Origin: Candidatus Nanopelagicus abundans
GTDB lineage: Bacteria; Actinomycetota; Actinomycetes; Nanopelagicales; Nanopelagicaceae
DNA: 64,000 nucleotides
Direction of reading: 5' to 3'
Assembly: GCF_002288305.1 (NCBI RefSeq)
Contig: NZ_CP016779.1
Location: 62,001 to 126,000 of the forward strand
Shown: positions 1-64,000 of the stretch, in pieces
How the letters are laid out: each line of letters begins with the position of its first letter
Numbering within the stretch: position 1 is the first letter of the stretch
Translations under genes and position numbers: made by a program
The notes under the pieces: model-generated
What the model was told of the DNA's origin: nothing
The model's input: only the letters and a program-made list of their open reading frames with translations
Database searches by the model: none

Positions 1-1163
1 GGATTCCACCATTTAACTACCTCTTGTATTGATTTCATCTCTGGTGAAATTTTTGGATTTTCTAGTAGTACTTTTAATGTTGTTCTTTTAATTAATGAGA
101 CTCCAGCACGGTCTAGCTCTGGCCCAAGGGGTGCAATATTTTTATCAATTACTTTACCAATTAAGCCACTAACTCTTGATGTATCAAGCCATAGAACTGC
201 AAGTGAGTACCAGCGTTCTTCCGCTGGTTTTGTTAACCAAATATCAAAAGCAGATGTTGGTAATATTTGATCATCTGAGTCAACAACAACTAATCCACCT
301 AGATAACAAAGTTCTGCAACGAATCCGGCGCATGCTTCATCAACACCTAAATGCTCGGCAATTTTTTTAAGATCTCTAACTCCTATTCCACCGGTACGAA
401 GTGCGGTTGGTGGCTCATCGGATAGATTATGTAATAACTCTTCACACCATCTTAAAATAGTTGAAATGTTGGCAATTGCCGCTAAATCAATCTGCTTTTG
501 GGCTACTTCTTTTCCAGTTAAAGCTGGCGCAGTAGTAATTAATTCTTTATGAACTTTTCCTTGTCGAAGCTTTATGCCAAACTCTCGAGGCAGGGCAACA
601 GTGTGTGAGTCAAGTGCAACTAATATATTGTTATCAAGTAGCCAACCAATAGCAGTACCAGGCTTTTTAATATTTGTAATTGAACCTCTAGGTGGACCCC
701 AAGTTAATTTGGCTAGTACATCAGCTGATGATTTAGGAACATCTTTCAGTTTTGTAAAATCAACTTTGCCGCTTGATTGTGGGCCTAAACCAGCTGGTTC
801 ATCACCAATTAAAAGCTTTAAATTTGTAGGTGTTCGAAAGTTGTTACCTTCTTTGTATAACAGGCCCATTTGCCATAGGTAATCCAGCGCAAATGTACTT
901 TCTTCACTAGTTACTGAAACTAACTCTGATTTTTTAAATGGTTCAGGCAGCACACATGCTGCTTCAATTATTTGATAGTGCCACATGTTTAATGAATCCA
1001 GTGCTCTAACTAGTGAAGGAGTAGAAGTGGCACGTGCAGCAAGGGAGGAGAAATCATTTGGGACTGGTGAAACTAAATCTGGTCGGTATTGAAAAATTAA
1101 CTCAAGGTCATCATCTGATCGCGCGCGTAGCTCATCTGCAAAAGTGATCGCGACAGTAGACAT
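1..1163 (-). CDS. XPB/Ssl2-like helicase-domain protein (3' end outside window)
   Basis: An open frame runs leftward from an ATG at 1161-1163 off the window edge, giving about 387 residues without a stop. It starts with an Asp/Glu/Arg-rich segment (ADELRARSDDDLELIF), then a helical, winged-helix-like region with RPDLVSPVPNDFSSLAARA. This layout matches the actinobacterial helicase-associated domain proteins (Helicase_C_3, XPB/Ssl2 N-terminal-like) usually encoded next to an XPB-type DNA helicase. The role is presumably DNA repair or helicase partnering; the biochemical function is not established. No helicase ATPase motifs are visible in the part present. The XPB gene, if it exists, would lie to the left, outside the window. 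Family call is from memory of the characteristic N-terminus. Confidence 0.72.
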   Translation of the reverse strand, partial: MSTVAITFADELRARSDDDLELIFQYRPDLVSPVPNDFSSLAARATSTPSLVRALDSLNMWHYQIIEAACVLPEPFKKSELVSVTSEESTFALDYLWQMGLLYKEGNNFRTPTNLKLLIGDEPAGLGPQSSGKVDFTKLKDVPKSSADVLAKLTWGPPRGSITNIKKPGTAIGWLLDNNILVALDSHTVALPREFGIKLRQGKVHKELITTAPALTGKEVAQKQIDLAAIANISTILRWCEELLHNLSDEPPTALRTGGIGVRDLKKIAEHLGVDEACAGFVAELCYLGGLVVVDSDDQILPTSAFDIWLTKPAEERWYSLAVLWLDTSRVSGLIGKVIDKNIAPLGPELDRAGVSLIKRTTLKVLLENPKISPEMKSIQEVVKWWN

Positions 1164-1195
1164 AACTGGCCTACTTTACTCGGGTTTTAAGTGCT

Positions 1196-1966
1196 CTATT
1201 TACCTTTACGATTTCTTGGTGAGAGTAGTGAGGCGAACGCAGCGAGACGACCAGCAATTGGCCCAAAAAACTTTTTAATTCTACGAGCTCGCCTGAAGTC
1301 ATAGACCGGCCAGTTATCCCGGTATGCCCTAATTTCAAGCAAGGTATCTGGATTAATTGCACGTGGGTAACCAACTGCTTCAAGGAGTGGAATATCGTGG
1401 TGAGAATCTGAATATCCGTAACAATTCTTTAAATTAAAACCATTTTTATTTGCTAACTCACTTATTGCCTTTGCTTTTTCCTTTCCATGTAATAAATTTC
1501 CAATCATTTTTCCAGTGTAGATACCATTTTCAGTTTCAGCTTTTGTGCCAAGTGCGCCAGTAAAACCTAATCTTTTTGCCATTAAGTTAGCCATATCAAG
1601 TGGTGTAGCAGTTACTAACCAGACTTCTTCACCTTTTGATAGATGCTCCTGTGCAATTTCAACTGTGCCCTGCCAAATTGCAGGGGAGACATACTCTTCA
1701 TAAATTTCTTGTCCAATTTTTTCAATCTCAACCACGTTATGTCCTTTAATAAAATCAGTGGCAGCATTTTGAAATCTAGCTATTTCGTCTTTATTTTCTT
1801 TACCGGTGAGGCGATATCGAAGGTTTGCTAATACAAAAGCAGAAATGTCTTTTTTTGTGAAAAACCCCCTTTGGTACATCCCACGTCCAAGAAAAAAGAG
1901 TGAAGATCCCTTAAGTAGGGTGTTATCAACATCAAAAAATGCAACTCTTTTTTCTGTGAGCGCCAT
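1196..1966 (-). CDS. HAD-IB family (SerB-like) phosphatase
   Basis: A 256-residue haloacid dehalogenase superfamily hydrolase. Motif I is FFDVDNTLL with nucleophile Asp12 and acid/base Asp14. Motif II Thr lies in WLVTATP near 119, the conserved Lys in GKEKAKA near 163, and motif III is GYSDSHHDIPLL around 184-195. The helical cap between motifs I and II fits the HAD-IB class of phosphoserine phosphatase-like enzymes, but the substrate cannot be read from sequence. The last 30 residues are basic and partly hydrophobic (RRARRIKKFFG), perhaps a peripheral membrane or nucleic-acid contact. It is divergent from the histidine phosphatase gene with only 50 bases between. A TAAGGT box ends six bases before the ATG, suggesting a leaderless mRNA. 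Confidence 0.88.
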   Translation of the reverse strand: MALTEKRVAFFDVDNTLLKGSSLFFLGRGMYQRGFFTKKDISAFVLANLRYRLTGKENKDEIARFQNAATDFIKGHNVVEIEKIGQEIYEEYVSPAIWQGTVEIAQEHLSKGEEVWLVTATPLDMANLMAKRLGFTGALGTKAETENGIYTGKMIGNLLHGKEKAKAISELANKNGFNLKNCYGYSDSHHDIPLLEAVGYPRAINPDTLLEIRAYRDNWPVYDFRRARRIKKFFGPIAGRLAAFASLLSPRNRKGK

Positions 1967-1972
1967 ATCACT

Positions 1973-1978
1973 ACCTTA
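1973..1978 (-). promoter_or_regulatory. Leaderless-type -10 box of the HAD phosphatase gene
   Basis: On the minus strand TAAGGT is followed by six bases (AGTGAT) and then the ATG at 1966. Actinobacterial -10 boxes are TANNNT with transcription starting about seven bases downstream, so the first transcribed base would be the A of ATG. An AAGG inside the box could also act as a weak ribosome binding site on a longer transcript. No convincing -35 is seen. Confidence 0.5.
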
Positions 1979-2004
1979 GCGAACAAGGCTGAATTCCTCT
2001 GCTT

Positions 2005-2010
2005 TATGCT
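2005..2010 (+). promoter_or_regulatory. Leaderless-type -10 box of the histidine phosphatase gene
   Basis: TATGCT is followed by TACACC and then ATG at 2017, the six-base spacing expected of a leaderless start. No Shine-Dalgarno sequence is visible upstream of this ATG, which supports that reading. It forms a divergent pair with the matching box for the HAD gene 27 bases away. Confidence 0.55.
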
Positions 2011-2016
2011 TACACC

Positions 2017-2637
2017 ATGACGCAAACAATTCACTTTGTCAGACATGGCGAAGTCCATAATCCAGACAAGATTCTTTATGGTCTTCAACCAGGGTGGCGG
2101 TTAAGCGATCGTGGCCAACAAATGGCGCAAATAATTGGGCAATGGTCAAAGGATTTAAATTTAGGAGCAATTCATGCTTCACCATTGCAGCGGGCACAAG
2201 AAACTGTTGCACCAATTATTAACCAACATAATTTGTCCCTAACTAGTGATGCAAATTTAATTGAGGCAAGTAATATATTTGAAGGAAAGAAATTTGAGTT
2301 AGGTAGCGGTGCATTAAAACACCCAAAATCTTGGCGTTATCTTTGGAATCCATGGCGACCGTCGTGGGGTGAACCATATGAGCAGCTAATTAATAGAATG
2401 CTAAAAGGTTTGTTTGCCGCTAGAGATGCAGCTGCTGGTAAGGATGCTATTTGTGTTTCACATCAGCTGCCAATTTGGATACTGCGTAGTGCTATTGAAG
2501 GACGCCGATTAATTCATGATCCCCGAAAAAGGCAATGCACGCTTGCTTCAGTTACTTCATTTAAATTAGATAATGATGGAATGATCGAATCTGTTTCATA
2601 TTCAGAGCCTGCTAAGCATTTATTGCCGCCAAAATAA
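2017..2637 (+). CDS. Histidine phosphatase (phosphoglycerate mutase-like) family protein
   Basis: A 206-residue protein of the histidine phosphatase superfamily. The phospho-accepting motif is VRHGE with His10 near the N-terminus; Arg59 in ASPLQRAQ and the second catalytic His (about 149) in AICVSHQ complete the usual set. Substrate is unknown; relatives include phosphoglycerate mutase-like and broad-specificity phosphatases. Its stop overlaps the next start by one base (TAATG), so it is translationally coupled to the cytochrome c maturation genes. In other actinobacteria a gene of this family commonly leads this same group, so the position is conserved rather than accidental (from memory). 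Confidence 0.88.
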   Translation: MTQTIHFVRHGEVHNPDKILYGLQPGWRLSDRGQQMAQIIGQWSKDLNLGAIHASPLQRAQETVAPIINQHNLSLTSDANLIEASNIFEGKKFELGSGALKHPKSWRYLWNPWRPSWGEPYEQLINRMLKGLFAARDAAAGKDAICVSHQLPIWILRSAIEGRRLIHDPRKRQCTLASVTSFKLDNDGMIESVSYSEPAKHLLPPK

Positions 2638-3176
2638 TGAAATTACTAGTTATTGTTTTATCCTCATTACTCTTAACTAGTTGTGCAGGTGGTGGACTTT
2701 CTAATTCAAGTGAAAATTCCTATGTTTCAGGAAGTGGCGCAGCAGTTTATATAAAGCAATCTGATCGAAGAGATGCTCCAAAATTTTCTGGAGAAACATT
2801 AACCACTGGAGATCTAACACTTAATTCAAATCAAGTTACGGTCATTAACGTATGGGCGTCATGGTGTGCGCCCTGTAGAGCTGAGGCTCCATTACTACAG
2901 GAATTTTCAATTCAATATCCGCAAGTCCAATTTGCAGGTGTGCTAACTCGCGACAATATTTCTTCTGCTAAAGCATTTTATGAGAACTTTAAACTTACAT
3001 ACCCAACATTTATTGATGATTCAATTTTAGTTGGCTTTAAGGGATCTTTAATTCCGAATGCGATCCCAACCACATTAATTATTGATAAGCAGGGAAAGGT
3101 AGCGGTCCGTATAAGTGGTGAAGCAACCGTTGCTACTTTAAAGAAAATGCTGGAAAAGGTAATAGCTGATGCGTGA
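2637..3176 (+). CDS. TlpA/ResA-like thioredoxin-fold lipoprotein
   Basis: A 179-residue exported thiol-disulfide protein. A short hydrophobic signal ends in LLTSC, a lipobox with Cys16 as the lipidated residue. The redox site is WASWCAPC (Cys77, Cys80). A cis-Pro loop is present near IPTTLIID. It fits the TlpA/ResA/CcmG group that keeps apocytochrome c CXXCH cysteines reduced outside the membrane. It is sandwiched between the histidine phosphatase gene (one-base overlap) and ccdA (eight-base overlap), and CcdA is the expected electron donor. Length is normal for the family. Confidence 0.9.
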   Translation: MKLLVIVLSSLLLTSCAGGGLSNSSENSYVSGSGAAVYIKQSDRRDAPKFSGETLTTGDLTLNSNQVTVINVWASWCAPCRAEAPLLQEFSIQYPQVQFAGVLTRDNISSAKAFYENFKLTYPTFIDDSILVGFKGSLIPNAIPTTLIIDKQGKVAVRISGEATVATLKKMLEKVIADA

Positions 3177-3900
3177 TTTCTTTATAAACCAAGTATTTGA
3201 TGGCAACTTACTAATTGCAATATTCGTGGCGGTTATAGCTGGGCTTATTTCATTTTTTTCACCATGCGTAATTCCACTTGTACCTGGATATATTTCTTAT
3301 GCATCTGGAATGAGTGATACTAAAAGCAGAAGTAGGGTTTTTCTCGGTTCTCTATTATTTGTTACAGGCTTCACAGTTTTGTTTATTTCTTACGGCCTCT
3401 TATTTGGTGGATTAGGTTCTAGAATTTTTGAAAACTCAAGAATAATCTCAGTAGTACTTGGTTTACTGATAATTGCCTTGGGATTTATATTTCTACTTAA
3501 CGAGAAGTTTTACAGAAGTTACAAGCCAGTATGGAAAACTAGAACAGGATTAATTTCAGCTCCATTTTTAGGATTTGCTTTTGGAATTGGTTGGACTCCA
3601 TGTATCGGACCAACACTGGGAGCAGTTCAGGTACTGGCATTTGAAAGTGCAACTGCACAACGTGGAGCAATTTTATCTGCTGCCTACTGTTTAGGCCTTG
3701 GGTTACCATTCATATTAATGGGGTTATTTTTAGATAAAGCGGAGCCAATACGAAAGATAATTGCTAGAAAAGGAAATTTAGTAACAAAAGTTGGTGGAGT
3801 GATTTTAATAATAATTGGTGTAATGCAGGTAAGTAATTTTTGGGACATGCTAATGAACTCTATGAGAGATTTAATCTCCGGATTTATTCCAATTCTATAA
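3169..3900 (+). CDS. ccdA: CcdA: transmembrane thiol-electron carrier for cytochrome c biogenesis
   Basis: A 243-residue membrane protein with about six hydrophobic helices. The two redox cysteines are in FFSPCVIPLVPG (Cys33) and GWTPCIGPTLG (Cys145), the paired proline-flanked motifs of the CcdA/DsbD-beta family. It passes reducing equivalents from cytoplasmic thioredoxin to the outside thioredoxin-like protein encoded just upstream. The ATG overlaps the end of the tlpA-like gene by eight bases, and its stop shares an A with the resB start (TAATG), so the four genes form one tight unit. Confidence 0.93.
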   Translation: MRDFFINQVFDGNLLIAIFVAVIAGLISFFSPCVIPLVPGYISYASGMSDTKSRSRVFLGSLLFVTGFTVLFISYGLLFGGLGSRIFENSRIISVVLGLLIIALGFIFLLNEKFYRSYKPVWKTRTGLISAPFLGFAFGIGWTPCIGPTLGAVQVLAFESATAQRGAILSAAYCLGLGLPFILMGLFLDKAEPIRKIIARKGNLVTKVGGVILIIIGVMQVSNFWDMLMNSMRDLISGFIPIL

Positions 3901-5348
3901 TGAGTACTGTTTTAGATAGTAGATCTTTCCTACGCTGGTGCTGGCGACAATTAACGAGTATGCGCACAGCCTTAATCTTGCTTCTTTTACTAAGCATTGC
4001 AGCTATTCCTGGATCTTTATTTCCACAACGTACACAAAATCCATTAAGGGTTAGAGAGTATTTTGTTAACGACCCCGAAACAGCAAAGTGGCTAGATCGG
4101 TTTAGTCTTTTTGATGTTTATGGATCACCTTGGTTTAGCGCAATTTATCTACTTCTGTTTATTTCATTAATTGGTTGTGTCCTACCTAGGAGTATTGAAC
4201 ACTTAAAAGCTATCGGTGCAAAGCCACCAATTACTCCAAAAAATTTAGATCGGATGGAGTTTTTTACTGAAATTGAAAAAGTGGACCTAGATTTAGCTGA
4301 AAAATATTTAAAGAAGAAGGGGTTTCGAATTCGTAGGGATATTGATTCAATATCCGCTGAAAAGGGTTATGCAAGAGAGAGTGGAAACCTTTTATTTCAT
4401 CTATCTCTTGTTTTAGTTTTAATTGCTATTGGTGTTGGCTCATTATTTGGCAGTAAAGGCGATGCCATATTAAATGTTGGAGAGCGTTTTATAAATACAC
4501 CAACTTCATACGACATTTTAGGATTTGGTAAGTATCAGTCTGAAGATTCACTGCCGCCATTTTCAATAACTGCGAAAGCTTTTAAAGCTGAATATGATCC
4601 AGCAACAAATGCACCATTGGATTACACCCTCACAATTAATACTGCTAACCCAGTAGGCTCATTAGAAAGAGATGAAGTTATAAAAGTAAATAAACCACTT
4701 AAGTACGGAAGTACCAAAATATATTTACAAGCGAACGGTTATTCACCAACCGTGATCGTAAAAGATAAGAGTGGCAAAGTTGTATTAGATGGTCCAGTTA
4801 CTTTTTTACCACAGGACGGAAATCTTTCATCGATTGGTGCAATTAAAGTGCCCGATATGGACCCTCAAATTGGATTTGTCTCATCTTTTTTACCTACCGC
4901 AGATAGAGATCTAGTAAGGGGAGGATTTTCTTCATACCCTGAGGTACTAGATCCAAGATTGTTAATTTCAGTTTGGCAGGGTGATTTAGGTCTTAACACC
5001 GGAGTCCCACAATCTGTGTATCGAATTGATACAAGCGAGATGCAGAGAATTGGTCTTAAAGCCTTAGTACTTAACGAAACTTATGATTTTGGTGAGGGCA
5101 GCATCACATTTACAGGTTGGAAATCTTGGGTTAATTTACAAATAGTTAATGATCCTGGCAAAGGTTATGCATTATTAGGTGCAATACTTGCGATCTTAGG
5201 TTTATTAATTTCATTAGTTACTAGACAAAGAAGAGTTTGGATTAAGCAAGGTAGAAAAACTCAAGTTGCAGGTCTTGCAAAAAATGCAATTCCAGGACTA
5301 GAGAATGAGATAAATGATTTAGTAAAGGAGTTAAGTAATGAGCGATAA
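3900..5348 (+). CDS. resB: ResB/Ccs1: cytochrome c synthetase subunit
   Basis: ResB pairs with CcsB in System II cytochrome c maturation, which exports heme and attaches it to apocytochrome c. The protein is 482 residues from the ATG at 3900; the frame is open further upstream to 3840 but that would overlap ccdA by 61 bases, and the TAATG junction fits the pattern of its neighbours. It has three N-terminal hydrophobic helices, a large external domain of about 250 residues, and a last helix near LLGAILAILGLLISL before a basic cytoplasmic tail. The motif SIAAIPGSLFPQR after the first helix is typical of the family. It overlaps ccsB by eleven bases. Confidence 0.92.
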   Translation: MSTVLDSRSFLRWCWRQLTSMRTALILLLLLSIAAIPGSLFPQRTQNPLRVREYFVNDPETAKWLDRFSLFDVYGSPWFSAIYLLLFISLIGCVLPRSIEHLKAIGAKPPITPKNLDRMEFFTEIEKVDLDLAEKYLKKKGFRIRRDIDSISAEKGYARESGNLLFHLSLVLVLIAIGVGSLFGSKGDAILNVGERFINTPTSYDILGFGKYQSEDSLPPFSITAKAFKAEYDPATNAPLDYTLTINTANPVGSLERDEVIKVNKPLKYGSTKIYLQANGYSPTVIVKDKSGKVVLDGPVTFLPQDGNLSSIGAIKVPDMDPQIGFVSSFLPTADRDLVRGGFSSYPEVLDPRLLISVWQGDLGLNTGVPQSVYRIDTSEMQRIGLKALVLNETYDFGEGSITFTGWKSWVNLQIVNDPGKGYALLGAILAILGLLISLVTRQRRVWIKQGRKTQVAGLAKNAIPGLENEINDLVKELSNER

Positions 5349-6237
5349 AGTAGCAGCACTTTTATCAAACGATTTTATTTATGCTGCTATGGCTCTTTAT
5401 ACCCTTTCCTTTTTAACACATGCTATTGAGGTTGCTTGGTCAATTAAAACCCCTGCGGTTTCAGTTAAAAAAACTAAGCTAGATTTTTCTCGCACTGAAA
5501 GAGTTGGAAGACTTGCCTCAGCTTTCATGATTATTGGCTTTCTACTTTTACTAGTTGCCGTAGTTTTACGAGGAATATCCGCTAATAGAGTTCCTTGGGG
5601 AAATATGTATGAGTTTTCAATTACTGGAGCACTAGCATTTTCAGCTGCTTATTTATTTGGTTTAAAGAAATACAAGATTCGCTACCTAGGACTTCCGGTA
5701 GCTTTTACAGTGCTATTAACCCTTGGTACAGCAATTACTTTGCTTTATCGCCCAAGTGCCCCATTAGTTCCAGCACTTAAATCTCCTTGGCTTGTAATTC
5801 ATGTTTCTACAGCAATAATTTCAGGTGGAGTTTTCCTACTTGCTAATTGCGTTGCTGCAACATATTTAATATTAGATAGGTATGAACAAAAAGGCGCTAG
5901 ACCTAGTTGGGCTTTAAAGTTACCAACTCTTGAGGTGCTAGATAATCTTTCTTACCGATTAGTTGCATTGGTATTTCCATTATGGAGTTTTTCAGTTATC
6001 GCTGGTGCGATTTGGGCAGAGGCTGCTTGGGGACGTTACTGGGGTTGGGATCCAAAAGAGACTTGGGCGTTTATTACATGGGTTGCTTATGCGGCCTATC
6101 TACATGCTCGCGTGACAGTGGGTTGGCGCGGTCGACGCGCAGCATGGCTATGCATCTTTGCAGGATCAACATTCTTATTTAACTATGTCTATGTAAATGT
6201 GTGGGGAACCGGCAAACATACATACTCAGGTTTGTAA
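5338..6237 (+). CDS. ccsB: CcsB/ResC: heme-handling cytochrome c synthetase subunit
   Basis: A 299-residue polytopic membrane protein. The diagnostic tryptophan-rich WWD segment is clear: WGRYWGWDPKETWAFITW. Histidines in VIHVSTAIISG and AAYLHARVT fit the conserved heme-ligand positions. Together with ResB it forms the heme exporter and lyase of System II. The product would mature the cytochrome c parts of the respiratory chain; no cytochrome c gene is in this window, so the clients lie elsewhere. It is the last gene of the cluster, with 14 bases before the next start. Confidence 0.93.
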   Translation: MSDKVAALLSNDFIYAAMALYTLSFLTHAIEVAWSIKTPAVSVKKTKLDFSRTERVGRLASAFMIIGFLLLLVAVVLRGISANRVPWGNMYEFSITGALAFSAAYLFGLKKYKIRYLGLPVAFTVLLTLGTAITLLYRPSAPLVPALKSPWLVIHVSTAIISGGVFLLANCVAATYLILDRYEQKGARPSWALKLPTLEVLDNLSYRLVALVFPLWSFSVIAGAIWAEAAWGRYWGWDPKETWAFITWVAYAAYLHARVTVGWRGRRAAWLCIFAGSTFLFNYVYVNVWGTGKHTYSGL

Positions 6238-6251
6238 GAAAACTTAATTAG

Positions 6252-6845
6252 ATGATTTCTGCAGAAGTAGTTGGCTTTATTGCAGGAGGCATTGGAATTT
6301 TCTTCGGGCTTCCGCAAGCGTTACGTGTTAGAAAATTAGGTCACGGCCGTGGGGTAAGTTTAATTTCCTGGACTCTACAATTCGCAGTTGCAGCTTCTTG
6401 GGCAACATATGGTTTTGATTCGAAATCACCATCTATTATGTTTACAAATCTTGTTGCTTTATTAGTAAACGCCAGCGTAATTATGGCAATCTTGAAAAAT
6501 AACGTGAAATCTATTTCACTGCTAATAATCTACGCAGCAATATGGGCCACTTTGATACTCGTTCTACCAAGTGCAGCCGTTTCAACCTTGTTAGTTGCTT
6601 TAAACTTTGCGCAATCGCCTCAAGTAGTTAAGTCTTTTCACAATATTCGAGTTGGAAAAGATTCAGCAGTTTCGATAACCGCTCTAAGCGTAAGCTGCTT
6701 CAGTATCCTCATCTGGATTCTCTATGGATTTATGGCCGATGATTCACTAATTAAGGTGAGTGCGTTAGTAGCTCTTTCAATTAATTCATTAATTATTGCT
6801 TTAGAACTTATTGGAAAACGTAAGCGTGCTTTAGATTTTGCGTAA
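6252..6845 (+). CDS. SWEET-like transporter with two PQ-loop repeats (predicted 7 TM)
   Basis: A 197-residue, very hydrophobic protein. It holds two copies of a PQ-loop unit: FFGLPQALRVRK with WATYG in the first half, and NFAQSPQVVKSF with WILYG in the second. Hydrophobic segments fall near 5-22, 36-54, 60-80, 85-105, 108-123, 140-160 and 165-187, a 3+1+3 pattern like eukaryotic SWEET sugar facilitators. Most bacterial relatives are SemiSWEETs of about 90 residues with a single unit. Substrate is unknown; sugars are the family default. It sits 14 bases after ccsB, and its 3' end overlaps the convergent PLDc_N gene by 15 bases. Confidence 0.8.
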   Translation: MISAEVVGFIAGGIGIFFGLPQALRVRKLGHGRGVSLISWTLQFAVAASWATYGFDSKSPSIMFTNLVALLVNASVIMAILKNNVKSISLLIIYAAIWATLILVLPSAAVSTLLVALNFAQSPQVVKSFHNIRVGKDSAVSITALSVSCFSILIWILYGFMADDSLIKVSALVALSINSLIIALELIGKRKRALDFA

Positions 6846-7082
6846 GAAATCTGGATCGTCATCGGGTGGAATAATCCGACCTTTACCGCCACGGTTTTGT
6901 CTTGGTTTTCTTGGCCGGCCAGCTATAAACCAGGCAATATTTCCAAAAGTCCTAGTGAAAAGAATTATCAATAACCAAGCCCACTTTGGAAATCTTCTTA
7001 CTTTTTCTTGAGGCGTAATTGCGCAATCAATTAATGTGTAGATATCAAATATTACGAGCAGAACAATTAAATACTTAAGCAT
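6831..7082 (-). CDS. Small PLDc_N-domain membrane protein
   Basis: An 83-residue protein with two hydrophobic helices (about 3-20 and 34-54) and a basic, glycine-rich tail. The sequence DCAITPQEKVRRFPKWAWLLIILFT style, ending in NIAWFIAGRP, matches the N-terminal domain of cardiolipin synthase-like proteins (PLDc_N) that occurs alone in many actinobacteria. No phospholipase HKD motif is present, so it is not itself an enzyme of that type. It commonly lies near menA/menE in actinobacteria (from memory). Start is supported by a TAAAGT box exactly six bases before ATG. Confidence 0.75.
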   Translation of the reverse strand: MLKYLIVLLVIFDIYTLIDCAITPQEKVRRFPKWAWLLIILFTRTFGNIAWFIAGRPRKPRQNRGGKGRIIPPDDDPDFLRKI

Positions 7083-7088
7083 GTGTCT

Positions 7089-7094
7089 ACTTTA
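7089..7094 (-). promoter_or_regulatory. Leaderless-type -10 box of the PLDc_N gene
   Basis: Minus-strand TAAAGT, then AGACAC, then ATG at 7082. No Shine-Dalgarno is visible, so a leaderless transcript is the simplest reading. Confidence 0.5.
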
Positions 7095-7106
7095 TACCCT
7101 CTATTC

Positions 7107-7955
7107 CTAGATAGATAGTGAAATTGCAAGTGTTAGTGCTAACAAAAATTGCAGCCTTGAAGTCTTACCCAAAATTGTAATCAATTCTTTACCACTCGCT
7201 CCTTTAAGGACTTGATTCGCTGCACTATATGTAAGCGGAAGCCAGAGCAAGGTAAGAAGGGCATAATTATCAATACTAGCTGCCGCTGCAGCACTTACTT
7301 GAGCTAGTACAAGTAGTAGTAAGTAGAAAATACGAGTATTAGCATCTCCTAATTTAACTGCCAAGGTTCGCTTTGAAACTAATTTATCTTGATTTAAGTC
7401 CCGTAAATTATTGATGACTAAAATAGCGCAAGATAAACTACCCATTGGAATCGAAAGTAGTAGTGCACTACTTGATATTTGCTCAACCTGAACATAGTAG
7501 CTACCAACTGTTGCCACTATTCCAAAAAATATAAATACAGCTACCTCACCAAAGCCTAAATATCCATATGGTTTTTTACCACCCGTATAACCCCATGCAG
7601 CCAAAATCGAAATCAAACCAACGGCTATTAACCAGATAGATGTGTTAAATGCCAGGAGTGTTCCAGCAATTATTGCAACAAAAAATGAAATAAAGGAAGC
7701 ATTTTTAACTGAACCAGCAGGTGCCAAATTAGATGCGACTAAGCGGGTTGGGCCTACTCGATTGGTATCAGTCCCACGCACACCATCTGAAAAATCATTT
7801 GCGTAGTTGACTGCAATTTGAAGTGATAGTGAAACTATTAGTGCAAGTAATGCATTAATTACTTTAATTTGATCTGCAAGTGATGTTCCAACTATTACCG
7901 GTGCGATGGCTGCAGGTAAAGTTTTAATTCGTGCACCTAAAATCCATTTATTCAT
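7107..7955 (-). CDS. menA: MenA: 1,4-dihydroxy-2-naphthoate polyprenyltransferase
   Basis: A 282-residue UbiA-family integral membrane prenyltransferase. It joins the polyprenyl tail to DHNA, giving demethylmenaquinone. The first Asp-rich motif is NYANDFSDGVRGTD near 50-63 and the second is NNLRDLNQD near 182-190; both bind Mg-diphosphate of the prenyl donor. About eight or nine hydrophobic helices are visible, and N-terminal KWILGARIKTLPAAIAPV is typical of MenA. It overlaps the end of menE by eight bases, so menE-menA is one leftward operon. The prenyl donor is probably made by the synthase gene at 29.4-30.4 kb. Confidence 0.93.
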   Translation of the reverse strand: MNKWILGARIKTLPAAIAPVIVGTSLADQIKVINALLALIVSLSLQIAVNYANDFSDGVRGTDTNRVGPTRLVASNLAPAGSVKNASFISFFVAIIAGTLLAFNTSIWLIAVGLISILAAWGYTGGKKPYGYLGFGEVAVFIFFGIVATVGSYYVQVEQISSSALLLSIPMGSLSCAILVINNLRDLNQDKLVSKRTLAVKLGDANTRIFYLLLLVLAQVSAAAAASIDNYALLTLLWLPLTYSAANQVLKGASGKELITILGKTSRLQFLLALTLAISLSI

Positions 7956-9030
7956 TTGATACTCCTATTTTTCTTGCCAGGTCTGCAGCTGCTCTTCGAT
8001 CTGGCTTACCAATTGAAGTAATAGGAATTTGATCAAATAAAAATACTAACTTCGGAGTCATTATTGAACCTAGCTTCTCTTTTAGACTCATTAAATCAAT
8101 TTTACTATTACTGCCAAGGCATAGTTTTTCACCCCACATATCATCTGGAAGAGAAAAGGCAATTATTTCTTGGTTGGGAAGTAGTTCTCTAACTTTTTCT
8201 TCAACTAGTAGAAGTGAAATATTTTCACCCCCAGAGATGATTACCTCATCTGACCTACCATTAACTTTTAGCATTCCTGAAGTGAAACTACCTAAGTCAG
8301 TACTTTCAAACCAACCATCATTGCTAAATGCTTTGATCTCTCCTTCATCTGATAAGTATCCACTAGCAATCATTGGGCCAGTTAATTTAATTTGACCAGC
8401 ATCATTTACCTTTATTTCAACTCCATCTAAAGGTTTCTGATTGTAAACACAACCACCACTCATTTCAGTCATTCCATATGTTGTAACTACTTTTATATGT
8501 TTAGCCGCAGCTTCTTTTTTTAATTTATCGCTAATTGACCCTCCACCAACTAGTACAGCTTCTGCAGCCGTTAAATGTTCTAAAAGTTTTAAGTCACCAG
8601 TTAATGCTTTATGTAATTGGGTTGGAACAATTGAAATAAAATCAGCGTCAATATAGTTAGAGGTATTACGATTATCAATAACTCTACTTCCTAATGCAGT
8701 CGCTCTTATCAAAACATTTAATCCTGCAATATGTGAAGTTGGAAGTAGTAGTGACCAACTATCACCCGGGGTTGCACCTAAATACTTATGGCTTGCATTA
8801 GTTGATGCAATTAGTGCTGAGCTAGATAGTGCTACAGATTTTGCTGAAGAAGTTGAGCCAGAGGTATTTACAACTAGGGTTATTTCCTTACCTATTTCTG
8901 TTAACGAAAGTGACCCAGTTGAAAGTGCTGGTCCTGATCCTTCAAGGGCTGCAGCCAAGTTTTCTTGTAGTTGTGGGATTGACCACTCAGCCTGAATAGG
9001 TATTAATGCACGAAGTTCTTTTTCCCCCAT
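7948..9030 (-). CDS. menE: MenE: o-succinylbenzoate--CoA ligase
   Basis: A 360-residue adenylate-forming ligase that activates o-succinylbenzoate with CoA. Motifs: phosphate-binding loop VNTSGSTSSAKSVALS (about 53-68), TTYGMTEMSGG, STDLG, NGRSDEVIISGGENIS, and a C-terminal SIGKPDRRA containing the adenylation lysine. At 360 residues it is shorter than proteobacterial or Bacillus MenE, lacking much of the N-terminal domain, as is usual for actinobacterial MenE. It is divergent from menB across 53 bases and leads the menE-menA operon. A TAGCCT lies nine bases before the ATG, but spacing is looser than for the leaderless genes listed here. Confidence 0.92.
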   Translation of the reverse strand: MGEKELRALIPIQAEWSIPQLQENLAAALEGSGPALSTGSLSLTEIGKEITLVVNTSGSTSSAKSVALSSSALIASTNASHKYLGATPGDSWSLLLPTSHIAGLNVLIRATALGSRVIDNRNTSNYIDADFISIVPTQLHKALTGDLKLLEHLTAAEAVLVGGGSISDKLKKEAAAKHIKVVTTYGMTEMSGGCVYNQKPLDGVEIKVNDAGQIKLTGPMIASGYLSDEGEIKAFSNDGWFESTDLGSFTSGMLKVNGRSDEVIISGGENISLLLVEEKVRELLPNQEIIAFSLPDDMWGEKLCLGSNSKIDLMSLKEKLGSIMTPKLVFLFDQIPITSIGKPDRRAAADLARKIGVSNE

Positions 9031-9083
9031 AATCCCCGTAGGCTATCTCTTATCTAAATCCTAGTTAAACCTTTGGAGATATC

Positions 9084-9962
9084 TTGAGTAAGCCAATTAA
9101 ACGTGAACCAGGTGAGCGCACGATTCCTAACTGGCAAATGGCTGCTGGTGGTGAAAAATTTACTGATATTTCATACCAAGTAGCTGAAGGTATAGCAAAG
9201 ATAACTATCAATCGGCCTGAGGTTAGAAACGCTTTTAGACCACAAACACTATTTGAATTATCAGAAGCGTTTAATTTAGCCCGGGATAACGACCAAGTTG
9301 GCGTAATTATATTTACTGGTTCAGGCACTGAGGCTTTCTGTTCAGGTGGCGATATTAATGTGCGAGGAGATGACGGGTATCTTGGTGATGATGCACTTAG
9401 TAAAAAAGGTATTGGTCGCTTAAATGTTTTAGATTTGCAAGTTCAAATTAGAAGAACTCCTAAACCAGTAGTTGCAATGGTTGCTGGTTGGGCAATTGGC
9501 GGAGGCCATGTATTACATGTTGTTTGTGATTTAACAATTGCAGCAGAGAATGCAAAGTTTGGCCAAACCGGACCAATGGTTGGATCCTTTGATGGTGGTT
9601 ACGGCGCCGGATTACTTGCCGCTCATGTTGGTCAAAAAAAGGCTAGAGAGATTTGGTTTTTATGCCGACAATATGATGCGAAAGAAGCACTTGAAATGGG
9701 ATTAGTTAACGCGGTTGTACCAGTAAAAGAGTTAGAAGCAGAGACTGTCTCTTGGGCCAGGGAAATGTTAAGGCATTCACCAATGGCACTTAGGTTACTT
9801 AAGGCAAGTTTGAACGCTGCAGATGATGGCCTTGCTGGTATTCAGCAATTAGCCGGTGATGCAACTATGTTGTTTTATTTAACAGAGGAAGGTCAAGAAG
9901 GACGTAATGCTTATCAAGAAAAGCGAGAACCAAACTTTAACAAGTTTCCTAAACGCCCATAA
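9084..9962 (+). CDS. menB: MenB: 1,4-dihydroxy-2-naphthoyl-CoA synthase
   Basis: A 292-residue crotonase-fold enzyme that closes the second naphthoquinone ring. Oxyanion-hole and catalytic regions are visible: [17 protein letters not shown] and [19 protein letters not shown], the latter characteristic of MenB, plus C-terminal [14 protein letters not shown]. The start is a TTG at 9084, chosen because GGAG lies seven bases upstream and the N-terminal residues [15 protein letters not shown] align with typical MenB openings. It begins the rightward men group menB-menC-menD with a three-base gap to menC. Confidence 0.95.
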
Positions 9963-9965
9963 GTA

Positions 9966-10907
9966 ATGTTTCCGTTTGAGTTACAAGTTGTTTCAATACC
10001 GGTCAAGAATAATTTCCGAGGAATTAAATCCCGCGAGATAGCTTTATTTGAAGGACCTGCTGGCTGGAGTGAATTCTCACCATTTACTGAGTATGACAAC
10101 AAGCAATCAGCACCCTGGATGAAAGCTTCTTTAGAAGCAGCGACAAAACCAGCACCAAATCCACTTAGGAATGAAGTTATGGTCAATGCAACTTTACCAA
10201 ATATCAAACCTGCTGAAGTTGAGAAAGTACTTTCAAATTTTGATGGTTGCACAACAATAAAGATTAAAATTAATGATTTTACTCTTGATAGAGAGCTATT
10301 AATTGAATGCTTAAAGCATGTTCCAAATGCAAAATTTAGACTTGATATAAATGGGGGTTGGACATTAGAAGAAGCCGTAGTAAATCTTAAAAATTATGAG
10401 GGTGAGTTTGCAGGCTTAATTGATTATGTTGAACAACCATGTCTAGATATTGCAGATCTTAAAGCACTAAAAAATGAAACTGGAATAAAAATTGCCGTAG
10501 ATGAATCGATACGTAAATTTCTAAGTAGTGATTTAACAAAGCTTAAAGATGTCGCAGATATTGCAGTTATCAAATGGGCGCCATCAGGAGGCATAAATGC
10601 AGCTATCAATTTAATAGAGCAAATTTCATTACCAGTTGTTATATCGAGTGCTTTGGATTCAAGTGTTGGTATATCTCATGGGTTAGCACTTGCCTGTGCT
10701 GTTCCTAATCTTTATGGTGCATGCGGGCTAGCTACAGTGGCTTTACTTGAAGGTGATGTAACAAGTAATTCTTTACTTGCATCAAATGGTGTGATCGTTA
10801 ATCGAAGAGTTACACCTGACCGAATAAGTGAATTTAAAGTAGATAATCAACGCCAAAAATGGTGGCAAGATAGGGCTGATGTAATTTATGAAGGGAGCCT
10901 AATATGA
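9966..10907 (+). CDS. menC: MenC: o-succinylbenzoate synthase
   Basis: A 313-residue enolase-superfamily enzyme dehydrating SHCHC to o-succinylbenzoate. The first catalytic lysine pair is in TIKIKIND; metal ligands are the Asp of RLDINGG, the Glu of DYVEQPC and the Asp of AVDESIRK; the second lysine is in VIKWAPSGG. Order and spacing are as expected for MenC. It overlaps the menD start by four bases (ATGA), so the two are translationally coupled. Confidence 0.93.
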   Translation: MFPFELQVVSIPVKNNFRGIKSREIALFEGPAGWSEFSPFTEYDNKQSAPWMKASLEAATKPAPNPLRNEVMVNATLPNIKPAEVEKVLSNFDGCTTIKIKINDFTLDRELLIECLKHVPNAKFRLDINGGWTLEEAVVNLKNYEGEFAGLIDYVEQPCLDIADLKALKNETGIKIAVDESIRKFLSSDLTKLKDVADIAVIKWAPSGGINAAINLIEQISLPVVISSALDSSVGISHGLALACAVPNLYGACGLATVALLEGDVTSNSLLASNGVIVNRRVTPDRISEFKVDNQRQKWWQDRADVIYEGSLI

Positions 10908-12466
10908 GCAATTCAACAAAATTAGCGCATTCACTTCTAAGGCAACTTATTCAATTAGGTGTAAGTAACTTTGTAATTTCTCCCGGTTCACGAAATGCTC
11001 CTTTAACAATTGCTTTAAGTGAAGCCGCAAGTAAACAAATAATTGATTTGCATGTAAAAATTGATGAACGAGGTGCTGCTTTTTTTGCTTTAGGAATTGC
11101 AAAAGCTAGGAATAATTACGTAGCAGTTATTTGCACTAGTGGAACAGCAGCAGCAAACTTTTATCCAGCAGCTCTTGAAGCTTTTCATAGCAATGTTAAG
11201 TTATTAATAATTACCGCTGATCGTCCAGAAATACTACGTAAAACCGGGGCAAATCAAACAACTGATCAAGTAGGGATATATAAGTTAATTAAAACTCATG
11301 ATTTAACATCAGAAATTGAATTAAAGCCATTACTTAATGGCAAACCCATCCATTTAAATATTCAATTTAGTGAACCACTACTAAGTGAGGAAAAAAATGA
11401 TTGGCTTGCTGGTATAAAAATTGAACCAATTAAATACAAAAATAATGTCGGTGGAAAGTTAGAAACTTCTACAGGAGTATTAATTATTGGACATGATAAC
11501 GCAGGTTATACAGATGATGAGATAAATAGTTTTGTAGGTAAATTAAAGTGGCCAGTAATTGCAGAGAATCCACTTTCTTTTCCACATGCACACCCTCACG
11601 CAGTGCTATATCTATCTGATCCTAAAATCAGACAGGCACTAGCGCCTGAAAACATAATTGTAATTGGGCGAACAACTCTTTCCCGTAGTGTTAACGAGTT
11701 TATAAAATTAGCAAAAAATCTAATTGTTATCGACCCACGAGTTGCTGATGTTGACAATAATAGGCAAGCAGATTTATTACTTAAATCAATGCCTTCTGAA
11801 GTAATAAGTGAGTTCACTAATGGTGATATTTGGCAAACAGCTTCAGAATTAGCAGCAGCCGAAACTAAAAAACTCCTATGGTCTGAACAAACAGCGATTA
11901 AAAGTATATGTGAGTCACTAACAAGTATGAGTGCATTATTTGTTGGTTCATCTAGGCCTGTTAGAGATATCGAAGCATTTACTAAGTTTCAAAGCGGAAT
12001 TTTAGTTTTTGCTAACCGAGGCTTAGCTGGAATTGATGGGAATGTCTCAACCGTATTTGGTATCGCACAAGAGCATGAAACAACTAACTCCATCATGGGA
12101 GATTTAACATTTTTACATGATATTTCAGCTCTAACTAATGCTCCAAAGGAAAATCTTAGAATTTTTGTTATAGATAATAATGGTGGTGGTATTTTCTCAA
12201 CCTTGCCACAAGCTGGATCGAATGGTTTTGAGCAAGTATTTGGCACTCCTCATAACCTTGATTTAGTTAAAGTCATATCTGGGTTTGGTGTTTCAGTAGG
12301 TAGAGTTTCAGATTTAACTGGGCTTGAATTGATATTAAAAAAGCCCGTAAATGGATTTGAGGTTGTTGTTGTAGAAGTACCAAGTCGAGAAGTTAACGCA
12401 CAACTGCTAAAAGAAATTACTCAAAGAGTTTCTAATGCGGTTCGCATTGGCATTAATTTAGCCTGA
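10904..12466 (+). CDS. menD: MenD: SEPHCHC synthase (ThDP-dependent)
   Basis: A 520-residue thiamine diphosphate enzyme that condenses isochorismate with 2-oxoglutarate. Visible are the N-terminal VISPGSRNAPLT motif, the glutamate region near KIDERGAAFFALG, CTSGTAAANFYPA, and the C-terminal cofactor-binding part ANRGLAGIDGNVSTVFG followed by NNGGGIFSTLP. Size is slightly below the family's usual 550. Its last 46 bases overlap the 3' end of convergent menF, so the two coding regions read through each other on opposite strands. Confidence 0.95.
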   Translation: MSNSTKLAHSLLRQLIQLGVSNFVISPGSRNAPLTIALSEAASKQIIDLHVKIDERGAAFFALGIAKARNNYVAVICTSGTAAANFYPAALEAFHSNVKLLIITADRPEILRKTGANQTTDQVGIYKLIKTHDLTSEIELKPLLNGKPIHLNIQFSEPLLSEEKNDWLAGIKIEPIKYKNNVGGKLETSTGVLIIGHDNAGYTDDEINSFVGKLKWPVIAENPLSFPHAHPHAVLYLSDPKIRQALAPENIIVIGRTTLSRSVNEFIKLAKNLIVIDPRVADVDNNRQADLLLKSMPSEVISEFTNGDIWQTASELAAAETKKLLWSEQTAIKSICESLTSMSALFVGSSRPVRDIEAFTKFQSGILVFANRGLAGIDGNVSTVFGIAQEHETTNSIMGDLTFLHDISALTNAPKENLRIFVIDNNGGGIFSTLPQAGSNGFEQVFGTPHNLDLVKVISGFGVSVGRVSDLTGLELILKKPVNGFEVVVVEVPSREVNAQLLKEITQRVSNAVRIGINLA

Positions 12467-13650
12467 CTTTCAGCAAATTCAGTAGCCGGATCTGATCCAG
12501 CAACAATTCCGCAACCAGCAAAAATGCGTATTGAATTTCGATCATTACTTAATTGCCCACATCTAAGAGCAATTGCAATCTCTCCATCATTATTGGCATC
12601 AATCCAACCGACTGGCCCGGCGTAGCGCTGGCGGTTCATTTGTTCTAATTCAACAATTAATTTCTTTGCTTCTAGCGCTGGTGTTCCACAAACTGCAGCT
12701 GAAGGGTGCAGCTGTTCAATTAACGTGAAAATATCTGATTGCTTAGCACTGTCATTTAAAACTCCAGTCACATCAGTAGCAAGGTGCATAACATTTGAAA
12801 GGTGCAATACAAATGGTGCTTCTGGAACATTTGTAGAAGAACAAAACGGTGCAAGTGCATCTGCAACAGATCTCACTGCATACTCATGTTCCTCTAAATC
12901 TTTAGATGACTTTGCAAGTGAGGCGGCAAGTGTTAAATCACGATCTTCATTTCCAGTCTTACGAATTGTTCCGGCCAGAACTCTTGAAGTTACTAAGGAT
13001 TTACTAAGCCTTACCAAAAGCTCAGGTGTTGCACCGATTAGTCCATCAACTAAGAAAATCCAAGTTGATGGGTATTCGATTTCAAGGCGCTGCAACAAAC
13101 TTCGAACACCTATTTCAGTTTTTGATGTCGCAGTTATATCTCTAGCTAGAACAACTTTTTCTAGTTTGTTTGATTTAATTGCATTAATTGCGCTGCTAAC
13201 TTGAGATTGCCACGCTTGTTCTGAAATTGAGCCTTCCTGCCATTTGATCTCTCCACTAACTGGCGCAGTATTTATTTTTTCTAAGTTAGGTTGCTTAACA
13301 TCACCAATCCAAGTTATCCAAGACTTTCCATTTTTTTGACCAATTAAAATCTCTGGAATAACAAGTACTGATATCTCATTAGGATCAAATGAAAATGATG
13401 AGAATAGAATTGGACCTGTTCCACTACCATGAACATTATTTTGAATTTTTAACTCTGAAACCCTATCTTCCCACCAGGTTTTAGCTTCTTTAAATCTATT
13501 TTCACCCTTAACTTCAAATTTCTTGTATTCACCAAAACCTACTAAACCATCACCACTTCTTACCCAAGCATTTACTAAATCCAATTTAGTATTTACTGAG
13601 GTTAGCACTGGGTGCTCACCTAGAATCTCAGTAGTAATTAAAACGGACAT
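12421..13650 (-). CDS. menF: MenF: menaquinone-specific isochorismate synthase
   Basis: A 409-residue chorismate-binding enzyme converting chorismate to isochorismate. The C-terminal half carries the family signatures: KLEKVVLARD, GATPELLVRLSKSLVTSRVLAGT, HLATDVTGVL, LHPSAAVCGTPA and RYAGPVGWID with downstream IRIFAGCGIVAGSDP. The lysine and histidine/glutamate pattern separates it from anthranilate synthase component I. It is transcribed leftward, convergent with menD and divergent from menG. Confidence 0.92.
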   Translation of the reverse strand: MSVLITTEILGEHPVLTSVNTKLDLVNAWVRSGDGLVGFGEYKKFEVKGENRFKEAKTWWEDRVSELKIQNNVHGSGTGPILFSSFSFDPNEISVLVIPEILIGQKNGKSWITWIGDVKQPNLEKINTAPVSGEIKWQEGSISEQAWQSQVSSAINAIKSNKLEKVVLARDITATSKTEIGVRSLLQRLEIEYPSTWIFLVDGLIGATPELLVRLSKSLVTSRVLAGTIRKTGNEDRDLTLAASLAKSSKDLEEHEYAVRSVADALAPFCSSTNVPEAPFVLHLSNVMHLATDVTGVLNDSAKQSDIFTLIEQLHPSAAVCGTPALEAKKLIVELEQMNRQRYAGPVGWIDANNDGEIAIALRCGQLSNDRNSIRIFAGCGIVAGSDPATEFAESQAKLMPMRTALETL

Positions 13651-13714
13651 GTAAATTCGCGCCTGTCTATTTGTAGGATTTGTCTGTATAGCCTACTCCT
13701 TAGAGAATACTCCT

Positions 13715-14437
13715 GTGGTCCGCGCAAATTTAAACAAAGATCCAGATGATGTATCAAAGATGTTTGACTCAGTGGCCAATCGATATGACTTTCTAAATGA
13801 CTTACTAAGCTTAGGTAGAACAAAGGCTTGGCGAAAAGTTGTGACCTCAATCATTGCACCAAAACCAGGAATGAAGATTTTAGATATTGCTGCTGGAACT
13901 GGTTCATCTTCTCGCCCGCTAGTTGATAAAGGCGCTGAAGTTATTGCATTAGATTTTTCAGAAGGCATGCTCGCGCAAGGGCGTAAGCAAAATAAAGATA
14001 TCAAATTTATGCAAGGAGATGCGCTAAACCTGCCATTTGAAGAAAATACTTTTGATGTAACAACTATTTCTTTTGGCTTGCGCAATACTTCAAATACTTT
14101 AACCGCCCTTAAAGAGGCTTTGCGTGTAACAAAAGCAGACGGCAAGATTGTAGTTGCCGAATTTTCTCATCCAACTAATTTAATTTTTAGAAAAATATAT
14201 TTAAATTATTTAATGAAGGCACTACCTGTAATTGCTAGAAAAGTAAGTAAAAATCCTGATGCATATGTCTACCTAGCAGAATCAATCCGGGCTTGGCCAG
14301 ATCAGGCAGGACTAGCCTTAAAATTGCGTGATATCGGGTTTAAATCTGTGGCGTGGCAGGATTTAACCTTCGGTATTGTCGCAGTTCACATTGGCTATAA
14401 AGGCGAAGTGGCAAAAGATGCCTCCGCTAAACCATAA
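13715..14437 (+). CDS. menG: MenG/UbiE: demethylmenaquinone methyltransferase
   Basis: A 240-residue class I SAM methyltransferase performing the last step of menaquinone synthesis. The SAM-binding loop is KILDIAAGTGSSSRPL around 50-65; DVTTISFGLRNTSN and VAEFSHPTN are UbiE/MenG signatures. Start is GTG at 13715, after which ANLNKDPDDVSKMFD matches actinobacterial UbiE N-termini. It ends 11 bases before nuoA; a TAAGAT overlapping its stop could provide a separate nuoA promoter. Confidence 0.94.
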   Translation: MVRANLNKDPDDVSKMFDSVANRYDFLNDLLSLGRTKAWRKVVTSIIAPKPGMKILDIAAGTGSSSRPLVDKGAEVIALDFSEGMLAQGRKQNKDIKFMQGDALNLPFEENTFDVTTISFGLRNTSNTLTALKEALRVTKADGKIVVAEFSHPTNLIFRKIYLNYLMKALPVIARKVSKNPDAYVYLAESIRAWPDQAGLALKLRDIGFKSVAWQDLTFGIVAVHIGYKGEVAKDASAKP

Positions 14438-14448
14438 GATTTGACCGT

Positions 14449-14820
14449 ATGAATCCATCAATAAATCCATATGTACCGATCCTGGCGATCGGTGCAATCG
14501 GCCTTGGCTTCGCAGTTTTCTCTGTTATTGCAGCAGCACTAACAGGGCCTAAAAGATATAACCGAGCTAAATCAGATGCCTATGAATGTGGAATTGAACC
14601 ATCACCTCAAGCCGCTGGTGGCGGTAGGTTTCCTGTGAAATATTTTTTAACTGCAATGTTGTTTATTGTTTTTGATATTGAAATTGTATTTTTATACCCA
14701 TGGGCAGTCGCCTTTGATCAACTTGGTTTATTTGGATTAGTTGAGATGGCATTATTTATTGGAACCGTTTTTGTTGCCTATGCATATGTTTGGCGACGCG
14801 GTGGATTGGAATGGGATTAA
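14449..14820 (+). CDS. nuoA: NuoA: NADH-quinone oxidoreductase subunit A
   Basis: First gene of a complete nuoA-N operon encoding proton-pumping complex I. The 123-residue protein has three transmembrane helices and the conserved loop [23 protein letters not shown], part of the quinone-site entrance with NuoH and NuoD. A TAAGAT box lies eight bases before the ATG within the menG stop region, so expression may be both coupled to menG and independent. Confidence 0.94.
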
Positions 14821-14822
14821 TC

Positions 14823-15377
14823 GTGGGTTTAGAAGAAAAATTACCGAGCGGATTTTTACTTACTACAGTTGAAAAACTTGCTGGATATATGCGAAAGAAC
14901 TCACTTTGGCCAGCTACTTTTGGTTTAGCGTGCTGCGCGATTGAAATGATGGCAGCAGGTGCTGGTCGATATGACTTAGCACGGTTTGGAATGGAAGTAT
15001 TTAGAGCATCACCACGCCAAGCAGATTTAATGATTGTTGCTGGAAGAGTTAGCAACAAAATGGCGCCAGTTGTTCGTCAGATTTATGATCAAATGGCAGC
15101 ACCTAAGTGGACTATTGCAATGGGTGCTTGTGCATCATCTGGTGGAATGTTTAATAATTATGCAATCGTGCAGGGCGTTGATCACATAATTCCAGTTGAT
15201 ATTTATTTACCAGGTTGCCCACCAAGACCTGAAATGCTCATGGATGCAATTTTGAAGTTACATGAGCAAATTGGTAACGAAAAATTAGGTCCGAACCGCG
15301 AGAAGATTATTAAAGAAGTAGAAGCTGCTGCTTTAGCAGCTAAGCCAACTCATCAATTAAAAGGTTTATTAGCATGA
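14823..15377 (+). CDS. nuoB: NuoB: complex I subunit B (cluster N2)
   Basis: Binds the [4Fe-4S] cluster N2 that passes electrons to menaquinone. Ligand cysteines are visible: tandem CC in [17 protein letters not shown], and [10 protein letters not shown] place the start at GTG 14823, two bases after the nuoA stop, because it gives [13 protein letters not shown], identical to the usual actinobacterial N-terminus, with GGGA seven bases upstream. An in-frame ATG at 14811 (four residues longer, overlapping nuoA) is a possible alternative. Product is 184 residues and overlaps nuoC by four bases. Confidence 0.93.
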
Positions 15378-16003
15378 GTGAAAACGGAATGTTTGGCGCA
15401 AAGGGAAGTGGAGACACCTCTGGTTTTGGTGGATTAGTAAATACCTCTTCTAATGTCGGCGTAACCCAACGCCCTTTTGGCAGTTATTTCGATCAAATAG
15501 CTGATGATCTAGAGCGGGCATATCCATTATTTAGTGATGCAATTGAAAAAGTTGTAGTTGACCGGGGCGAGCTAACATTATTTATTAAGCGTGATCGACT
15601 ATTTGATGTCGCAAAAATTTTACGTGATCAACTTAAGTTTGAAATGTGTATTGGCGTAAGCGGAGCACATTACCCAAGCGAGGTCGGACGTGAACTTCAT
15701 GCGGTCTACTCATTACTTTCAATTACTAGAAATCAACGAATTAGATTAGAAGTTTGCGTATCAGAAAAAGATTCACACATGCCATCTTTAGTTGAAGTTT
15801 GGGCTGGTGCGAATTGGCATGAGCGCGAGACATATGACATGTTTGGAATTATTTTTGATAATCACCCAGGGTTAACAAGAATTTTAATGCCAGATGATTG
15901 GCCAGGATTTCCGCAACGAAAAGATTATCCACTTGGTGGAATTGATATTGAATACAAAGGTGCAACTGTGCCCGCACCATCTCAACGCCGGAGCTATCAA
16001 TGA
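15374..16003 (+). CDS. nuoC: NuoC: complex I subunit C (30 kDa)
   Basis: A 209-residue peripheral-arm subunit. The family signature is near [19 protein letters not shown], followed by [21 protein letters not shown]. NuoC and NuoD are separate genes here, as in other actinobacteria, not fused as in Escherichia coli. The first 30 residues are Gly/Ser-rich and poorly conserved. It overlaps nuoB and nuoD by four bases each. Confidence 0.94.
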
Positions 16004-17340
16004 CAACTTTTACCGATCCCTACGCATCCTCACAGGAAACTACGGAAGGCCGAGTTTATTCTGTAACCGGGGGTGACTGGGATTCATTAGTTACTGAAAT
16101 TGGCGCGACCAAAGAAGAGCGTGTTGTTTTAAATATGGGCCCACAACATCCATCAACACATGGTGTGCTGCGATTAGTACTAGAACTTGATGGTGAAACA
16201 ATTACTGAAACACGATGTGGAATTGGTTATCTACATACAGGTATTGAAAAAAATACTGAATACCGAAATTGGACACAAGGCGTAACTTTTGTAACCAGAA
16301 TGGATTATTTGTCTCCAATGTTTAATGAGACTACTTACTGCTTAGGTGTTGAAAAGCTTTTAGGGATTACAAACGATGTAACAGAGCGGGCTACTGTAAT
16401 TAGAGTAATGATGATGGAATTCAATCGAATCTCATCTCATATGGTTGCTCTTGGAACTGGTGCACTAGAGCTAGGCGCATTATCGCCAATGATTTTTGCA
16501 TTTAGAGAACGCGAAAAAGTATTAGATGTATTTGAGATGGTTTCTGGGCTGCGAATGAATATGGCATACGTCAGACCTGGCGGAGTAGCGCAGGATTTAC
16601 CGGATGGCGCGCTTAGCAAAATTAGGCAGACTGTTAAAGAATTACGTCATAACTTTAAAGATAATGAAAAACTCTTAGTTGGTAATTCAATTTGGATTAA
16701 GCGCACACAAGGTATTGGTTACTTAGATTTAGCAGGTTGCACAACACTTGGTATTACTGGCCCAGTTCTTCGTTCAACTGGTTTAGCTTGGGACTTAAGA
16801 AAAGCCCAGCCTTATTGTGGATATGAGAATTATCAATTTGATATCCCAACCACAGATAGCTGTGATGTTTATGGAAGATTTTTAATAAGGATGCAAGAGC
16901 TTGAACAATCACTAAGAATTATTGAACAGTGTGTAGCTAAATTAGAAAAACTAGAAGGTGAGCCAGTAATGGTTGCCGATAAAAAAATTGCTTGGCCATC
17001 TCAGTTATCTGTCGGCGCAGACGGAATGGGTAACTCACTAAATCACATTAGAGAGATTATGGGCGAATCAATGGAAGCGTTAATTCATCACTTCAAATTA
17101 GTAACAGAAGGTTTTAGAGTTCCAGTGGGACAGGTTTACACCGCAATTGAATCACCACGTGGTGAACTTGGCGTTCATTTAGTTTCAGATGGCGGCACCA
17201 GGCCATACCGTGTTCACTTTAGAGATCCATCATTTAATAATCTTCAAGCAACTGCAGCAATGTGTGAAGGTGGACAGATTGCAGATGTAATTGCAGCTGT
17301 TGCATCAATTGATCCAGTAATGGGTGGGGTTGATCGCTAA
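16000..17340 (+). CDS. nuoD: NuoD: complex I subunit D (49 kDa)
   Basis: A 446-residue subunit that forms the quinone-reducing pocket with NuoB. The signature [22 protein letters not shown] lies near 44; its His and the conserved Tyr in [12 protein letters not shown] region line the quinone cavity. The C-terminus ends with VMGGVDR, the usual IDPVMGxVDR motif. About 40 residues precede the conserved core. Its stop shares one base with the nuoE start (TAATG). Confidence 0.95.
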
Positions 17341-17966
17341 TGGCATATACAAATGATCAGATATCAATAATGGATTCAATTATTGCAAGATATCCACGTA
17401 AGCGAAGTGCGATTATGCCTCTACTTCACTACGTGCAATCAATTGAAGGTTATGTGACAAATGAAGGAATTGAATTAATCGGAAAGAAGCTTGAATTAGC
17501 TACCGCTGAAGTAACTGCAGTTTCAACTTTCTATACTCAATACAAGTCAAAGCCAGTAGGTGAATATCACGTTGGTATCTGCACAAATACATTATGTGCA
17601 GTTATGGGTGGAGATGTGATCTTTGATGCGGTTAAAGAGCACCTCGGAATTGAAAATAATGGTCTAACAAGTGATGGAAAAGTTTCTGTAGAACATATTG
17701 AATGTAATGCAGCGTGTGATTACGCACCAGTTGTAATGGTTAATTGGGAGTTTTACGATAATCAAACTGTGGAATCAGTTAAAAATTTAGTAGACGGAGC
17801 TAGAAGTGGTAATCCACCAGCACCAACACGTGGGCCTAAAACACTTAGAACTTGGAAACAAAACTCAGCTGTTCTTGCTGGTATTTCAGATGGGCTTTCT
17901 GGTGAAGGTGTGCAAGCAGGTGCTCCAACATTACTTGGGCTTAAGAAAGCAAAAGGTGGAGCATGA
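17340..17966 (+). CDS. nuoE: NuoE: complex I subunit E (24 kDa, [2Fe-2S] N1a)
   Basis: A 208-residue thioredoxin-like subunit binding [2Fe-2S] cluster N1a. Ligands are in CTNTLCAVMGG and ECNAACDYAPVV, giving the expected C-x4-C and C-x3-C pairs. A C-terminal extension after the core is rich in Pro, Gly and Lys and less conserved. Overlaps nuoF by four bases (ATGA). Confidence 0.94.
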   Translation: MAYTNDQISIMDSIIARYPRKRSAIMPLLHYVQSIEGYVTNEGIELIGKKLELATAEVTAVSTFYTQYKSKPVGEYHVGICTNTLCAVMGGDVIFDAVKEHLGIENNGLTSDGKVSVEHIECNAACDYAPVVMVNWEFYDNQTVESVKNLVDGARSGNPPAPTRGPKTLRTWKQNSAVLAGISDGLSGEGVQAGAPTLLGLKKAKGGA

Positions 17967-19267
17967 GTAAATTAACTCCAGTTCTTTCAGCTAATTGGGA
18001 TGAAGCAGATTCATTTACGATCACAGGTTATAAGCGCAATGGTGGTTACACCGCAATTGCTAAAGCATTGGAAATGCCAGCGGATGAAGTAATTCAATTA
18101 ATTAAAGATTCAGGATTACGCGGCAGGGGTGGCGCAGGTTTTCCAACTGGTAACAAGTGGGGCTTTATTCCACAAGGAGATAATAAGGAACATTATTTTG
18201 TTGTTAATGCAGATGAATCAGAACCTGGTACCTGTAAAGACACACCACTAATGATGGCTAATCCACATGTATTAATTGAAGGAATAATTATTGGTTCATA
18301 TGCAATTAGAGCAAATTATGCATTTATATATATTCGTGGGGAAGTAGCTCACGTTGTGCGAAGGGTTCAGCAAGCCATTGAAGATGCCTATGCCGCCGGA
18401 CTACTTGGTAAAAATATATTAGGAAAAGGATTTGATTTAGAGTTGGTATTACATGTTGGAGCTGGTGCTTATATTTGTGGTGAAGAAACTGCGCTACTTG
18501 ATTCTCTAGAGGGCTTTAGAGGACAACCAAGACTTCGCCCACCATTTCCAGCAATCGCAGGCTTATATGCAAAGCCAACAGTTGTTAATAATGTTGAATC
18601 TGTGGCTTCAGTACCAGCAATAATTAATAACGGAGTCACTTGGTTTACCGCAATGGGAACTGAAAAAAGTAAAGGGTTTACGCTTTATTCATTATCTGGG
18701 CATGTTAATAATCCTGGTCAGTTCGAAGCACCACTTGGAATTACTTTGCGCCAATTACTTGATATAGCTGGCGGAGTTAGAAATGGACACAAGTTAAAGT
18801 TTTGGACACCAGGTGGGTCATCTACACCAATCTTTACTGATGCTCATCTAGATGTTCCACTTGATTATGAAGGCGTAGCAGCTGCTGGCTCAATGTTAGG
18901 TACAAAAGCACTACAAATATTTGATGAAACAACTTGCATTGTTAGAGCAGTATTACGCTGGACTGAGTTTTATAAACATGAATCTTGTGGAAAGTGCACA
19001 CCGTGCCGTGAAGGAACCTGGTGGTTAGTACAAGTACTAAAGGATTTAGAGGCAGGAAAAGGAAGTGAAGCAGATTTAGATAAGTTGCTAGATCTTTGCG
19101 ACAACATCATGGGGCGCTCATTTTGTGCGCTCGCTGATGGCGCAGCTAGTCCAATTATTTCCTCACTTAAGTATTTCCGCCAAGAATATTTAGATCACTT
19201 AGCAGCTGGGCAGTGCCCATTTGATCCAATGGCTGCAACATTATTTTCACCAATAGGTGCCAAATGA
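17963..19267 (+). CDS. nuoF: NuoF: complex I subunit F (NADH/FMN, 51 kDa)
   Basis: A 434-residue NADH-oxidising subunit. The FMN/NADH site shows GLRGRGGAGFPTGNKW and ADESEPGTCKD; GAGAYICGEETALLDSLEG is also conserved. Three ligands of [4Fe-4S] cluster N3 are in SCGKCTPCREG with the fourth cysteine in GRSFCALADG. Overlaps nuoG by four bases. Confidence 0.96.
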   Translation: MSKLTPVLSANWDEADSFTITGYKRNGGYTAIAKALEMPADEVIQLIKDSGLRGRGGAGFPTGNKWGFIPQGDNKEHYFVVNADESEPGTCKDTPLMMANPHVLIEGIIIGSYAIRANYAFIYIRGEVAHVVRRVQQAIEDAYAAGLLGKNILGKGFDLELVLHVGAGAYICGEETALLDSLEGFRGQPRLRPPFPAIAGLYAKPTVVNNVESVASVPAIINNGVTWFTAMGTEKSKGFTLYSLSGHVNNPGQFEAPLGITLRQLLDIAGGVRNGHKLKFWTPGGSSTPIFTDAHLDVPLDYEGVAAAGSMLGTKALQIFDETTCIVRAVLRWTEFYKHESCGKCTPCREGTWWLVQVLKDLEAGKGSEADLDKLLDLCDNIMGRSFCALADGAASPIISSLKYFRQEYLDHLAAGQCPFDPMAATLFSPIGAK

Positions 19268-21615
19268 GTATTCAAGAGTTAAGTACAGATCAAGAGGTAG
19301 CAGTTGAAATGATTACCTGCGTTATCGATGGATTTGAAATAACTGTTCCAAAAGGAACTCTGGTAATCCGTGCTGCAGAAAAATTAGGAATACAAATCCC
19401 AAGATTTTGTGATCATCCATTACTTGAACCAGCCGGTGCTTGCCGACAATGTTTAGTAGATATTGAAATAAATGGAAGAGCATTTCCTAAACCACAAGCC
19501 TCTTGCACGATTCCAGTTGAAAACGGAATGATTGTTAAAACTCAATTAACCTCAGCCGTTGCAGACAAAGCACAAAAAGGTGTTATGGAGTTGTTATTAA
19601 TTAATCACCCACTTGATTGTCCAGTTTGCGATAAGGGTGGTGAATGTCCACTTCAAAATCAAGCAATGTCTACCGGCAGAAGTGAATCTAGATTTGAAGG
19701 AATAAAGCGCACATTCGAAAAGCCAGTTGCTATTTCATCTCAAGTATTACTAGATAGAGAGAGGTGTGTACTTTGCGCCCGATGCACAAGATTTTCTGAA
19801 CAGATCGCCGGTGATCCATTTATTACATTAAATGAGCGAGGCGCTCTGCAACAAGTTGGTATATATGAAGATGAGCCATTTGATTCTTATTACTCAGGTA
19901 ATACTGTGCAGATCTGCCCAGTTGGTGCACTCACCGGCACTTCATATCGATTCCGTGCCCGACCATTTGATTTAGTTTCAACTAGCTCTGCTTGTGAACA
20001 CTGCGCTTCAGGATGTGACATGCGCACTGATGTTAGGCGCGGTAAAACATTAAGAAGATTAGCTGGCGATGATGCTGATGTTAATGAAGAGTGGAATTGC
20101 GATAAAGGTAGATGGGCATTTAAGTATGAAGTAGCAAAGAACAGATTAACTGCTCCAATGATTAGAGATTCAAGTGGGCAACTACAAGAAGTGTCATGGC
20201 CTGAAGCTTTAGCAGCAGCTGCGGCAGGTTTAAGAGATGCTAAAGCAGGAGTTTTAGTTGGTGGCCGCTCAACAATCGAAGATGCTTATGGTTATAGCAA
20301 GTTTGCGCGCGTTGCGCTGGGTACAAACAACATTGATTTTAGATCACGTGTTCACAGTAATGAAGAGCTAGATTTCTTAGCCAGTGCACCATTAACTGCT
20401 ACCTATAAAGATATTGATAAAGCAGATCATGTTGTACTAATTAATTTTGAACCAGAAGATGAATCACCAATTATTTTTCTTCGTATTTACAAACAAACTC
20501 ATAAGAGATCTATAAAAGTTACAACTATTGCACCATTTGCAAGTAGGGGTAGTGAGAAGTTAAAAGCAAATCTAATTAAGTGTGCTGCCGGTAATGAAAT
20601 TTCAGCAATTTCTTCACTTACGGGATTAACAAAAAAGACTGTAGTTCTAGTAGGTGAGCGATTATCAGAAACACCCGGAGCGCTATCTGCAGTTTTACAG
20701 TTAATAAATCAATCTGGTGCAAAGCTTGGTTGGGTACCAAGAAGAGCTGGAGAACGTGGCGCGATTGCAGCGGGCGCTTCAGGTAATTTATTACCCGGCA
20801 ATAGATTAGTTTCTGACTCAGCAGCCAGAGTTGATATCGCAACTGTTTGGTCATCTTCTTCACTACCAACAGATTCTGGAATGAATACTTTAGAGATTAT
20901 TAACTCTGACCTGCAGGCAGTACTAGTTGGCGCAGTTGACCCGATGGATATTTCTCCCGATGCAAAGATAAAGTTGTCTAAGAAGTTTATAGTTTCATTA
21001 GAAATTCGACACAGTGACATTACGGATATTGCAAGTGTTGTATTGCCAGTTGCTGCTGTAGTTGAAAAAAGTGGGTCATTTATGGATTGGCAAGGCAATG
21101 TCCGTAAATTTGAAGCAGCAGTTGCTCAATCATTAAATAGAAGTGATGTAAGAATTTTGTCCATGCTAGCTGATGAGATTGGTAAGCCAATTAACCTACC
21201 AACAGTTAAGGCAGCACGAGTTGAGTTTGACTCAATTGGCAATTGGGATGGCGCGAAAAATACTTTCAAGTCAGTTGCCCCTGTAGCTAATAAGAATGTA
21301 TCAAGTGATGAAGCCATACTTACCTCTTGGCGAAATCTGCTAGATAAAGGTTCTCTGCAAGATGGCGAGGATAATCTTGCCGGGACTGCTCGCAAATCAG
21401 TTGTAGTAATGAGCGCAGATAGAGCAAAAAAACTTGGAGTTAAAGAAAGTGAACTAGTTAGAGTTTCAAATGAGTATGGTGCAATTACATTGCCTTGCCA
21501 AATCGCTGATATTGAAGAAGCTAGTGTTTGGTTACCTCGTAATTCAGCAAGCAGTCAGCTAATTAGAAATTTAGGCGTTGTTAGCAATTCAATTGTTAAG
21601 GTGGCCAAAGCATGA
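19264..21615 (+). CDS. nuoG: NuoG: complex I subunit G (75 kDa)
   Basis: A 783-residue iron-sulfur subunit. The [2Fe-2S] N1b ligands are in [17 protein letters not shown] and SCTIP; the His-containing N5 site lies near [20 protein letters not shown]4 ligands are in CVLCARC with a later [18 protein letters not shown], with a further cysteine in EEWNCDKGR, marks the start of the molybdopterin-oxidoreductase-like domain and could hold the extra N7 cluster. That C-terminal domain is degenerate in complex I and carries no active molybdenum centre. Size is normal. Overlaps nuoH by four bases. Confidence 0.95.
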
Positions 21616-22835
21616 CTAATGCAGAATTAATCAGCCAAGATCCAGGTTGGATTATTGCTCTTAAAGGAGTAATAATTTTTGCTGCATGCGTATTTTTAAC
21701 AATTATGTCAGTTTGGGGAGAGCGGCGGATTGTTGCGCGTATGCAACAACGAAGTGGGCCCAACCGAGTTGGTAAATTTGGACTGCTCCAAGCTTTAGTA
21801 GATGGCGTAAAGCTAGCTTTAAAAGAGGATTTAATTCCAAAAGCAGCTGATCGAATTGTTTTTGTATTAGCACCCATTATTAGTACCACCACTTGTTTTA
21901 TGGCTTTCGCAGTAATTCCATTAACTGGTGAAGTTAATTTCTTTGGATATAAAACAGCGATGCAACTTACAGACTTATCTGTTGGTGTGCTTTATGTCTT
22001 AGCAATTGCATCCGTTGGTGTGTATGGAATTGTTTTAGCAGGATGGTCTTCCGGCTCCACCTATCCTTTATTAGGTGGACTTCGTTCATCTGCTCAAGTT
22101 ATTTCATATGAAGTTGCTATGGGACTTTCTTTAGTTGCAGTATTTATTTATTCAGGATCAATGTCCACTTCTGAAATTGTGGCGGCGCAAGACCGATGGT
22201 GGTATGCCGTAGTTCTTTTCCCATCATTTATTATTTATGCAATCTCTATGGTTGGTGAAACTAACCGTGCACCATTTGATTTAGCAGAGGCAGAAGGTGA
22301 ATTAGTTGGCGGATTCCATACTGAGTATTCATCACTTAAATTCGCACTATTTTTCTTGTCAGAATATGTAAATATAATTGCAGTATCTGCTTTAGCAACA
22401 ACATTATTCCTAGGTGGTTATCGAGCCCTTCCTGGGCTTGGTTTTACAGAACAATGGCTAGGTGGTTGGTTTACATTAGTTTGGTTCTTTGTAAAGGTAT
22501 TAGCTTTCTTCTTTGTATTTGTATGGCTGCGTGGAACTCTGCCACGCCTGCGGTATGACCAATTTATGAAGTTTGGTTGGAAAGTATTAATTCCATTTTC
22601 ACTTGCCTGGATCATGATTGTTTCAACACTGCGAGTTATGTCTCAGCGTCAGAGTTCCACCTTTTTATTAGTTGCTTTTATTTTTTCTGTAACATTTATA
22701 TATATTGGTATTACTTCACTTATGGACAGAGCAAAAGTTAAAACAGATATCGCATCAAAAATTACAAATAATACTGAACCAGATTTTCCGGTACCAGAAA
22801 TCCCAAACTCAAGAGCGGAGCAGTTAAATGGCTGA
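21612..22835 (+). CDS. nuoH: NuoH: complex I subunit H (ND1)
   Basis: A 407-residue membrane subunit joining the peripheral arm to the membrane arm. The conserved [20 protein letters not shown] and the acidic loop [22 protein letters not shown] are visible; the latter carries the glutamates of the E-channel. Eight hydrophobic helices are followed by a polar tail of about 50 residues ending in RAEQLNG. Overlaps nuoI by eight bases. Confidence 0.95.
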
Positions 22836-23451
22836 TGAATTAATGCCCAGATCTGATGAGTTTGGCTTAGCCAAATCTGATGCAGCTAAGGCACCTATTA
22901 CAAACCATGAAAGATCAAGCCTAGGTAAGCAACTTCTTGGCTTTTGGGTCACATTTAAAACCATGTTTAAAAAAGTTAATACTATTCAATACCCAGAGGT
23001 TAAAGAACCTACCGCAGAGAGATTTCATGGTCGCCACCAATTAAATCGTCACCCTGATGGACTTGAAAAATGTATTGGCTGCGAGTTATGTGCTTGGGCA
23101 TGTCCTGCCGATGCTATTTATGTTGAAGGTGCTGATAACAAAGAGGGTGAGCAATTTTCACCAGGTGAGCGATATGGCAAGGTTTATCAAATTAATTACT
23201 TACGTTGTATTTTTTGTGGACTTTGCATAGAGGCATGTCCAACACGAGCACTTACTATGACAAATGAATATGAATTAGCTGATGATACTCGCGCAAAACT
23301 GATTTTTGAAAAAGATGATCTATTAGGTCCACTAAGAGCGGGAATGGTTCCACCACCACATCCAATGTATCCAAATACGGATGATGGTAATTATTATCGC
23401 GGTGAAGTTACCGGTTCACATCCATCACAAGGCATCGCTAAAAATGATTAA
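22828..23451 (+). CDS. nuoI: NuoI: complex I subunit I (clusters N6a/N6b)
   Basis: A 207-residue ferredoxin-like subunit with two [4Fe-4S] motifs, [12 protein letters not shown] and [12 protein letters not shown], carrying electrons toward N2. An N-terminal extension of about 35 residues precedes the amphipathic helix [11 protein letters not shown] that lies on the membrane. It overlaps the nuoJ start by eight bases. Confidence 0.95.
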
Positions 23452-24223
23452 TTTAGCCCTCGATATTGGGACAACAGCTGGTCCTGAATCGGTTTTGTTT
23501 TATTTTTTAGCACCAATTTCTATTTTAGCTTCAATTGGAATGCTCCTAGTTAAAAAAGCAGTTCATTCTGCACTGCTTCTTGCTTGGGTAATGATTTCCT
23601 TAGCTATTTTTTATATTGCCCAAGATGCACTGTTTTTAGGAATTGTTCAGATCGTGGTTTATACCGGAGCCGTAATGATGCTCTTCCTATTTATTTTGAT
23701 GTTAGTTGGTGTTGATACATCTGACTCACTTGATGAAAATATAAAAGGACTACGTCCTATCGCAATTACTGCAGCAATTGGTTTTGGAGGCCTACTTACA
23801 TCTTTGATATCTCGTGCAACACTTGGTAGACCCACAGCTGTTTTTATCGATGCAAATTCTGTGGGTAATGCAAATGGAATTGCTGAATTGTTATTTACGA
23901 AATACGTCTTTGCTTTTGAAGTTGTTTCAGCACTATTAATTACTGCAGCGTTAGGTGCAATGGTTTTAGCTCACAGCCAAAAATCTCGATCTAAATTTGC
24001 TCAACGAGATTTATCTATTGCTCGCTTTAGAAAAGGCGAACTTAAAGATGCCGCAGGCCTTCCTGGCCCAGGTGTTTATGCACTTCATAACGCAGTAGAT
24101 GTACCTGCTTTATTGCCTACTGGAAAAGCTGCACCAACTTCAATCTCTGCAGTGCTCCAAGCCAGAGGTGACATTATCGAAAGTTCTAAATTCCAACTTC
24201 AAGCCGAAGAAGAGGAGAAGTGA
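23444..24223 (+). CDS. nuoJ: NuoJ: complex I subunit J (ND6)
   Basis: A 259-residue membrane subunit. The ATG at 23444 is preferred over upstream in-frame starts because those would overlap nuoI by up to 71 bases and add a non-homologous peptide. Five hydrophobic helices are seen; the third contains [18 protein letters not shown], the pi-bulge helix of ND6. The long C-terminal soluble tail is typical of actinobacteria. Shares one base with nuoK (TGATG). Confidence 0.93.
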
Positions 24224-24522
24224 TGGCAATCGCTAACTACCTTTATCTTTCTGCAATTTTGTTTACGATAGGTGCTATTGGTGTTGTAGTAAGACGTAAT
24301 GCAATTGTTGTTTTTATGTGTATTGAATTAATGCTAAATGCAGCAAATTTAGCCTTTGTTACTTTTGCCCGAATCAACGGAAATTTAGATGGACAAGTTG
24401 TCGCATTCTTTACAATGGTTGTTGCTGCTTGTGAGGTTGTAGTTGGACTTGCAATTATCGTAACGATTTATAGATCTCGTCGTTCTGCCTCAGTCGATGA
24501 TGCAAGTTTGTTGAAACTATAA
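24223..24522 (+). CDS. nuoK: NuoK: complex I subunit K (ND4L)
   Basis: A 99-residue, three-helix subunit. The membrane glutamate of the proton pathway is in [14 protein letters not shown], and a second is in [10 protein letters not shown]. The ATG at 24223 is preferred over the GTG at 24220 because AGGAG at 24213-24217 is then at a workable five-base distance. Ends one base before nuoL. Confidence 0.94.
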
Positions 24523-24523
24523 A

Positions 24524-26416
24524 ATGTTAACTTCAGCTAATTTAGTTTGGTTAATTGCGCTCCCATTATTTAGCTCTGCTATTTTGCTTTTAGCTGGTAA
24601 AAGATCAAATTCCTGGGGACATGTCATGGCTACTATTGTCTCAGCCTGCACATTCACGGTTGGCGCTGTTGAGTTTTTTGCAATGCAAGGAAGAGCAGAA
24701 GAATCACGCGCCGTAACTCAGAAATTATTTACTTGGATCTCAGTAGGTTCATTTAATGTAGATGCCTCATTACTTCTAGATCAATTATCTATTTGTTTTG
24801 TACTGTTAATAACTGGTGTTGGTACATTGATTCATATCTACTCAATTGCCTATATGTCTCATGATCTAGATCGCCGTAGATTTTTTGCATATTTAAACTT
24901 TTTTATTGCAGCGATGTTGTTATTAGTACTAGGTGATTCATACTTAAACCTATATGTTGGTTGGGAAGGCGTTGGTCTTGCTTCCTATCTTCTAATCGGA
25001 TTCTGGAATCAAAAACCAACCTATGCCACTGCAGCAAAGAAAGCATTCATAGCTAATCGAGTTGGTGATGTTGGGCTATCACTTGCCATCATGATTGCAT
25101 TTGCAACCTTTGGCGATGTTTCATTTGCTGGGATTAAAGATCAAACAGAGAATGCCTCTTCAACTCAACTAACTGCGATCGGTTTAATGTTATTACTCGC
25201 AGCTTGTGGAAAATCAGCTCAGTTCCCACTTCAGTCTTGGTTAGGTGATGCTATGGCTGGTCCAACACCAGTCTCTGCCTTAATTCATGCTGCAACAATG
25301 GTTACCGCTGGCGTCTATTTAATTACTCGCTCAAACTTCATCTTTGATGAGGCTCCAATTGCGCAAATGATGGTCTTAATTATTGGCGGCGTTACTTTGC
25401 TATTTGGTGCAATTATTGGAACTGCTAAAGATGATATTAAAAAAGCACTTGCAGCATCGACTATGTCTCAAATTGGCTACATGATTTTAGCAACCGGACT
25501 TGGTCCAATCGGTTATGCCTTTGCAATCATGCACTTACTAACTCATGGTTTCTTTAAGGCAAGTATGTTTCTTGGCGCCGGTTCTGTAATGCATGGCATG
25601 AAAGATGAAGTAAACATGAGAAAATTTGGTGGAGTTGGAAAGTTTATGCCAATTACTGCTCTTACCTTTGGGCTTGGTTACTTAGCAATTATTGGCGTAC
25701 CACCATTTGCTGGTTTTTATTCAAAAGATAAAATTATTGAAACTGCATTTAATGCCGGAGGCATAAAAGGAATCACATTAGGTTTAGCCACCTTGCTTGG
25801 CGCAATGATCACTGCCTTTTATATGACTCGAGTTGTAATTTTGACTTTCTTTGGGAATGAAAGATGGGGCCATAAAGATGAGCCACACGAGAGCCCAGCA
25901 TTAATGTTAATTCCAATTGGATTGCTATCTGTTGGATCAATTGCATCTGGTTTTATTTTGTCTAAAGGTGAAGGATTAGTTCATTGGCTTGAACCAGTTG
26001 TAAACCCTCTTAAAGAACATCATGCAGAGGAATTCTTACCCCCAATCGTGGTTTCAGCAATGACACTATTAGTGATAATTATTGGAGTGTCAATTGCAGT
26101 TATTAAGTATCGTGGTGATCAATTAGCAATTGCTCCAGTGAAGGTTTCATTGCTAACAAAAGCTGCAAGGCGTGATCTATTTCAAGATGATTTAAATGAA
26201 GTTGTATTTATGCGTCCAGGACAATCATTAGTTAATAATCTATTAAACCTTGACTACTTAATTATTGATGGATTAGTTAGAGCAGTCGGCAGTGTTTCAA
26301 TAACTGCTGGTAGCAAACTTCGTACTTTACAAAATGGCTATGTTAGAAGTTATGCGCTAATGACTGTAATCGGCGCATTGGCACTTCTAACTGTTATTTG
26401 GGCGGTGACTGCGTGA
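24524..26416 (+). CDS. nuoL: NuoL: complex I subunit L (ND5 antiporter-like)
   Basis: A 630-residue antiporter-like subunit at the distal end of the membrane arm. The conserved glutamate and context are in [19 protein letters not shown]; lysines and His motifs in [31 protein letters not shown] and [14 protein letters not shown] are proton-path residues. The long lateral helix expected of NuoL falls in the C-terminal third. Overlaps nuoM by four bases with GTGA. Confidence 0.95.
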
Positions 26417-27918
26417 GTCTATTAACAATTATTGGGTTATTGCCATTAGTTATTTCAATTTTAATCGTTGCAATACCAGGTCAGAATATTGGATTGATTA
26501 AAAAAGTCGCTTTCGTTGGAACAACAGTTATCGCAATAATTTCTATTTTACTAGCAATCGGCTTTGATAAGTCAGATACATCACTTCAGTATGTGCAGAG
26601 TAATGCTTGGATTCCTACCTTTAATATTAATTACTCAGTAGGTATTGATGGTATTTCACTTGTATTAATACTGCTCTCTACGATTTTAGTGCCAATTGTT
26701 GTACTTGCTACTTGGCATGAATCTGACAGCGGGCGATGGAGCGCAAAAGTTTTCTATGTTTTAATTTTAATACTAGAAACAATGATGATTGGCGTCTTTG
26801 CTGCAACGGACCTATTTCTTTTCTACGTATTTTTTGAAGCAATGCTGATTCCAATTTATTTCCTAATCGGTGGATATGGAAGTGGAAATAAATCAGCTGC
26901 TGCAGTTAAGTTTTTACTTTATAGCTTATTCGGTGGTTTGCTAATGCTTGCCTCAATTATTGGTATTTATGTTATTTCTGGAAATCAAATCGGTGCTACT
27001 TTCGATTTAGCGCAGCTTGCAACTCTTGAAATTGATAATCAAACCGAAAACTTTTTATTTCTTGGCTTTTTTATTGCATTTGCAATTAAAGCACCACTAT
27101 GGCCATTTCATACTTGGCTGCCAGATGCTGCCAAAGCAGCGACTCCTGGCACATCAGTACTTCTACTTGGTGTACTAGATAAAGTTGGTACTTACGGAAT
27201 GATACGTTTTTGTATCCAATTATTCCCAGATGCTAGTAAAACATTCACTCCATTAATTATTACCTTAGCTGTAATTTCTATTATTTATGGAGCCTTTATG
27301 GCAATTGGTCAAAAAGATATTAAAGGTCTTATTGCTTTCACATCAATCTCACACTTTGGTTTTATAACTATGGGTATCTTTGCTATGACATCACAAGGTA
27401 TGTCTGGTGCAAACTTGTATATGGTAAATCATGGGTTTTCTACCGCCGCGCTCTTCTTAATTGCTGGTTGGATGATGATGCGAAGAGGATCATCAACTAT
27501 TTCTGATTTTGGTGGGCTGCAGAGAGTTACGCCGGTAATGGCTTGGACTTTCTTTATTGCTGGAATGTCTAGCTTGGCTTTACCTGGATTATCGAGCTTC
27601 GTAAGTGAGTTTCTAGTATTAGTTGGTACGTATACACGTTATCCAGTTGCAGCAATTATTGGAACACTAGGAATAATTTTAGCTGCTTTATATATTTTAA
27701 TTCCAGTTCAAAAAATGTTACATGGTCCGACTACGCCAGGCAACGAAAATTTAACCGATTTAAATCTGCGTGAAAAAATAGCTATCGCTCCAGTTATATT
27801 AGTAATTGTTCTAATGGGTTTCTATCCAAAACCCGTTTTAGATCTAATTAATCCAACATCTGAACAAGTTGTAATAAGTGCCGGTTTTAGTGATCCAGTT
27901 GCAAAGGTAGGTAAGTGA
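26413..27918 (+). CDS. nuoM: NuoM: complex I subunit M (ND4 antiporter-like)
   Basis: A 501-residue antiporter-like subunit. GTG at 26413 is the chosen start since it forms the same four-base overlap used through the operon; the frame is open upstream to a TTG at 26398. The conserved glutamate is in [18 protein letters not shown], and the lysine/His segment reads [26 protein letters not shown]. About fourteen helices are evident. Confidence 0.94.
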
Positions 27919-29426
27919 TGTTAACCGCACCATCTTTGGGTTACTCGTTACTAGCACCAATACTTATTGTGTTAGCAGGTGCGGTAATTGGAGTTTTAGT
28001 TGAAGCATTTGTTGGTAAAGCCCGCCGTACAGCTATCCAAGTAACGCTAAGTATTGGTGTACTTGTACTTTCACTGCAACAATTATGGCGAATTAAAGAT
28101 TTATCATCTACTACTGCAGCAGTTGGCTCTGTGACCATTGATAAAGCAGGAATTTTCTTACAAGCCACAATTATATTATTGTCACTAGTTGCTGTTTTAT
28201 TAATTGCTGATCAAGATAACTTTGTCGCTCAAGCTTCAGCACTTCCTGGTTCACCTGAGGAACTAAATGCGCTACAGGAGAAGAGCCAGCAAACTGAAAT
28301 ATTCCCACTATTTTTATTTGCTGTATCAGGAATGATGTTGTTTACAGTTGCTAGCGACTTAGTAACTTTATTTGTCGCACTAGAAGTATTTTCACTACCA
28401 CTATATTTATTAGCTGGTTTAGCTCGTCGGCGTCGATTGCTATCGCAAGAGTCAGCTCTGAAGTACTTTTTATTAGGCGCATACGCATCTGCATTTTTCT
28501 TATTTGGTGCTGCATTTTTGTATGGATATTCCGGAACCATTTCACTTGTCGGGATTAGCGCCGCGGTTGGAAGTGCTAATGATGTTTTCTTACTGATCGG
28601 CATAGTTTTTATCTCAGTCGGATTACTATTTAAAATTAGCGCAGTCCCATTTCACTCTTGGACACCAGATGTTTATCAAGGTGCGCCAACTCCAATAACC
28701 GCATTTATGGCTGCCTGCACAAAGGTAGCTGCATTCGGCGCTATTTTAAGAATCTTCTATGTTGGCTTTGCTGAGTCACAAACAATCTGGCGACCAATAA
28801 TTATTGCCATAGCAATAATTACAATGTTGTTTGGTTCCATAGTTGCAATTGCTCAACGCGATGTTAAACGTATGCTTGCATATTCATCTATTGCCCATGC
28901 AGGGTTTTTGCTATCTGGAGTTGTAGCATTAAATAAAGATGGCTTAGCTGCATCACTCTTTTACTTATTTGCTTATGGATTTGCCACACTTGCCGCATTT
29001 GGAATTATTGCTCTAATCAGGGATTCATCTGGTGAGGTTAGTGATTTAAATCGATGGGTCGGTTTGGGTAAGAAATCACCACTTACTGCAGCCGCTTTTT
29101 CATTCCTATTATTAAGTTTTGCTGGTATTCCACTAACTTCAGGTTTTGTTGGAAAATTTGCAATTTTCTCAGCAGCTTATAAATCTGGGAATATCTCATT
29201 AGTTGTTGTTGGTGTATTAGCAAGTGCTATCGCAGCGTTTTTCTATATCCGAGTAATAATTATGATGTTCTTTACTGATCCAACTAACGACTCAGTCTCT
29301 GTAGTTATTCCTTCAGTTAAGAGCAAGATTTCTATTTCTGCCTCAGTATTAATTTCAATAGTTTTAGGTATCGCACCTTCACTGCTACTTACTACAGCAG
29401 GTAATTTCGCTAGCTTCATTAAATAA
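27918..29426 (+). CDS. nuoN: NuoN: complex I subunit N (ND2 antiporter-like)
   Basis: Last nuo gene. A 502-residue antiporter-like subunit with the glutamate in VTLFVALEVFSLPLYLLAG and the lysine-containing KISAVPFHSWTPDVYQGAPTPITAFM. ATG at 27918 follows a GTG at 27915; either works, giving overlaps of one or four bases with nuoM. Its stop is immediately joined to the prenyl synthase start (TAATG), so the synthase is in the same transcript. Confidence 0.94.
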   Translation: MLTAPSLGYSLLAPILIVLAGAVIGVLVEAFVGKARRTAIQVTLSIGVLVLSLQQLWRIKDLSSTTAAVGSVTIDKAGIFLQATIILLSLVAVLLIADQDNFVAQASALPGSPEELNALQEKSQQTEIFPLFLFAVSGMMLFTVASDLVTLFVALEVFSLPLYLLAGLARRRRLLSQESALKYFLLGAYASAFFLFGAAFLYGYSGTISLVGISAAVGSANDVFLLIGIVFISVGLLFKISAVPFHSWTPDVYQGAPTPITAFMAACTKVAAFGAILRIFYVGFAESQTIWRPIIIAIAIITMLFGSIVAIAQRDVKRMLAYSSIAHAGFLLSGVVALNKDGLAASLFYLFAYGFATLAAFGIIALIRDSSGEVSDLNRWVGLGKKSPLTAAAFSFLLLSFAGIPLTSGFVGKFAIFSAAYKSGNISLVVVGVLASAIAAFFYIRVIIMMFFTDPTNDSVSVVIPSVKSKISISASVLISIVLGIAPSLLLTTAGNFASFIK

Positions 29427-30412
29427 TGAATCAGATAGGAATACCGAATTTAGATAAGAAACTTGAAGCCTCACTCATTGCCGATATGGTTAAAGTTGAA
29501 GAGTTAATGCGATCACATATTCAAGGCGATTACCCATTAGTTGTTGAAACATCTAGGCATTTAGTTGAAGCTGGTGGCAAAAGACTTCGACCTTTACTTA
29601 CCTTAATTGCTGCTCAGTTTGGTGATCCAACTAATTACGACATAATTAAAGCCGCTGTGTGTTGTGAACTTACCCACCTTGCAACCTTGTATCACGACGA
29701 CGTAATGGATGATGCGATATTAAGACGTGGTGTAATTAGTGCAAATAAGAAGTGGAACAATGCGGTAGCAATTTTAACTGGCGACTATTTATTCTCAAAA
29801 GTTTCAGATATGTTGGCAGATATTGGCCCAGCTGCAGTTAAATTGCAGGCAAAGACCTTTGAACGATTAGTAATTGGACAGATAAAGGAAACTCAAGGTA
29901 AGAGTGAAGGACTTTCTCAAATTGATCACTATATGAAGGTGGTAGCAGATAAAACTGGATCACTAATCGCCACAAGCGCCAGATTTGGTGCATTACTTTC
30001 TGGAGCCAAACCTGAAGTGGTAGAGGTATTAACAAAGTTTGGAGAGAAAATAGGAGTTGCATTTCAGGTAGCTGATGACCTTCTTGATGTAGCAAGTAAT
30101 GAAACTGCTTCAGGTAAAACACCAGGCACAGATCTAAAAGAAGGCATCCCAACCCTAGTAACACTCTATGTGATAGCAGCTAATGAGACTGCAGATAAAG
30201 ATTTAATTGCTAAATTACGTGGCCCAATAAGTGATCAAGATCTACCAGATGTTATTAGTAGACTTAGAACTCATAATGCAGTAAAAGAAGTTCAAGCATA
30301 TTTAGCCCAGGTTGCTAAAGAAGCGAATGATTTATTAGTTGATTTACCTGAAGGTGCTGCAAAAGAAGGACTTAAGAATTTAACCTATGCCTTGGTCAAC
30401 CGATCTACCTGA
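29426..30412 (+). CDS. Long-chain polyprenyl diphosphate synthase (likely for menaquinone side chain)
   Basis: A 328-residue trans-prenyltransferase. The first Asp-rich motif is LYHDDVMDDAILRRG and the second is VADDLLDVASNE; KRLRPLL near 50 binds isopentenyl diphosphate. Small residues before the first motif (THLATLYHDD) suggest a long-chain product, but length cannot be fixed by reading alone. Direct coupling to nuoN, and the menaquinone genes upstream, point to making the quinone tail used by MenA. Its 3' end overlaps convergent rarD by 33 bases. Confidence 0.9.
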   Translation: MNQIGIPNLDKKLEASLIADMVKVEELMRSHIQGDYPLVVETSRHLVEAGGKRLRPLLTLIAAQFGDPTNYDIIKAAVCCELTHLATLYHDDVMDDAILRRGVISANKKWNNAVAILTGDYLFSKVSDMLADIGPAAVKLQAKTFERLVIGQIKETQGKSEGLSQIDHYMKVVADKTGSLIATSARFGALLSGAKPEVVEVLTKFGEKIGVAFQVADDLLDVASNETASGKTPGTDLKEGIPTLVTLYVIAANETADKDLIAKLRGPISDQDLPDVISRLRTHNAVKEVQAYLAQVAKEANDLLVDLPEGAAKEGLKNLTYALVNRST

Positions 30413-31270
30413 TTTATATAAATCTCGTCCCAAAAATCCTAACGCTACCCATATAAATAAAAATCCAATTAATTTTGAAACCGATAGGGGCTCATTAAAA
30501 ACTATAATTCCAATTAGAAACATAATACTAGGAGTTATGTATTGAAGTAGTCCAGTAATCGTAAGTGGCAATCTAGTAGTTGCAGCGTTAAACATAAGTA
30601 GCGGAGCCACTGTAAATATTCCAGCAGAAGCAAGTGCTAATGAAAAACCAATATCCTGGCCAAATTCAGCTTCTTTTTTACCCATAAGAACAATTAAGAA
30701 CGTAAGGCTTGGTAAAAAAGAAACCAGAGTTTCAATTGATAGTGTTTCTAGAGCACCGGCATTTAATCTTTTTTTGATCAAACTATATGAACCCCAACTA
30801 AAAGCAAGTCCTAATGCAATTAATGGAATATGCCCGTAAGTTAGTGTCAAAATTATTACGCCAATTGTTGCTAATGCAATTGAGACTATTTGTAACCTGC
30901 GAAGTTTTTCTTTTAATACTAAAACACCAAAACTCACTGCAACTAGTGGGGTTATGTAGTAACCAAGGGCTGCCTCAACAACTCGATCAACTGAAACTGA
31001 CCAAATATATATTCCCCAGTTCATAGATAGCAGTAGGGAGGTAAGTGCTAGTAGTGAAAAAGTTCTAGTATTTTTAATTAAACTCAAAGTTCTACGAAGC
31101 TGCTTTTGGTATGCCAGAAACAAAATACAAACCATTAAAGACCAGACTGCTCTATTTGCTAAAATTTCAAACGCTGATGCCCGATCTAGCCAGCGCCAAT
31201 AAAGTGGGAGTAATCCCCAAATTATGTACGCACCAACACCATAGGCAATACCTGAACTATTTCGATTCAC
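30380..31270 (-). CDS. rarD: RarD-type EamA family transporter
   Basis: A 296-residue membrane protein with about ten helices in two EamA (DMT superfamily) halves. The opening GIAYGVGAYIIWGLLPLYWRWLDRA and the segment MNWGIYIWSVSVDRVVEAALGYYITPL are typical of RarD. Substrate is not established; the name comes from chloramphenicol-resistance associations in other species. Start is GTG at 31270 with AAAGG upstream. It is convergent with, and overlaps, the prenyl synthase gene. Confidence 0.88.
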   Translation of the reverse strand: MNRNSSGIAYGVGAYIIWGLLPLYWRWLDRASAFEILANRAVWSLMVCILFLAYQKQLRRTLSLIKNTRTFSLLALTSLLLSMNWGIYIWSVSVDRVVEAALGYYITPLVAVSFGVLVLKEKLRRLQIVSIALATIGVIILTLTYGHIPLIALGLAFSWGSYSLIKKRLNAGALETLSIETLVSFLPSLTFLIVLMGKKEAEFGQDIGFSLALASAGIFTVAPLLMFNAATTRLPLTITGLLQYITPSIMFLIGIIVFNEPLSVSKLIGFLFIWVALGFLGRDLYKSGRSVDQGIG

Positions 31271-31291
31271 TCTGACCTTTTCTAGAGATAG

Positions 31292-31780
31292 TTATCGGTA
31301 ATTAGTAAATTGAACAGCAAAATCCCAAGATTCGTTCTTAACCTGAGCAATTGCGGTTTGTAAATCATCTCTACTTTTACTTGAAACTCGAAGCTCATCA
31401 CCTTGTATTTGAGTTTTTAGAGACTTCGGTCCACTTTCTTTTAAAAACTTTGCAATCTTCTTTGCATTCTCAGTAGTAATACCCTCTTTAAACTCACAAT
31501 TAATTCGGTATGTTTTACCACTTAATTGCGGCTCACTAGATTCGAGATGTTTTAGTGAAACACTGCGTTTAACTAATTTATCCTTAAAAACATCAAGAGC
31601 AGCTTTAACTCGCTCCTCAGTATCTGCTTCAATTAAAACCTTGGCGCCAGTTTTCTCTACCTTTACTCCCGTATTCTTAAAGTCATACCTAGTTGCGATC
31701 TCACGGTCACATTGATTAAAGGCGTTATCTAACTCCATTTGATCAATTTTTGAAACGATGTCAAAACTACTATCCGCCAT
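31292..31780 (-). CDS. yajQ: YajQ family nucleotide-binding protein
   Basis: A 162-residue cytosolic protein with the family's opening DSSFDIVSKIDQMELDNAFNQ, the DFKNTG segment and the C-terminal SWDFAVQFTNYR. YajQ proteins have two RRM-like ferredoxin folds; some bind cyclic di-GMP or RNA, others have no clear ligand, so no ligand is claimed here. It lies between rarD and tRNA-Tyr, as YajQ genes often do in actinobacteria. A TAAAGT box sits six bases before ATG. Confidence 0.9.
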   Translation of the reverse strand: MADSSFDIVSKIDQMELDNAFNQCDREIATRYDFKNTGVKVEKTGAKVLIEADTEERVKAALDVFKDKLVKRSVSLKHLESSEPQLSGKTYRINCEFKEGITTENAKKIAKFLKESGPKSLKTQIQGDELRVSSKSRDDLQTAIAQVKNESWDFAVQFTNYR

Positions 31781-31786
31781 GTCTAC

Positions 31787-31792
31787 ACTTTA
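31787..31792 (-). promoter_or_regulatory. Leaderless-type -10 box of yajQ
   Basis: Minus-strand TAAAGT, then GTAGAC, then ATG at 31780. The hexamer is identical to that of the PLDc_N gene and has the same six-base spacing. No ribosome binding site is evident. Confidence 0.52.
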
Positions 31793-31868
31793 CTCGTTAA
31801 TTCATATTAATTTACTTCGGAAAATAAGTATGTTCTACTGCTTACAATTACGGAAAATAGTTGAAGTT

Positions 31869-31898
31869 TTGGCATAACAACTACTCAGGCTTTAGACT
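31869..31898 (+). promoter_or_regulatory. Candidate promoter of tRNA-Tyr
   Basis: TTGGCA at 31869-31874 and TAGACT at 31893-31898 are 18 bases apart, a good SigA-type match for actinobacteria. Transcription would begin near 31905, about 15 bases before the mature tRNA 5' end. Confidence 0.55.
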
Positions 31899-31919
31899 TT
31901 GCCTCGCTTAACAATCCTT

Positions 31920-32004
31920 GGCGGGTTGCCCGAGCGGCCAATGGGAGGGGACTGTAAATCCCCCGGCTCTGCCTTCGAAGGTTCAAATCCTTCACCCGCC
32001 ACCA
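31920..32004 (+). tRNA. tRNA-Tyr (GTA)
   Basis: Acceptor arms GGCGGGT and ACCCGCC pair fully. The anticodon stem GGGGA/TCCCC encloses loop CTGTAAA with anticodon GTA at 31954-31956. A long variable arm (type II tRNA) and TTCAAAT in the T-loop complete it. CCA is encoded at 32002-32004. The convergent glycosyltransferase gene stops only six bases downstream. Confidence 0.97.
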
Positions 32005-32010
32005 AAGAAA

Positions 32011-32937
32011 TTAAAGCGAGTATTTTTCGATTAAAGTTTTTAGATTTATATCATTTCTTTCTTTGTTCCCGTTATTCCATAAACCAGTTTCTTGAGTTCC
32101 ATCTACATAGTTTAAAATACTTTGGCCAGGTAATCGTTTTGTCTTTGTACCAATGCGTTTACTTTGGATAAACCACCAAAGATCATCTGTGTGAAATGCT
32201 AATTCTGTATAAGCTTTTTCATCAGTCACATCATTATGGAAAAATTCTGCCTTATATAGAGTACCAGCCCCTGAGGTAGCAAGTAGATCAATCGATGGTC
32301 CATCACTTAAAGAGTAGTTTTTCTGCCAATTAATATATGCAGATATTTTGCCTTCCGGGGTATGAATTATCTTGTGTACACGAGATGCGATTATTGTCCC
32401 TGGAGATAAATGATGTGCAATCATAAGTTTTAAGGTTAAATCCGTCTCAAAAATTAAATCATCGTCAACAACTATTATAGGTAAACTTCTTTCTAACCTA
32501 AGTGTTGGAATTAATTTTTTACCTGGCCCTAAGTTTTCACAGGTATTAATCTTTATAAGCCCGCTAGATGCTAAATCCTTTACTGAATCTGGAAGCTTGC
32601 CTAAGTCTTCATGTGCAATATTTAAATATATATTTTTTGCAATAAGTCTTTGTGCAAGCAAGGAATTAAGCGCTTGGCTTAAGGTATTAAATCTTGCTGG
32701 ATGGCTAGTCAAAGAGATTACATGCTCCCAATTAACTGCCTTAAACTCTTTACTATCAGGAATCAATAATTGATTTAGCAAGATTCCACTAGTTGCTGAC
32801 CTAATTTGACTTATATTTCCCATCGTAACTTTATGGTTTTTAGTAGCTTTACTACCTAGATTACGAGCAGTTCTAATTAAGTAATAAACAGCAAACACTT
32901 GCAGAACTAAAATCACTAGCAATAGCGAGGTATTCAT
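32011..32937 (-). CDS. Membrane-anchored GT-A-fold glycosyltransferase-like protein
   Basis: A 308-residue protein with one N-terminal helix (about 3-22) and a cytoplasmic or external domain starting near residue 65. The pattern VISLTSHPARFNTLSQALNSLL, later LGPGKKLIPTL and VVDDDLIFETD (a DxD-like metal site), and FHTDDLWWF near the end matches a poorly studied glycosyltransferase family found in polysaccharide clusters. Donor and acceptor are unknown. It runs leftward against tRNA-Tyr and is divergent, across 37 bases, from another glycosyltransferase gene. I am confident of the fold-level call, not of the pathway. Confidence 0.7.
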   Translation of the reverse strand: MNTSLLLVILVLQVFAVYYLIRTARNLGSKATKNHKVTMGNISQIRSATSGILLNQLLIPDSKEFKAVNWEHVISLTSHPARFNTLSQALNSLLAQRLIAKNIYLNIAHEDLGKLPDSVKDLASSGLIKINTCENLGPGKKLIPTLRLERSLPIIVVDDDLIFETDLTLKLMIAHHLSPGTIIASRVHKIIHTPEGKISAYINWQKNYSLSDGPSIDLLATSGAGTLYKAEFFHNDVTDEKAYTELAFHTDDLWWFIQSKRIGTKTKRLPGQSILNYVDGTQETGLWNNGNKERNDINLKTLIEKYSL

Positions 32938-32962
32938 TAGGTCTGCCTAACTTTGATGTAGT

Positions 32963-32968
32963 TATACT
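32963..32968 (+). promoter_or_regulatory. Leaderless-type -10 box of the MurG-like glycosyltransferase gene
   Basis: TATACT is followed by AATTTC and ATG at 32975. It is the closest match to the TATAAT consensus among the seven such boxes in the window. No Shine-Dalgarno precedes the ATG. Confidence 0.57.
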
Positions 32969-32974
32969 AATTTC

Positions 32975-34369
32975 ATGGATAAGCCAACCATAATTCTAGC
33001 CACTAGTAACGGTATTGGAATGGGACATTTAACCAGAGCAAGTGCAATCGCTTCAGAATTGAAGAGTTTTGCTAATCCAATCATCATCTCAATGGCTTCT
33101 GGTGTAGTTGAAGTGCCAAAAATTGCTGGCGTTAGATTTGAATACATTCCAGGTCGTGACCGCAAATGGATGGGCAGGCATGAATGGGATGCCTATTTAA
33201 GAGATCGTATTGTTGCTTTAATTGATGAAACAAATGCAAAGATAGTTAGTTTTGATGGAGTTGTTCCATATCCAGGCATTATTGGAATTAAGAGCGTAAG
33301 ATCAAATATTAATTTAGTTTGGGTTCGAAGAGGTTTTTGGCAAAAAACTCCCACCAGATATTTACTTAATCTTCAATCAAAGATGATGGATTTAATTATC
33401 ACTCCAGGAGATTTTGGTCAAAGCTATGACAAAGGACCAACTGCTAAAAGAGCAGATTCAGTTATGGTTAAACCAATATCAATATTTAATCCTTTAACAA
33501 CACTGAATAAAAGTGATGCCCGAAGCACACTTGGTTTAGATCAAGATCGTCCAGCAGTATTGGTTCAACTAGGGATAGGTGAAGCAGATCTAAATGCAAA
33601 GATGACTGCCGCACTGACCGGCTTAATATCTTGGCCAAATCTTCAAGTGGTATTAACTAAAGATCCAGTTGACTCTAATGGCAATAATCTCGCTCCAGCT
33701 GGCTTAGATATAAAAATAATTCGTCATTTTCCATTAGCAAATGTGCTTAATGCATTTGATGCAGCAATTTGTGCTGCTGGGTATAACAGTGTTCACGAGG
33801 AGTTGGCTGCAAAAATACCAACACTATTTATTCCAAATACGAGAGGTACTGATAATCAAGCTGCCAGAGCTTTATGGGCTGCAGATAATAAAATGGCGCT
33901 AACCGTTGATCAAAGTAATTTAATTGAGATTAAAGAAAATGCAGCCAAATTAGCCTTGGCTAGTATTCGTGATGAACTAGCAAATAACTGCGGCAAGCTT
34001 GAAAAGGTTACCGGCGCATTAGATGTGGCTAATTTATTTAAAGAGTTAGTAAACAAACCTGCAAAAAATGAAGAGCAGTTATCTACCACTTTATTTAAAT
34101 TAAAATTACAGGATTTATTTGGTAGGGGTTGGCGAGGCAGTGTTTATTCTTTATTACAAGCTTTAACACTAGTTTATCGATGGTTTAAACCTCATAAGGA
34201 TGTCCAAGTCATGCATGCAAATGACGTAAAAGTTTATGAGACAGATAAAGCAGATGAGTTACGTAAATTAATTAAAAGCGGTAATCCATTTGAACATCTA
34301 ATTATTGGTGCATCAGAGTCATATAAAAGTAGGCGGATTGAGATTGCAAGCAAGGCTTACCTAAAGTAA
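32975..34369 (+). CDS. MurG-like (GT-B fold) glycosyltransferase
   Basis: A 464-residue protein. The N-terminal glycine-rich loop ATSNGIGMGHLTRASAIASEL and the C-terminal donor site CAAGYNSVHEELAAKIPTLFIPNTRGTDNQAARA resemble MurG and the GT28/UDP-glycosyltransferase group. A further 100 residues after the GT-B domain (about 360-464), basic and with YRWFKPHKDVQ, are not part of that fold and have no family I recognise. Acceptor is unknown; cell-surface glycan or a glycosylated lipid is an inference. Stop is 51 bases before tRNA-Thr. Confidence 0.75.
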   Translation: MDKPTIILATSNGIGMGHLTRASAIASELKSFANPIIISMASGVVEVPKIAGVRFEYIPGRDRKWMGRHEWDAYLRDRIVALIDETNAKIVSFDGVVPYPGIIGIKSVRSNINLVWVRRGFWQKTPTRYLLNLQSKMMDLIITPGDFGQSYDKGPTAKRADSVMVKPISIFNPLTTLNKSDARSTLGLDQDRPAVLVQLGIGEADLNAKMTAALTGLISWPNLQVVLTKDPVDSNGNNLAPAGLDIKIIRHFPLANVLNAFDAAICAAGYNSVHEELAAKIPTLFIPNTRGTDNQAARALWAADNKMALTVDQSNLIEIKENAAKLALASIRDELANNCGKLEKVTGALDVANLFKELVNKPAKNEEQLSTTLFKLKLQDLFGRGWRGSVYSLLQALTLVYRWFKPHKDVQVMHANDVKVYETDKADELRKLIKSGNPFEHLIIGASESYKSRRIEIASKAYLK

Positions 34370-34420
34370 GGGCTCAATTCGTAAATACTAAAGACGGGTT
34401 GTATCCTTAGTCAGCACTTC

Positions 34421-34493
34421 GCCCCCTTAGCTCAGTTGGTAGAGTGTTTCCATGGTAAGGAAAAGGTCAACGGTTCGATTCCGTTAGGGGGCT
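34421..34493 (+). tRNA. tRNA-Thr (GGT)
   Basis: Acceptor arms GCCCCCT/AGGGGGC pair fully. Anticodon stem TTTCC/GGAAA encloses ATGGTAA, anticodon GGT at 34454-34456. T-arm AACGG-TTCGATT-CCGTT is standard. The CCA end is not encoded. A possible -10 TATCCT lies at 34402-34407 without a good -35. Confidence 0.96.
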
Positions 34494-34529
34494 CGATTAA
34501 CAAATAAATATTGAAAGATTTAAAAACTT

Positions 34530-34603
34530 GGCGGGGTAGCTCAGCTTGGTAGAGCAAGCGGCTCATAATCGCTGTGTCGTGGGTTCAAATCCCGCCTCCG
34601 CTA
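34530..34603 (+). tRNA. tRNA-Met (CAT), elongator type
   Basis: Starts GGCGGGGTAGCTCAG, ends in CTCCGCTA, closely like the elongator tRNA-Met of Streptomyces that precedes rpmG. Anticodon stem AGCGG/TCGCT encloses CTCATAA, anticodon CAT at 34564-34566. The first pair is G-T, and CCA is not encoded. An Ile2-type tRNA is less likely given gene context and acceptor sequence. Confidence 0.93.
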
Positions 34604-34626
34604 CAAGTAATAAAGATGTGAAGTAA

Positions 34627-34679
34627 GGTGAGAATTACGCATCAATTTCAGTAAATGATGCAGGTCAGGTAACCTCACC
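34627..34679 (+). promoter_or_regulatory. Nested inverted repeat in the tRNA-Met/rpmG spacer
   Basis: Outer arms GGTGAG (34627-34632) and CTCACC (34674-34679) enclose inner arms GCATCA (34639-34644) and TGATGC (34656-34661). Both pair perfectly. No T-run follows, so it does not look like an intrinsic terminator. It may be an rpmG leader structure or a processing signal for the tRNA transcript. Confidence 0.4.
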
Positions 34680-34728
34680 CAAAGAAATTAACAACAGTTA
34701 ATTTAACTACAAGGCTAGGAGCTCAACC

Positions 34729-34899
34729 ATGGCAAGTAAAAGCGCAGATGTTCGTCCGAAAATTACAATGGCATGTGTTGAGTGCAAAGAGCGCAACTAC
34801 ATCACACGCAAGAATCGACGTAACGATCCTGATCGCTTAGAACTTAAGAAGTTTTGCCCTCGCTGCAAATCTTCACAACTTCACCGCGAAACTCGCTAA
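34729..34899 (+). CDS. rpmG: Ribosomal protein bL33, zinc-ribbon type
   Basis: A 56-residue protein of the large subunit, from ATG at 34729 preceded by GGCTAGGAG. It has two CXXC pairs, CVEC and CPRC, so it is the zinc-binding (C+) form. The order tRNA-Thr, tRNA-Met, rpmG is the usual actinobacterial one. The stop is followed after 13 bases by a glycosyltransferase gene rather than by the MaoC-like dehydratase genes often found here. Confidence 0.96.
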
Positions 34900-34912
34900 A
34901 TAAACCCGCCTA

Positions 34913-35599
34913 ATGGCTGGGTCAATTCGCATCTGCATAATCGCAGAGGGTTTTACAGAAGATTTAATTACCTGTGTTAGTGCAATAACAAAACACACTC
35001 AAACCCCGGTAAGTATCTATGCAAATGGTAAAAGTAATTGGTTAAGCGATGATTTATTTAAATCTAATCAGATAAACATTACTCAAGAGAAAAACCCACT
35101 TGGTTGGGGTAATGTGATTAATCATTTTTTAAGTACTAGTACCGAGGATTACTTAATAATTATGGATCCCTCCACAATTTTTACAGACGATCCCATCACC
35201 GCAACTCTTACTCAACTTGAATCTGGCTACCAAGGTGTTGGCTGGAAGGGTGGACTTGTTAATTTAGATGATCAATGGCGTAGCACTGATGATAAAGGAG
35301 TAGGTGAGGTGGATGTGCTTTTTAGTTACTTCCTAGCCCTTGATCGCGTATTTGCTCAAAAAGCTGGCGGAGCTAACCCAAGTGCTAAGTATTATCGAAA
35401 TGCAGATATTGAACTCTCACTTGCAATTAGGGCTGCTGGTGGAAAGTTAATGCAGATTGATCTACCACTTACACAGGAGCGCCACCATGGTTACTACGAT
35501 GTTGATCCAGATTATCGGGATAAGAACTCTCGTAAAAATTATCAGAGGATCCTAGAAAGATTTAGAGGAAAAAATGAGATCCTCTCACCACGTCGGTAG
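34913..35599 (+). CDS. GT-A (family 2-like) glycosyltransferase-like protein
   Basis: A 228-residue soluble protein. The start ICIIAEGFTEDLITCVSAITKHTQTPVSIYANG, the segment YLIIMDPSTIF at the expected DxD region, and RNADIELSLAIRAAGGKLMQIDLPL near the end fit family 2 glycosyltransferases. The DxD itself is unusual: MDP instead of DXD, so metal binding or catalysis is uncertain. No membrane helix or signal is seen. It lies 13 bases after rpmG and ends where murB begins. Its TAG stop is part of the murB -10 box. Confidence 0.65.
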   Translation: MAGSIRICIIAEGFTEDLITCVSAITKHTQTPVSIYANGKSNWLSDDLFKSNQINITQEKNPLGWGNVINHFLSTSTEDYLIIMDPSTIFTDDPITATLTQLESGYQGVGWKGGLVNLDDQWRSTDDKGVGEVDVLFSYFLALDRVFAQKAGGANPSAKYYRNADIELSLAIRAAGGKLMQIDLPLTQERHHGYYDVDPDYRDKNSRKNYQRILERFRGKNEILSPRR

Positions 35600-35602
35600 G
35601 CT
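35597..35602 (+). promoter_or_regulatory. Leaderless-type -10 box of murB, overlapping the upstream stop codon
   Basis: TAGGCT is followed by TAGGTA and ATG at 35609. Its first three bases are the stop codon of the upstream glycosyltransferase gene. The AGG in the spacer is too close to the ATG for a normal ribosome binding site. Confidence 0.5.
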
Positions 35603-35608
35603 TAGGTA

Positions 35609-36634
35609 ATGGAACAGTTATCAAATTTCACAACACTTAAGGTCGGTGGGCCTGCCCGAAAGATTGTGCATGCTCATACCGCAGATGAATTAATTGAGTT
35701 TGTGAAAGCCGCAGATGCCGCTGGTGAACAAGTATTAATTTTAGGCGCAGGATCTAATTTATTAATTAGCGATGCTGGTTTTGCTGGCACAGTAATTAGA
35801 GTTGAAAGTAAGGGAAGCGCACTTGATTACGATGCCTGTAGTGGCGGAATGATTGAAGTTTCAGCCGGTGAAGACTGGGATAAATTTGTGGCGTTAACTA
35901 TTGAAAATGGCTTTGCAGACCTTGAATCATTAAGTGGAATTCCTGGAACTATTGGTGGAGCACCTATTCAAAATATTGGTGCATACGGTCATGAAGTAAG
36001 TGAAACTATTGCCAGAGTTAAAGCCTTTGATCGTAAAAAAGGTGAAGTAGTAAGTTTTGCAAATGAACAATGTAAATTTTCATACCGCAACTCTATTTTT
36101 AAAGAAGAATCTGGTCGCTACGTAATATTAAGTGTTACTTTTCAACTTCGAAAAGGTGAACAATCTCTACCGATTGCCTATGCAGAGTTAGCTAAATATT
36201 TATCAGTGAATATCGGAGATAGAGTAAGTGTTAAAGCTGTTCGCAATGCTGTGCTAGAACTTAGAGGGCGCAAGGGAATGCTGATCGATTCAAAAGAAAA
36301 TCAAATCCATTCAGCTGGTTCATTCTTCATTAACCCAATATTAAGTAAAGAAGCGGCTGATAAATTGCCAAGTGATGCACCACGCTGGCCACAAGCAGAT
36401 GGCAAAGTGAAAACTTCAGCTGCTTGGCTGATGGAGCATTCTGGTATTACAAAGGGCGAAAAATTAGCCGGTGCTCAAATTTCTAGTAAGCATGTTTTAG
36501 CACTTTCCAATTCAGGTAGCGCAACAGCAGATGACATTATTGAGTTAGCAAAAATGGCCAGAGCTAAAGTTGATGAAAAATTTGGTATTAAATTACAAGC
36601 AGAGGTTCAATTAATTGGAGTAGATTTAAACTAA
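35609..36634 (+). CDS. murB: MurB: UDP-N-acetylenolpyruvoylglucosamine reductase
   Basis: A 341-residue FAD enzyme reducing the enolpyruvyl group to form UDP-MurNAc for peptidoglycan. FAD-binding motifs: [15 protein letters not shown] and [20 protein letters not shown]. The catalytic serine lies in [10 protein letters not shown] and the general-acid glutamate in AEVQLIG at the C-terminus. It is of the longer type with a Tyr-loop-like insertion typical of Gram-negatives and actinobacteria. Overlaps the 3' end of the convergent aminotransferase gene by four bases. Confidence 0.95.
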
Positions 36635-37845
36635 ATTCCCTCACTAAGTAGTTTTTTAACTCTACCAATTCCTTCAATAATATCTTCATCTCCTAAGGCA
36701 TAAGAAAAGCGCAGATAACCAGAAGGACCAAAAGCTTCACCAGGAACTGCTGCCACCTCAACCTCTTCTAATATCAAGGTCGCAAGTTCAGCTGATGTCT
36801 TCGGGCGCTTACCTCTAATTTCTTTTCCTAAAACTCCTTTAACTGAAGGATAAACATAAAACGCACCAGTTGGATTTGGACAAGAAACTCCTGGTATTTC
36901 ATTAAGAAGCTTCACAATTAATTTACGACGGCGATCAAATGCCTCACCCATTTTATGCACAGCAGATAAGTCACCAGTAAGGGCAGTTATTGCCGCACGT
37001 TGTGAAATATTTGAAACATTTGAAGAAAGGTGTGATTGCAAATTAGTTGCAGCCTTAATCACATCCTTTGGCCCAATCATCCAACCAACTCGCCACCCAG
37101 TCATAGCGTATGTTTTTGCTACACCATTAATAATTATTGTTCGATCAGCAAGTGCTGGAACTGCAACACAGATACTTGGAGCAGTGGCACCGTCGTAGAG
37201 TAGGTGTTCATAAATTTCATCCGTTACTACCCATAAACCATTTGCGAGCGCCCAATTACCAATCGCCTTTACCTGCTCAGGTGAGTAAACCGAGCCAGTT
37301 GGATTAGATGGTGAACAAAACAGCAGCACCTTTGTTTTTGCTGTTCGCACCTTTTCTAGTTGCTCAACTGAGACTAAATAATTTTGTGACTCATCAGCAA
37401 AAACTTCAACAGATACACCACCGGCTAATTTGATGCACTCTGGATATGTTGTCCAGTATGGTGAAGGCAGTATTACTTCATCACCTGGATCTAAAATGGA
37501 TGCAAATGCTTGATAGACCGCTTGCTTACCACCATTAGTTACTAATACTTGATCAGAGGTAATTTCATAATTTGAATCACGTTTAGTTTTTTTAACAATC
37601 GCATCCCGCAGTTCTGGTAATCCGGCAGCTGGTGTATAGCGGTGATTAGCTACAACTTTTGCGGCTTCAACTGCAGAGTTAACAATGTAATCAGGAGTTG
37701 GAAAATCTGGTTCACCGGCGCCAAAACCAATTACTGGCCGACCGGCTGCCTTAAGCGCTTTAGCTTTGCTATCAACTGCAAGAGTTGCTGATTCTGCAAT
37801 AGCTGCAATTCGTTTTGAAACTCTAGGTTTTTCAGATGCGCTCAT
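36631..37845 (-). CDS. aspC: Class I PLP aminotransferase, aspartate aminotransferase type
   Basis: A 404-residue class I/II aminotransferase. The Schiff-base lysine is in [30 protein letters not shown] and [10 protein letters not shown] are diagnostic of the aspartate aminotransferase Ib group; the arginine in YLRFSYA binds the substrate carboxylate. I choose the ATG at 37845, since [21 protein letters not shown] matches actinobacterial homologues; an in-frame ATG at 37863 would add six residues. Neither has a clear ribosome binding site. Its place between murB and tRNA-Trp/secE is conserved in actinobacteria. Confidence 0.88.
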
Positions 37846-37982
37846 GGGGCTTAAGTGTGCCATCTACGCTTAAAAGAGGCTTCATATTTATCTCAGTTTT
37901 ACCTTCGACTACTACCTCCTCTACACTTTCCCCCCCGGCGCTTGTATTAGGTCATGATTTTTCATGCCTTAATTCGGGACAA

Positions 37983-38056
37983 AGGGCAGTAGCTCAATTG
38001 GCTAGAGTTGCCGTCTCCAAAGCGGCCGGTTGGGGGTTCGAGTCCCTCCTGCCCTG
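37983..38056 (+). tRNA. tRNA-Trp (CCA)
   Basis: Acceptor arms AGGGCAG/CTGCCCT pair fully; discriminator G follows. Anticodon CCA is at 38017-38019. The CCA end is not encoded. It precedes secE by 59 bases, as in most actinobacteria. Upstream, 37953-37966 contains a small inverted repeat CATGA-TTTT-TCATG with no assigned role. Confidence 0.96.
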
Positions 38057-38115
38057 CAAGTAGTTCGGTAATTAGTAAGAAGTAAGTAAGAACTGAAAAG
38101 AAAAGGAATAGGTAG

Positions 38116-38340
38116 ATGAGCGAAGAGATTGTCTCAACTGAAGAAGCCAAAGGGCTCTTTGGTCGCATCGGCCTGTTCTACCGCCAAATTATTTCTGAAT
38201 TAGTAAAAGTTGTTTGGCCAACTCGAAATCAATTAACCACCTACACAGCTGTGGTTTTAGTATTCGTTGGATTTATTATTTTAGTAGTTTCAATATTTGA
38301 TTTAGTTTTAACAAAAATTACCTTCTGGGTATTCGGCTAA
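38116..38340 (+). CDS. secE: SecE: preprotein translocase subunit
   Basis: A 74-residue single-helix protein stabilising SecY in the Sec channel. The amphipathic helix with ISELVKVVWPTRNQL precedes one transmembrane helix (about 42-65). GGAATAGG is just upstream of the ATG. It forms secE-nusG with a 15-base gap. Confidence 0.95.
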   Translation: MSEEIVSTEEAKGLFGRIGLFYRQIISELVKVVWPTRNQLTTYTAVVLVFVGFIILVVSIFDLVLTKITFWVFG

Positions 38341-38355
38341 GGGATCTAGGAAAAT

Positions 38356-39072
38356 ATGATGTCAATTGATACCCCAGCTAATCCACCAGTGGATGCATTT
38401 GAAGCAGCTCTTGCTGTTACTGAAGTAGCACCAGTTGTTGAAGAGGTAATTGCGCCAGTTATTGAAGATGTAACTGATGAGAGTGTTAGTGAAGAAAATG
38501 ATGAGAACGCTGAGTTTCGCGCCGCCCTTCGCAACGCGCCCGGTGAATGGTTTGTTGTTCACTCATACGCCGGATATGAAAAGAAGGTTAAGGGAAATTT
38601 AGTAAACCGTATTCAATCTTTAAATATGGAGGACTTTATCTTCCAGATTGAAGTTCCTGAAGAAGAGGTTCGCGAGCTTAAGAATGGCGCAATTAAAGTA
38701 GTAAAGCGCAACGTATTTCCAGGTTATGTATTAGTTCGTATGGAATTATCTGATGAGTCATGGTCATGCGTTAGAAACACACCAGGTGTTACCGGCTTTG
38801 TTGGCAACGCTCATCATCCATCACCACTTACGCTTTCTGAAGTTGAAAACATCTTAGCTCCACGCCCACTTAAGAAGGGCGGCAAGATTGAGATGAAGGA
38901 TATTGATTATGCAATTGGTGAATCCATCACTGTTATGGATGGTCCGTTTGCAACACTGCCTGCAACTATCTCTGAGATCATGCCAGAGCAAGCAAAGTTA
39001 AAGGTATTAGTCTCTATCTTTGGCCGCGAGACTCCAGTTGAACTTTCATTTCATCAGGTACAAAAGATTTAA
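38356..39072 (+). CDS. nusG: NusG: transcription elongation factor
   Basis: A 238-residue factor with an N-terminal NGN domain ([18 protein letters not shown] from about 62) and a C-terminal KOW domain ([18 protein letters not shown]). Before it lie some 55 acidic, Ala/Val/Glu/Pro-rich residues, as in other actinobacterial NusG. NusG pairs RNA polymerase with Rho or with ribosomal S10. The start at 38356 or the next codon (ATGATG) cannot be separated by eye. Confidence 0.95.
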
Positions 39073-39095
39073 CGAGAAGAGAAAAGGAAAAAACC

Positions 39096-39527
39096 ATGGC
39101 ACCAAAGAAAAAAGTAACCGCACTTATTAAGCTGCAGATTCAGGCTGGAGCAGCCACACCGGCGCCACCAGTAGGACCAGCATTAGGCCAGCATGGTGTG
39201 AACATCATGGACTTCGTTAAGGCGTATAACGCTGCGACTGAAAGCCAAAAAGGAAACATCATTCCAGTTGAAATTACTGTGTTTGAGGATCGCTCATTTA
39301 CTTTTATTACTAAAACTCCACCAGCTTCACGATTAATTCTTAAGGCTGCCGGAATTGAAAAGGGATCAGCAGTTCCCCATAAAGATAAAGTTGCAAATCT
39401 AACTAAGGCACAGGTTGAAGATATAGCCAAGCAAAAGATGGTTGATCTAAATGCTAATGACTTAGAGATGGCTTCACGAATTATTGCCGGTACCGCTCGT
39501 TCGATGGGTATTACCGTCTCTAGTTAA
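39096..39527 (+). CDS. rplK: Ribosomal protein uL11
   Basis: A 143-residue large-subunit protein of the GTPase-associated centre. The N-terminal [25 protein letters not shown] with its proline-rich thiostrepton-region linker, and C-terminal [13 protein letters not shown], are canonical. Followed by a structured spacer before rplA. Confidence 0.97.
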
Positions 39528-39538
39528 AAATAAATAAT

Positions 39539-39600
39539 GTGGGAGAACCTCGCTGGTTCGCAAACACCACAACCCCAATCTTGAAAACCCTTTCAAGATT
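39539..39600 (+). promoter_or_regulatory. Candidate L1 autoregulatory site and adjacent hairpin in the rplK-rplA spacer
   Basis: GTGGGAG (39539-39545) leads into hairpin GAACC-TCGCT-GGTTC (39545-39559) and then GCAAACACCAC, with outer GTGG/CCAC pairing. This asymmetric internal-loop layout resembles the known L1 mRNA target that mimics the L1 site on 23S rRNA. A second, perfect ten-pair hairpin follows: AATCTTGAAA and TTTCAAGATT (39577-39600) around ACCC. That one ends 17 bases before the rplA start and could block or process the message. The L1 link is by resemblance only. Confidence 0.55.
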
Positions 39601-39617
39601 AATTAAGAGGAGAAGAA

Positions 39618-40328
39618 ATGAAGCGCAGTAAGAAATATAAGGCCGCCGCTGAGAAGATAAAGTTAGAAAATCTTTATATGCCAGGTGAGGCGATGAAGTT
39701 AGTTAAAGAGACTTCAACTGTTAAATACGATGCAACTGTTGATATCGCATTGTTTTTAGGTGTGGACCCAAAGAAAGCAGATCAAGCTATTCGTTCCACC
39801 GTTAACTTGCCACACGGAACTGGTAAGACTGCCAGAGTTTTAGTTTTTGCCGGTGGTGAGCGAGCTGAAGAGGCACGTGCTGCTGGTGCTGACATTGTTG
39901 GCGCAGATGAATTAATCGATGAAGTTTCAAAAGGTCGTCTTGATTACGACGCAGTTGTATCAACACCTGAATTAATGGGAAAGGTTGGCCGACTTGGAAA
40001 AGTTCTTGGACCTCGTGGCCTAATGCCAAACCCAAAGACTGGAACTGTTACGACCAATGTTGCTAAAGCTGTTACTGATATTAAAGGTGGAAAGATTGAG
40101 TTTAGAGTTGATAAGAACTCAAACCTACACTTTGTAATTGGTAAGGTTTCATTTACTGCTGAACAACTTGCTGAAAATTATGCTGCAGCAATTGAAGAGG
40201 TAATGAGAGCAAAGCCAGCATCATCTAAAGGCCGCTTTATTAAGTCAGCGACTGTTTCATCAACTATGAGCCCAGGAATCCAACTTGATACCTCAGTTGC
40301 TCGTGATGGTGGAGCTCAGATCCAATAA
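39618..40328 (+). CDS. rplA: Ribosomal protein uL1
   Basis: A 236-residue stalk-base protein that binds 23S rRNA near the E site and often its own m[36 protein letters not shown] and [16 protein letters not shown] are canonical. Ribosome binding site GAGGAG is seven bases upstream. Length is usual for actinobacteria. Confidence 0.97.
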
Positions 40329-40338
40329 ATAAGTAATT

Positions 40339-40368
40339 TTGACTTGGGTAGGCCTAAGCGCCTACCCT
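40339..40368 (+). promoter_or_regulatory. Candidate promoter of the rplJ leader, overlapping an inverted repeat
   Basis: TTGACT (40339-40344) and TACCCT (40363-40368) are 18 bases apart. The inverted repeat GGGTAGGC (40346-40353) and GCCTACCC (40360-40367) fills the spacer and covers most of the -10. The repeat could instead be the end of the rplA transcript, but only a weak T-rich tail follows. Confidence 0.5.
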
Positions 40369-40419
40369 TGGCTTATTCAGTCAGGCTAATTAATAAAATA
40401 ATTAGAAAGACAGAAAACC

Positions 40420-40526
40420 AAAGACTGCAGGTCTTTTAAAGTAAATCTTTAAAAGGTAATTGTTGAAAAACAGCCCGCATAGGTGTAATCGATAACCTCG
40501 AGTGCATTTATGCGCCGAGGTTTTTC
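40420..40526 (+). promoter_or_regulatory. L10 ribosomal-protein leader with terminator hairpin
   Basis: The rplA-rplJ spacer holds several structures. AAAGAC/GTCTTT (40420-40436) competes with CTTTTAAAG/CTTTAAAAG (40433-40455). AGCCCGCATAGGTG follows, like the conserved core of L10 leaders. Then AACCTCG-A-GTGCAT, TT, ATGCGC-CGAGGTT (40494-40522) forms a long hairpin with one bulged base and ends in TTTTTC, a typical intrinsic terminator. This fits control of rplJ-rplL by L10 binding, with premature termination when L10 is free. Confidence 0.75.
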
Positions 40527-40546
40527 TTATTTAGAAAGGATGCCAA

Positions 40547-41200
40547 ATGGCAACCCCAGATAAGAGCGCTGCTGTTGCAGAGATCGCAGAAGATTTCCGC
40601 ACTGCAAATGCAACTGTACTTACTGAGTACCGCGGTTTATCCGCTACTTTATTAAAGCAACTACGTCGATCACTTGGTGTAAAAAACAAGTACTCCGTAG
40701 TTAAGAACACTTTAACTAAAATTGCAGCAAAAGAAGCTGGTGTTGATCTAGATCCAGCAATGCTGGCTGGTCCATCTGCTGTTGCATTTATTAAAGGTGA
40801 CCCAATTGATGCTGCTAAAGCATTACGTGATTTTGCTAAGGAAAATCCACTTCTAATTATTAAGGGTGGAATTTTTGATGGTAAGGCAGTAACAACTGCT
40901 GAGATTATGCAACTTGCTAATCTTGAATCTCGCGAAGTTCTACTTGCCAAGATTGCCGGTGCACTTAAAGCATCAATGTCTAAGGCTGCTAGAACATTTG
41001 ATGCTCTTCGTATCAAGATGGAGGCAGGTGCACCAGCACCAGTTGCTCCACCAGTTGCGCAAGCAGCTCCTGAAGTTGTAGCAGAGGCAGTCGTTGCCGA
41101 AGCAGCTCCTGAAGTTGTTGCAGAAGCAGTCGTTGCACAAGATGCAACACCTGAAGTTGTAGCCGAAGTGGCACCTGCTGCTGAAAGCACAGAAAACTAA
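40547..41200 (+). CDS. rplJ: Ribosomal protein uL10 with repeat-rich C-terminal tail
   Basis: A 217-residue stalk protein that anchors L7/L12 dimers. The N-terminal rRNA-binding domain includes [19 protein letters not shown]. The helix that binds L7/L12 lies near 135-165. Beyond it, residues from about 165 to the end form a tail of Ala, Val, Glu and Pro with a 13-residue unit ([13 protein letters not shown]) twice and a degenerate third copy. Ribosome binding site AAAGGA is 8 bases upstream. Confidence 0.95.
41063..41140 (+). repeat. Two tandem 39-bp repeats inside rplJ
   Basis: Units at 41063-41101 and 41102-41140 encode [14 protein letters not shown]. They differ at only a few, mostly third-codon positions; the last codon changes Glu to Gln. 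A partial third copy ([11 protein letters not shown]) follows from 41141. This suggests recent in-frame duplication in the uL10 tail. Confidence 0.85.
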
Positions 41201-41266
41201 ACCGACCCCCAACCCCCGTACTCATACCAAGAGTTGGAGTCGGGATTAGAAGAAAAGGAAATGAAT

Positions 41267-41650
41267 ATGGCAAAGCTAAATACCCCAGATCTATTAGGTC
41301 AGTTCAAAGATATGACTTTGGTTGAACTAACAGAGTTTGTGAAAGCATTTGAGACAGAGTTTGATGTAACAGCAGCAGCACCAGTTGCTGCAGCAGCAGC
41401 CGGTGGCGCAGCTGGCGGCGCAGCAGATGCTGCTCAAGATGAGTTCACAATCATCCTTGAGGATGCTGGTTCTCAGAAGATTGCAGTTATCAAAGAGGTA
41501 CGTGCACTTAACTCAAGCCTTGGCCTAAAAGAGGCAAAGGATCTAGTTGATGCCACACCAGCTACCATCATGGAGAAGGCTGATAAGGCAACCGCTGATA
41601 AAGCTAAGGCTGCTTTTGAGGCTGCTGGCGCTAAGGTCACTATCAAGTAA
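41267..41650 (+). CDS. rplL: Ribosomal protein bL12 (L7/L12)
   Basis: A 127-residue acidic stalk protein that recruits translational GTPases. The N-terminal dimerisation helices ([21 protein letters not shown]), Ala/Gly-rich hinge near 40-52 and C-terminal domain with [16 protein letters not shown] are standard. Start is the ATG at 41267, because AAGGAA is six bases before it; the ATG at 41261 is too close to that site. Confidence 0.96.
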
Positions 41651-41666
41651 GTACTTGAATTAGACA

Positions 41667-41702
41667 GAAGGGGCAGAGGTTAGATACTCTGCCCCTTCAT
41701 AA
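41667..41702 (+). terminator. Intrinsic-type terminator after rplL
   Basis: GAAGGGGCAGAG (41667-41678) and CTCTGCCCCTTC (41687-41698) pair perfectly over twelve bases with loop GTTAGATA. A weak T-containing tail (ATAATTTT) follows. It lies between rplL and rpoB and may be a partial stop that sets rplJL above rpoBC. Confidence 0.8.
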
Positions 41703-41787
41703 TTTTCAATCCAACAGGTCAGGCATATAGCGGCTATGACCTAGCGGTAGCCGTGCGTTTTAATGCAGTTTATTACTGGAGGAAACT

Positions 41788-44700
41788 TTGGCCGCTTCAA
41801 AAATTAAATCTCAAGCACCAGCACGTGTTTCATTCGCAAAAATTCGCGAACCACTTGAAGTTCCAAATCTACTTTCATTACAACTAGAAAGTATTGATTG
41901 GTTACTTGGTAACGAAGCATGGCGCGCTCGCTTAAGCACCGCTGAAAAATCAAATCGTGGCGAGGTTCCTAAGCAATCTGGACTTGAAGAAATTTTTGAA
42001 GAGATCTCACCGATTGAAGATTTCCAAGGATCAATGTCACTCTCATTTCGTGACCATCGCTTTGAACCACCTAAGTACACAATTGCAGAGTGCAAAGAGC
42101 GCGACATTACCTACGCTGCTCCACTTTTCTTAACTGCAGAGTTTACAAACAACATAACAGGTGAAATTAAATCTCAGACAGTTTTTATGGGCGACTTCCC
42201 ATTAATGACACCTCGTGGAACATTTGTAATTAACGGAACTGAGCGCGTAGTTGTTTCACAGATTGTTCGCTCACCTGGCGTTTACTTTGAACGCACAATT
42301 GAAAAAACATCTGATAAAGATGTCTACACAACAAAGATTATTCCAAGCCGTGGTGCTTGGCTTGAGTTTGAAGTAGATAAGAAAGATATGGTCGGTGTTC
42401 GTATCGATCGCAAGCGTAAACAATCTGTCACAGTTTTCTTGAAAGCACTTGGTTGGAGTAGTGCACAAATTCTTGAGCAATTCGGAGAATTTGAATCAAT
42501 TAAGTTAACTCTTGAAAAAGACAATGTTGAAACTCAAGATGAGGCATTGCTAGATATTTATCGCAAACTTCGTCCAGGTGAGCCACCAACTAAAGAAGCT
42601 GCTCAAAACTTAATTGAAAACCTTTACTTCAATCCAAAGCGTTATGACTTAGCAAAAGTTGGCCGTTTTAAAGTTAATAAGAAGTTAGGACTAGAGCTTG
42701 ATCTAAACCGTGGCCTATTAACTATTGAAGATATTGTTGGAACAATTAAATACTTAGTAGCACTTCACCGTGGTGATGCGTTAATGGAGTACGGCAAAGA
42801 AGTACGTGTTGAAACTGATGATATTGACCATTTTGGTAATCGTCGCCTGCGTACCGTCGGTGAGTTAATTCAAAACCAGGTTCGTACCGGTCTTTCTCGA
42901 ATGGAGCGCGTAGTTCGTGAGCGTATGACTACTCAAGATGTTGAAGCGATAACTCCACAAACTTTAATAAATATTCGCCCAGTAGTGGCATCTATTAAAG
43001 AGTTCTTTGGAACATCACAACTTTCACAATTTATGGATCAAACAAATCCACTATCTGGTATGACACATAAGCGTCGTCTATCAGCACTTGGACCCGGCGG
43101 ACTTTCTCGTGAACGCGCTGGCTTTGAGGTTCGAGATGTTCACCCATCTCATTACGGTCGTATGTGTCCAATTGAAACACCAGAGGGTCCAAACATTGGA
43201 CTTATTGGATCTCTTGCAACATATGCACGTGTTACACCATTTGGTTTTATTGAAACTCCTTATCGCAAAGTTGTTGATGGCAAGGTTTCTGATCGCATCG
43301 ATTACTTAACTGCTGATGAAGAAGATGAGCACATTATTGCGCAAGCAAATGCACCTTTAACTGATGATAATTTTTTTGCTGAGCCAAGAGTATTAGTTCG
43401 CCGTCGCGGTGGTGAGGTTGAAAATATTCAAGCATCCGAGGTTGATTACATGGATGTGTCACCTCGCCAGATGGTTTCAGTTGCAACTGCAATGATTCCA
43501 TTCTTAGAACATGATGATGCTAACCGTGCGTTAATGGGTGCAAACATGATGCGTCAGGCTGTGCCACTTGTTAGAGCTGAAGCACCACTAGTTGGAACTG
43601 GCATGGAGTTTCGTGCTGCAGTAGATGCTGGTGATGTATTACTTGCTCGCAAATCTGGTGTGGTAACTGAGGTTAACTCTGATGAAGTAACTGTTAAAAA
43701 TGATGACGGTACAACTGAAACTTACTTTGTTGAGAAGTTTGTTAGATCAAATCAAGGAACTAGCCGTAATCAAAAGGTAGTTGTTTCTGTGGGAGAAAAG
43801 ATTGAAGTTGGCGCAGTTGTAGCAGATGGTGCTAGCACCGAAATGGGTGAGATGGCGCTTGGAAAAAATCTACTTGTGGCATTTATGTCATGGGAAGGTC
43901 ATAACTATGAAGATGCGATTATTCTTTCACAACGCCTTGTTCAAGATGATGTGCTTACCTCAATTCATATCGAGGAGTATGAAGTAGATGCTCGTGATAC
44001 CAAACTAGGAGCAGAGGAAATCACTCGTGATATTCCAAACGTTTCTGAGGAAGTATTAGCAGATCTTGATGAACGCGGAATCATTCGCGTTGGAGCAGAT
44101 GTTGTGCCAGGTGATATTTTGGTTGGAAAAGTAACACCTAAGGGTGAAACTGAATTAACACCGGAAGAGCGCTTACTTCGCGCAATCTTTGGCGAGAAGG
44201 CTCGAGAGGTTCGCGATACTTCACTTAAGGTTCCACATGGTGAATCAGGCAAAGTAATTGGCGTTAGCATCCAAGATTCTGAAGAGGGATTTGAATTAGC
44301 TGCTGGTGTTAACCAAGTTGTTCGAGTCTACGTTGCACAAAAGCGTAAAATTCAAGATGGTGACAAACTTGCTGGCCGTCACGGTAACAAGGGTGTTATT
44401 TCAAAGATTTTACCTGTTGAAGATATGCCATTCCTAGAAGATGGAACTCCAGTAGATATTGTATTAAATCCACTTGGTGTACCAGGACGTATGAATGTTG
44501 GTCAGGTACTAGAAACTCACTTAGGTTGGGTTGCTAAGTCTGGTTGGAAACTAGAAGGTAATGAAGATTGGCAACAATCACTGCGTGCTAACGGTTACGC
44601 CGAAGCACCAGCCAATACAAAGGTAGCAACACCAGTATTTGATGGAACTAAAGAAGAAGAGTTATCTGGTCTTCTTGGTTCTACTTTGCCAAATAAAGAT

Positions 44701-45240
44701 GGCATGCGCTTAATTGGCCCAGATGGTAAAGCACAATTATATGATGGCCGAACTGGTGAACCATATAAGCAACCAATTTCTGTAGGCTATATGTACATCT
44801 TAAAGCTGCACCATTTAGTTGATGACAAGATCCATGCTCGTTCAACCGGTCCTTACTCAATGATTACGCAACAACCGTTGGGTGGAAAAGCACAATTCGG
44901 TGGACAGCGCTTTGGTGAAATGGAAGTTTGGGCACTTGAAGCATATGGAGCTGCCTACACACTACAAGAATTGCTAACAATTAAATCAGATGACGTCCTT
45001 GGTCGAGTTAAGGTTTATGAAGCAATTGTTAAGGGTGAAAATATTCCAGAGCCAGGAATTCCTGAGTCATTTAAGGTTTTGGTTAAAGAAATGCAATCAC
45101 TTTGTTTAAATGTTGAAGTTCTTTCATCAGAGGGTGTGGCAATTGAAATGCGCGATACTGATGAAGAAGTCTTTAGAACAGCCGAAGAATTAGGTATCAA
45201 CTTATCCCGAGTTGAACCAAGCTCTGTAGAAGAAGTGTGA
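41788..45240 (+). CDS. rpoB: RNA polymerase beta subunit
   Basis: A 1150-residue catalytic subunit. The rifampicin-region [14 protein letters not shown] sits at about 408-421, with Thr419 where Escherichia coli and Mycobacterium have Asn. Downstream [17 protein letters not shown] and the C-terminal [26 protein letters not shown] are conserved. Start is TTG at 41788 with strong GGAGG five bases upstream. The 137-base rplL-rpoB spacer contains a terminator; a clear separate rpoB promoter was not found. Confidence 0.97.
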
Positions 45241-45253
45241 GGAGAGGATAACC

Positions 45254-48200
45254 ATGTTAGACGTTAACTTTTTTGATGAGTTAAGAATTGGTCTTGCCTC
45301 AACTGACAATATTCGTGAGTGGTCGTTCGGTGAGGTTAAAAAGCCAGAGACAATTAACTACCGAACATTAAAGCCAGAAAAAGATGGTTTATTTGACGAG
45401 AAGATCTTTGGACCAACTCGTGACTGGGAATGTTATTGCGGTAAGTACAAGCGCGTACGATTTAAAGGAATTATCTGCGAAAGATGCGGAGTTGAAGTAA
45501 CTCGCGCCAAAGTTCGTCGTGAGCGAATGGGACATATTGAACTTGCAGCGCCAGTAACTCATATCTGGTACTTCAAAGGTGTGCCAAGCCGTCTTGGATA
45601 CTTGCTAGATCTTGCTCCAAAAGATTTAGAAAAGGTAATTTATTTTGCTGCGTATATGATCACAGAGGTTGATACTGAAGCTCGCGCTGAAGATATGCCA
45701 ACACTGGAGAAAAAGTACTCCTCCGATGTTAAGAAGATTGAGTCACGCCGTGATCTTGAATTAGATACTCGCACCAAGAAGATGGAATCTGATCTATCTG
45801 ATCTTGAAGATGAGGGTGCTAAAGCTGATGCGCGTCGTAAAGTACGCGAGTCTGGTGAGCGCGAACTAAAAACTATTCGTGATCGCAATCAAAAAGAGCT
45901 AGATCGTCTTGATGCAGTATGGAATCGTTTTAAGAATCTTAAAGTACAAGATCTTGAAGGCGATGAGTTGTTATATCGCGAACTTCGCGATCGTTATGGC
46001 GTGTATTTCAAAGGATCAATGGGTGCGTCTGCAATTAAAGCTCGTCTTGAAACCTTTGATCTAAAAGCTGAGTTTGATAAATTAAATGAGTTATCACAAA
46101 CAGGTAAGGGTCAAAAGAAGACTCGTGCAATTAAGAGATTAAAGGTTGTTAACTCATTCCTTAATACTCGTAATAAACCGGCATCAATGGTCCTTGATTG
46201 TGTACCAGTTATTCCACCAGATCTTCGCCCAATGGTTCAACTAGATGGTGGCCGTTTTGCTACCAGTGATCTAAATGATTTATATCGACGGGTAATTAAC
46301 CGTAATAATCGTTTAAAGCGCCTAGCTGATCTTGGTGCTCCTGAGATTATTGTTAACAACGAAAAGCGTATGTTGCAAGAAGCGGTTGATTCACTATTTG
46401 ATAATGGTCGTCGCGGACGCCCAGTAACTGGACCAGGAAATCGTCCACTTAAATCACTTTCTGACATGCTTAAGGGTAAGCAAGGACGCTTCCGTCAAAA
46501 CTTACTTGGAAAACGTGTTGATTACTCAGGTCGTTCAGTAATCGTAGTTGGACCACAACTTAAATTGCATCAGTGCGGTTTGCCAAAACAAATGGCACTT
46601 GAATTATTTAAACCATTTGTTATGAAGCGCTTAGTTGATTTAAATCATGCTCAAAACATTAAATCTGCAAAGAGAATGGTTGAGCGTGCTCGTCCAGTAG
46701 TTTGGGATGTATTAGAAGAGGTAATTGCTGAGCATCCAGTGCTACTAAACCGTGCACCAACTCTGCACCGACTTGGTATTCAAGCATTTGAGCCACAATT
46801 AGTTGAAGGTAAGGCTATTCAAATTCACCCATTAGTTTGTACTGCATTTAACGCAGACTTTGATGGTGATCAGATGGCTGTTCACTTACCACTATCAGCT
46901 GAAGCACAAGCTGAGGCTCGAGTATTAATGCTTTCAAGTAATAATATTTTATCTCCAGCTTCTGGTCGACCAATTACATCTCCTACTCAGGACATGGTGC
47001 TTGGTCTTTACTTCCTAACCTCACTACGTGAGAAAGAATTAGGAGAGGGCAGAGCATTTTCATCAATTGCTGAAGCAGTAATGGCATTTGATCAAGGCAG
47101 CCTCTCACTACAAGCAAAAATTAAACTTCGTATTGATAAGAGTGGTGTGGCTGAAACTCGCGAGACCACATTAGGTCGTGCTTTATTTAATGAAGTACTA
47201 CCAGCTGATTTCCCATTTGTTGATTACGATGTTACTAAGAAGCTTCTTGGTTTAATTGTTGATAATTTGGCTGAAGGTTATGCCAAAGTAACAGTTGCAC
47301 AAACCCTAGATGCACTTAAGTCACTTGGTTTCTACTGGGCTACTCGCGCTGGTGTGACTATCTCAATTAACGATGTTGTAACTCCAGGACGTAAACGAGA
47401 GATCTTGGAAGGTTATGAAACTAAGGCAGATAAGGTTCAATCACAGTATGAAAAAGGATTAATTACTGATGATGAGCGACGCCAAGAGTTAATTGAAATT
47501 TGGACACTTGCTACCAACGAGGTTGCTAAAGAGATGGAAGATAATTTCCCTCGCACCAACCCAGTTTGGATGATGGTTTATTCAGGTGCTCGTGGAAATA
47601 TGATGCAGATCCGCCAAATTGCAGGTATGCGTGGACTTGTAGCTAACCCAAAGGGTGAAATTATTCCTCGTCCGATTAAATCAAACTTCCGTGAAGGTCT
47701 CTCCGTTCTTGAGTACTTCATTTCAACACATGGTGCTCGTAAAGGTTTGGCCGATACCGCACTTCGTACCGCAGACTCTGGTTACCTAACCCGTCGTCTT
47801 TGCGATGTTGCTCAAGATGTAATTATTCGTGAGGAAGATTGTGGAACTGATCGCGGCCTAACTCTGAAGATGGCAGCAAAAGATTCAACTGGCACATTAG
47901 TTCGTGATGATCATGTTGAGACATCATTATTTGGCCGTAACTTAGCTGAAGATGTATCAGCCTCCGGCAAGGTATTACTTACTGCTGGGACTGATCTAGG
48001 TGATCGCAACATCGATACATTAGTTGCAGCTGGGATTGAAGAAGTTAAGGTTCGCTCAGTTCTAACTTGCGATAGCAAGGTTGGACAATGCGCAATGTGT
48101 TACGGCCGCTCAATGGCTGCTGGCAAGATTGTTGATGTCGGTGAAGCTGTTGGAATTATTGCTGCTCAATCAATTGGTGAGCCAGGAACACAGCTAACAA

Positions 48201-49078
48201 TGCGTACCTTCCATACTGGTGGTGCTCAATTACTTGGCGAGACTCAAATTACCCATGGTCTACCTCGTGTTCAAGAATTATTTGAAGCAAGAACTCCAAA
48301 GGGTGTAGCACCAATTGCAGAAGCTGCTGGAACTGTTTCATTCCTAGAGGATGCTAAAGGTAAGAAGATTGTTGTTACCCCAGAAGATGGTGGTGAAGCA
48401 GTTGCTTATCCAATTACTCGTCGCCAAAAACTTCTAGTTGAAGATGGATCACGTGTAAGCGTTGGTCAGCAATTAGTTGTTGGCGCAATTGATCCTAAGC
48501 AAGTTCTTCGAATCTTAGGACCACGTCAAACTCAGATTCACTTAGTAAGTGAAATTCAAGAGGTTTATCGTATGCAGGGTGTTTCTATCCACGATAAGCA
48601 CATTGAAATTATTGTTCGCCAAATGCTAAAGCGAATTACTGTGCTAGAGCCAGGTGATGCTGATCTATTGCCAGGTGAGTTAGTTGAGCGCGGTCGCTTT
48701 GAAGAAGAGAACCGTCGTGTTGTTTCAACTGGTGGTAAAGCTGCATCTGGTCGACCTGAGTTAATGGGTATTACCAAGGCTTCTCTTGCTACTGAGTCAT
48801 GGTTATCAGCAGCATCATTCCAAGAGACAACTCGTGTGTTAACTGATGCGGCATTGTCTGAAAAGAGTGATCCACTACTAGGACTTAAGGAAAACGTAAT
48901 TATCGGTAAGTTAATTCCAGCTGGAACTGGACTTGCTAGATACCGAAATATTCGAGTTGAGCCAACTGAGGAAGCAAAGGCTGCTGTCTATGCTGCTTAT
49001 GATCAATACGAGTTCACACCATTTGAATCACAAGGTTCTGGTGAAGCAGTTCGTTTGGATGAGTTCGAAGTTCGCTAA
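45254..49078 (+). CDS. rpoC: RNA polymerase beta' subunit
   Basis: A 1274-residue catalytic subunit. Zinc motif [22 protein letters not shown] is near the N-terminus; the catalytic Mg motif is [12 protein letters not shown]; a second zinc site [13 protein letters not shown] is in the C-terminal half; bridge-helix region [23 protein letters not shown]-type sequence is intact. A charged insertion of about 100 residues near 150-250 (coiled-coil-like, [17 protein letters not shown]) is as in other actinobacteria. GGAGAGG precedes the ATG. Confidence 0.97.
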
Positions 49079-49092
49079 ATAAAAAGTAATTT

Positions 49093-49130
49093 AAAGTGGC
49101 CGGCGCTAGATAATTGCGCCGGCCACTTTT
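49093..49130. terminator. Strong symmetric terminator between rpoC and the TrhA gene
   Basis: AAAGTGGCCGGCGC (49093-49106) and GCGCCGGCCACTTT (49116-49129) pair over fourteen bases with a nine-base loop. TTTT follows on the plus strand and AAA precedes, so it can act in both directions between these convergent genes. It is the strongest hairpin I see in the window. Confidence 0.9.
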
Positions 49131-49141
49131 ATTAGTAGCAA

Positions 49142-49777
49142 TTATCTATTAGAAAATACTGTCAGTATTGCTGCAACAAAGTGACAAATAAATGCTGCAG
49201 CCGTCAGTGCATGAAATAACTCATGAAAGCCAAACCAGCTAATTGAAAAATTTGGCTTTTTAAGGGCATAGATAACACCGCCAGCAGAGTATAAAAGCCC
49301 ACCAGTTAGAATTAAAATAAATATTGCAACCCCACCGGAGTTGAAAAACGCAGGCATATAAAAGACTGCTGCCCAACCTAATGAAATATATCCGGCAACA
49401 TATAACCAACGAGGAGCTGAGAGCCAAAAAATTCTAAGTAGTGAAATAAGAATTGCTCCACCCCAAGCAACAATTAACAATGTTTTAGTTTGACTTGGCT
49501 GTAATAAATAAACTGCAAAAGGGGTATAGGTACCGGCAATTAAAATTGAAATATTTGAGTGATCAATCCTTCGCCAAATTGCTTTATTTTTATCATTCCA
49601 GGCCACCCGGTGATATAAAGCGCTGCAGGTAAATAAAGTAACTGCGGTTAGCGTGAATATGCCGAGGGTAATTCGCCCTCGTAGTTCATTTGCCAAAGTA
49701 ATAAGTATTAGCCCAGCCACCAAGCTAAGTGGGGACATCACTAAATGCACGATTCCGCGTAATTTTGGCTTTTCCAT
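49142..49777 (-). CDS. Hemolysin III/TrhA (PAQR superfamily) membrane protein
   Basis: A 211-residue protein with about seven transmembrane helices. The conserved SALYHRVAW, IDHSNISILIAGTYTPF and FHELFHALTAAAFICHF carry the histidines and aspartate of the predicted metal site of PAQR/CREST proteins. Members help set membrane lipid fluidity in some bacteria; hemolysin is a historical name. It sits alone between rpoC and rpsL on the opposite strand, convergent with rpoC. A leaderless-type box TATGGT precedes it. Confidence 0.88.
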   Translation of the reverse strand: MEKPKLRGIVHLVMSPLSLVAGLILITLANELRGRITLGIFTLTAVTLFTCSALYHRVAWNDKNKAIWRRIDHSNISILIAGTYTPFAVYLLQPSQTKTLLIVAWGGAILISLLRIFWLSAPRWLYVAGYISLGWAAVFYMPAFFNSGGVAIFILILTGGLLYSAGGVIYALKKPNFSISWFGFHELFHALTAAAFICHFVAAILTVFSNR

Positions 49778-49783
49778 CTATTA

Positions 49784-49789
49784 ACCATA
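49784..49789 (-). promoter_or_regulatory. Leaderless-type -10 box of the TrhA gene
   Basis: Minus-strand TATGGT, then TAATAG, then ATG at 49777. No ribosome binding site is visible. Confidence 0.52.
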
Positions 49790-49860
49790 GGCGTGATAGG
49801 GCTGGGTAATTCGGCGTGTCGTGGGGTGAGATTGCTGGTTGAAGGAGTAAAAGCACCGTT

Positions 49861-49890
49861 TTGACCAGACCGATGTGACTGGGCTACCCT
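49861..49890 (+). promoter_or_regulatory. Candidate promoter of rpsL-rpsG-fusA-tuf
   Basis: TTGACC (49861-49866) and TACCCT (49885-49890) are 18 bases apart. The same -10 hexamer, spacing and nearly the same -35 occur before rplJ. Transcription would start near 49897, giving a leader of about 175 bases before rpsL. Confidence 0.6.
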
Positions 49891-49926
49891 TCCCGTCCTG
49901 CTCTTTTCTTCATAAGAGCTGCATCA

Positions 49927-49999
49927 ATATGCAAATTTATTTGCATATTATCTGCAAGGAACGGGCAACACGCCCGACCTCGTGGGTCGGAGAGTGCAG
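49927..49999 (+). promoter_or_regulatory. Structured rpsL leader with competing hairpins
   Basis: A perfect inverted repeat ATATGCAAAT-TT-ATTTGCATAT occupies 49927-49948. Next, an outer stem CTGCA (49952-49956) with TGCAG (49995-49999) encloses two hairpins, CGGGC/GCCCG (49962-49976) and CCGACC/GGTCGG (49974-49990), which share 49974-49976 and so cannot form together. Such a layout is compatible with ribosomal-protein (S12 or S7) feedback. No Rfam family is claimed. The rest of the 295-base TrhA-rpsL spacer shows no gene. Confidence 0.5.
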
Positions 50000-50072
50000 C
50001 GAATTATGTAGGAAAACAGGATAAATAATTTTAAAAAAATTATTTAAAACTTAAATGTTTAGGAGATATGTA

Positions 50073-50447
50073 GTGCCAACTATTCAGCAGCTGGTCCGTA
50101 AGGGCCGCGCCGAGAAGACAGATAAGACGAGCACACCTGCATTAAAAGGTAGCCCGCAACGTCGTGGTGTTTGCACACGTGTTTATACAACTACACCAAA
50201 GAAGCCAAACTCAGCGCTTCGTAAAGTTGCACGTGTACGTCTAACAAGTGGCATGGAAGTAACTGCATATATTCCTGGTGAAGGTCATAACTTACAAGAG
50301 CACTCAATTGTTTTAGTTCGCGGCGGTCGTGTTAAAGATCTACCTGGTGTGCGTTACAAAATTGTTCGTGGCTCTCTCGATACCCAAGGTGTTAAAGATC
50401 GTAAACAATCACGTTCTCGCTATGGCGCAAAGAGGGAGAAGAAGTAA
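50073..50447 (+). CDS. rpsL: Ribosomal protein uS12
   Basis: A 124-residue decoding-centre protein. [11 protein letters not shown] at the N-terminus and [19 protein letters not shown] are canonical; the lysine altered in streptomycin-resistant mutants is the normal Lys here. Start is GTG at 50073 with AGGAGA at 50061-50066; the upstream in-frame ATG at 50055 lies before that site and is unlikely. Its stop overlaps the rpsG start (TAATG). Confidence 0.96.
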
Positions 50448-50917
50448 TGCCACGTAAAGGTTCGGTTCCAAAAGCACCGGTAATTGCTGATCCGGTTTAT
50501 GCATCCCCTGTGGTTACATCTTTAATTAATAAGATTTTAATGCATGGCAAAAGATCAACCGCTGAAGCAATTGTTTATGGCGCACTTGAGAATTGCCGTA
50601 CTAAAACAAATACTGATCCAGTAATTACATTAAAGCGTGCACTAGATAACGTAAAGCCAACGGTTGAGGTTCGCTCTCGCCGAGTTGGTGGGGCAACATA
50701 TCAAGTACCAGTTGAAGTAAAGCCAGCTCGTGCTACTGCACTCGGACTTCGTTGGATTGTAGATAACTCAAGAGAGCGCCGTGAGAAATCAATGGCAGAG
50801 CGTTTAGGAAATGAATTAATTGATGCCAGCAATGGCTTAGGCGCAGCAGTTAAAAAGCGCGAAGACACACACAAGATGGCTGAAGCAAACAAGGCGTTTG
50901 CTCACTATCGCTGGTAA
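50447..50917 (+). CDS. rpsG: Ribosomal protein uS7
   Basis: A 156-residue small-subunit assembly protein binding the 3' major domain of 16S r[20 protein letters not shown] and [17 protein letters not shown] are typical. One-base overlap with rpsL; 27 bases before fusA. Confidence 0.97.
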
Positions 50918-50944
50918 TTACGAGATAACGGGAGAAAAGACAAC

Positions 50945-53047
50945 GTGAGTATTGCAACCGCAATCGATCTAGCCAAGGTCCGCAACATTGGAATCATGGC
51001 TCACATTGACGCGGGTAAAACTACAACTACTGAGCGAATTCTTTTCTATACCGGTATTAACTACAAAATTGGTGAGGTTCATGAGGGCGCAGCCACTATG
51101 GACTGGATGGAGCAAGAGCAAGAGCGCGGAATCACAATTACATCTGCAGCAACAACATGTCATTGGAAAGATCACATGATCAACATCATTGATACACCAG
51201 GACACGTAGATTTCACTGTTGAAGTTGAACGATCACTTCGCGTACTAGATGGCGCAGTTGCAGTATTTGATGGTGTTGCTGGAGTTGAACCACAATCTGA
51301 AACAGTATGGCGCCAGGCAGATCGTTATAACGTTCCACGTCTTTGTTTTATTAACAAACTAGATCGCACCGGTGCTTCATTTGATCGCTGTGTAGAGATG
51401 ATCAAGTCTCGTCTTAATGCCACACCATTAGTACTACAAATTCCAATTGGCGTAGAAGGTGACTTCCTAGGAGTTGTTGATTTAATTGCAATGAAAGCAT
51501 TGGTATGGCCAGGTGAGACTAAAAAGGGTGAAGATTATTTAATAGAAGAGATCCCAGCTAACTTAGCTGAGAAAGCAAAACAAGCACGTCATGAATTACT
51601 AGAGACATTAGCTGACTGTGATGACACCATCATGGAGAAGTACTTAGAGGGTGCTGAACTAACCGAGGATGAAATTATTGCCGGAATTCGCCGGGCAACT
51701 CTTGCTGATAAGGCAACTCCAGTATTAACTGGATCTGCATTTAAAAACAAGGGCGTGCAGCCAATGCTTGATGCGGTAAATCGTTACCTACCAAGTCCAT
51801 TAGATATCAAAGCAATTGTTGGACACAAGCAAGGTGATGCATCAGTATCAATTGAGCGTCAACCAAATAATGATGAACCATTTTCAGCACTCGCTTTTAA
51901 AATTATGCGAGATCCCCATCTAGGTAAATTAACCTTCGTTCGGATTTACTCTGGCTCATTAACGGCCGGAACTGCAGTACTTAATTCAACTAAAGATAGA
52001 AAAGAAAGAATTGGAAAGATTTATCAGATGCACGCTAATAAGCGTGAGGAAATGGAATCAGCCGGAGCCGGAATGATTATTGCGGTAATGGGTCTTAAGG
52101 ACACAACAACCGGTGAAACATTATGTGATGTTGATAAGCCAGTAATTTTAGAATCAATGGATTTCCCAGCACCAGTTATTTCAGTAGCAATTGAGCCAAA
52201 GACAAAGGCTGATCAAGAAAAACTTGGAATTGCAATCCAATCATTAGCAGAGGAAGACCCAACCTTCCACGTTAAATCAGATGAAGAAACTGGCCAGACA
52301 ATTATTTCTGGAATGGGTGAGCTTCACTTAGAAATTTTAGTAGATCGTATGAAGCGTGAATTTAAAGTTGAAGCAAATGTTGGTAAGCCTCAGGTGGCAT
52401 ACCGCGAGACACTTCGCAAAACAGTTGCTCGTTATGACTACACCCACAAGAAGCAATCTGGTGGTTCTGGACAGTTTGCAAAGATTCAAATCGCAGTAGA
52501 GCCGCTACCAGCTGGTTCTGAGCAATCATATGAATTCGTAAATAAAATTACTGGCGGACGTATTCCTAAGGAGTACATCCCATCTGTTGATGATGGTTGC
52601 CAGGAAGCACTCGCTAGTGGACCACTTGCTGGTTATCCATTAGTTGATGTGAAAGTAACTCTTCTTGATGGCGCTTACCATGATGTTGACTCATCAGAGC
52701 TTGCCTTCAAGATTGCTGGAATCGCAGCATTTAAGGAAGCAGCAAGACTTGCTGGTCCTGTACTGCTGGAACCAGTTATGTCAGTTGAAGTAATTACTCC
52801 TGAAGATTTCATGGGTGATGTAATCGGTGACATAAATAGTCGTCGTGGTCAGATCTTGGCCATGGATGAGCGGTCAGGTGCCAGAATCGTTAAGGCAACA
52901 GTGCCACTGTCAGAGATGTTCGGCTATGTCGGAGATCTTCGCAGCAGGACACAAGGTCGCGCGAGCTACAGCATGCAATTTGATTCGTATGCCGAAGTTC
53001 CACAAGCGGTATCGAAAGAAATCATTGCAAAGGTTCGCGGCGAGTAA
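50945..53047 (+). CDS. fusA: Elongation factor G
   Basis: A 700-residue translocase GTPase. G1 motif [15 protein letters not shown] is near 20; G3 is DTPGHVDF; G4 is NKLDRTG. The C-terminal [23 protein letters not shown] is conserved. Start is GTG at 50945 with GGGAG upstream. Confidence 0.97.
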
Positions 53048-53108
53048 AACCGCAACGACCAGAGCGAAAATCCGAAATAACTACTAACAGCTAAAACAGG
53101 AGGAAAAA

Positions 53109-54302
53109 GTGACAAAGGCGAAGTTCGAGCGGAATAAACCGCACGTAAACATCGGCACCATCGGTCACATTGACCACGGTAAGACAACTCTTACTGCGGC
53201 AATTTCCAAGGTGCTTCATGACAAGTTCCCGGATGTAAATCCACTGATGAATTTTGATCAAATTGATAAGGCGCCAGAAGAGCGTCAACGCGGTATTACT
53301 ATTTCTATCGCACACATTGAATACCAGACAGAGAAGCGTCACTACGCACACGTTGACTGTCCAGGACACGCTGACTACATCAAGAACATGATCACTGGTG
53401 CAGCGCAAATGGATGGCGCAATTTTGGTAGTAGCAGCAACTGATGGACCAATGCCACAAACTAAGGAGCACGTACTACTTGCTCGTCAGGTTGGCGTTCC
53501 TTCAATCATTGTTGCACTAAACAAAACTGACATGGTTGATGATGCTGAAATTCTTGAGCTTGTTGAAATGGAAGTTCGTGAACTTCTAAACAAGTATGAG
53601 TTCCCAGGAGATACAACTCCAATCGTTCGCATCTCAGCGCTTAAGGCACTTGAGGGCGATCAGAAGTGGGTAGATGCACTTCTTGAGTTGATGAATCAAG
53701 TTGATAGCTTTATTCCTCAGCCAGTACGTGAGATTGAAAAGCCATTCCTAATGCCAGTAGAAGATGTATTTACAATTACTGGTCGCGGAACTGTTGTTAC
53801 TGGTCGTATCGAGCGCGGAATTGTTAAGGTCAACGAAGAGGTTGAAATCGTTGGTATCCGTTTAGATGCACAAAAGACAATTGTTACTGGCGTTGAAATG
53901 TTCCGTAAGTTACTTGATGAGGGTCAGGCTGGCGAAAACGTTGGTCTTCTTCTTCGTGGAACTAAGCGTGAAGATGTTGAGCGTGGTCAGGTTGTTTGTA
54001 AGCCTGGCACTATTACACCTCACACAGATTTCGAAGCCTCTGCATACATCCTTTCAAAGGATGAGGGTGGTCGTCACACACCATTCTTTAACAACTACCG
54101 TCCTCAGTTCTACTTCCGTACAACGGATGTAACTGGTGTGGTAACACTTCCATCTGGTACTGAAATGGTTATGCCTGGCGATAACACCGCTATGACCGTA
54201 GCTCTTATTCAGCCAGTTGCTATGGAAGAGGGACTTCGCTTTGCGATCCGTGAAGGTGGCCGCACCGTTGGTGCAGGTCGCGTAACAAAGATCGTTAAGT
54301 AA
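53109..54302 (+). CDS. tuf: Elongation factor Tu
   Basis: A 397-residue GTPase delivering aminoacyl-tRNA. G1 reads [14 protein letters not shown], the actinobacterial variant; DCPGHADY and NKTDMVDD follow. Start is GTG at 53109 with a strong AGGAGG five bases upstream. Codons look more biased and C-ending (for example GTC, ATC, TTC) than in its neighbours, as expected for a highly expressed gene; this is an impression, not a count. Confidence 0.97.
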
Positions 54303-54310
54303 AAAAAGAA

Positions 54311-54347
54311 TTATTTTTGGGCTGCTGAATAAGTGGCCCAGAAATAA
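54311..54347 (+). promoter_or_regulatory. Hairpin in the tuf-rpsJ spacer
   Basis: TTATTTTTGGGC (54311-54322) and GCCCAGAAATAA (54336-54347) pair over twelve positions with one G-T pair and a 13-base loop. No T-run follows, so it may be a stability or processing element or a weak terminator rather than a strong stop. Confidence 0.5.
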
Positions 54348-54382
54348 CTAAAAGATTTAACTAGAAAAAAAGGAGAAGCAAA

Positions 54383-54691
54383 ATGGCCGGACAAAAGATC
54401 CGCATTAGGCTTAAGGCGTATGACCATGAGGTGATTGACACTTCAGCGAAGAAAATCGTTGAAACTGTTGAGCGCACTGGTGCTACCGTCGCAGGCCCAG
54501 TTCCGCTGCCTACTGAGAAAAACACTTACTGTGTTATTCGTTCTCCACATAAATATAAAGATAGCCGCGAGCACTTTGAGATGCGCACCCATAAGCGCCT
54601 AATCGACATCATCGATCCAACACCTAAAACTGTTGATTCATTGATGCGTCTTGATTTGCCAGCTGGCGTTGACATTGAGATCAAGCTCTAA
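54383..54691 (+). CDS. rpsJ: Ribosomal protein uS10
   Basis: A 102-residue protein of the small-subunit head, and partner of NusG/NusB in antitermination. [15 protein letters not shown] and [12 protein letters not shown] are canonical. AAGGAGAAG precedes the ATG. First gene of the S10 cluster. Confidence 0.97.
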
Positions 54692-54702
54692 GGGAAAATC
54701 AA

Positions 54703-55398
54703 ATGACAACTACGCAATCAAAGTCTTCTGCCATCAAAGGCATCTTGGGTAAGAAGCTGGGTATGACACAGGTCTTTGACTCCCAAAATAAAATTGTTCC
54801 AGTAACTGTTATTCAGGCTGGTCCTTGTGTGGTAACTCAAATCCGCACAATTGAAAAAGATGGCTACACCGCTGTGCAATTAGCATTTGGTGCGATTGAG
54901 CCACGTAAAGTTTCTAAGCCACAAGCTGGTCAATTTGCAAAAGCAGGAGTAACACCACGTCTTGAAGTTGCTGAACTTCGCATCTCAAGTACTGAGGGAT
55001 ACTCAGTTGGTCAAGAATTAAAGGCAGATGTATTCGCATCCGGTGAAATTGTTGATGCCAGCGGTACATCAAAAGGAAAAGGAACTGCTGGTGTTATGAA
55101 GCGCCATGGTTTCTCTGGAATTGGTGCATCCCACGGTGTTGATAAGAAGCATCGTATGTCCGGTTCAATTGGTAACAGAACAACACCCGGACGTGTATTT
55201 AAAGGTAAGCGCATGATGGGCCGTATGGGTATTGACACTGTCACTACACAAAATCTTTTAGTGCACTCAGTAGATCCAGTAAATAACACCATATTAATTC
55301 GTGGCGCAACACCAGGTGCAATCGGTGCAACTATTTTTATCCGCTCAGCTGCAAAGAAAGCTGCGGCTGAAACAGTTAACACGAAGGTTGGTGCCTAA
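54703..55398 (+). CDS. rplC: Ribosomal protein uL3
   Basis: A 231-residue large-subunit protein near the peptidyl transferase centre. [24 protein letters not shown] and [18 protein letters not shown] are canonical. About ten extra residues at the N-terminus are poorly conserved. Overlaps rplD by one base. Confidence 0.97.
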
Positions 55399-56075
55399 TG
55401 TCATTAAAGATTGAGGTTAAAGATATTGCTGGTAAGCCAACTGGTTCAGTTGATTTACCTGCCGCAATATTTGATGTACAGGCAAATGTGCCATTAATTC
55501 ATCAGGTAGTTGTTGCGCAGCTAGCAGCTGCTCGCGCTGGTACTCACAAGACTAAAAATCGTGGTGAAGTATCTGGTGGTGGTAAGAAACCATTTAAACA
55601 AAAAGGAACTGGTCGCGCTCGTCAGGGTTCAACTCGTTCACCTAACCAACGCCATGGTGGAGTTGCACATGGTCCAGTACCTCGTAAGTATGACCAACGC
55701 ACACCAAAGAAAATGATTGCAGCAGCTCTAAAAGGCGTACTTTCTGATCGCCAACGCGCTTCTCGTATTCACGCAGTAAGTGGCATCGTTGAAGCAAGCA
55801 CAACTAAAGCAGCAATTTCTGCAGTGCGTCAGTTCTCAGATCGTAAGAATTTATTAGTTGTTTTATCACGTACTGAAAATGCTGCCTGGCTTGCACTTAG
55901 AAATCATGATGATCTGCATCTAATCGTTAATGATCAATTAAATGCATACGATGTTTTAGTAGCCGATGATGTTATTTTCTCAGAGGGTGCACTTCGCGAC
56001 TTTATTGCAGGTCCTGCAACTGGTAAGGGAGCAACCGCAGTTGCTCGTGAGAGTGAAGTTGGAGTATCAGCATGA
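55398..56075 (+). CDS. rplD: Ribosomal protein uL4
   Basis: A 225-residue protein lining the exit tunnel. The tunnel loop is [29 protein letters not shown]-type (near 60-90). Loop integrity matters for macrolide binding; no deletion is seen. Overlaps rplW by four bases. Confidence 0.96.
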
Positions 56076-56365
56076 AAAACTATCGCGACGTATTACTAGC
56101 TCCAGTAGTTTCTGAGAAGTCTTACTCATTACTAGATGGAAATAAGTACACATTCTTAGTTGCACCTGATGCTAATAAAACAGAGATCAAGATCGCTGTT
56201 GAAAAAGTATTTGGCGTAAAGGTATTAAGTGTTAACACCATGAACCGTGAGGGTAAGCGCAAGCGCACTGCACTCGGTTTTGGAAAGCGTAAAGATACAA
56301 AGCGTGCAATTGTGCATGTGGCAGCCGGACAACGGATCGACATCTTTGGAGGACCAGTCTCTTAA
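56072..56365 (+). CDS. rplW: Ribosomal protein uL23
   Basis: A 97-residue protein at the tunnel exit, docking site for trigger factor and [25 protein letters not shown] and [11 protein letters not shown] are typical. Translationally coupled to rplD. Confidence 0.96.
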
Positions 56366-56399
56366 GGAGATTGGCTCTTACGGAATAGGGAGAAGATAA

Positions 56400-57233
56400 A
56401 TGGCACTGCGTAATCTGAGGCCGACCACACCTGGTCAGCGCGGAGCAAGCGTTCCTGATTTTGAAGAGATCACTCGTCAAAAGCCAGAGAAGTCTTTAGT
56501 CCGTCCAATTAATTCTAAAGGTGGCCGTAACGCAACTGGGCGAGTAACTATGCGTCATCAAGGTGGCGGACACAAGCGCGCCTATCGCTTAATTGATTTT
56601 ATTCGTAACGATAAAGATGGTGTGCCAGCAAAGGTTGCTCAGATTGAATACGATCCAAACCGCACTGCAAATATTGCACTACTTCACTTTGCCGATGGCG
56701 AGAAGCGTTACATCATTGCACCAGATGGTTTAGTTCAAGGATCTCCAATTGAAAACGGTCCGTCTGCAGATATTAAGCCAGGAAATAATTTGCCACTTCG
56801 TAATATTCCAGTTGGAACAATGATTCACGCAATTGAACTTCGCCCAGGTGGAGGCGCCAAAATTGGTCGCTCTGCTGGATCTGCTGTGCAGTTAGTTGCA
56901 AAAGATGGACCATACGCACAACTTCGTATGCCATCTGGTGAAATTAGAAATGTTGATGTTCGCTGCCGTGCAACTGTTGGCACAGTTGGTAATGCTGAAC
57001 AATCAAATAGAAATTATGGAAAAGCTGGACGCATGCGTTGGAAAGGCAAGCGCCCATCTGTTCGTGGTGTTGTTATGAACCCAGTTGATCACCCACATGG
57101 TGGTGGTGAAGGTAAAACTTCTGGAGGACGTCATCCAGTTTCACCTTGGGGCTTACCTGAAAAACGCACACGTAAAAAGAAAGCTAGTGATTCTTTAATT
57201 ATCCGTCGACGCAAGTCCAATAAGAAGAGATAA
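56400..57233 (+). CDS. rplB: Ribosomal protein uL2
   Basis: A 277-residue core protein of the large subunit. [16 protein letters not shown] near 50 and the C-terminal [21 protein letters not shown], with the conserved His, are intact. Confidence 0.97.
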
Positions 57234-57246
57234 GGGGGATCTTAAG

Positions 57247-57534
57247 ATGCCACGTAGTTTAAAGAAGGGTCCTTTCGTTGATCTTCATCTATCAAAAAAG
57301 GTAGAAGAGCAAAATGCGAAGAACACTAAGAATGTTATTAAAACTTGGTCACGTCGCTCAATGATTACACCAGACATGATTGGTCACACCATTGCAGTTC
57401 ATGACGGACGCAAGCACGTGCCAGTTTTTGTTACTGATGCGATGATCGGTCACAAGCTTGGTGAGTTTTCACCAACTCGTACTTTTAAAGGTCACTCCCG
57501 CGCTGATGGAAAGGCGGTGGTTGTAAGTGAGTAA
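57247..57534 (+). CDS. rpsS: Ribosomal protein uS19
   Basis: A 95-residue head protein. [11 protein letters not shown] and [16 protein letters not shown] are canonical. Its 3' end overlaps rplV by eight bases. Confidence 0.97.
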
Positions 57535-58105
57535 TACTGACACCACTACAGCATTGGTAACTCGCGCAGTATTGCGTGACTTCCGATCCACACCACAAAA
57601 AGCTCGTCGAGTTGTAAACCTAGTTCGTGGACAACGTGCTGATACCGCACTTAACATGATGAAGTTTGCTAATCAGCCAGAGCTTGGCGAAGCTATCTAC
57701 ACATTAATTGCATCAGCTGTATCAAATGCTAAGCAAAAGAATCCATCAATTCGCGATGCATCTGAGCTTTGGATTATTGAAGCATTAGTTGATGAAGGCT
57801 TCACTATGAAGAGATACCGTCCACGTGCACAAGGACGCGGTTTTTCAATTAACAAGAGATCATCTCAAGTAACTGTTGTGTTATCTGATGATAAAACTCT
57901 TCGCACAAATAAGAATTTAAAAGCTTCTCAGATGCAAAAGCCAAAGGCACTTCGAAAGCCAACGGTAATTGCAGATGTACCTGTTGCAACAAAAGCAGCG
58001 GATGCGTTACCTGATAAGCCAGTAGCAAAGAAAGCGGCGGCCAAGAAGGCAACTGCTAAAAAAGCGCCAGCTAAAAAAGCTGCATCTAAAGGGAAGGCCG
58101 AGTAA
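57527..58105 (+). CDS. rplV: Ribosomal protein uL22 with Lys/Ala-rich tail
   Basis: Core uL22 (about 120 residues, [20 protein letters not shown]-like opening and [13 protein letters not shown] tunnel hairpin) is followed by some 70 extra residues. The last 25 are nearly all Lys and Ala in KKA repeats. The 192-residue length is well above the usual 110-120. Start is the GTG overlapping rpsS. The stop directly abuts rpsC. Confidence 0.95.
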
Positions 58106-58909
58106 ATGGGTCAAAAAATAAATCCACACGGCTTCCGCCTTGGTATTACAACTGATTTCAAATCACGTTGGTATGCCGACAAACTTTATGGTGCTTACGT
58201 TAAAGAAGATATTGCTATTCGTCGCCTTATGGCTAAGAAGATGGAAAGAGCAGGCGTATCTAAGATTGAAATTGAACGTACTCGCGAGAAAGTACGTATT
58301 GATCTATTTACCGCTCGTCCTGGAATTGTTATTGGTCGTCGTGGTCAAGAGGCAGACAAGCTTCGTATTGATCTTGAAAACCTAACTGGCAAGCAGGTTC
58401 AATTAAATATTCTTGAAGTTAAAAATCCTGAAATGGATGCTCAACTAGTTGCGCAAGGTATTGCTGAGCAATTAGCAGCACGTGTTTCATTCCGTCGAGC
58501 AATGCGTAAGGGAATGCAAACTGCATTAAAAGCAGGAGCAGAAGGAATTCGTGTGCAGTGCGGTGGCCGTCTTGGCGGCGCTGAAATGTCTCGTTCCGAG
58601 TTTTATCGTGAAGGACGCGTTCCACTACACACACTTCGCGCAGATATTGATTATGGTTTTGCTGAAGCTGCCACAACTTTTGGACGCCTTGGCGTAAAGG
58701 TTTGGATTTATAAGGGTGAAGTAATTGAATCTCGCGCCGAAAGAGCTGCTGCTGCAATTGCTGCTGCAAAAGCTCCAAAGCCAAGTCGCGGTGGATCTCG
58801 TGCACCAAGAGCTCCAAGAGGTGAAGTAACAACAACAACTGTTGCTGCTCGCGCTGAAGCTGCTGCTGCAACTGAAACTTTGACACCTGATGAGAGCGGA
58901 GCTAACTAA
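58106..58909 (+). CDS. rpsC: Ribosomal protein uS3
   Basis: A 267-residue protein at the mRNA entry. [16 protein letters not shown], the KH-domain [14 protein letters not shown], and [31 protein letters not shown] are canonical. The C-terminal 50 residues are an Ala/Arg-rich extension. It begins at the first base after rplV and overlaps rplP by one. Confidence 0.97.
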
Positions 58910-59322
58910 TGTTAATTCCACGTCGAGTTAAGCACCGTAAACAGCATCATCCAAAGCGTGCTGGAAAATCAAAGGGCGGCACAACAGTTGCTTTTGGTGA
59001 TTATGGCGTGCAAGCAATGGAGCCGGCGTATGTAACAAACCGCCAAATTGAAGCTGCTCGTATTGCAATGACTCGTCATATTAAACGTGGTGGAAAAGTT
59101 TGGATAAATATTTATCCAGATCGTCCATTAACTAAGAAGCCAGCTGAAACTCGTATGGGTTCTGGTAAAGGTTCACCTGAGTGGTGGATTGCCAACGTTA
59201 AACCAGGTCGAGTTATGTTTGAGATTTCAGGTGTTACCGAAGCTGTTGCCTCAGAGGCAATGACAAGGGCTATGCACAAACTGCCAATGAAGTGCCGAAT
59301 TGTTCGCCGAGAGGAGTTCTAA
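58909..59322 (+). CDS. rplP: Ribosomal protein uL16
   Basis: A 137-residue protein near the A-site t[21 protein letters not shown] opening and [18 protein letters not shown] are canonical. Overlaps rpmC by one base. Confidence 0.97.
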
Positions 59323-59537
59323 TGTCAACGACAACTGCTGAAACATTACGCGCTAGTTCAACTGATGAACTAAATGATAAATTGCGTGAGGCTAAGGAAG
59401 AGTTATTTAATCTTCGTTTCCAAGCAGCAACTGGTCAATTAGAAAACCATGGCCGCCTTACTGCAGTTCGCAAGGAGATCGCGCGAATTTACACAATTTT
59501 ACGTGAACGTGAACTAGGGATTGGAGTCAGCGCATGA
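59322..59537 (+). CDS. rpmC: Ribosomal protein uL29
   Basis: A 71-residue two-helix protein. Start is ATG at 59322, sharing its A with the rplP stop (TAATG); an ORF start 30 bases earlier lies inside rplP and adds unrelated residues. [22 protein letters not shown] is the family core. Confidence 0.96.
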
Positions 59538-59818
59538 GTAAAGCAAAAGATTTAGCTAATTCTGTTGACCGTCCATTCCGTAAAACACGTGAGGGAATTG
59601 TTACTAGCGATAAGATGAATAAAACTGTTGTGGTTTCAATTCAAGATCGAATTAAACATGGAATGTATAGCAAGGTTTTAACTCGCTCTCGCAAGCTAAA
59701 AGCTCACGATGAAAGCAACTCTGCTGGCATCGGCGATCGCGTTCTAATCATGGAAACTCGACCACTATCAGCAACAAAGCGCTGGCGTGTGGTTCAGATT
59801 CTTGAGAAGGCTAAGTAA
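59534..59818 (+). CDS. rpsQ: Ribosomal protein uS17
   Basis: A 94-residue OB-fold protein. [29 protein letters not shown] is canonical. Overlaps rpmC by four bases. Last gene of the S10 part before rplN. Confidence 0.96.
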
Positions 59819-59830
59819 GGGGCGAAAAAG

Positions 59831-60199
59831 ATGATTCAACAAGAGTCACGGTTAGCTGTTGCCGATAACACCGGTGCTAAGGAATTACTTTGCATCCGAG
59901 TATTAGGTGGCACCTCCCGTCGTTACGCCGGTATTGGCGACATCATTGTTTGCTCAGTAAAAGATGCAATTCCTGGTGGCCAAGTTAAAAAGGGTGAAGT
60001 TGTTAAAGCTGTAATCGTTCGCACCGTTAAAGAGAGCCGTCGCGCTGATGGTTCATATATTCGCTTTGATGAGAATGCTGCCGTAATTGTTAAAGATGAT
60101 GGTGAGCCACGTGGCACACGTATCTTTGGTCCAGTTGCGCGCGAACTTCGCGATAAGAAATTTATGAGAATTATTTCATTAGCTCCGGAGGTGCTATAA
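59831..60199 (+). CDS. rplN: Ribosomal protein uL14
   Basis: A 122-residue protein at the subunit interface. [27 protein letters not shown] is a near-universal opening; [13 protein letters not shown] is conserved. Begins the spc group. Confidence 0.98.
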
Positions 60200-60201
60200 A
60201 A

Positions 60202-60519
60202 ATGGCAAACATTCGCAAAGGTGACACCGTGCAGGTGATTGCCGGAAAAGATAAAGGAACAACTGGCACAGTGCTTTCAGTTGACCGAGTTAAGTCACGC
60301 ATATTAATTGAGGGTATTAACCGAGTTAAGCGTCACACAAAGGAATCTACTTCTGAGCGTGGAGTTAAGGTTGGCGGAATTACCACTGTTGAGTCTGCTA
60401 TTCATCTTTCTAATGTGATGTTAGTTGATGGCGATGGTAAGGCAACTCGAATTGGCGCTCGCAAAGATGAAGCTGGCAAGAATGTTCGTATCTCTCGCCG
60501 CTCTGGAAAGGATGCCTAA
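60202..60519 (+). CDS. rplX: Ribosomal protein uL24
   Basis: A 105-residue KOW-domain protein that starts large-subunit assembly. [22 protein letters not shown] is canonical. Starts two bases after rplN and overlaps rplE by one base. Confidence 0.97.
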
Positions 60520-61076
60520 TGTCTACTGATTTAGCACCACGTCTTAAGGGACGTTATAAGTCTGAGATTGCACCAGCTCTTAAAGCTAAGTTTGGCTATA
60601 AGAATGTAATGCAGATTCCAACCTTAACTAAGGTTGTTGTGAACATGGGTGTTGGTGAAGCAGCGCGTGATTCAAAGTTAATTGAAGGGGCAATCCGCGA
60701 CCTTGCCACAATTACTGGGCAACGTCCGCAGGTAACTCGCTCTCGTAAATCAATTGCTCAATTTAAGCTTCGTGAGAATATGCCAATTGGTGCTCACGTA
60801 ACACTACGCAATGATCGTATGTGGGAATTTACCGATCGCTTACTTTCAATTGCATTGCCACGTATTCGCGATTTCCGCGGACTCTCACCAAAGCAATTTG
60901 ATGGTAAAGGTAATTACACATTCGGTTTAACTGAACAGGTTGTTTTCCCAGAGATCGAGCAAGACAAGATTGATCGCACTCGCGGAATGGATATAACTTT
61001 AGTAACCACTGCTAAAACAGATGAAGAGGGAAGAGAGTTACTACGTGCTCTTGGTTTCCCTTTCCGAGAAATGTAA
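60519..61076 (+). CDS. rplE: Ribosomal protein uL5
   Basis: A 185-residue 5S rRNA-binding protein. [15 protein letters not shown] and the C-terminal [20 protein letters not shown] are canonical. Confidence 0.97.
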
Positions 61077-61090
61077 GGGGCTAACTACTA

Positions 61091-61276
61091 ATGGCAAAGA
61101 CATCACTTAAGGTAAGAGCTAGCCGTAAACCAAAGTTTAAGGTTCGCGGTTATACAAGATGCCAACGTTGTGGCCGTGTACATGCTGTCTATCAAAAATT
61201 TGGTATATGCCGTATTTGCTTCCGCGAAATGGCACATGCTGGAGAGTTACCAGGTATCACCAAGGCTTCTTGGTAA
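61091..61276 (+). CDS. rpsN: Ribosomal protein uS14, zinc-binding (type Z)
   Basis: A 61-residue protein with CQRC and CRIC pairs, the zinc-binding short form. [31 protein letters not shown] pattern is typical. With zinc-type bL33 it implies dependence on zinc for these positions unless paralogues exist elsewhere. Confidence 0.97.
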
Positions 61277-61305
61277 TACAAAACCCAACTATCAACTACG
61301 GAGCA

Positions 61306-61327
61306 GGTCCGCTTAATTGCGGAAACC
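61306..61327 (+). promoter_or_regulatory. Hairpin in the rpsN-rpsH spacer
   Basis: CCGC-TTAATT-GCGG with flanking GGT/ACC separated by two bulged A bases, inside the 79-base spacer. It ends about 28 bases before rpsH. A feedback or processing role is possible; S8 is the usual regulator of this operon elsewhere, but a match to its binding site is not shown. Confidence 0.4.
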
Positions 61328-61355
61328 ATTTCGAGAAAGGCCAGAGGCCAAAGTA

Positions 61356-61760
61356 ATGACAATGACAGATCCGATCGCAGACATGCTTGCACGTTTGCGT
61401 AATGCCAACTCGGCTTACCATGACAAGGTTTCAATGCCTTCATCATCGGTTAAAGCTCGAATTGCTGAAATATTAAAACAAGAGGGATACATCGCTGGTT
61501 TTTATATTGAGAGCAACCCAATTGGGTTTGGCAAAACCTTAGTTTTAGATCTTAAGTTTGGTTCAAACCGTGAGCGATCAATTGCTGGTTTGCGCCGTGT
61601 TTCAAAGCCAGGACTTCGCGTTTACGCAAAATCAACTTCACTACCTAAAGTTTTAGGTGGTCTTGGCGTTGCAATCATTTCAACATCATCTGGTTTGCTA
61701 ACTGATAAGCAAGCCAACAAACAAGGAGTAGGCGGAGAAGTTCTCGCCTACGTATGGTGA
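61356..61760 (+). CDS. rpsH: Ribosomal protein uS8
   Basis: A 134-residue 16S-binding protein and common operon regulator. Start at ATG 61356 gives [22 protein letters not shown], the normal opening; the frame is open upstream to 61317 without homology. C-terminal [22 protein letters not shown] is canonical. Confidence 0.96.
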
Positions 61761-61764
61761 TCTG

Positions 61765-62304
61765 ATGTCACGTATTGGAAAAATGCCGATCACAATTCCA
61801 TCTGGAGTTGAGGTAAATGTTGCTGGACAATCTGTTTCAGTTAAGGGACCAAAGGGAACTTTAACTCATGTATTAGCTGGGCCAATTGCTGCAAAGCAAG
61901 AGGGTTCAACTCTTACTATTACTCGCCCAGATGAGAGTCGAGAGGCTCGCTCACTTCACGGTATGTCTCGCACCATGATCTCTAACATGATCGAAGGTGT
62001 TACTAATGGATATAGCAAGAAGATAAATATTGTTGGTGTTGGTTACAAGGTTGCAGCAAAGGGTAAAAACTTAGAGTTTGCACTTGGCTATAGCCATCCA
62101 ATTAACTTTATTGCAGATGAGGGAATTACTTTTAAAATTGATTCTCCAACTGAAATCACTGTAGTTGGTATTAATAAGCAATTAGTTGGTGAGACCGCCG
62201 CCAAGATTCAAAAACTTCGTAAGGTTGATCCATATAAAGGTAAAGGTTTGCATTTAGAAGGCGCACACATTCGCCGCAAGCAAGGAAAGACAGGTAAAAA
62301 ATAA
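61765..62304 (+). CDS. rplF: Ribosomal protein uL6
   Basis: A 179-residue two-domain protein near the sarcin-ricin loop. [16 protein letters not shown] and the C-terminal [21 protein letters not shown] are canonical. One-base overlap with rplR. Confidence 0.97.
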
Positions 62305-62681
62305 TGGCTATCGGTTATAAAGTCGTTAAGGGCTCTGCTACAAAAGCTCGCGCCCGTCGTCACTTCCGCTTGCGTAAGCGCGTTTCTGGAACAGCACTTC
62401 GCCCACGTTTAGTTGTTTCTCGCTCTGCTCGCCATTTATTTGTGCAAGTTGTTGACGATACAACCTCAACTACTTTGGCATCTGCCTCCACTATGGAGAA
62501 AGAATTGCGAACTTTCACTGGCGATAAGACTGCAAAGGCAAAGCAGATTGGTGAGTTAATCGCAAAGCGTGCAAAAGAAAAAGGAATTTCTACTGTGGTT
62601 TTTGATCGCGGTGGTAATAAGTTCCACGGCCGAGTTGCAGCTGTTGCAACAAGTGCTCGTGCAAATGGATTGGAGTTCTAA
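62304..62681 (+). CDS. rplR: Ribosomal protein uL18
   Basis: A 125-residue 5S rRNA-binding protein. [26 protein letters not shown] and [18 protein letters not shown] are canonical. One-base overlaps on both sides. Confidence 0.97.
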
Positions 62682-63304
62682 TGGCCGGTATTACAACCCC
62701 TACCACCAGTAGCCGTGAGAATAAGCCAAAGGGCGGTCGTGAAAAACGCGAACGTCGTGATGGTGATTTCCAAAAGGAAAAGTCTCCATATACCGAGCGA
62801 GTAGTTTTCATTAATCGTGTTGCCAAAGTTGTAAAGGGTGGACGTCGTTTCTCCTTTACTGCTCTAGTTGTTGTTGGCGATGGCAAAGGAATGGTTGGCG
62901 TTGGGTATGGAAAAGCCAAAGAAGTTCCACAAGCTATTGCTAAGGCAGTTGAAGATGGCAAAAAGAATTTCTTTAAGGTTCCAATTCTTAATGGAACTAT
63001 TCCTCACCCTGTACAAGGTGAGAAATCTGCCGGAGTTATTTTACTTCGCCCAGCCTCTCCTGGTACTGGCGTTATTGCAGGTGGACCAGTTCGCGCAGTA
63101 CTTGAGTGTGCTGGTATCACTGATGTATTAACAAAATCTTTAGGATCAGGTAACCCAATTAATATGGTTCATGCAACAGCGGCAGCATTAAAAATGCTAG
63201 AGAATCCAACTGCTATTGCCGCTCGTCGTGGCCGCCCTCTTGAAGATGTTGCACCTGCAGCAATCACAAGATTAATTGCTGAGCAAGTAAAGGTTGGTGC
63301 CTAA
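62681..63304 (+). CDS. rpsE: Ribosomal protein uS5
   Basis: A 207-residue decoding-fidelity protein. The core starts near 40 with [47 protein letters not shown] follows. The N-terminal 38 residues are a charged, low-complexity extension rich in Arg, Lys and Glu, as in other actinobacteria. Confidence 0.97.
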
Positions 63305-63486
63305 TGCCAAGATTAAAAGTTACTCAAGTTAGATCAAAGGTTGGCAATCCTCCTGATCAACGCAACACACTTCGCTCACTTGGTTTAAAGCGAATTGGTG
63401 ATGTAGTTGTAAAAGAAGATCGACCAGAGATCCGCGGAATGGTTTATGCAGTTCGTCATTTAATTGCAGTCGAGGAGGTTGAATAA
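63304..63486 (+). CDS. rpmD: Ribosomal protein uL30
   Basis: A 60-residue protein. [30 protein letters not shown] pattern is typical. One-base overlap with rpsE; rplO starts two bases after the stop. Confidence 0.97.
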
Positions 63487-63488
63487 CA

Positions 63489-63929
63489 ATGGTGCTTAAG
63501 GTTCATCATTTACGTCCAGCTCCCGGAGCTAAGAAAGCTAAGACTCGTAAGGGTCGCGGTGAGGCTTCAAAGGGAAAGACAGCTGGTCGCGGTGGCAAAG
63601 GAACACGTGCTCGTAACGTAGTTCGTGCTGGATTTGAAGGCGGTCAATTGCCATTAGTTATGCGCTTACCAAAACTTCGTGGATTTAAAAACCCAGAAAG
63701 AATTGAGTATCAGGCGGTTAACATTTCAACTATTAATTCACTTTACCCAAAGGGTGGGGATGTAACAGTTGATGATTTAGTTAAAAAAGGCGCAGCCCGC
63801 AAAGGCTTTCCAGTTAAAGTACTTGGTAACGGTGAGATATCAGTGAAGGTGACTGTATTAGCTCATGCATTCTCAAGTTCTGCTTCTGAGAAGATTTCAG
63901 CTGCTGGCGGAGCTGCAAAAACACTTTAA
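63489..63929 (+). CDS. rplO: Ribosomal protein uL15
   Basis: A 146-residue late-assembly protein. [22 protein letters not shown] and [19 protein letters not shown] are canonical. Precedes secY by 27 bases. Confidence 0.97.
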
Positions 63930-63956
63930 TAATTATTTAGTAGAGAGGAAAAGATC

Positions 63957-64000
63957 TTGTTAAAAGCATTCGCAATGGCGTTTAGAACACCTGACCTGCG
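63957..64000 (+). CDS. secY: SecY translocase subunit (5' end only)
   Basis: Only about 14 codons are present, starting at TTG 63957 and reading LKAFAMAFRTPDL. This matches the usual actinobacterial SecY opening (LxAFxxAFRTPDLR). AGAGAGGAAAAG is upstream. Position after rplO is the expected one. Confidence 0.88.
   Translation, partial: MLKAFAMAFRTPDL

Follow-up and report, generated by a model that had tools for sequence, protein, structure and literature searches.

A two-unit SWEET-like gene of Candidatus Nanopelagicus abundans, probably acquired by recombination with DNA of another genus

Here, we analysed a window of 64,000 nucleotides from the genome of Candidatus Nanopelagicus abundans, which is a single contig of 1,161,863 bases. 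The window carries a gene for a two-unit and probably seven-helix facilitator of the SWEET type, which, in a reading that we hold to be fairly probable, was imported by recombination with DNA of another genus of Nanopelagicales. The two genera concerned are g1, the window's own genus, which we take to be Ca. Nanopelagicus, and g273, which is presumably Ca. Planktophila. Like units pair up in SemiSWEETs and unlike halves are fused in plant SWEETs; the protein described here, P0001, offers a natural case for testing the effects of fusion. Its transfer suggests a route by which a very small genome can gain a transporter gene with no evident mobile element, through recombination in the conserved genes beside it. 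Bacterial SWEETs with seven helices were already in print, and neither the pocket of P0001 nor the transfer of its gene overturns what was known.

The two units of the protein

The open reading frame starts with ATG and encodes, as judged by homology for the number of helices, a SWEET-type protein of two units in the order 3+1+3. The initial annotation had described two PQ-loop units, each with a PQ motif and a following W-x-x-Y-G, and these motifs are present in both halves (Table 1). Both units are found by a profile made from segments of six SemiSWEETs, four of them solved and none from the clade of P0001: residues 6-81 match with an E-value of 4.6e-14 and residues 118-186 with one of 4.5e-7. 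The fragment that comes next among the 223 ORF fragments of the window has an E-value of 0.033. The gene has a dN/dS of about 0.2 between relatives and its product is, as read from these sequences, under purifying selection.

Table 1 Features of the SWEET-like gene and of its surroundings in the window.
Feature	Position	Strand	Basis
ccsB (cytochrome c assembly protein), apparently now a hybrid gene	5338..6237	+	Pfam Cytochrom_C_asm; followed after 14 nt by the SWEET-like gene
Final 178 nt of ccsB, of the type of another genus, left-hand part of the putative recombination tract	6060..6237	+	Identity comparison
Two-unit (3+1+3) SWEET-like membrane protein, 197 aa, helix count by homology	6252..6845	+	Motifs; Pfam; SemiSWEET-only profile
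Unit 1, residues 1-84: P21-Q22, W50-Y53-G54, N66	6252..6503	+	Match of unit profile to 1-84 (profile includes sequences of P0001's own clade); SemiSWEET-only profile, E 4.6e-14
Linker (probable TM4), residues 85-104	6504..6563	+	Unit spacing; colinear alignment of the family profile with AtSWEET13
Unit 2, residues 105-191: P123-Q124, W155-Y158-G159, A171 replacing Asn	6564..6824	+	Unit profile; SemiSWEET-only profile
Small PLDc_N-domain protein, convergent, right edge of the insertion site, mostly own-genus type	6831..7082	-	Pfam PLDc_N

Both halves of P0001 align with the solved SemiSWEETs (4qnc, 4qnd, 4rng, 4x5m and others) over PQ and W-x-x-YG. Single-sequence searches match them in both halves with E-values of 5.5e-5 and 6.9e-5, and comparison of profiles gives 1.7e-13 for the first half and 7e-11 for the second, while the profiles of the two halves match each other modestly (E 7e-5, probability 63%). 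SemiSWEETs, however, have one three-helix unit per chain and dimerise, as described in PMC5972207, whereas P0001 has two unlike units in one chain and thus falls outside that class. The 3+1+3 order is common to P0001 and to the plant SWEETs OsSWEET2b (5ctg) and AtSWEET13 (5xpd). With P0001 alone as the query, no plant SWEET was found in the PDB at E<=1. A full-length family profile of 12 actinobacterial proteins, five of which come from the clade of P0001, aligned to 5xpd in one colinear stretch, positions 6-182 on 11-209, with an E-value of 1.3e-6. The PQ motif, kept in both halves of P0001, reads PT, TT, SI and AV in the four plant halves of the pocket alignment.

The order of two PQ-loop/MtN3 units around a linker, also claimed at the outset, is thus borne out, with the number of helices taken from homology. 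The loops predicted to lie inside have 3, 2, 3 and 4 Lys and Arg residues, against 0, 1, 0 and 0 in those outside; with loop limits set by hand, these charges agree with the positive-inside rule for seven helices with the N-terminus out and the C-terminus in. A 19-residue hydropathy profile does not separate helices 3 to 5, nor helix 6 from helix 7, and does not set the linker apart from its neighbours. AlphaFold2, which was given three related sequences as input (80-83% identity to the first), returned a draft of low confidence (mean pLDDT 45) with eight helical pieces, of which two short ones are neighbours at 107-121 and 123-134. Because hydropathy leaves helices merged and this model is poor, the 3+1+3 assignment rests on homology.

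The pocket and the substrate

The SemiSWEET pocket is lined by Trp48 and Asn64 (4qnc numbering), and in LbSemiSWEET both Trp residues sandwich the sugar, which is touched by Asn64 and Thr13 of one protomer only (PMC5972207). The equivalent of Trp48 is found in all 13 first halves and all 13 second halves of the Nanopelagicales clade. The equivalent of Asn64 is present in 13/13 first halves and in 2/13 second halves; of the other eleven, five have Ala, four Ser and two Thr. Thr13, Phe17, Asp32 and Pro59 have no conserved counterpart in this clade. A further 16 actinobacterial two-unit proteins all have the Trp in both halves, and the Asn occurs in 6 of their first halves and 2 of their second halves. 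Asn in both halves, a trait typical of SWEETs though not defining, is thus not seen in P0001, where the position equivalent to N66 of the first half is A171 in the second, and only the first half shares the pocket Asn of the SemiSWEETs. In the plant proteins it is both second halves that have Asn, against the first half in P0001; the Asn column of the plant first halves is probably misaligned.

The pocket of P0001 is therefore likely to be one-sided, with Trp in both halves and Asn in the first. We infer that this is the pattern to be expected if fusion let one half drop its pocket Asn, and a small protein whose fused halves keep the Trp pair and mostly a single Asn is a simple case, provided by nature, for probing what fusion makes possible. 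P0001 is likely to mediate the facilitated diffusion of a sugar or a similar solute. In the mechanism that we propose, a small sugar or a similar polar solute would diffuse through the cytoplasmic membrane via P0001, whose two three-helix bundles would rock about the PQ prolines; W50 and W155 would stack on the sugar ring and N66, from the first half alone, would supply the pocket Asn. As the second-half Asn is missing in 11/13 members, and the equivalents of T13, F17, D32 and P59 are lost, the substrate may not be a hexose.

That P0001 is instead a PQ-loop family protein of another substrate class, carrying for instance amino acids or some other small metabolite, appears rather unlikely to us. 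The residue losses just described, which for Thr13, Phe17 and Asp32 affect both halves, speak for it, as does the match of 9/13 clade members to the Pfam PQ-loop family at E<=0.01. In P0001 itself, however, the best Pfam family is MtN3_slv, which scores 33.9 bits over the whole protein, above the gathering cut-off of 23.7 (the best stretch in a six-frame genome search, which scores one stretch at a time, has 21.8 bits and is under it), while PQ-loop (PF04193) reaches 11.9 bits against a cut-off of 22. Of the three NCBIfam SemiSWEET models, two match all 12 members of a family alignment (A6) at E<=0.01, and 10 of the 12 are matched by the third; on P0001 the models score 53, 43 and 33 bits, under their cut-offs of 80, 100 and 200. 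One of them, NF037967 SemiSWEET_1, is a curated bacterial model of full-length size (196 positions), which matches residues 8-177 at 33.4 bits against its curated cut-off of 200. The Trp pair, kept in both halves, also argues against another substrate class.

The gene neighbourhoods bear on this alternative from both sides. The window copy lies between genes for cytochrome c maturation and PLDc_N, with no adjoining genes for sugar use, and no sugar gene was recognised beside four other copies (G668, G631, G651 and G608) in the part of their flanking ORFs that was searched. The copy in genome G024, in contrast, is near sugar genes: an FGGY carbohydrate kinase lies one gene away, and after it come a PfkB kinase and a DeoC/LacD aldolase. 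A functional link of the transporter to cytochrome c maturation, for which the ccsB neighbour made it a candidate, was judged unlikely because the examined flanks of these five copies have no ccsB. Beside the cytochrome c maturation genes, at 7107-12466 of the window, there is a menaquinone-like cluster, in which the UbiA-family member was recognised by Pfam and the rest by eye.

Origin of the two halves and occurrence of the two-unit form

A tree was made of 76 halves over 87 columns, with loci L041 and L116 dropped, repeat loci left out and the halves of 5ctg cut by hand. The 13 first halves of Nanopelagicales form one clade and the 13 second halves another, each with support of 99/99, so the two units parted before the Nanopelagicales clade. 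The view that the halves differ markedly and that the duplication is not very recent is thereby upheld. The second halves of Nanopelagicales group with that of L003, a two-unit protein from the same class (95/86); the L003 first half, which has a long branch, is placed elsewhere. In the best tree, the plant halves are found among the SemiSWEETs and away from the actinobacterial halves, on long branches and with modest support.

Six constrained trees, in which the Nanopelagicales halves were held together with plant halves, with one another or with further actinobacterial halves, were compared with the best tree. None of them was rejected over the 87 columns (p-AU 0.0975-0.527), so the tree does not tell one fusion from several. 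The phylogeny of the halves thus gives the old divergence that had been proposed and leaves the independent duplication-fusion, which had been suggested along with it, not established. A single fusion event shared by the 3+1+3 form of this clade and the eukaryotic SWEETs is, in our estimate, doubtful. The colinear match of the full-length profile to AtSWEET13 favours a shared fusion, and joining the first halves with plant first halves, or the second with plant second halves, was not rejected (p-AU 0.272 and 0.227). Against it are the place of the plant halves among the SemiSWEETs, apart from the actinobacterial halves, with its modest support, and the grouping of all first halves together, which is the least favoured of the six trees (p-AU 0.0975).

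The two-unit form as such was already known from published bacterial full-length SWEETs (PMC5742349, PMC5972207). Jia et al. (2017) mention, in section 13, bacterial homologues with 6 or 7 helices, and Jia et al. (2018) list 20 bacterial homologues with seven TMHs, including PaSWEET of Pseudoalteromonas, and report that most of cluster 1 also has the PQ-loop repeat; P0001 is likened to these proteins by their published description. Among the open-licence PMC papers listed by our searches there was none on SWEETs in Nanopelagicales, and the passages of PMC7527133 that were checked do not mention SWEET or MtN3.

A sample of 296 genomes of Actinomycetota, the one phylum sampled, gave 25 matches, which a domain search divided into 14 two-unit and 11 one-unit proteins; the two-unit share of 14/25 is biased upward because the query profile was built from two-unit proteins. 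In one of the 14 (G158) the second unit is only partial. Two assignments among the 11 are to be read with care, as G062 was counted there though the domain search listed no unit in it, and G170 has, in an earlier search, a longer match broken by stop codons. Earlier, less sensitive searches had given 11/396 and 10/296. Together with the papers cited above, these 14 proteins weaken the claim that full-size forms are rare in bacteria. Within its own order the form remains uncommon: relatives were found in 12 of 296 Nanopelagicales genomes and 2 of 17 genera, a patchy distribution made up of 2/25 genomes of g1 and 10/135 of g273. A scan of genome contigs with two peptide patterns from an alignment (A2) matched 17 stretches, of which 2 loci (L047 and L048) were confirmed. 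By its occurrence, the SWEET-like gene is an accessory gene of freshwater Nanopelagicales.

The genomic site and the transfer of the gene

The gene lies at the junction of ccsB and the convergent PLDc_N gene, which its 3' end overlaps. This junction has no SWEET-like gene in 18/18 own-genus loci examined; the last codons of the two neighbours are at a distance of 1 in 15 loci, and the remaining three have distances of 7, 8 and 67, of which 67 reflects an incomplete match. Two further contigs, which are truncated, also look empty. Thirty g273 loci were fetched from 121 genomes with a match: six have the gene at the junction, and in 23 the two neighbours are 3-17 nt apart. In the last (L070, genome G557), the match to ccsB breaks off early, so that 266 nt separate it from the PLDc_N gene, and the end of ccsB is matched at two separate places in the genome; this locus was left out of the comparison of ccsB tails. 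In G024, the only other own-genus genome with a copy, the gene is flanked by an M23 peptidase and an ABM protein and lies away from ccsB (L047, 1029-5259). A promoter and terminator scan of 5800-7200 gave no excess over shuffled sequences.

The gene probably entered this junction by homologous recombination with DNA of g273 type. We draw this from the last 178 nt of ccsB, which resemble g273 more than the window's own genus: over 6060-6237, the window is 79.8-93.8% identical to 29 g273 rows and 71.3-78.7% identical to 18 own-genus rows. Upstream, at 5880-5999, the order is reversed, with 65.8-81.7% for the own genus and 55.8-66.7% for g273, apart from one g273 row of 32 nt; one own-genus genome (G015, 65.8%) is inside the g273 range. 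Over 6000-6059 there is no clear difference between the groups. A binned comparison with 17 chosen genomes gave the same upstream pattern and found the PLDc_N gene closer to the own genus with slight overlap, as two of the three PLDc_N bins have values of only 64% and 55% for the own-genus genome G004. The reading as recombination is based on these identity comparisons.

Because the order of identities flips there, the left breakpoint is put at about 6000-6060, within or close to the conserved codons for GWDPKETWAF (6043-6072); the right one would be near the end of the SWEET-like gene. The ccsB of the window thus looks like a hybrid of two genera, in which recombination with g273 DNA would have replaced about 180 nt of the tail and added a gene of about 600 nt. 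The C-terminus of ccsB, GKHTYSGL as opposed to GRHTYSGL, was considered as a marker of the donor genus and rejected: four own-genus genomes read GRHTYSGL, but the window's KH pattern is matched by three others (L015, L020 and L021).

The three best matches to the ccsB tail (G544, G605 and G579) all carry the gene at the junction, and the other three gene-bearing g273 genomes (G545, G675 and G554) rank 10th to 12th of 29. The closest tail is that of G544, whereas the closest gene is that of G024 and then that of G579, with synonymous distances from the window copy of 0.44 and 0.54; for G605, G544, G545 and G554 the distance is 1.7 or more, or saturated. The closest tail and the closest gene thus come from different genomes and do not point to one donor, and the tract may be mosaic.

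Mobile carriers were also searched. A search of 50,697 phage records had no hit at E<=1, a pattern scan of viral contigs gave 5 matches with 0 confirmed relatives, and plasmids gave one weak partial match (E 0.7) to a Microvirga plasmid, in a region with no annotated feature. Recombination is preferred over such carriers because the ccsB tail seems to have come along with the gene. Vertical inheritance of a gene that was ancestral at this junction throughout the family and lost many times, in line with its presence there in six g273 genomes, is very improbable given a g273-type ccsB tail where the remainder of ccsB and also, though with slight overlap, the PLDc_N gene are of own-genus type, and given the empty junction of G024, whose copy lies elsewhere, and the same emptiness in 18/18 own-genus loci.

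Import by recombination may be part of a wider picture, which we put forward as tentative and somewhat less probable than not: a two-unit SWEET cassette of about 600 nt would be swapped between genera of freshwater Actinomycetota with streamlined genomes, its fusion would be a separate bacterial duplication-fusion and its pocket would have become one-sided by loss of Asn. The exchange would proceed by homologous recombination through two conserved neighbours, ccsB to the left and the PLDc_N gene to the right, and would give rise to hybrid ccsB genes. At the ccsB/PLDc_N junction of genome G675 (L052 / L074), two unlike SWEET-like genes are found in tandem. The C-terminus of the first, GKLTYSGL, almost repeats that of ccsB (GKHTYSGL), which looks as though the ends of ccsB and of the transporter gene had crossed over and a second copy had been inserted in this way.
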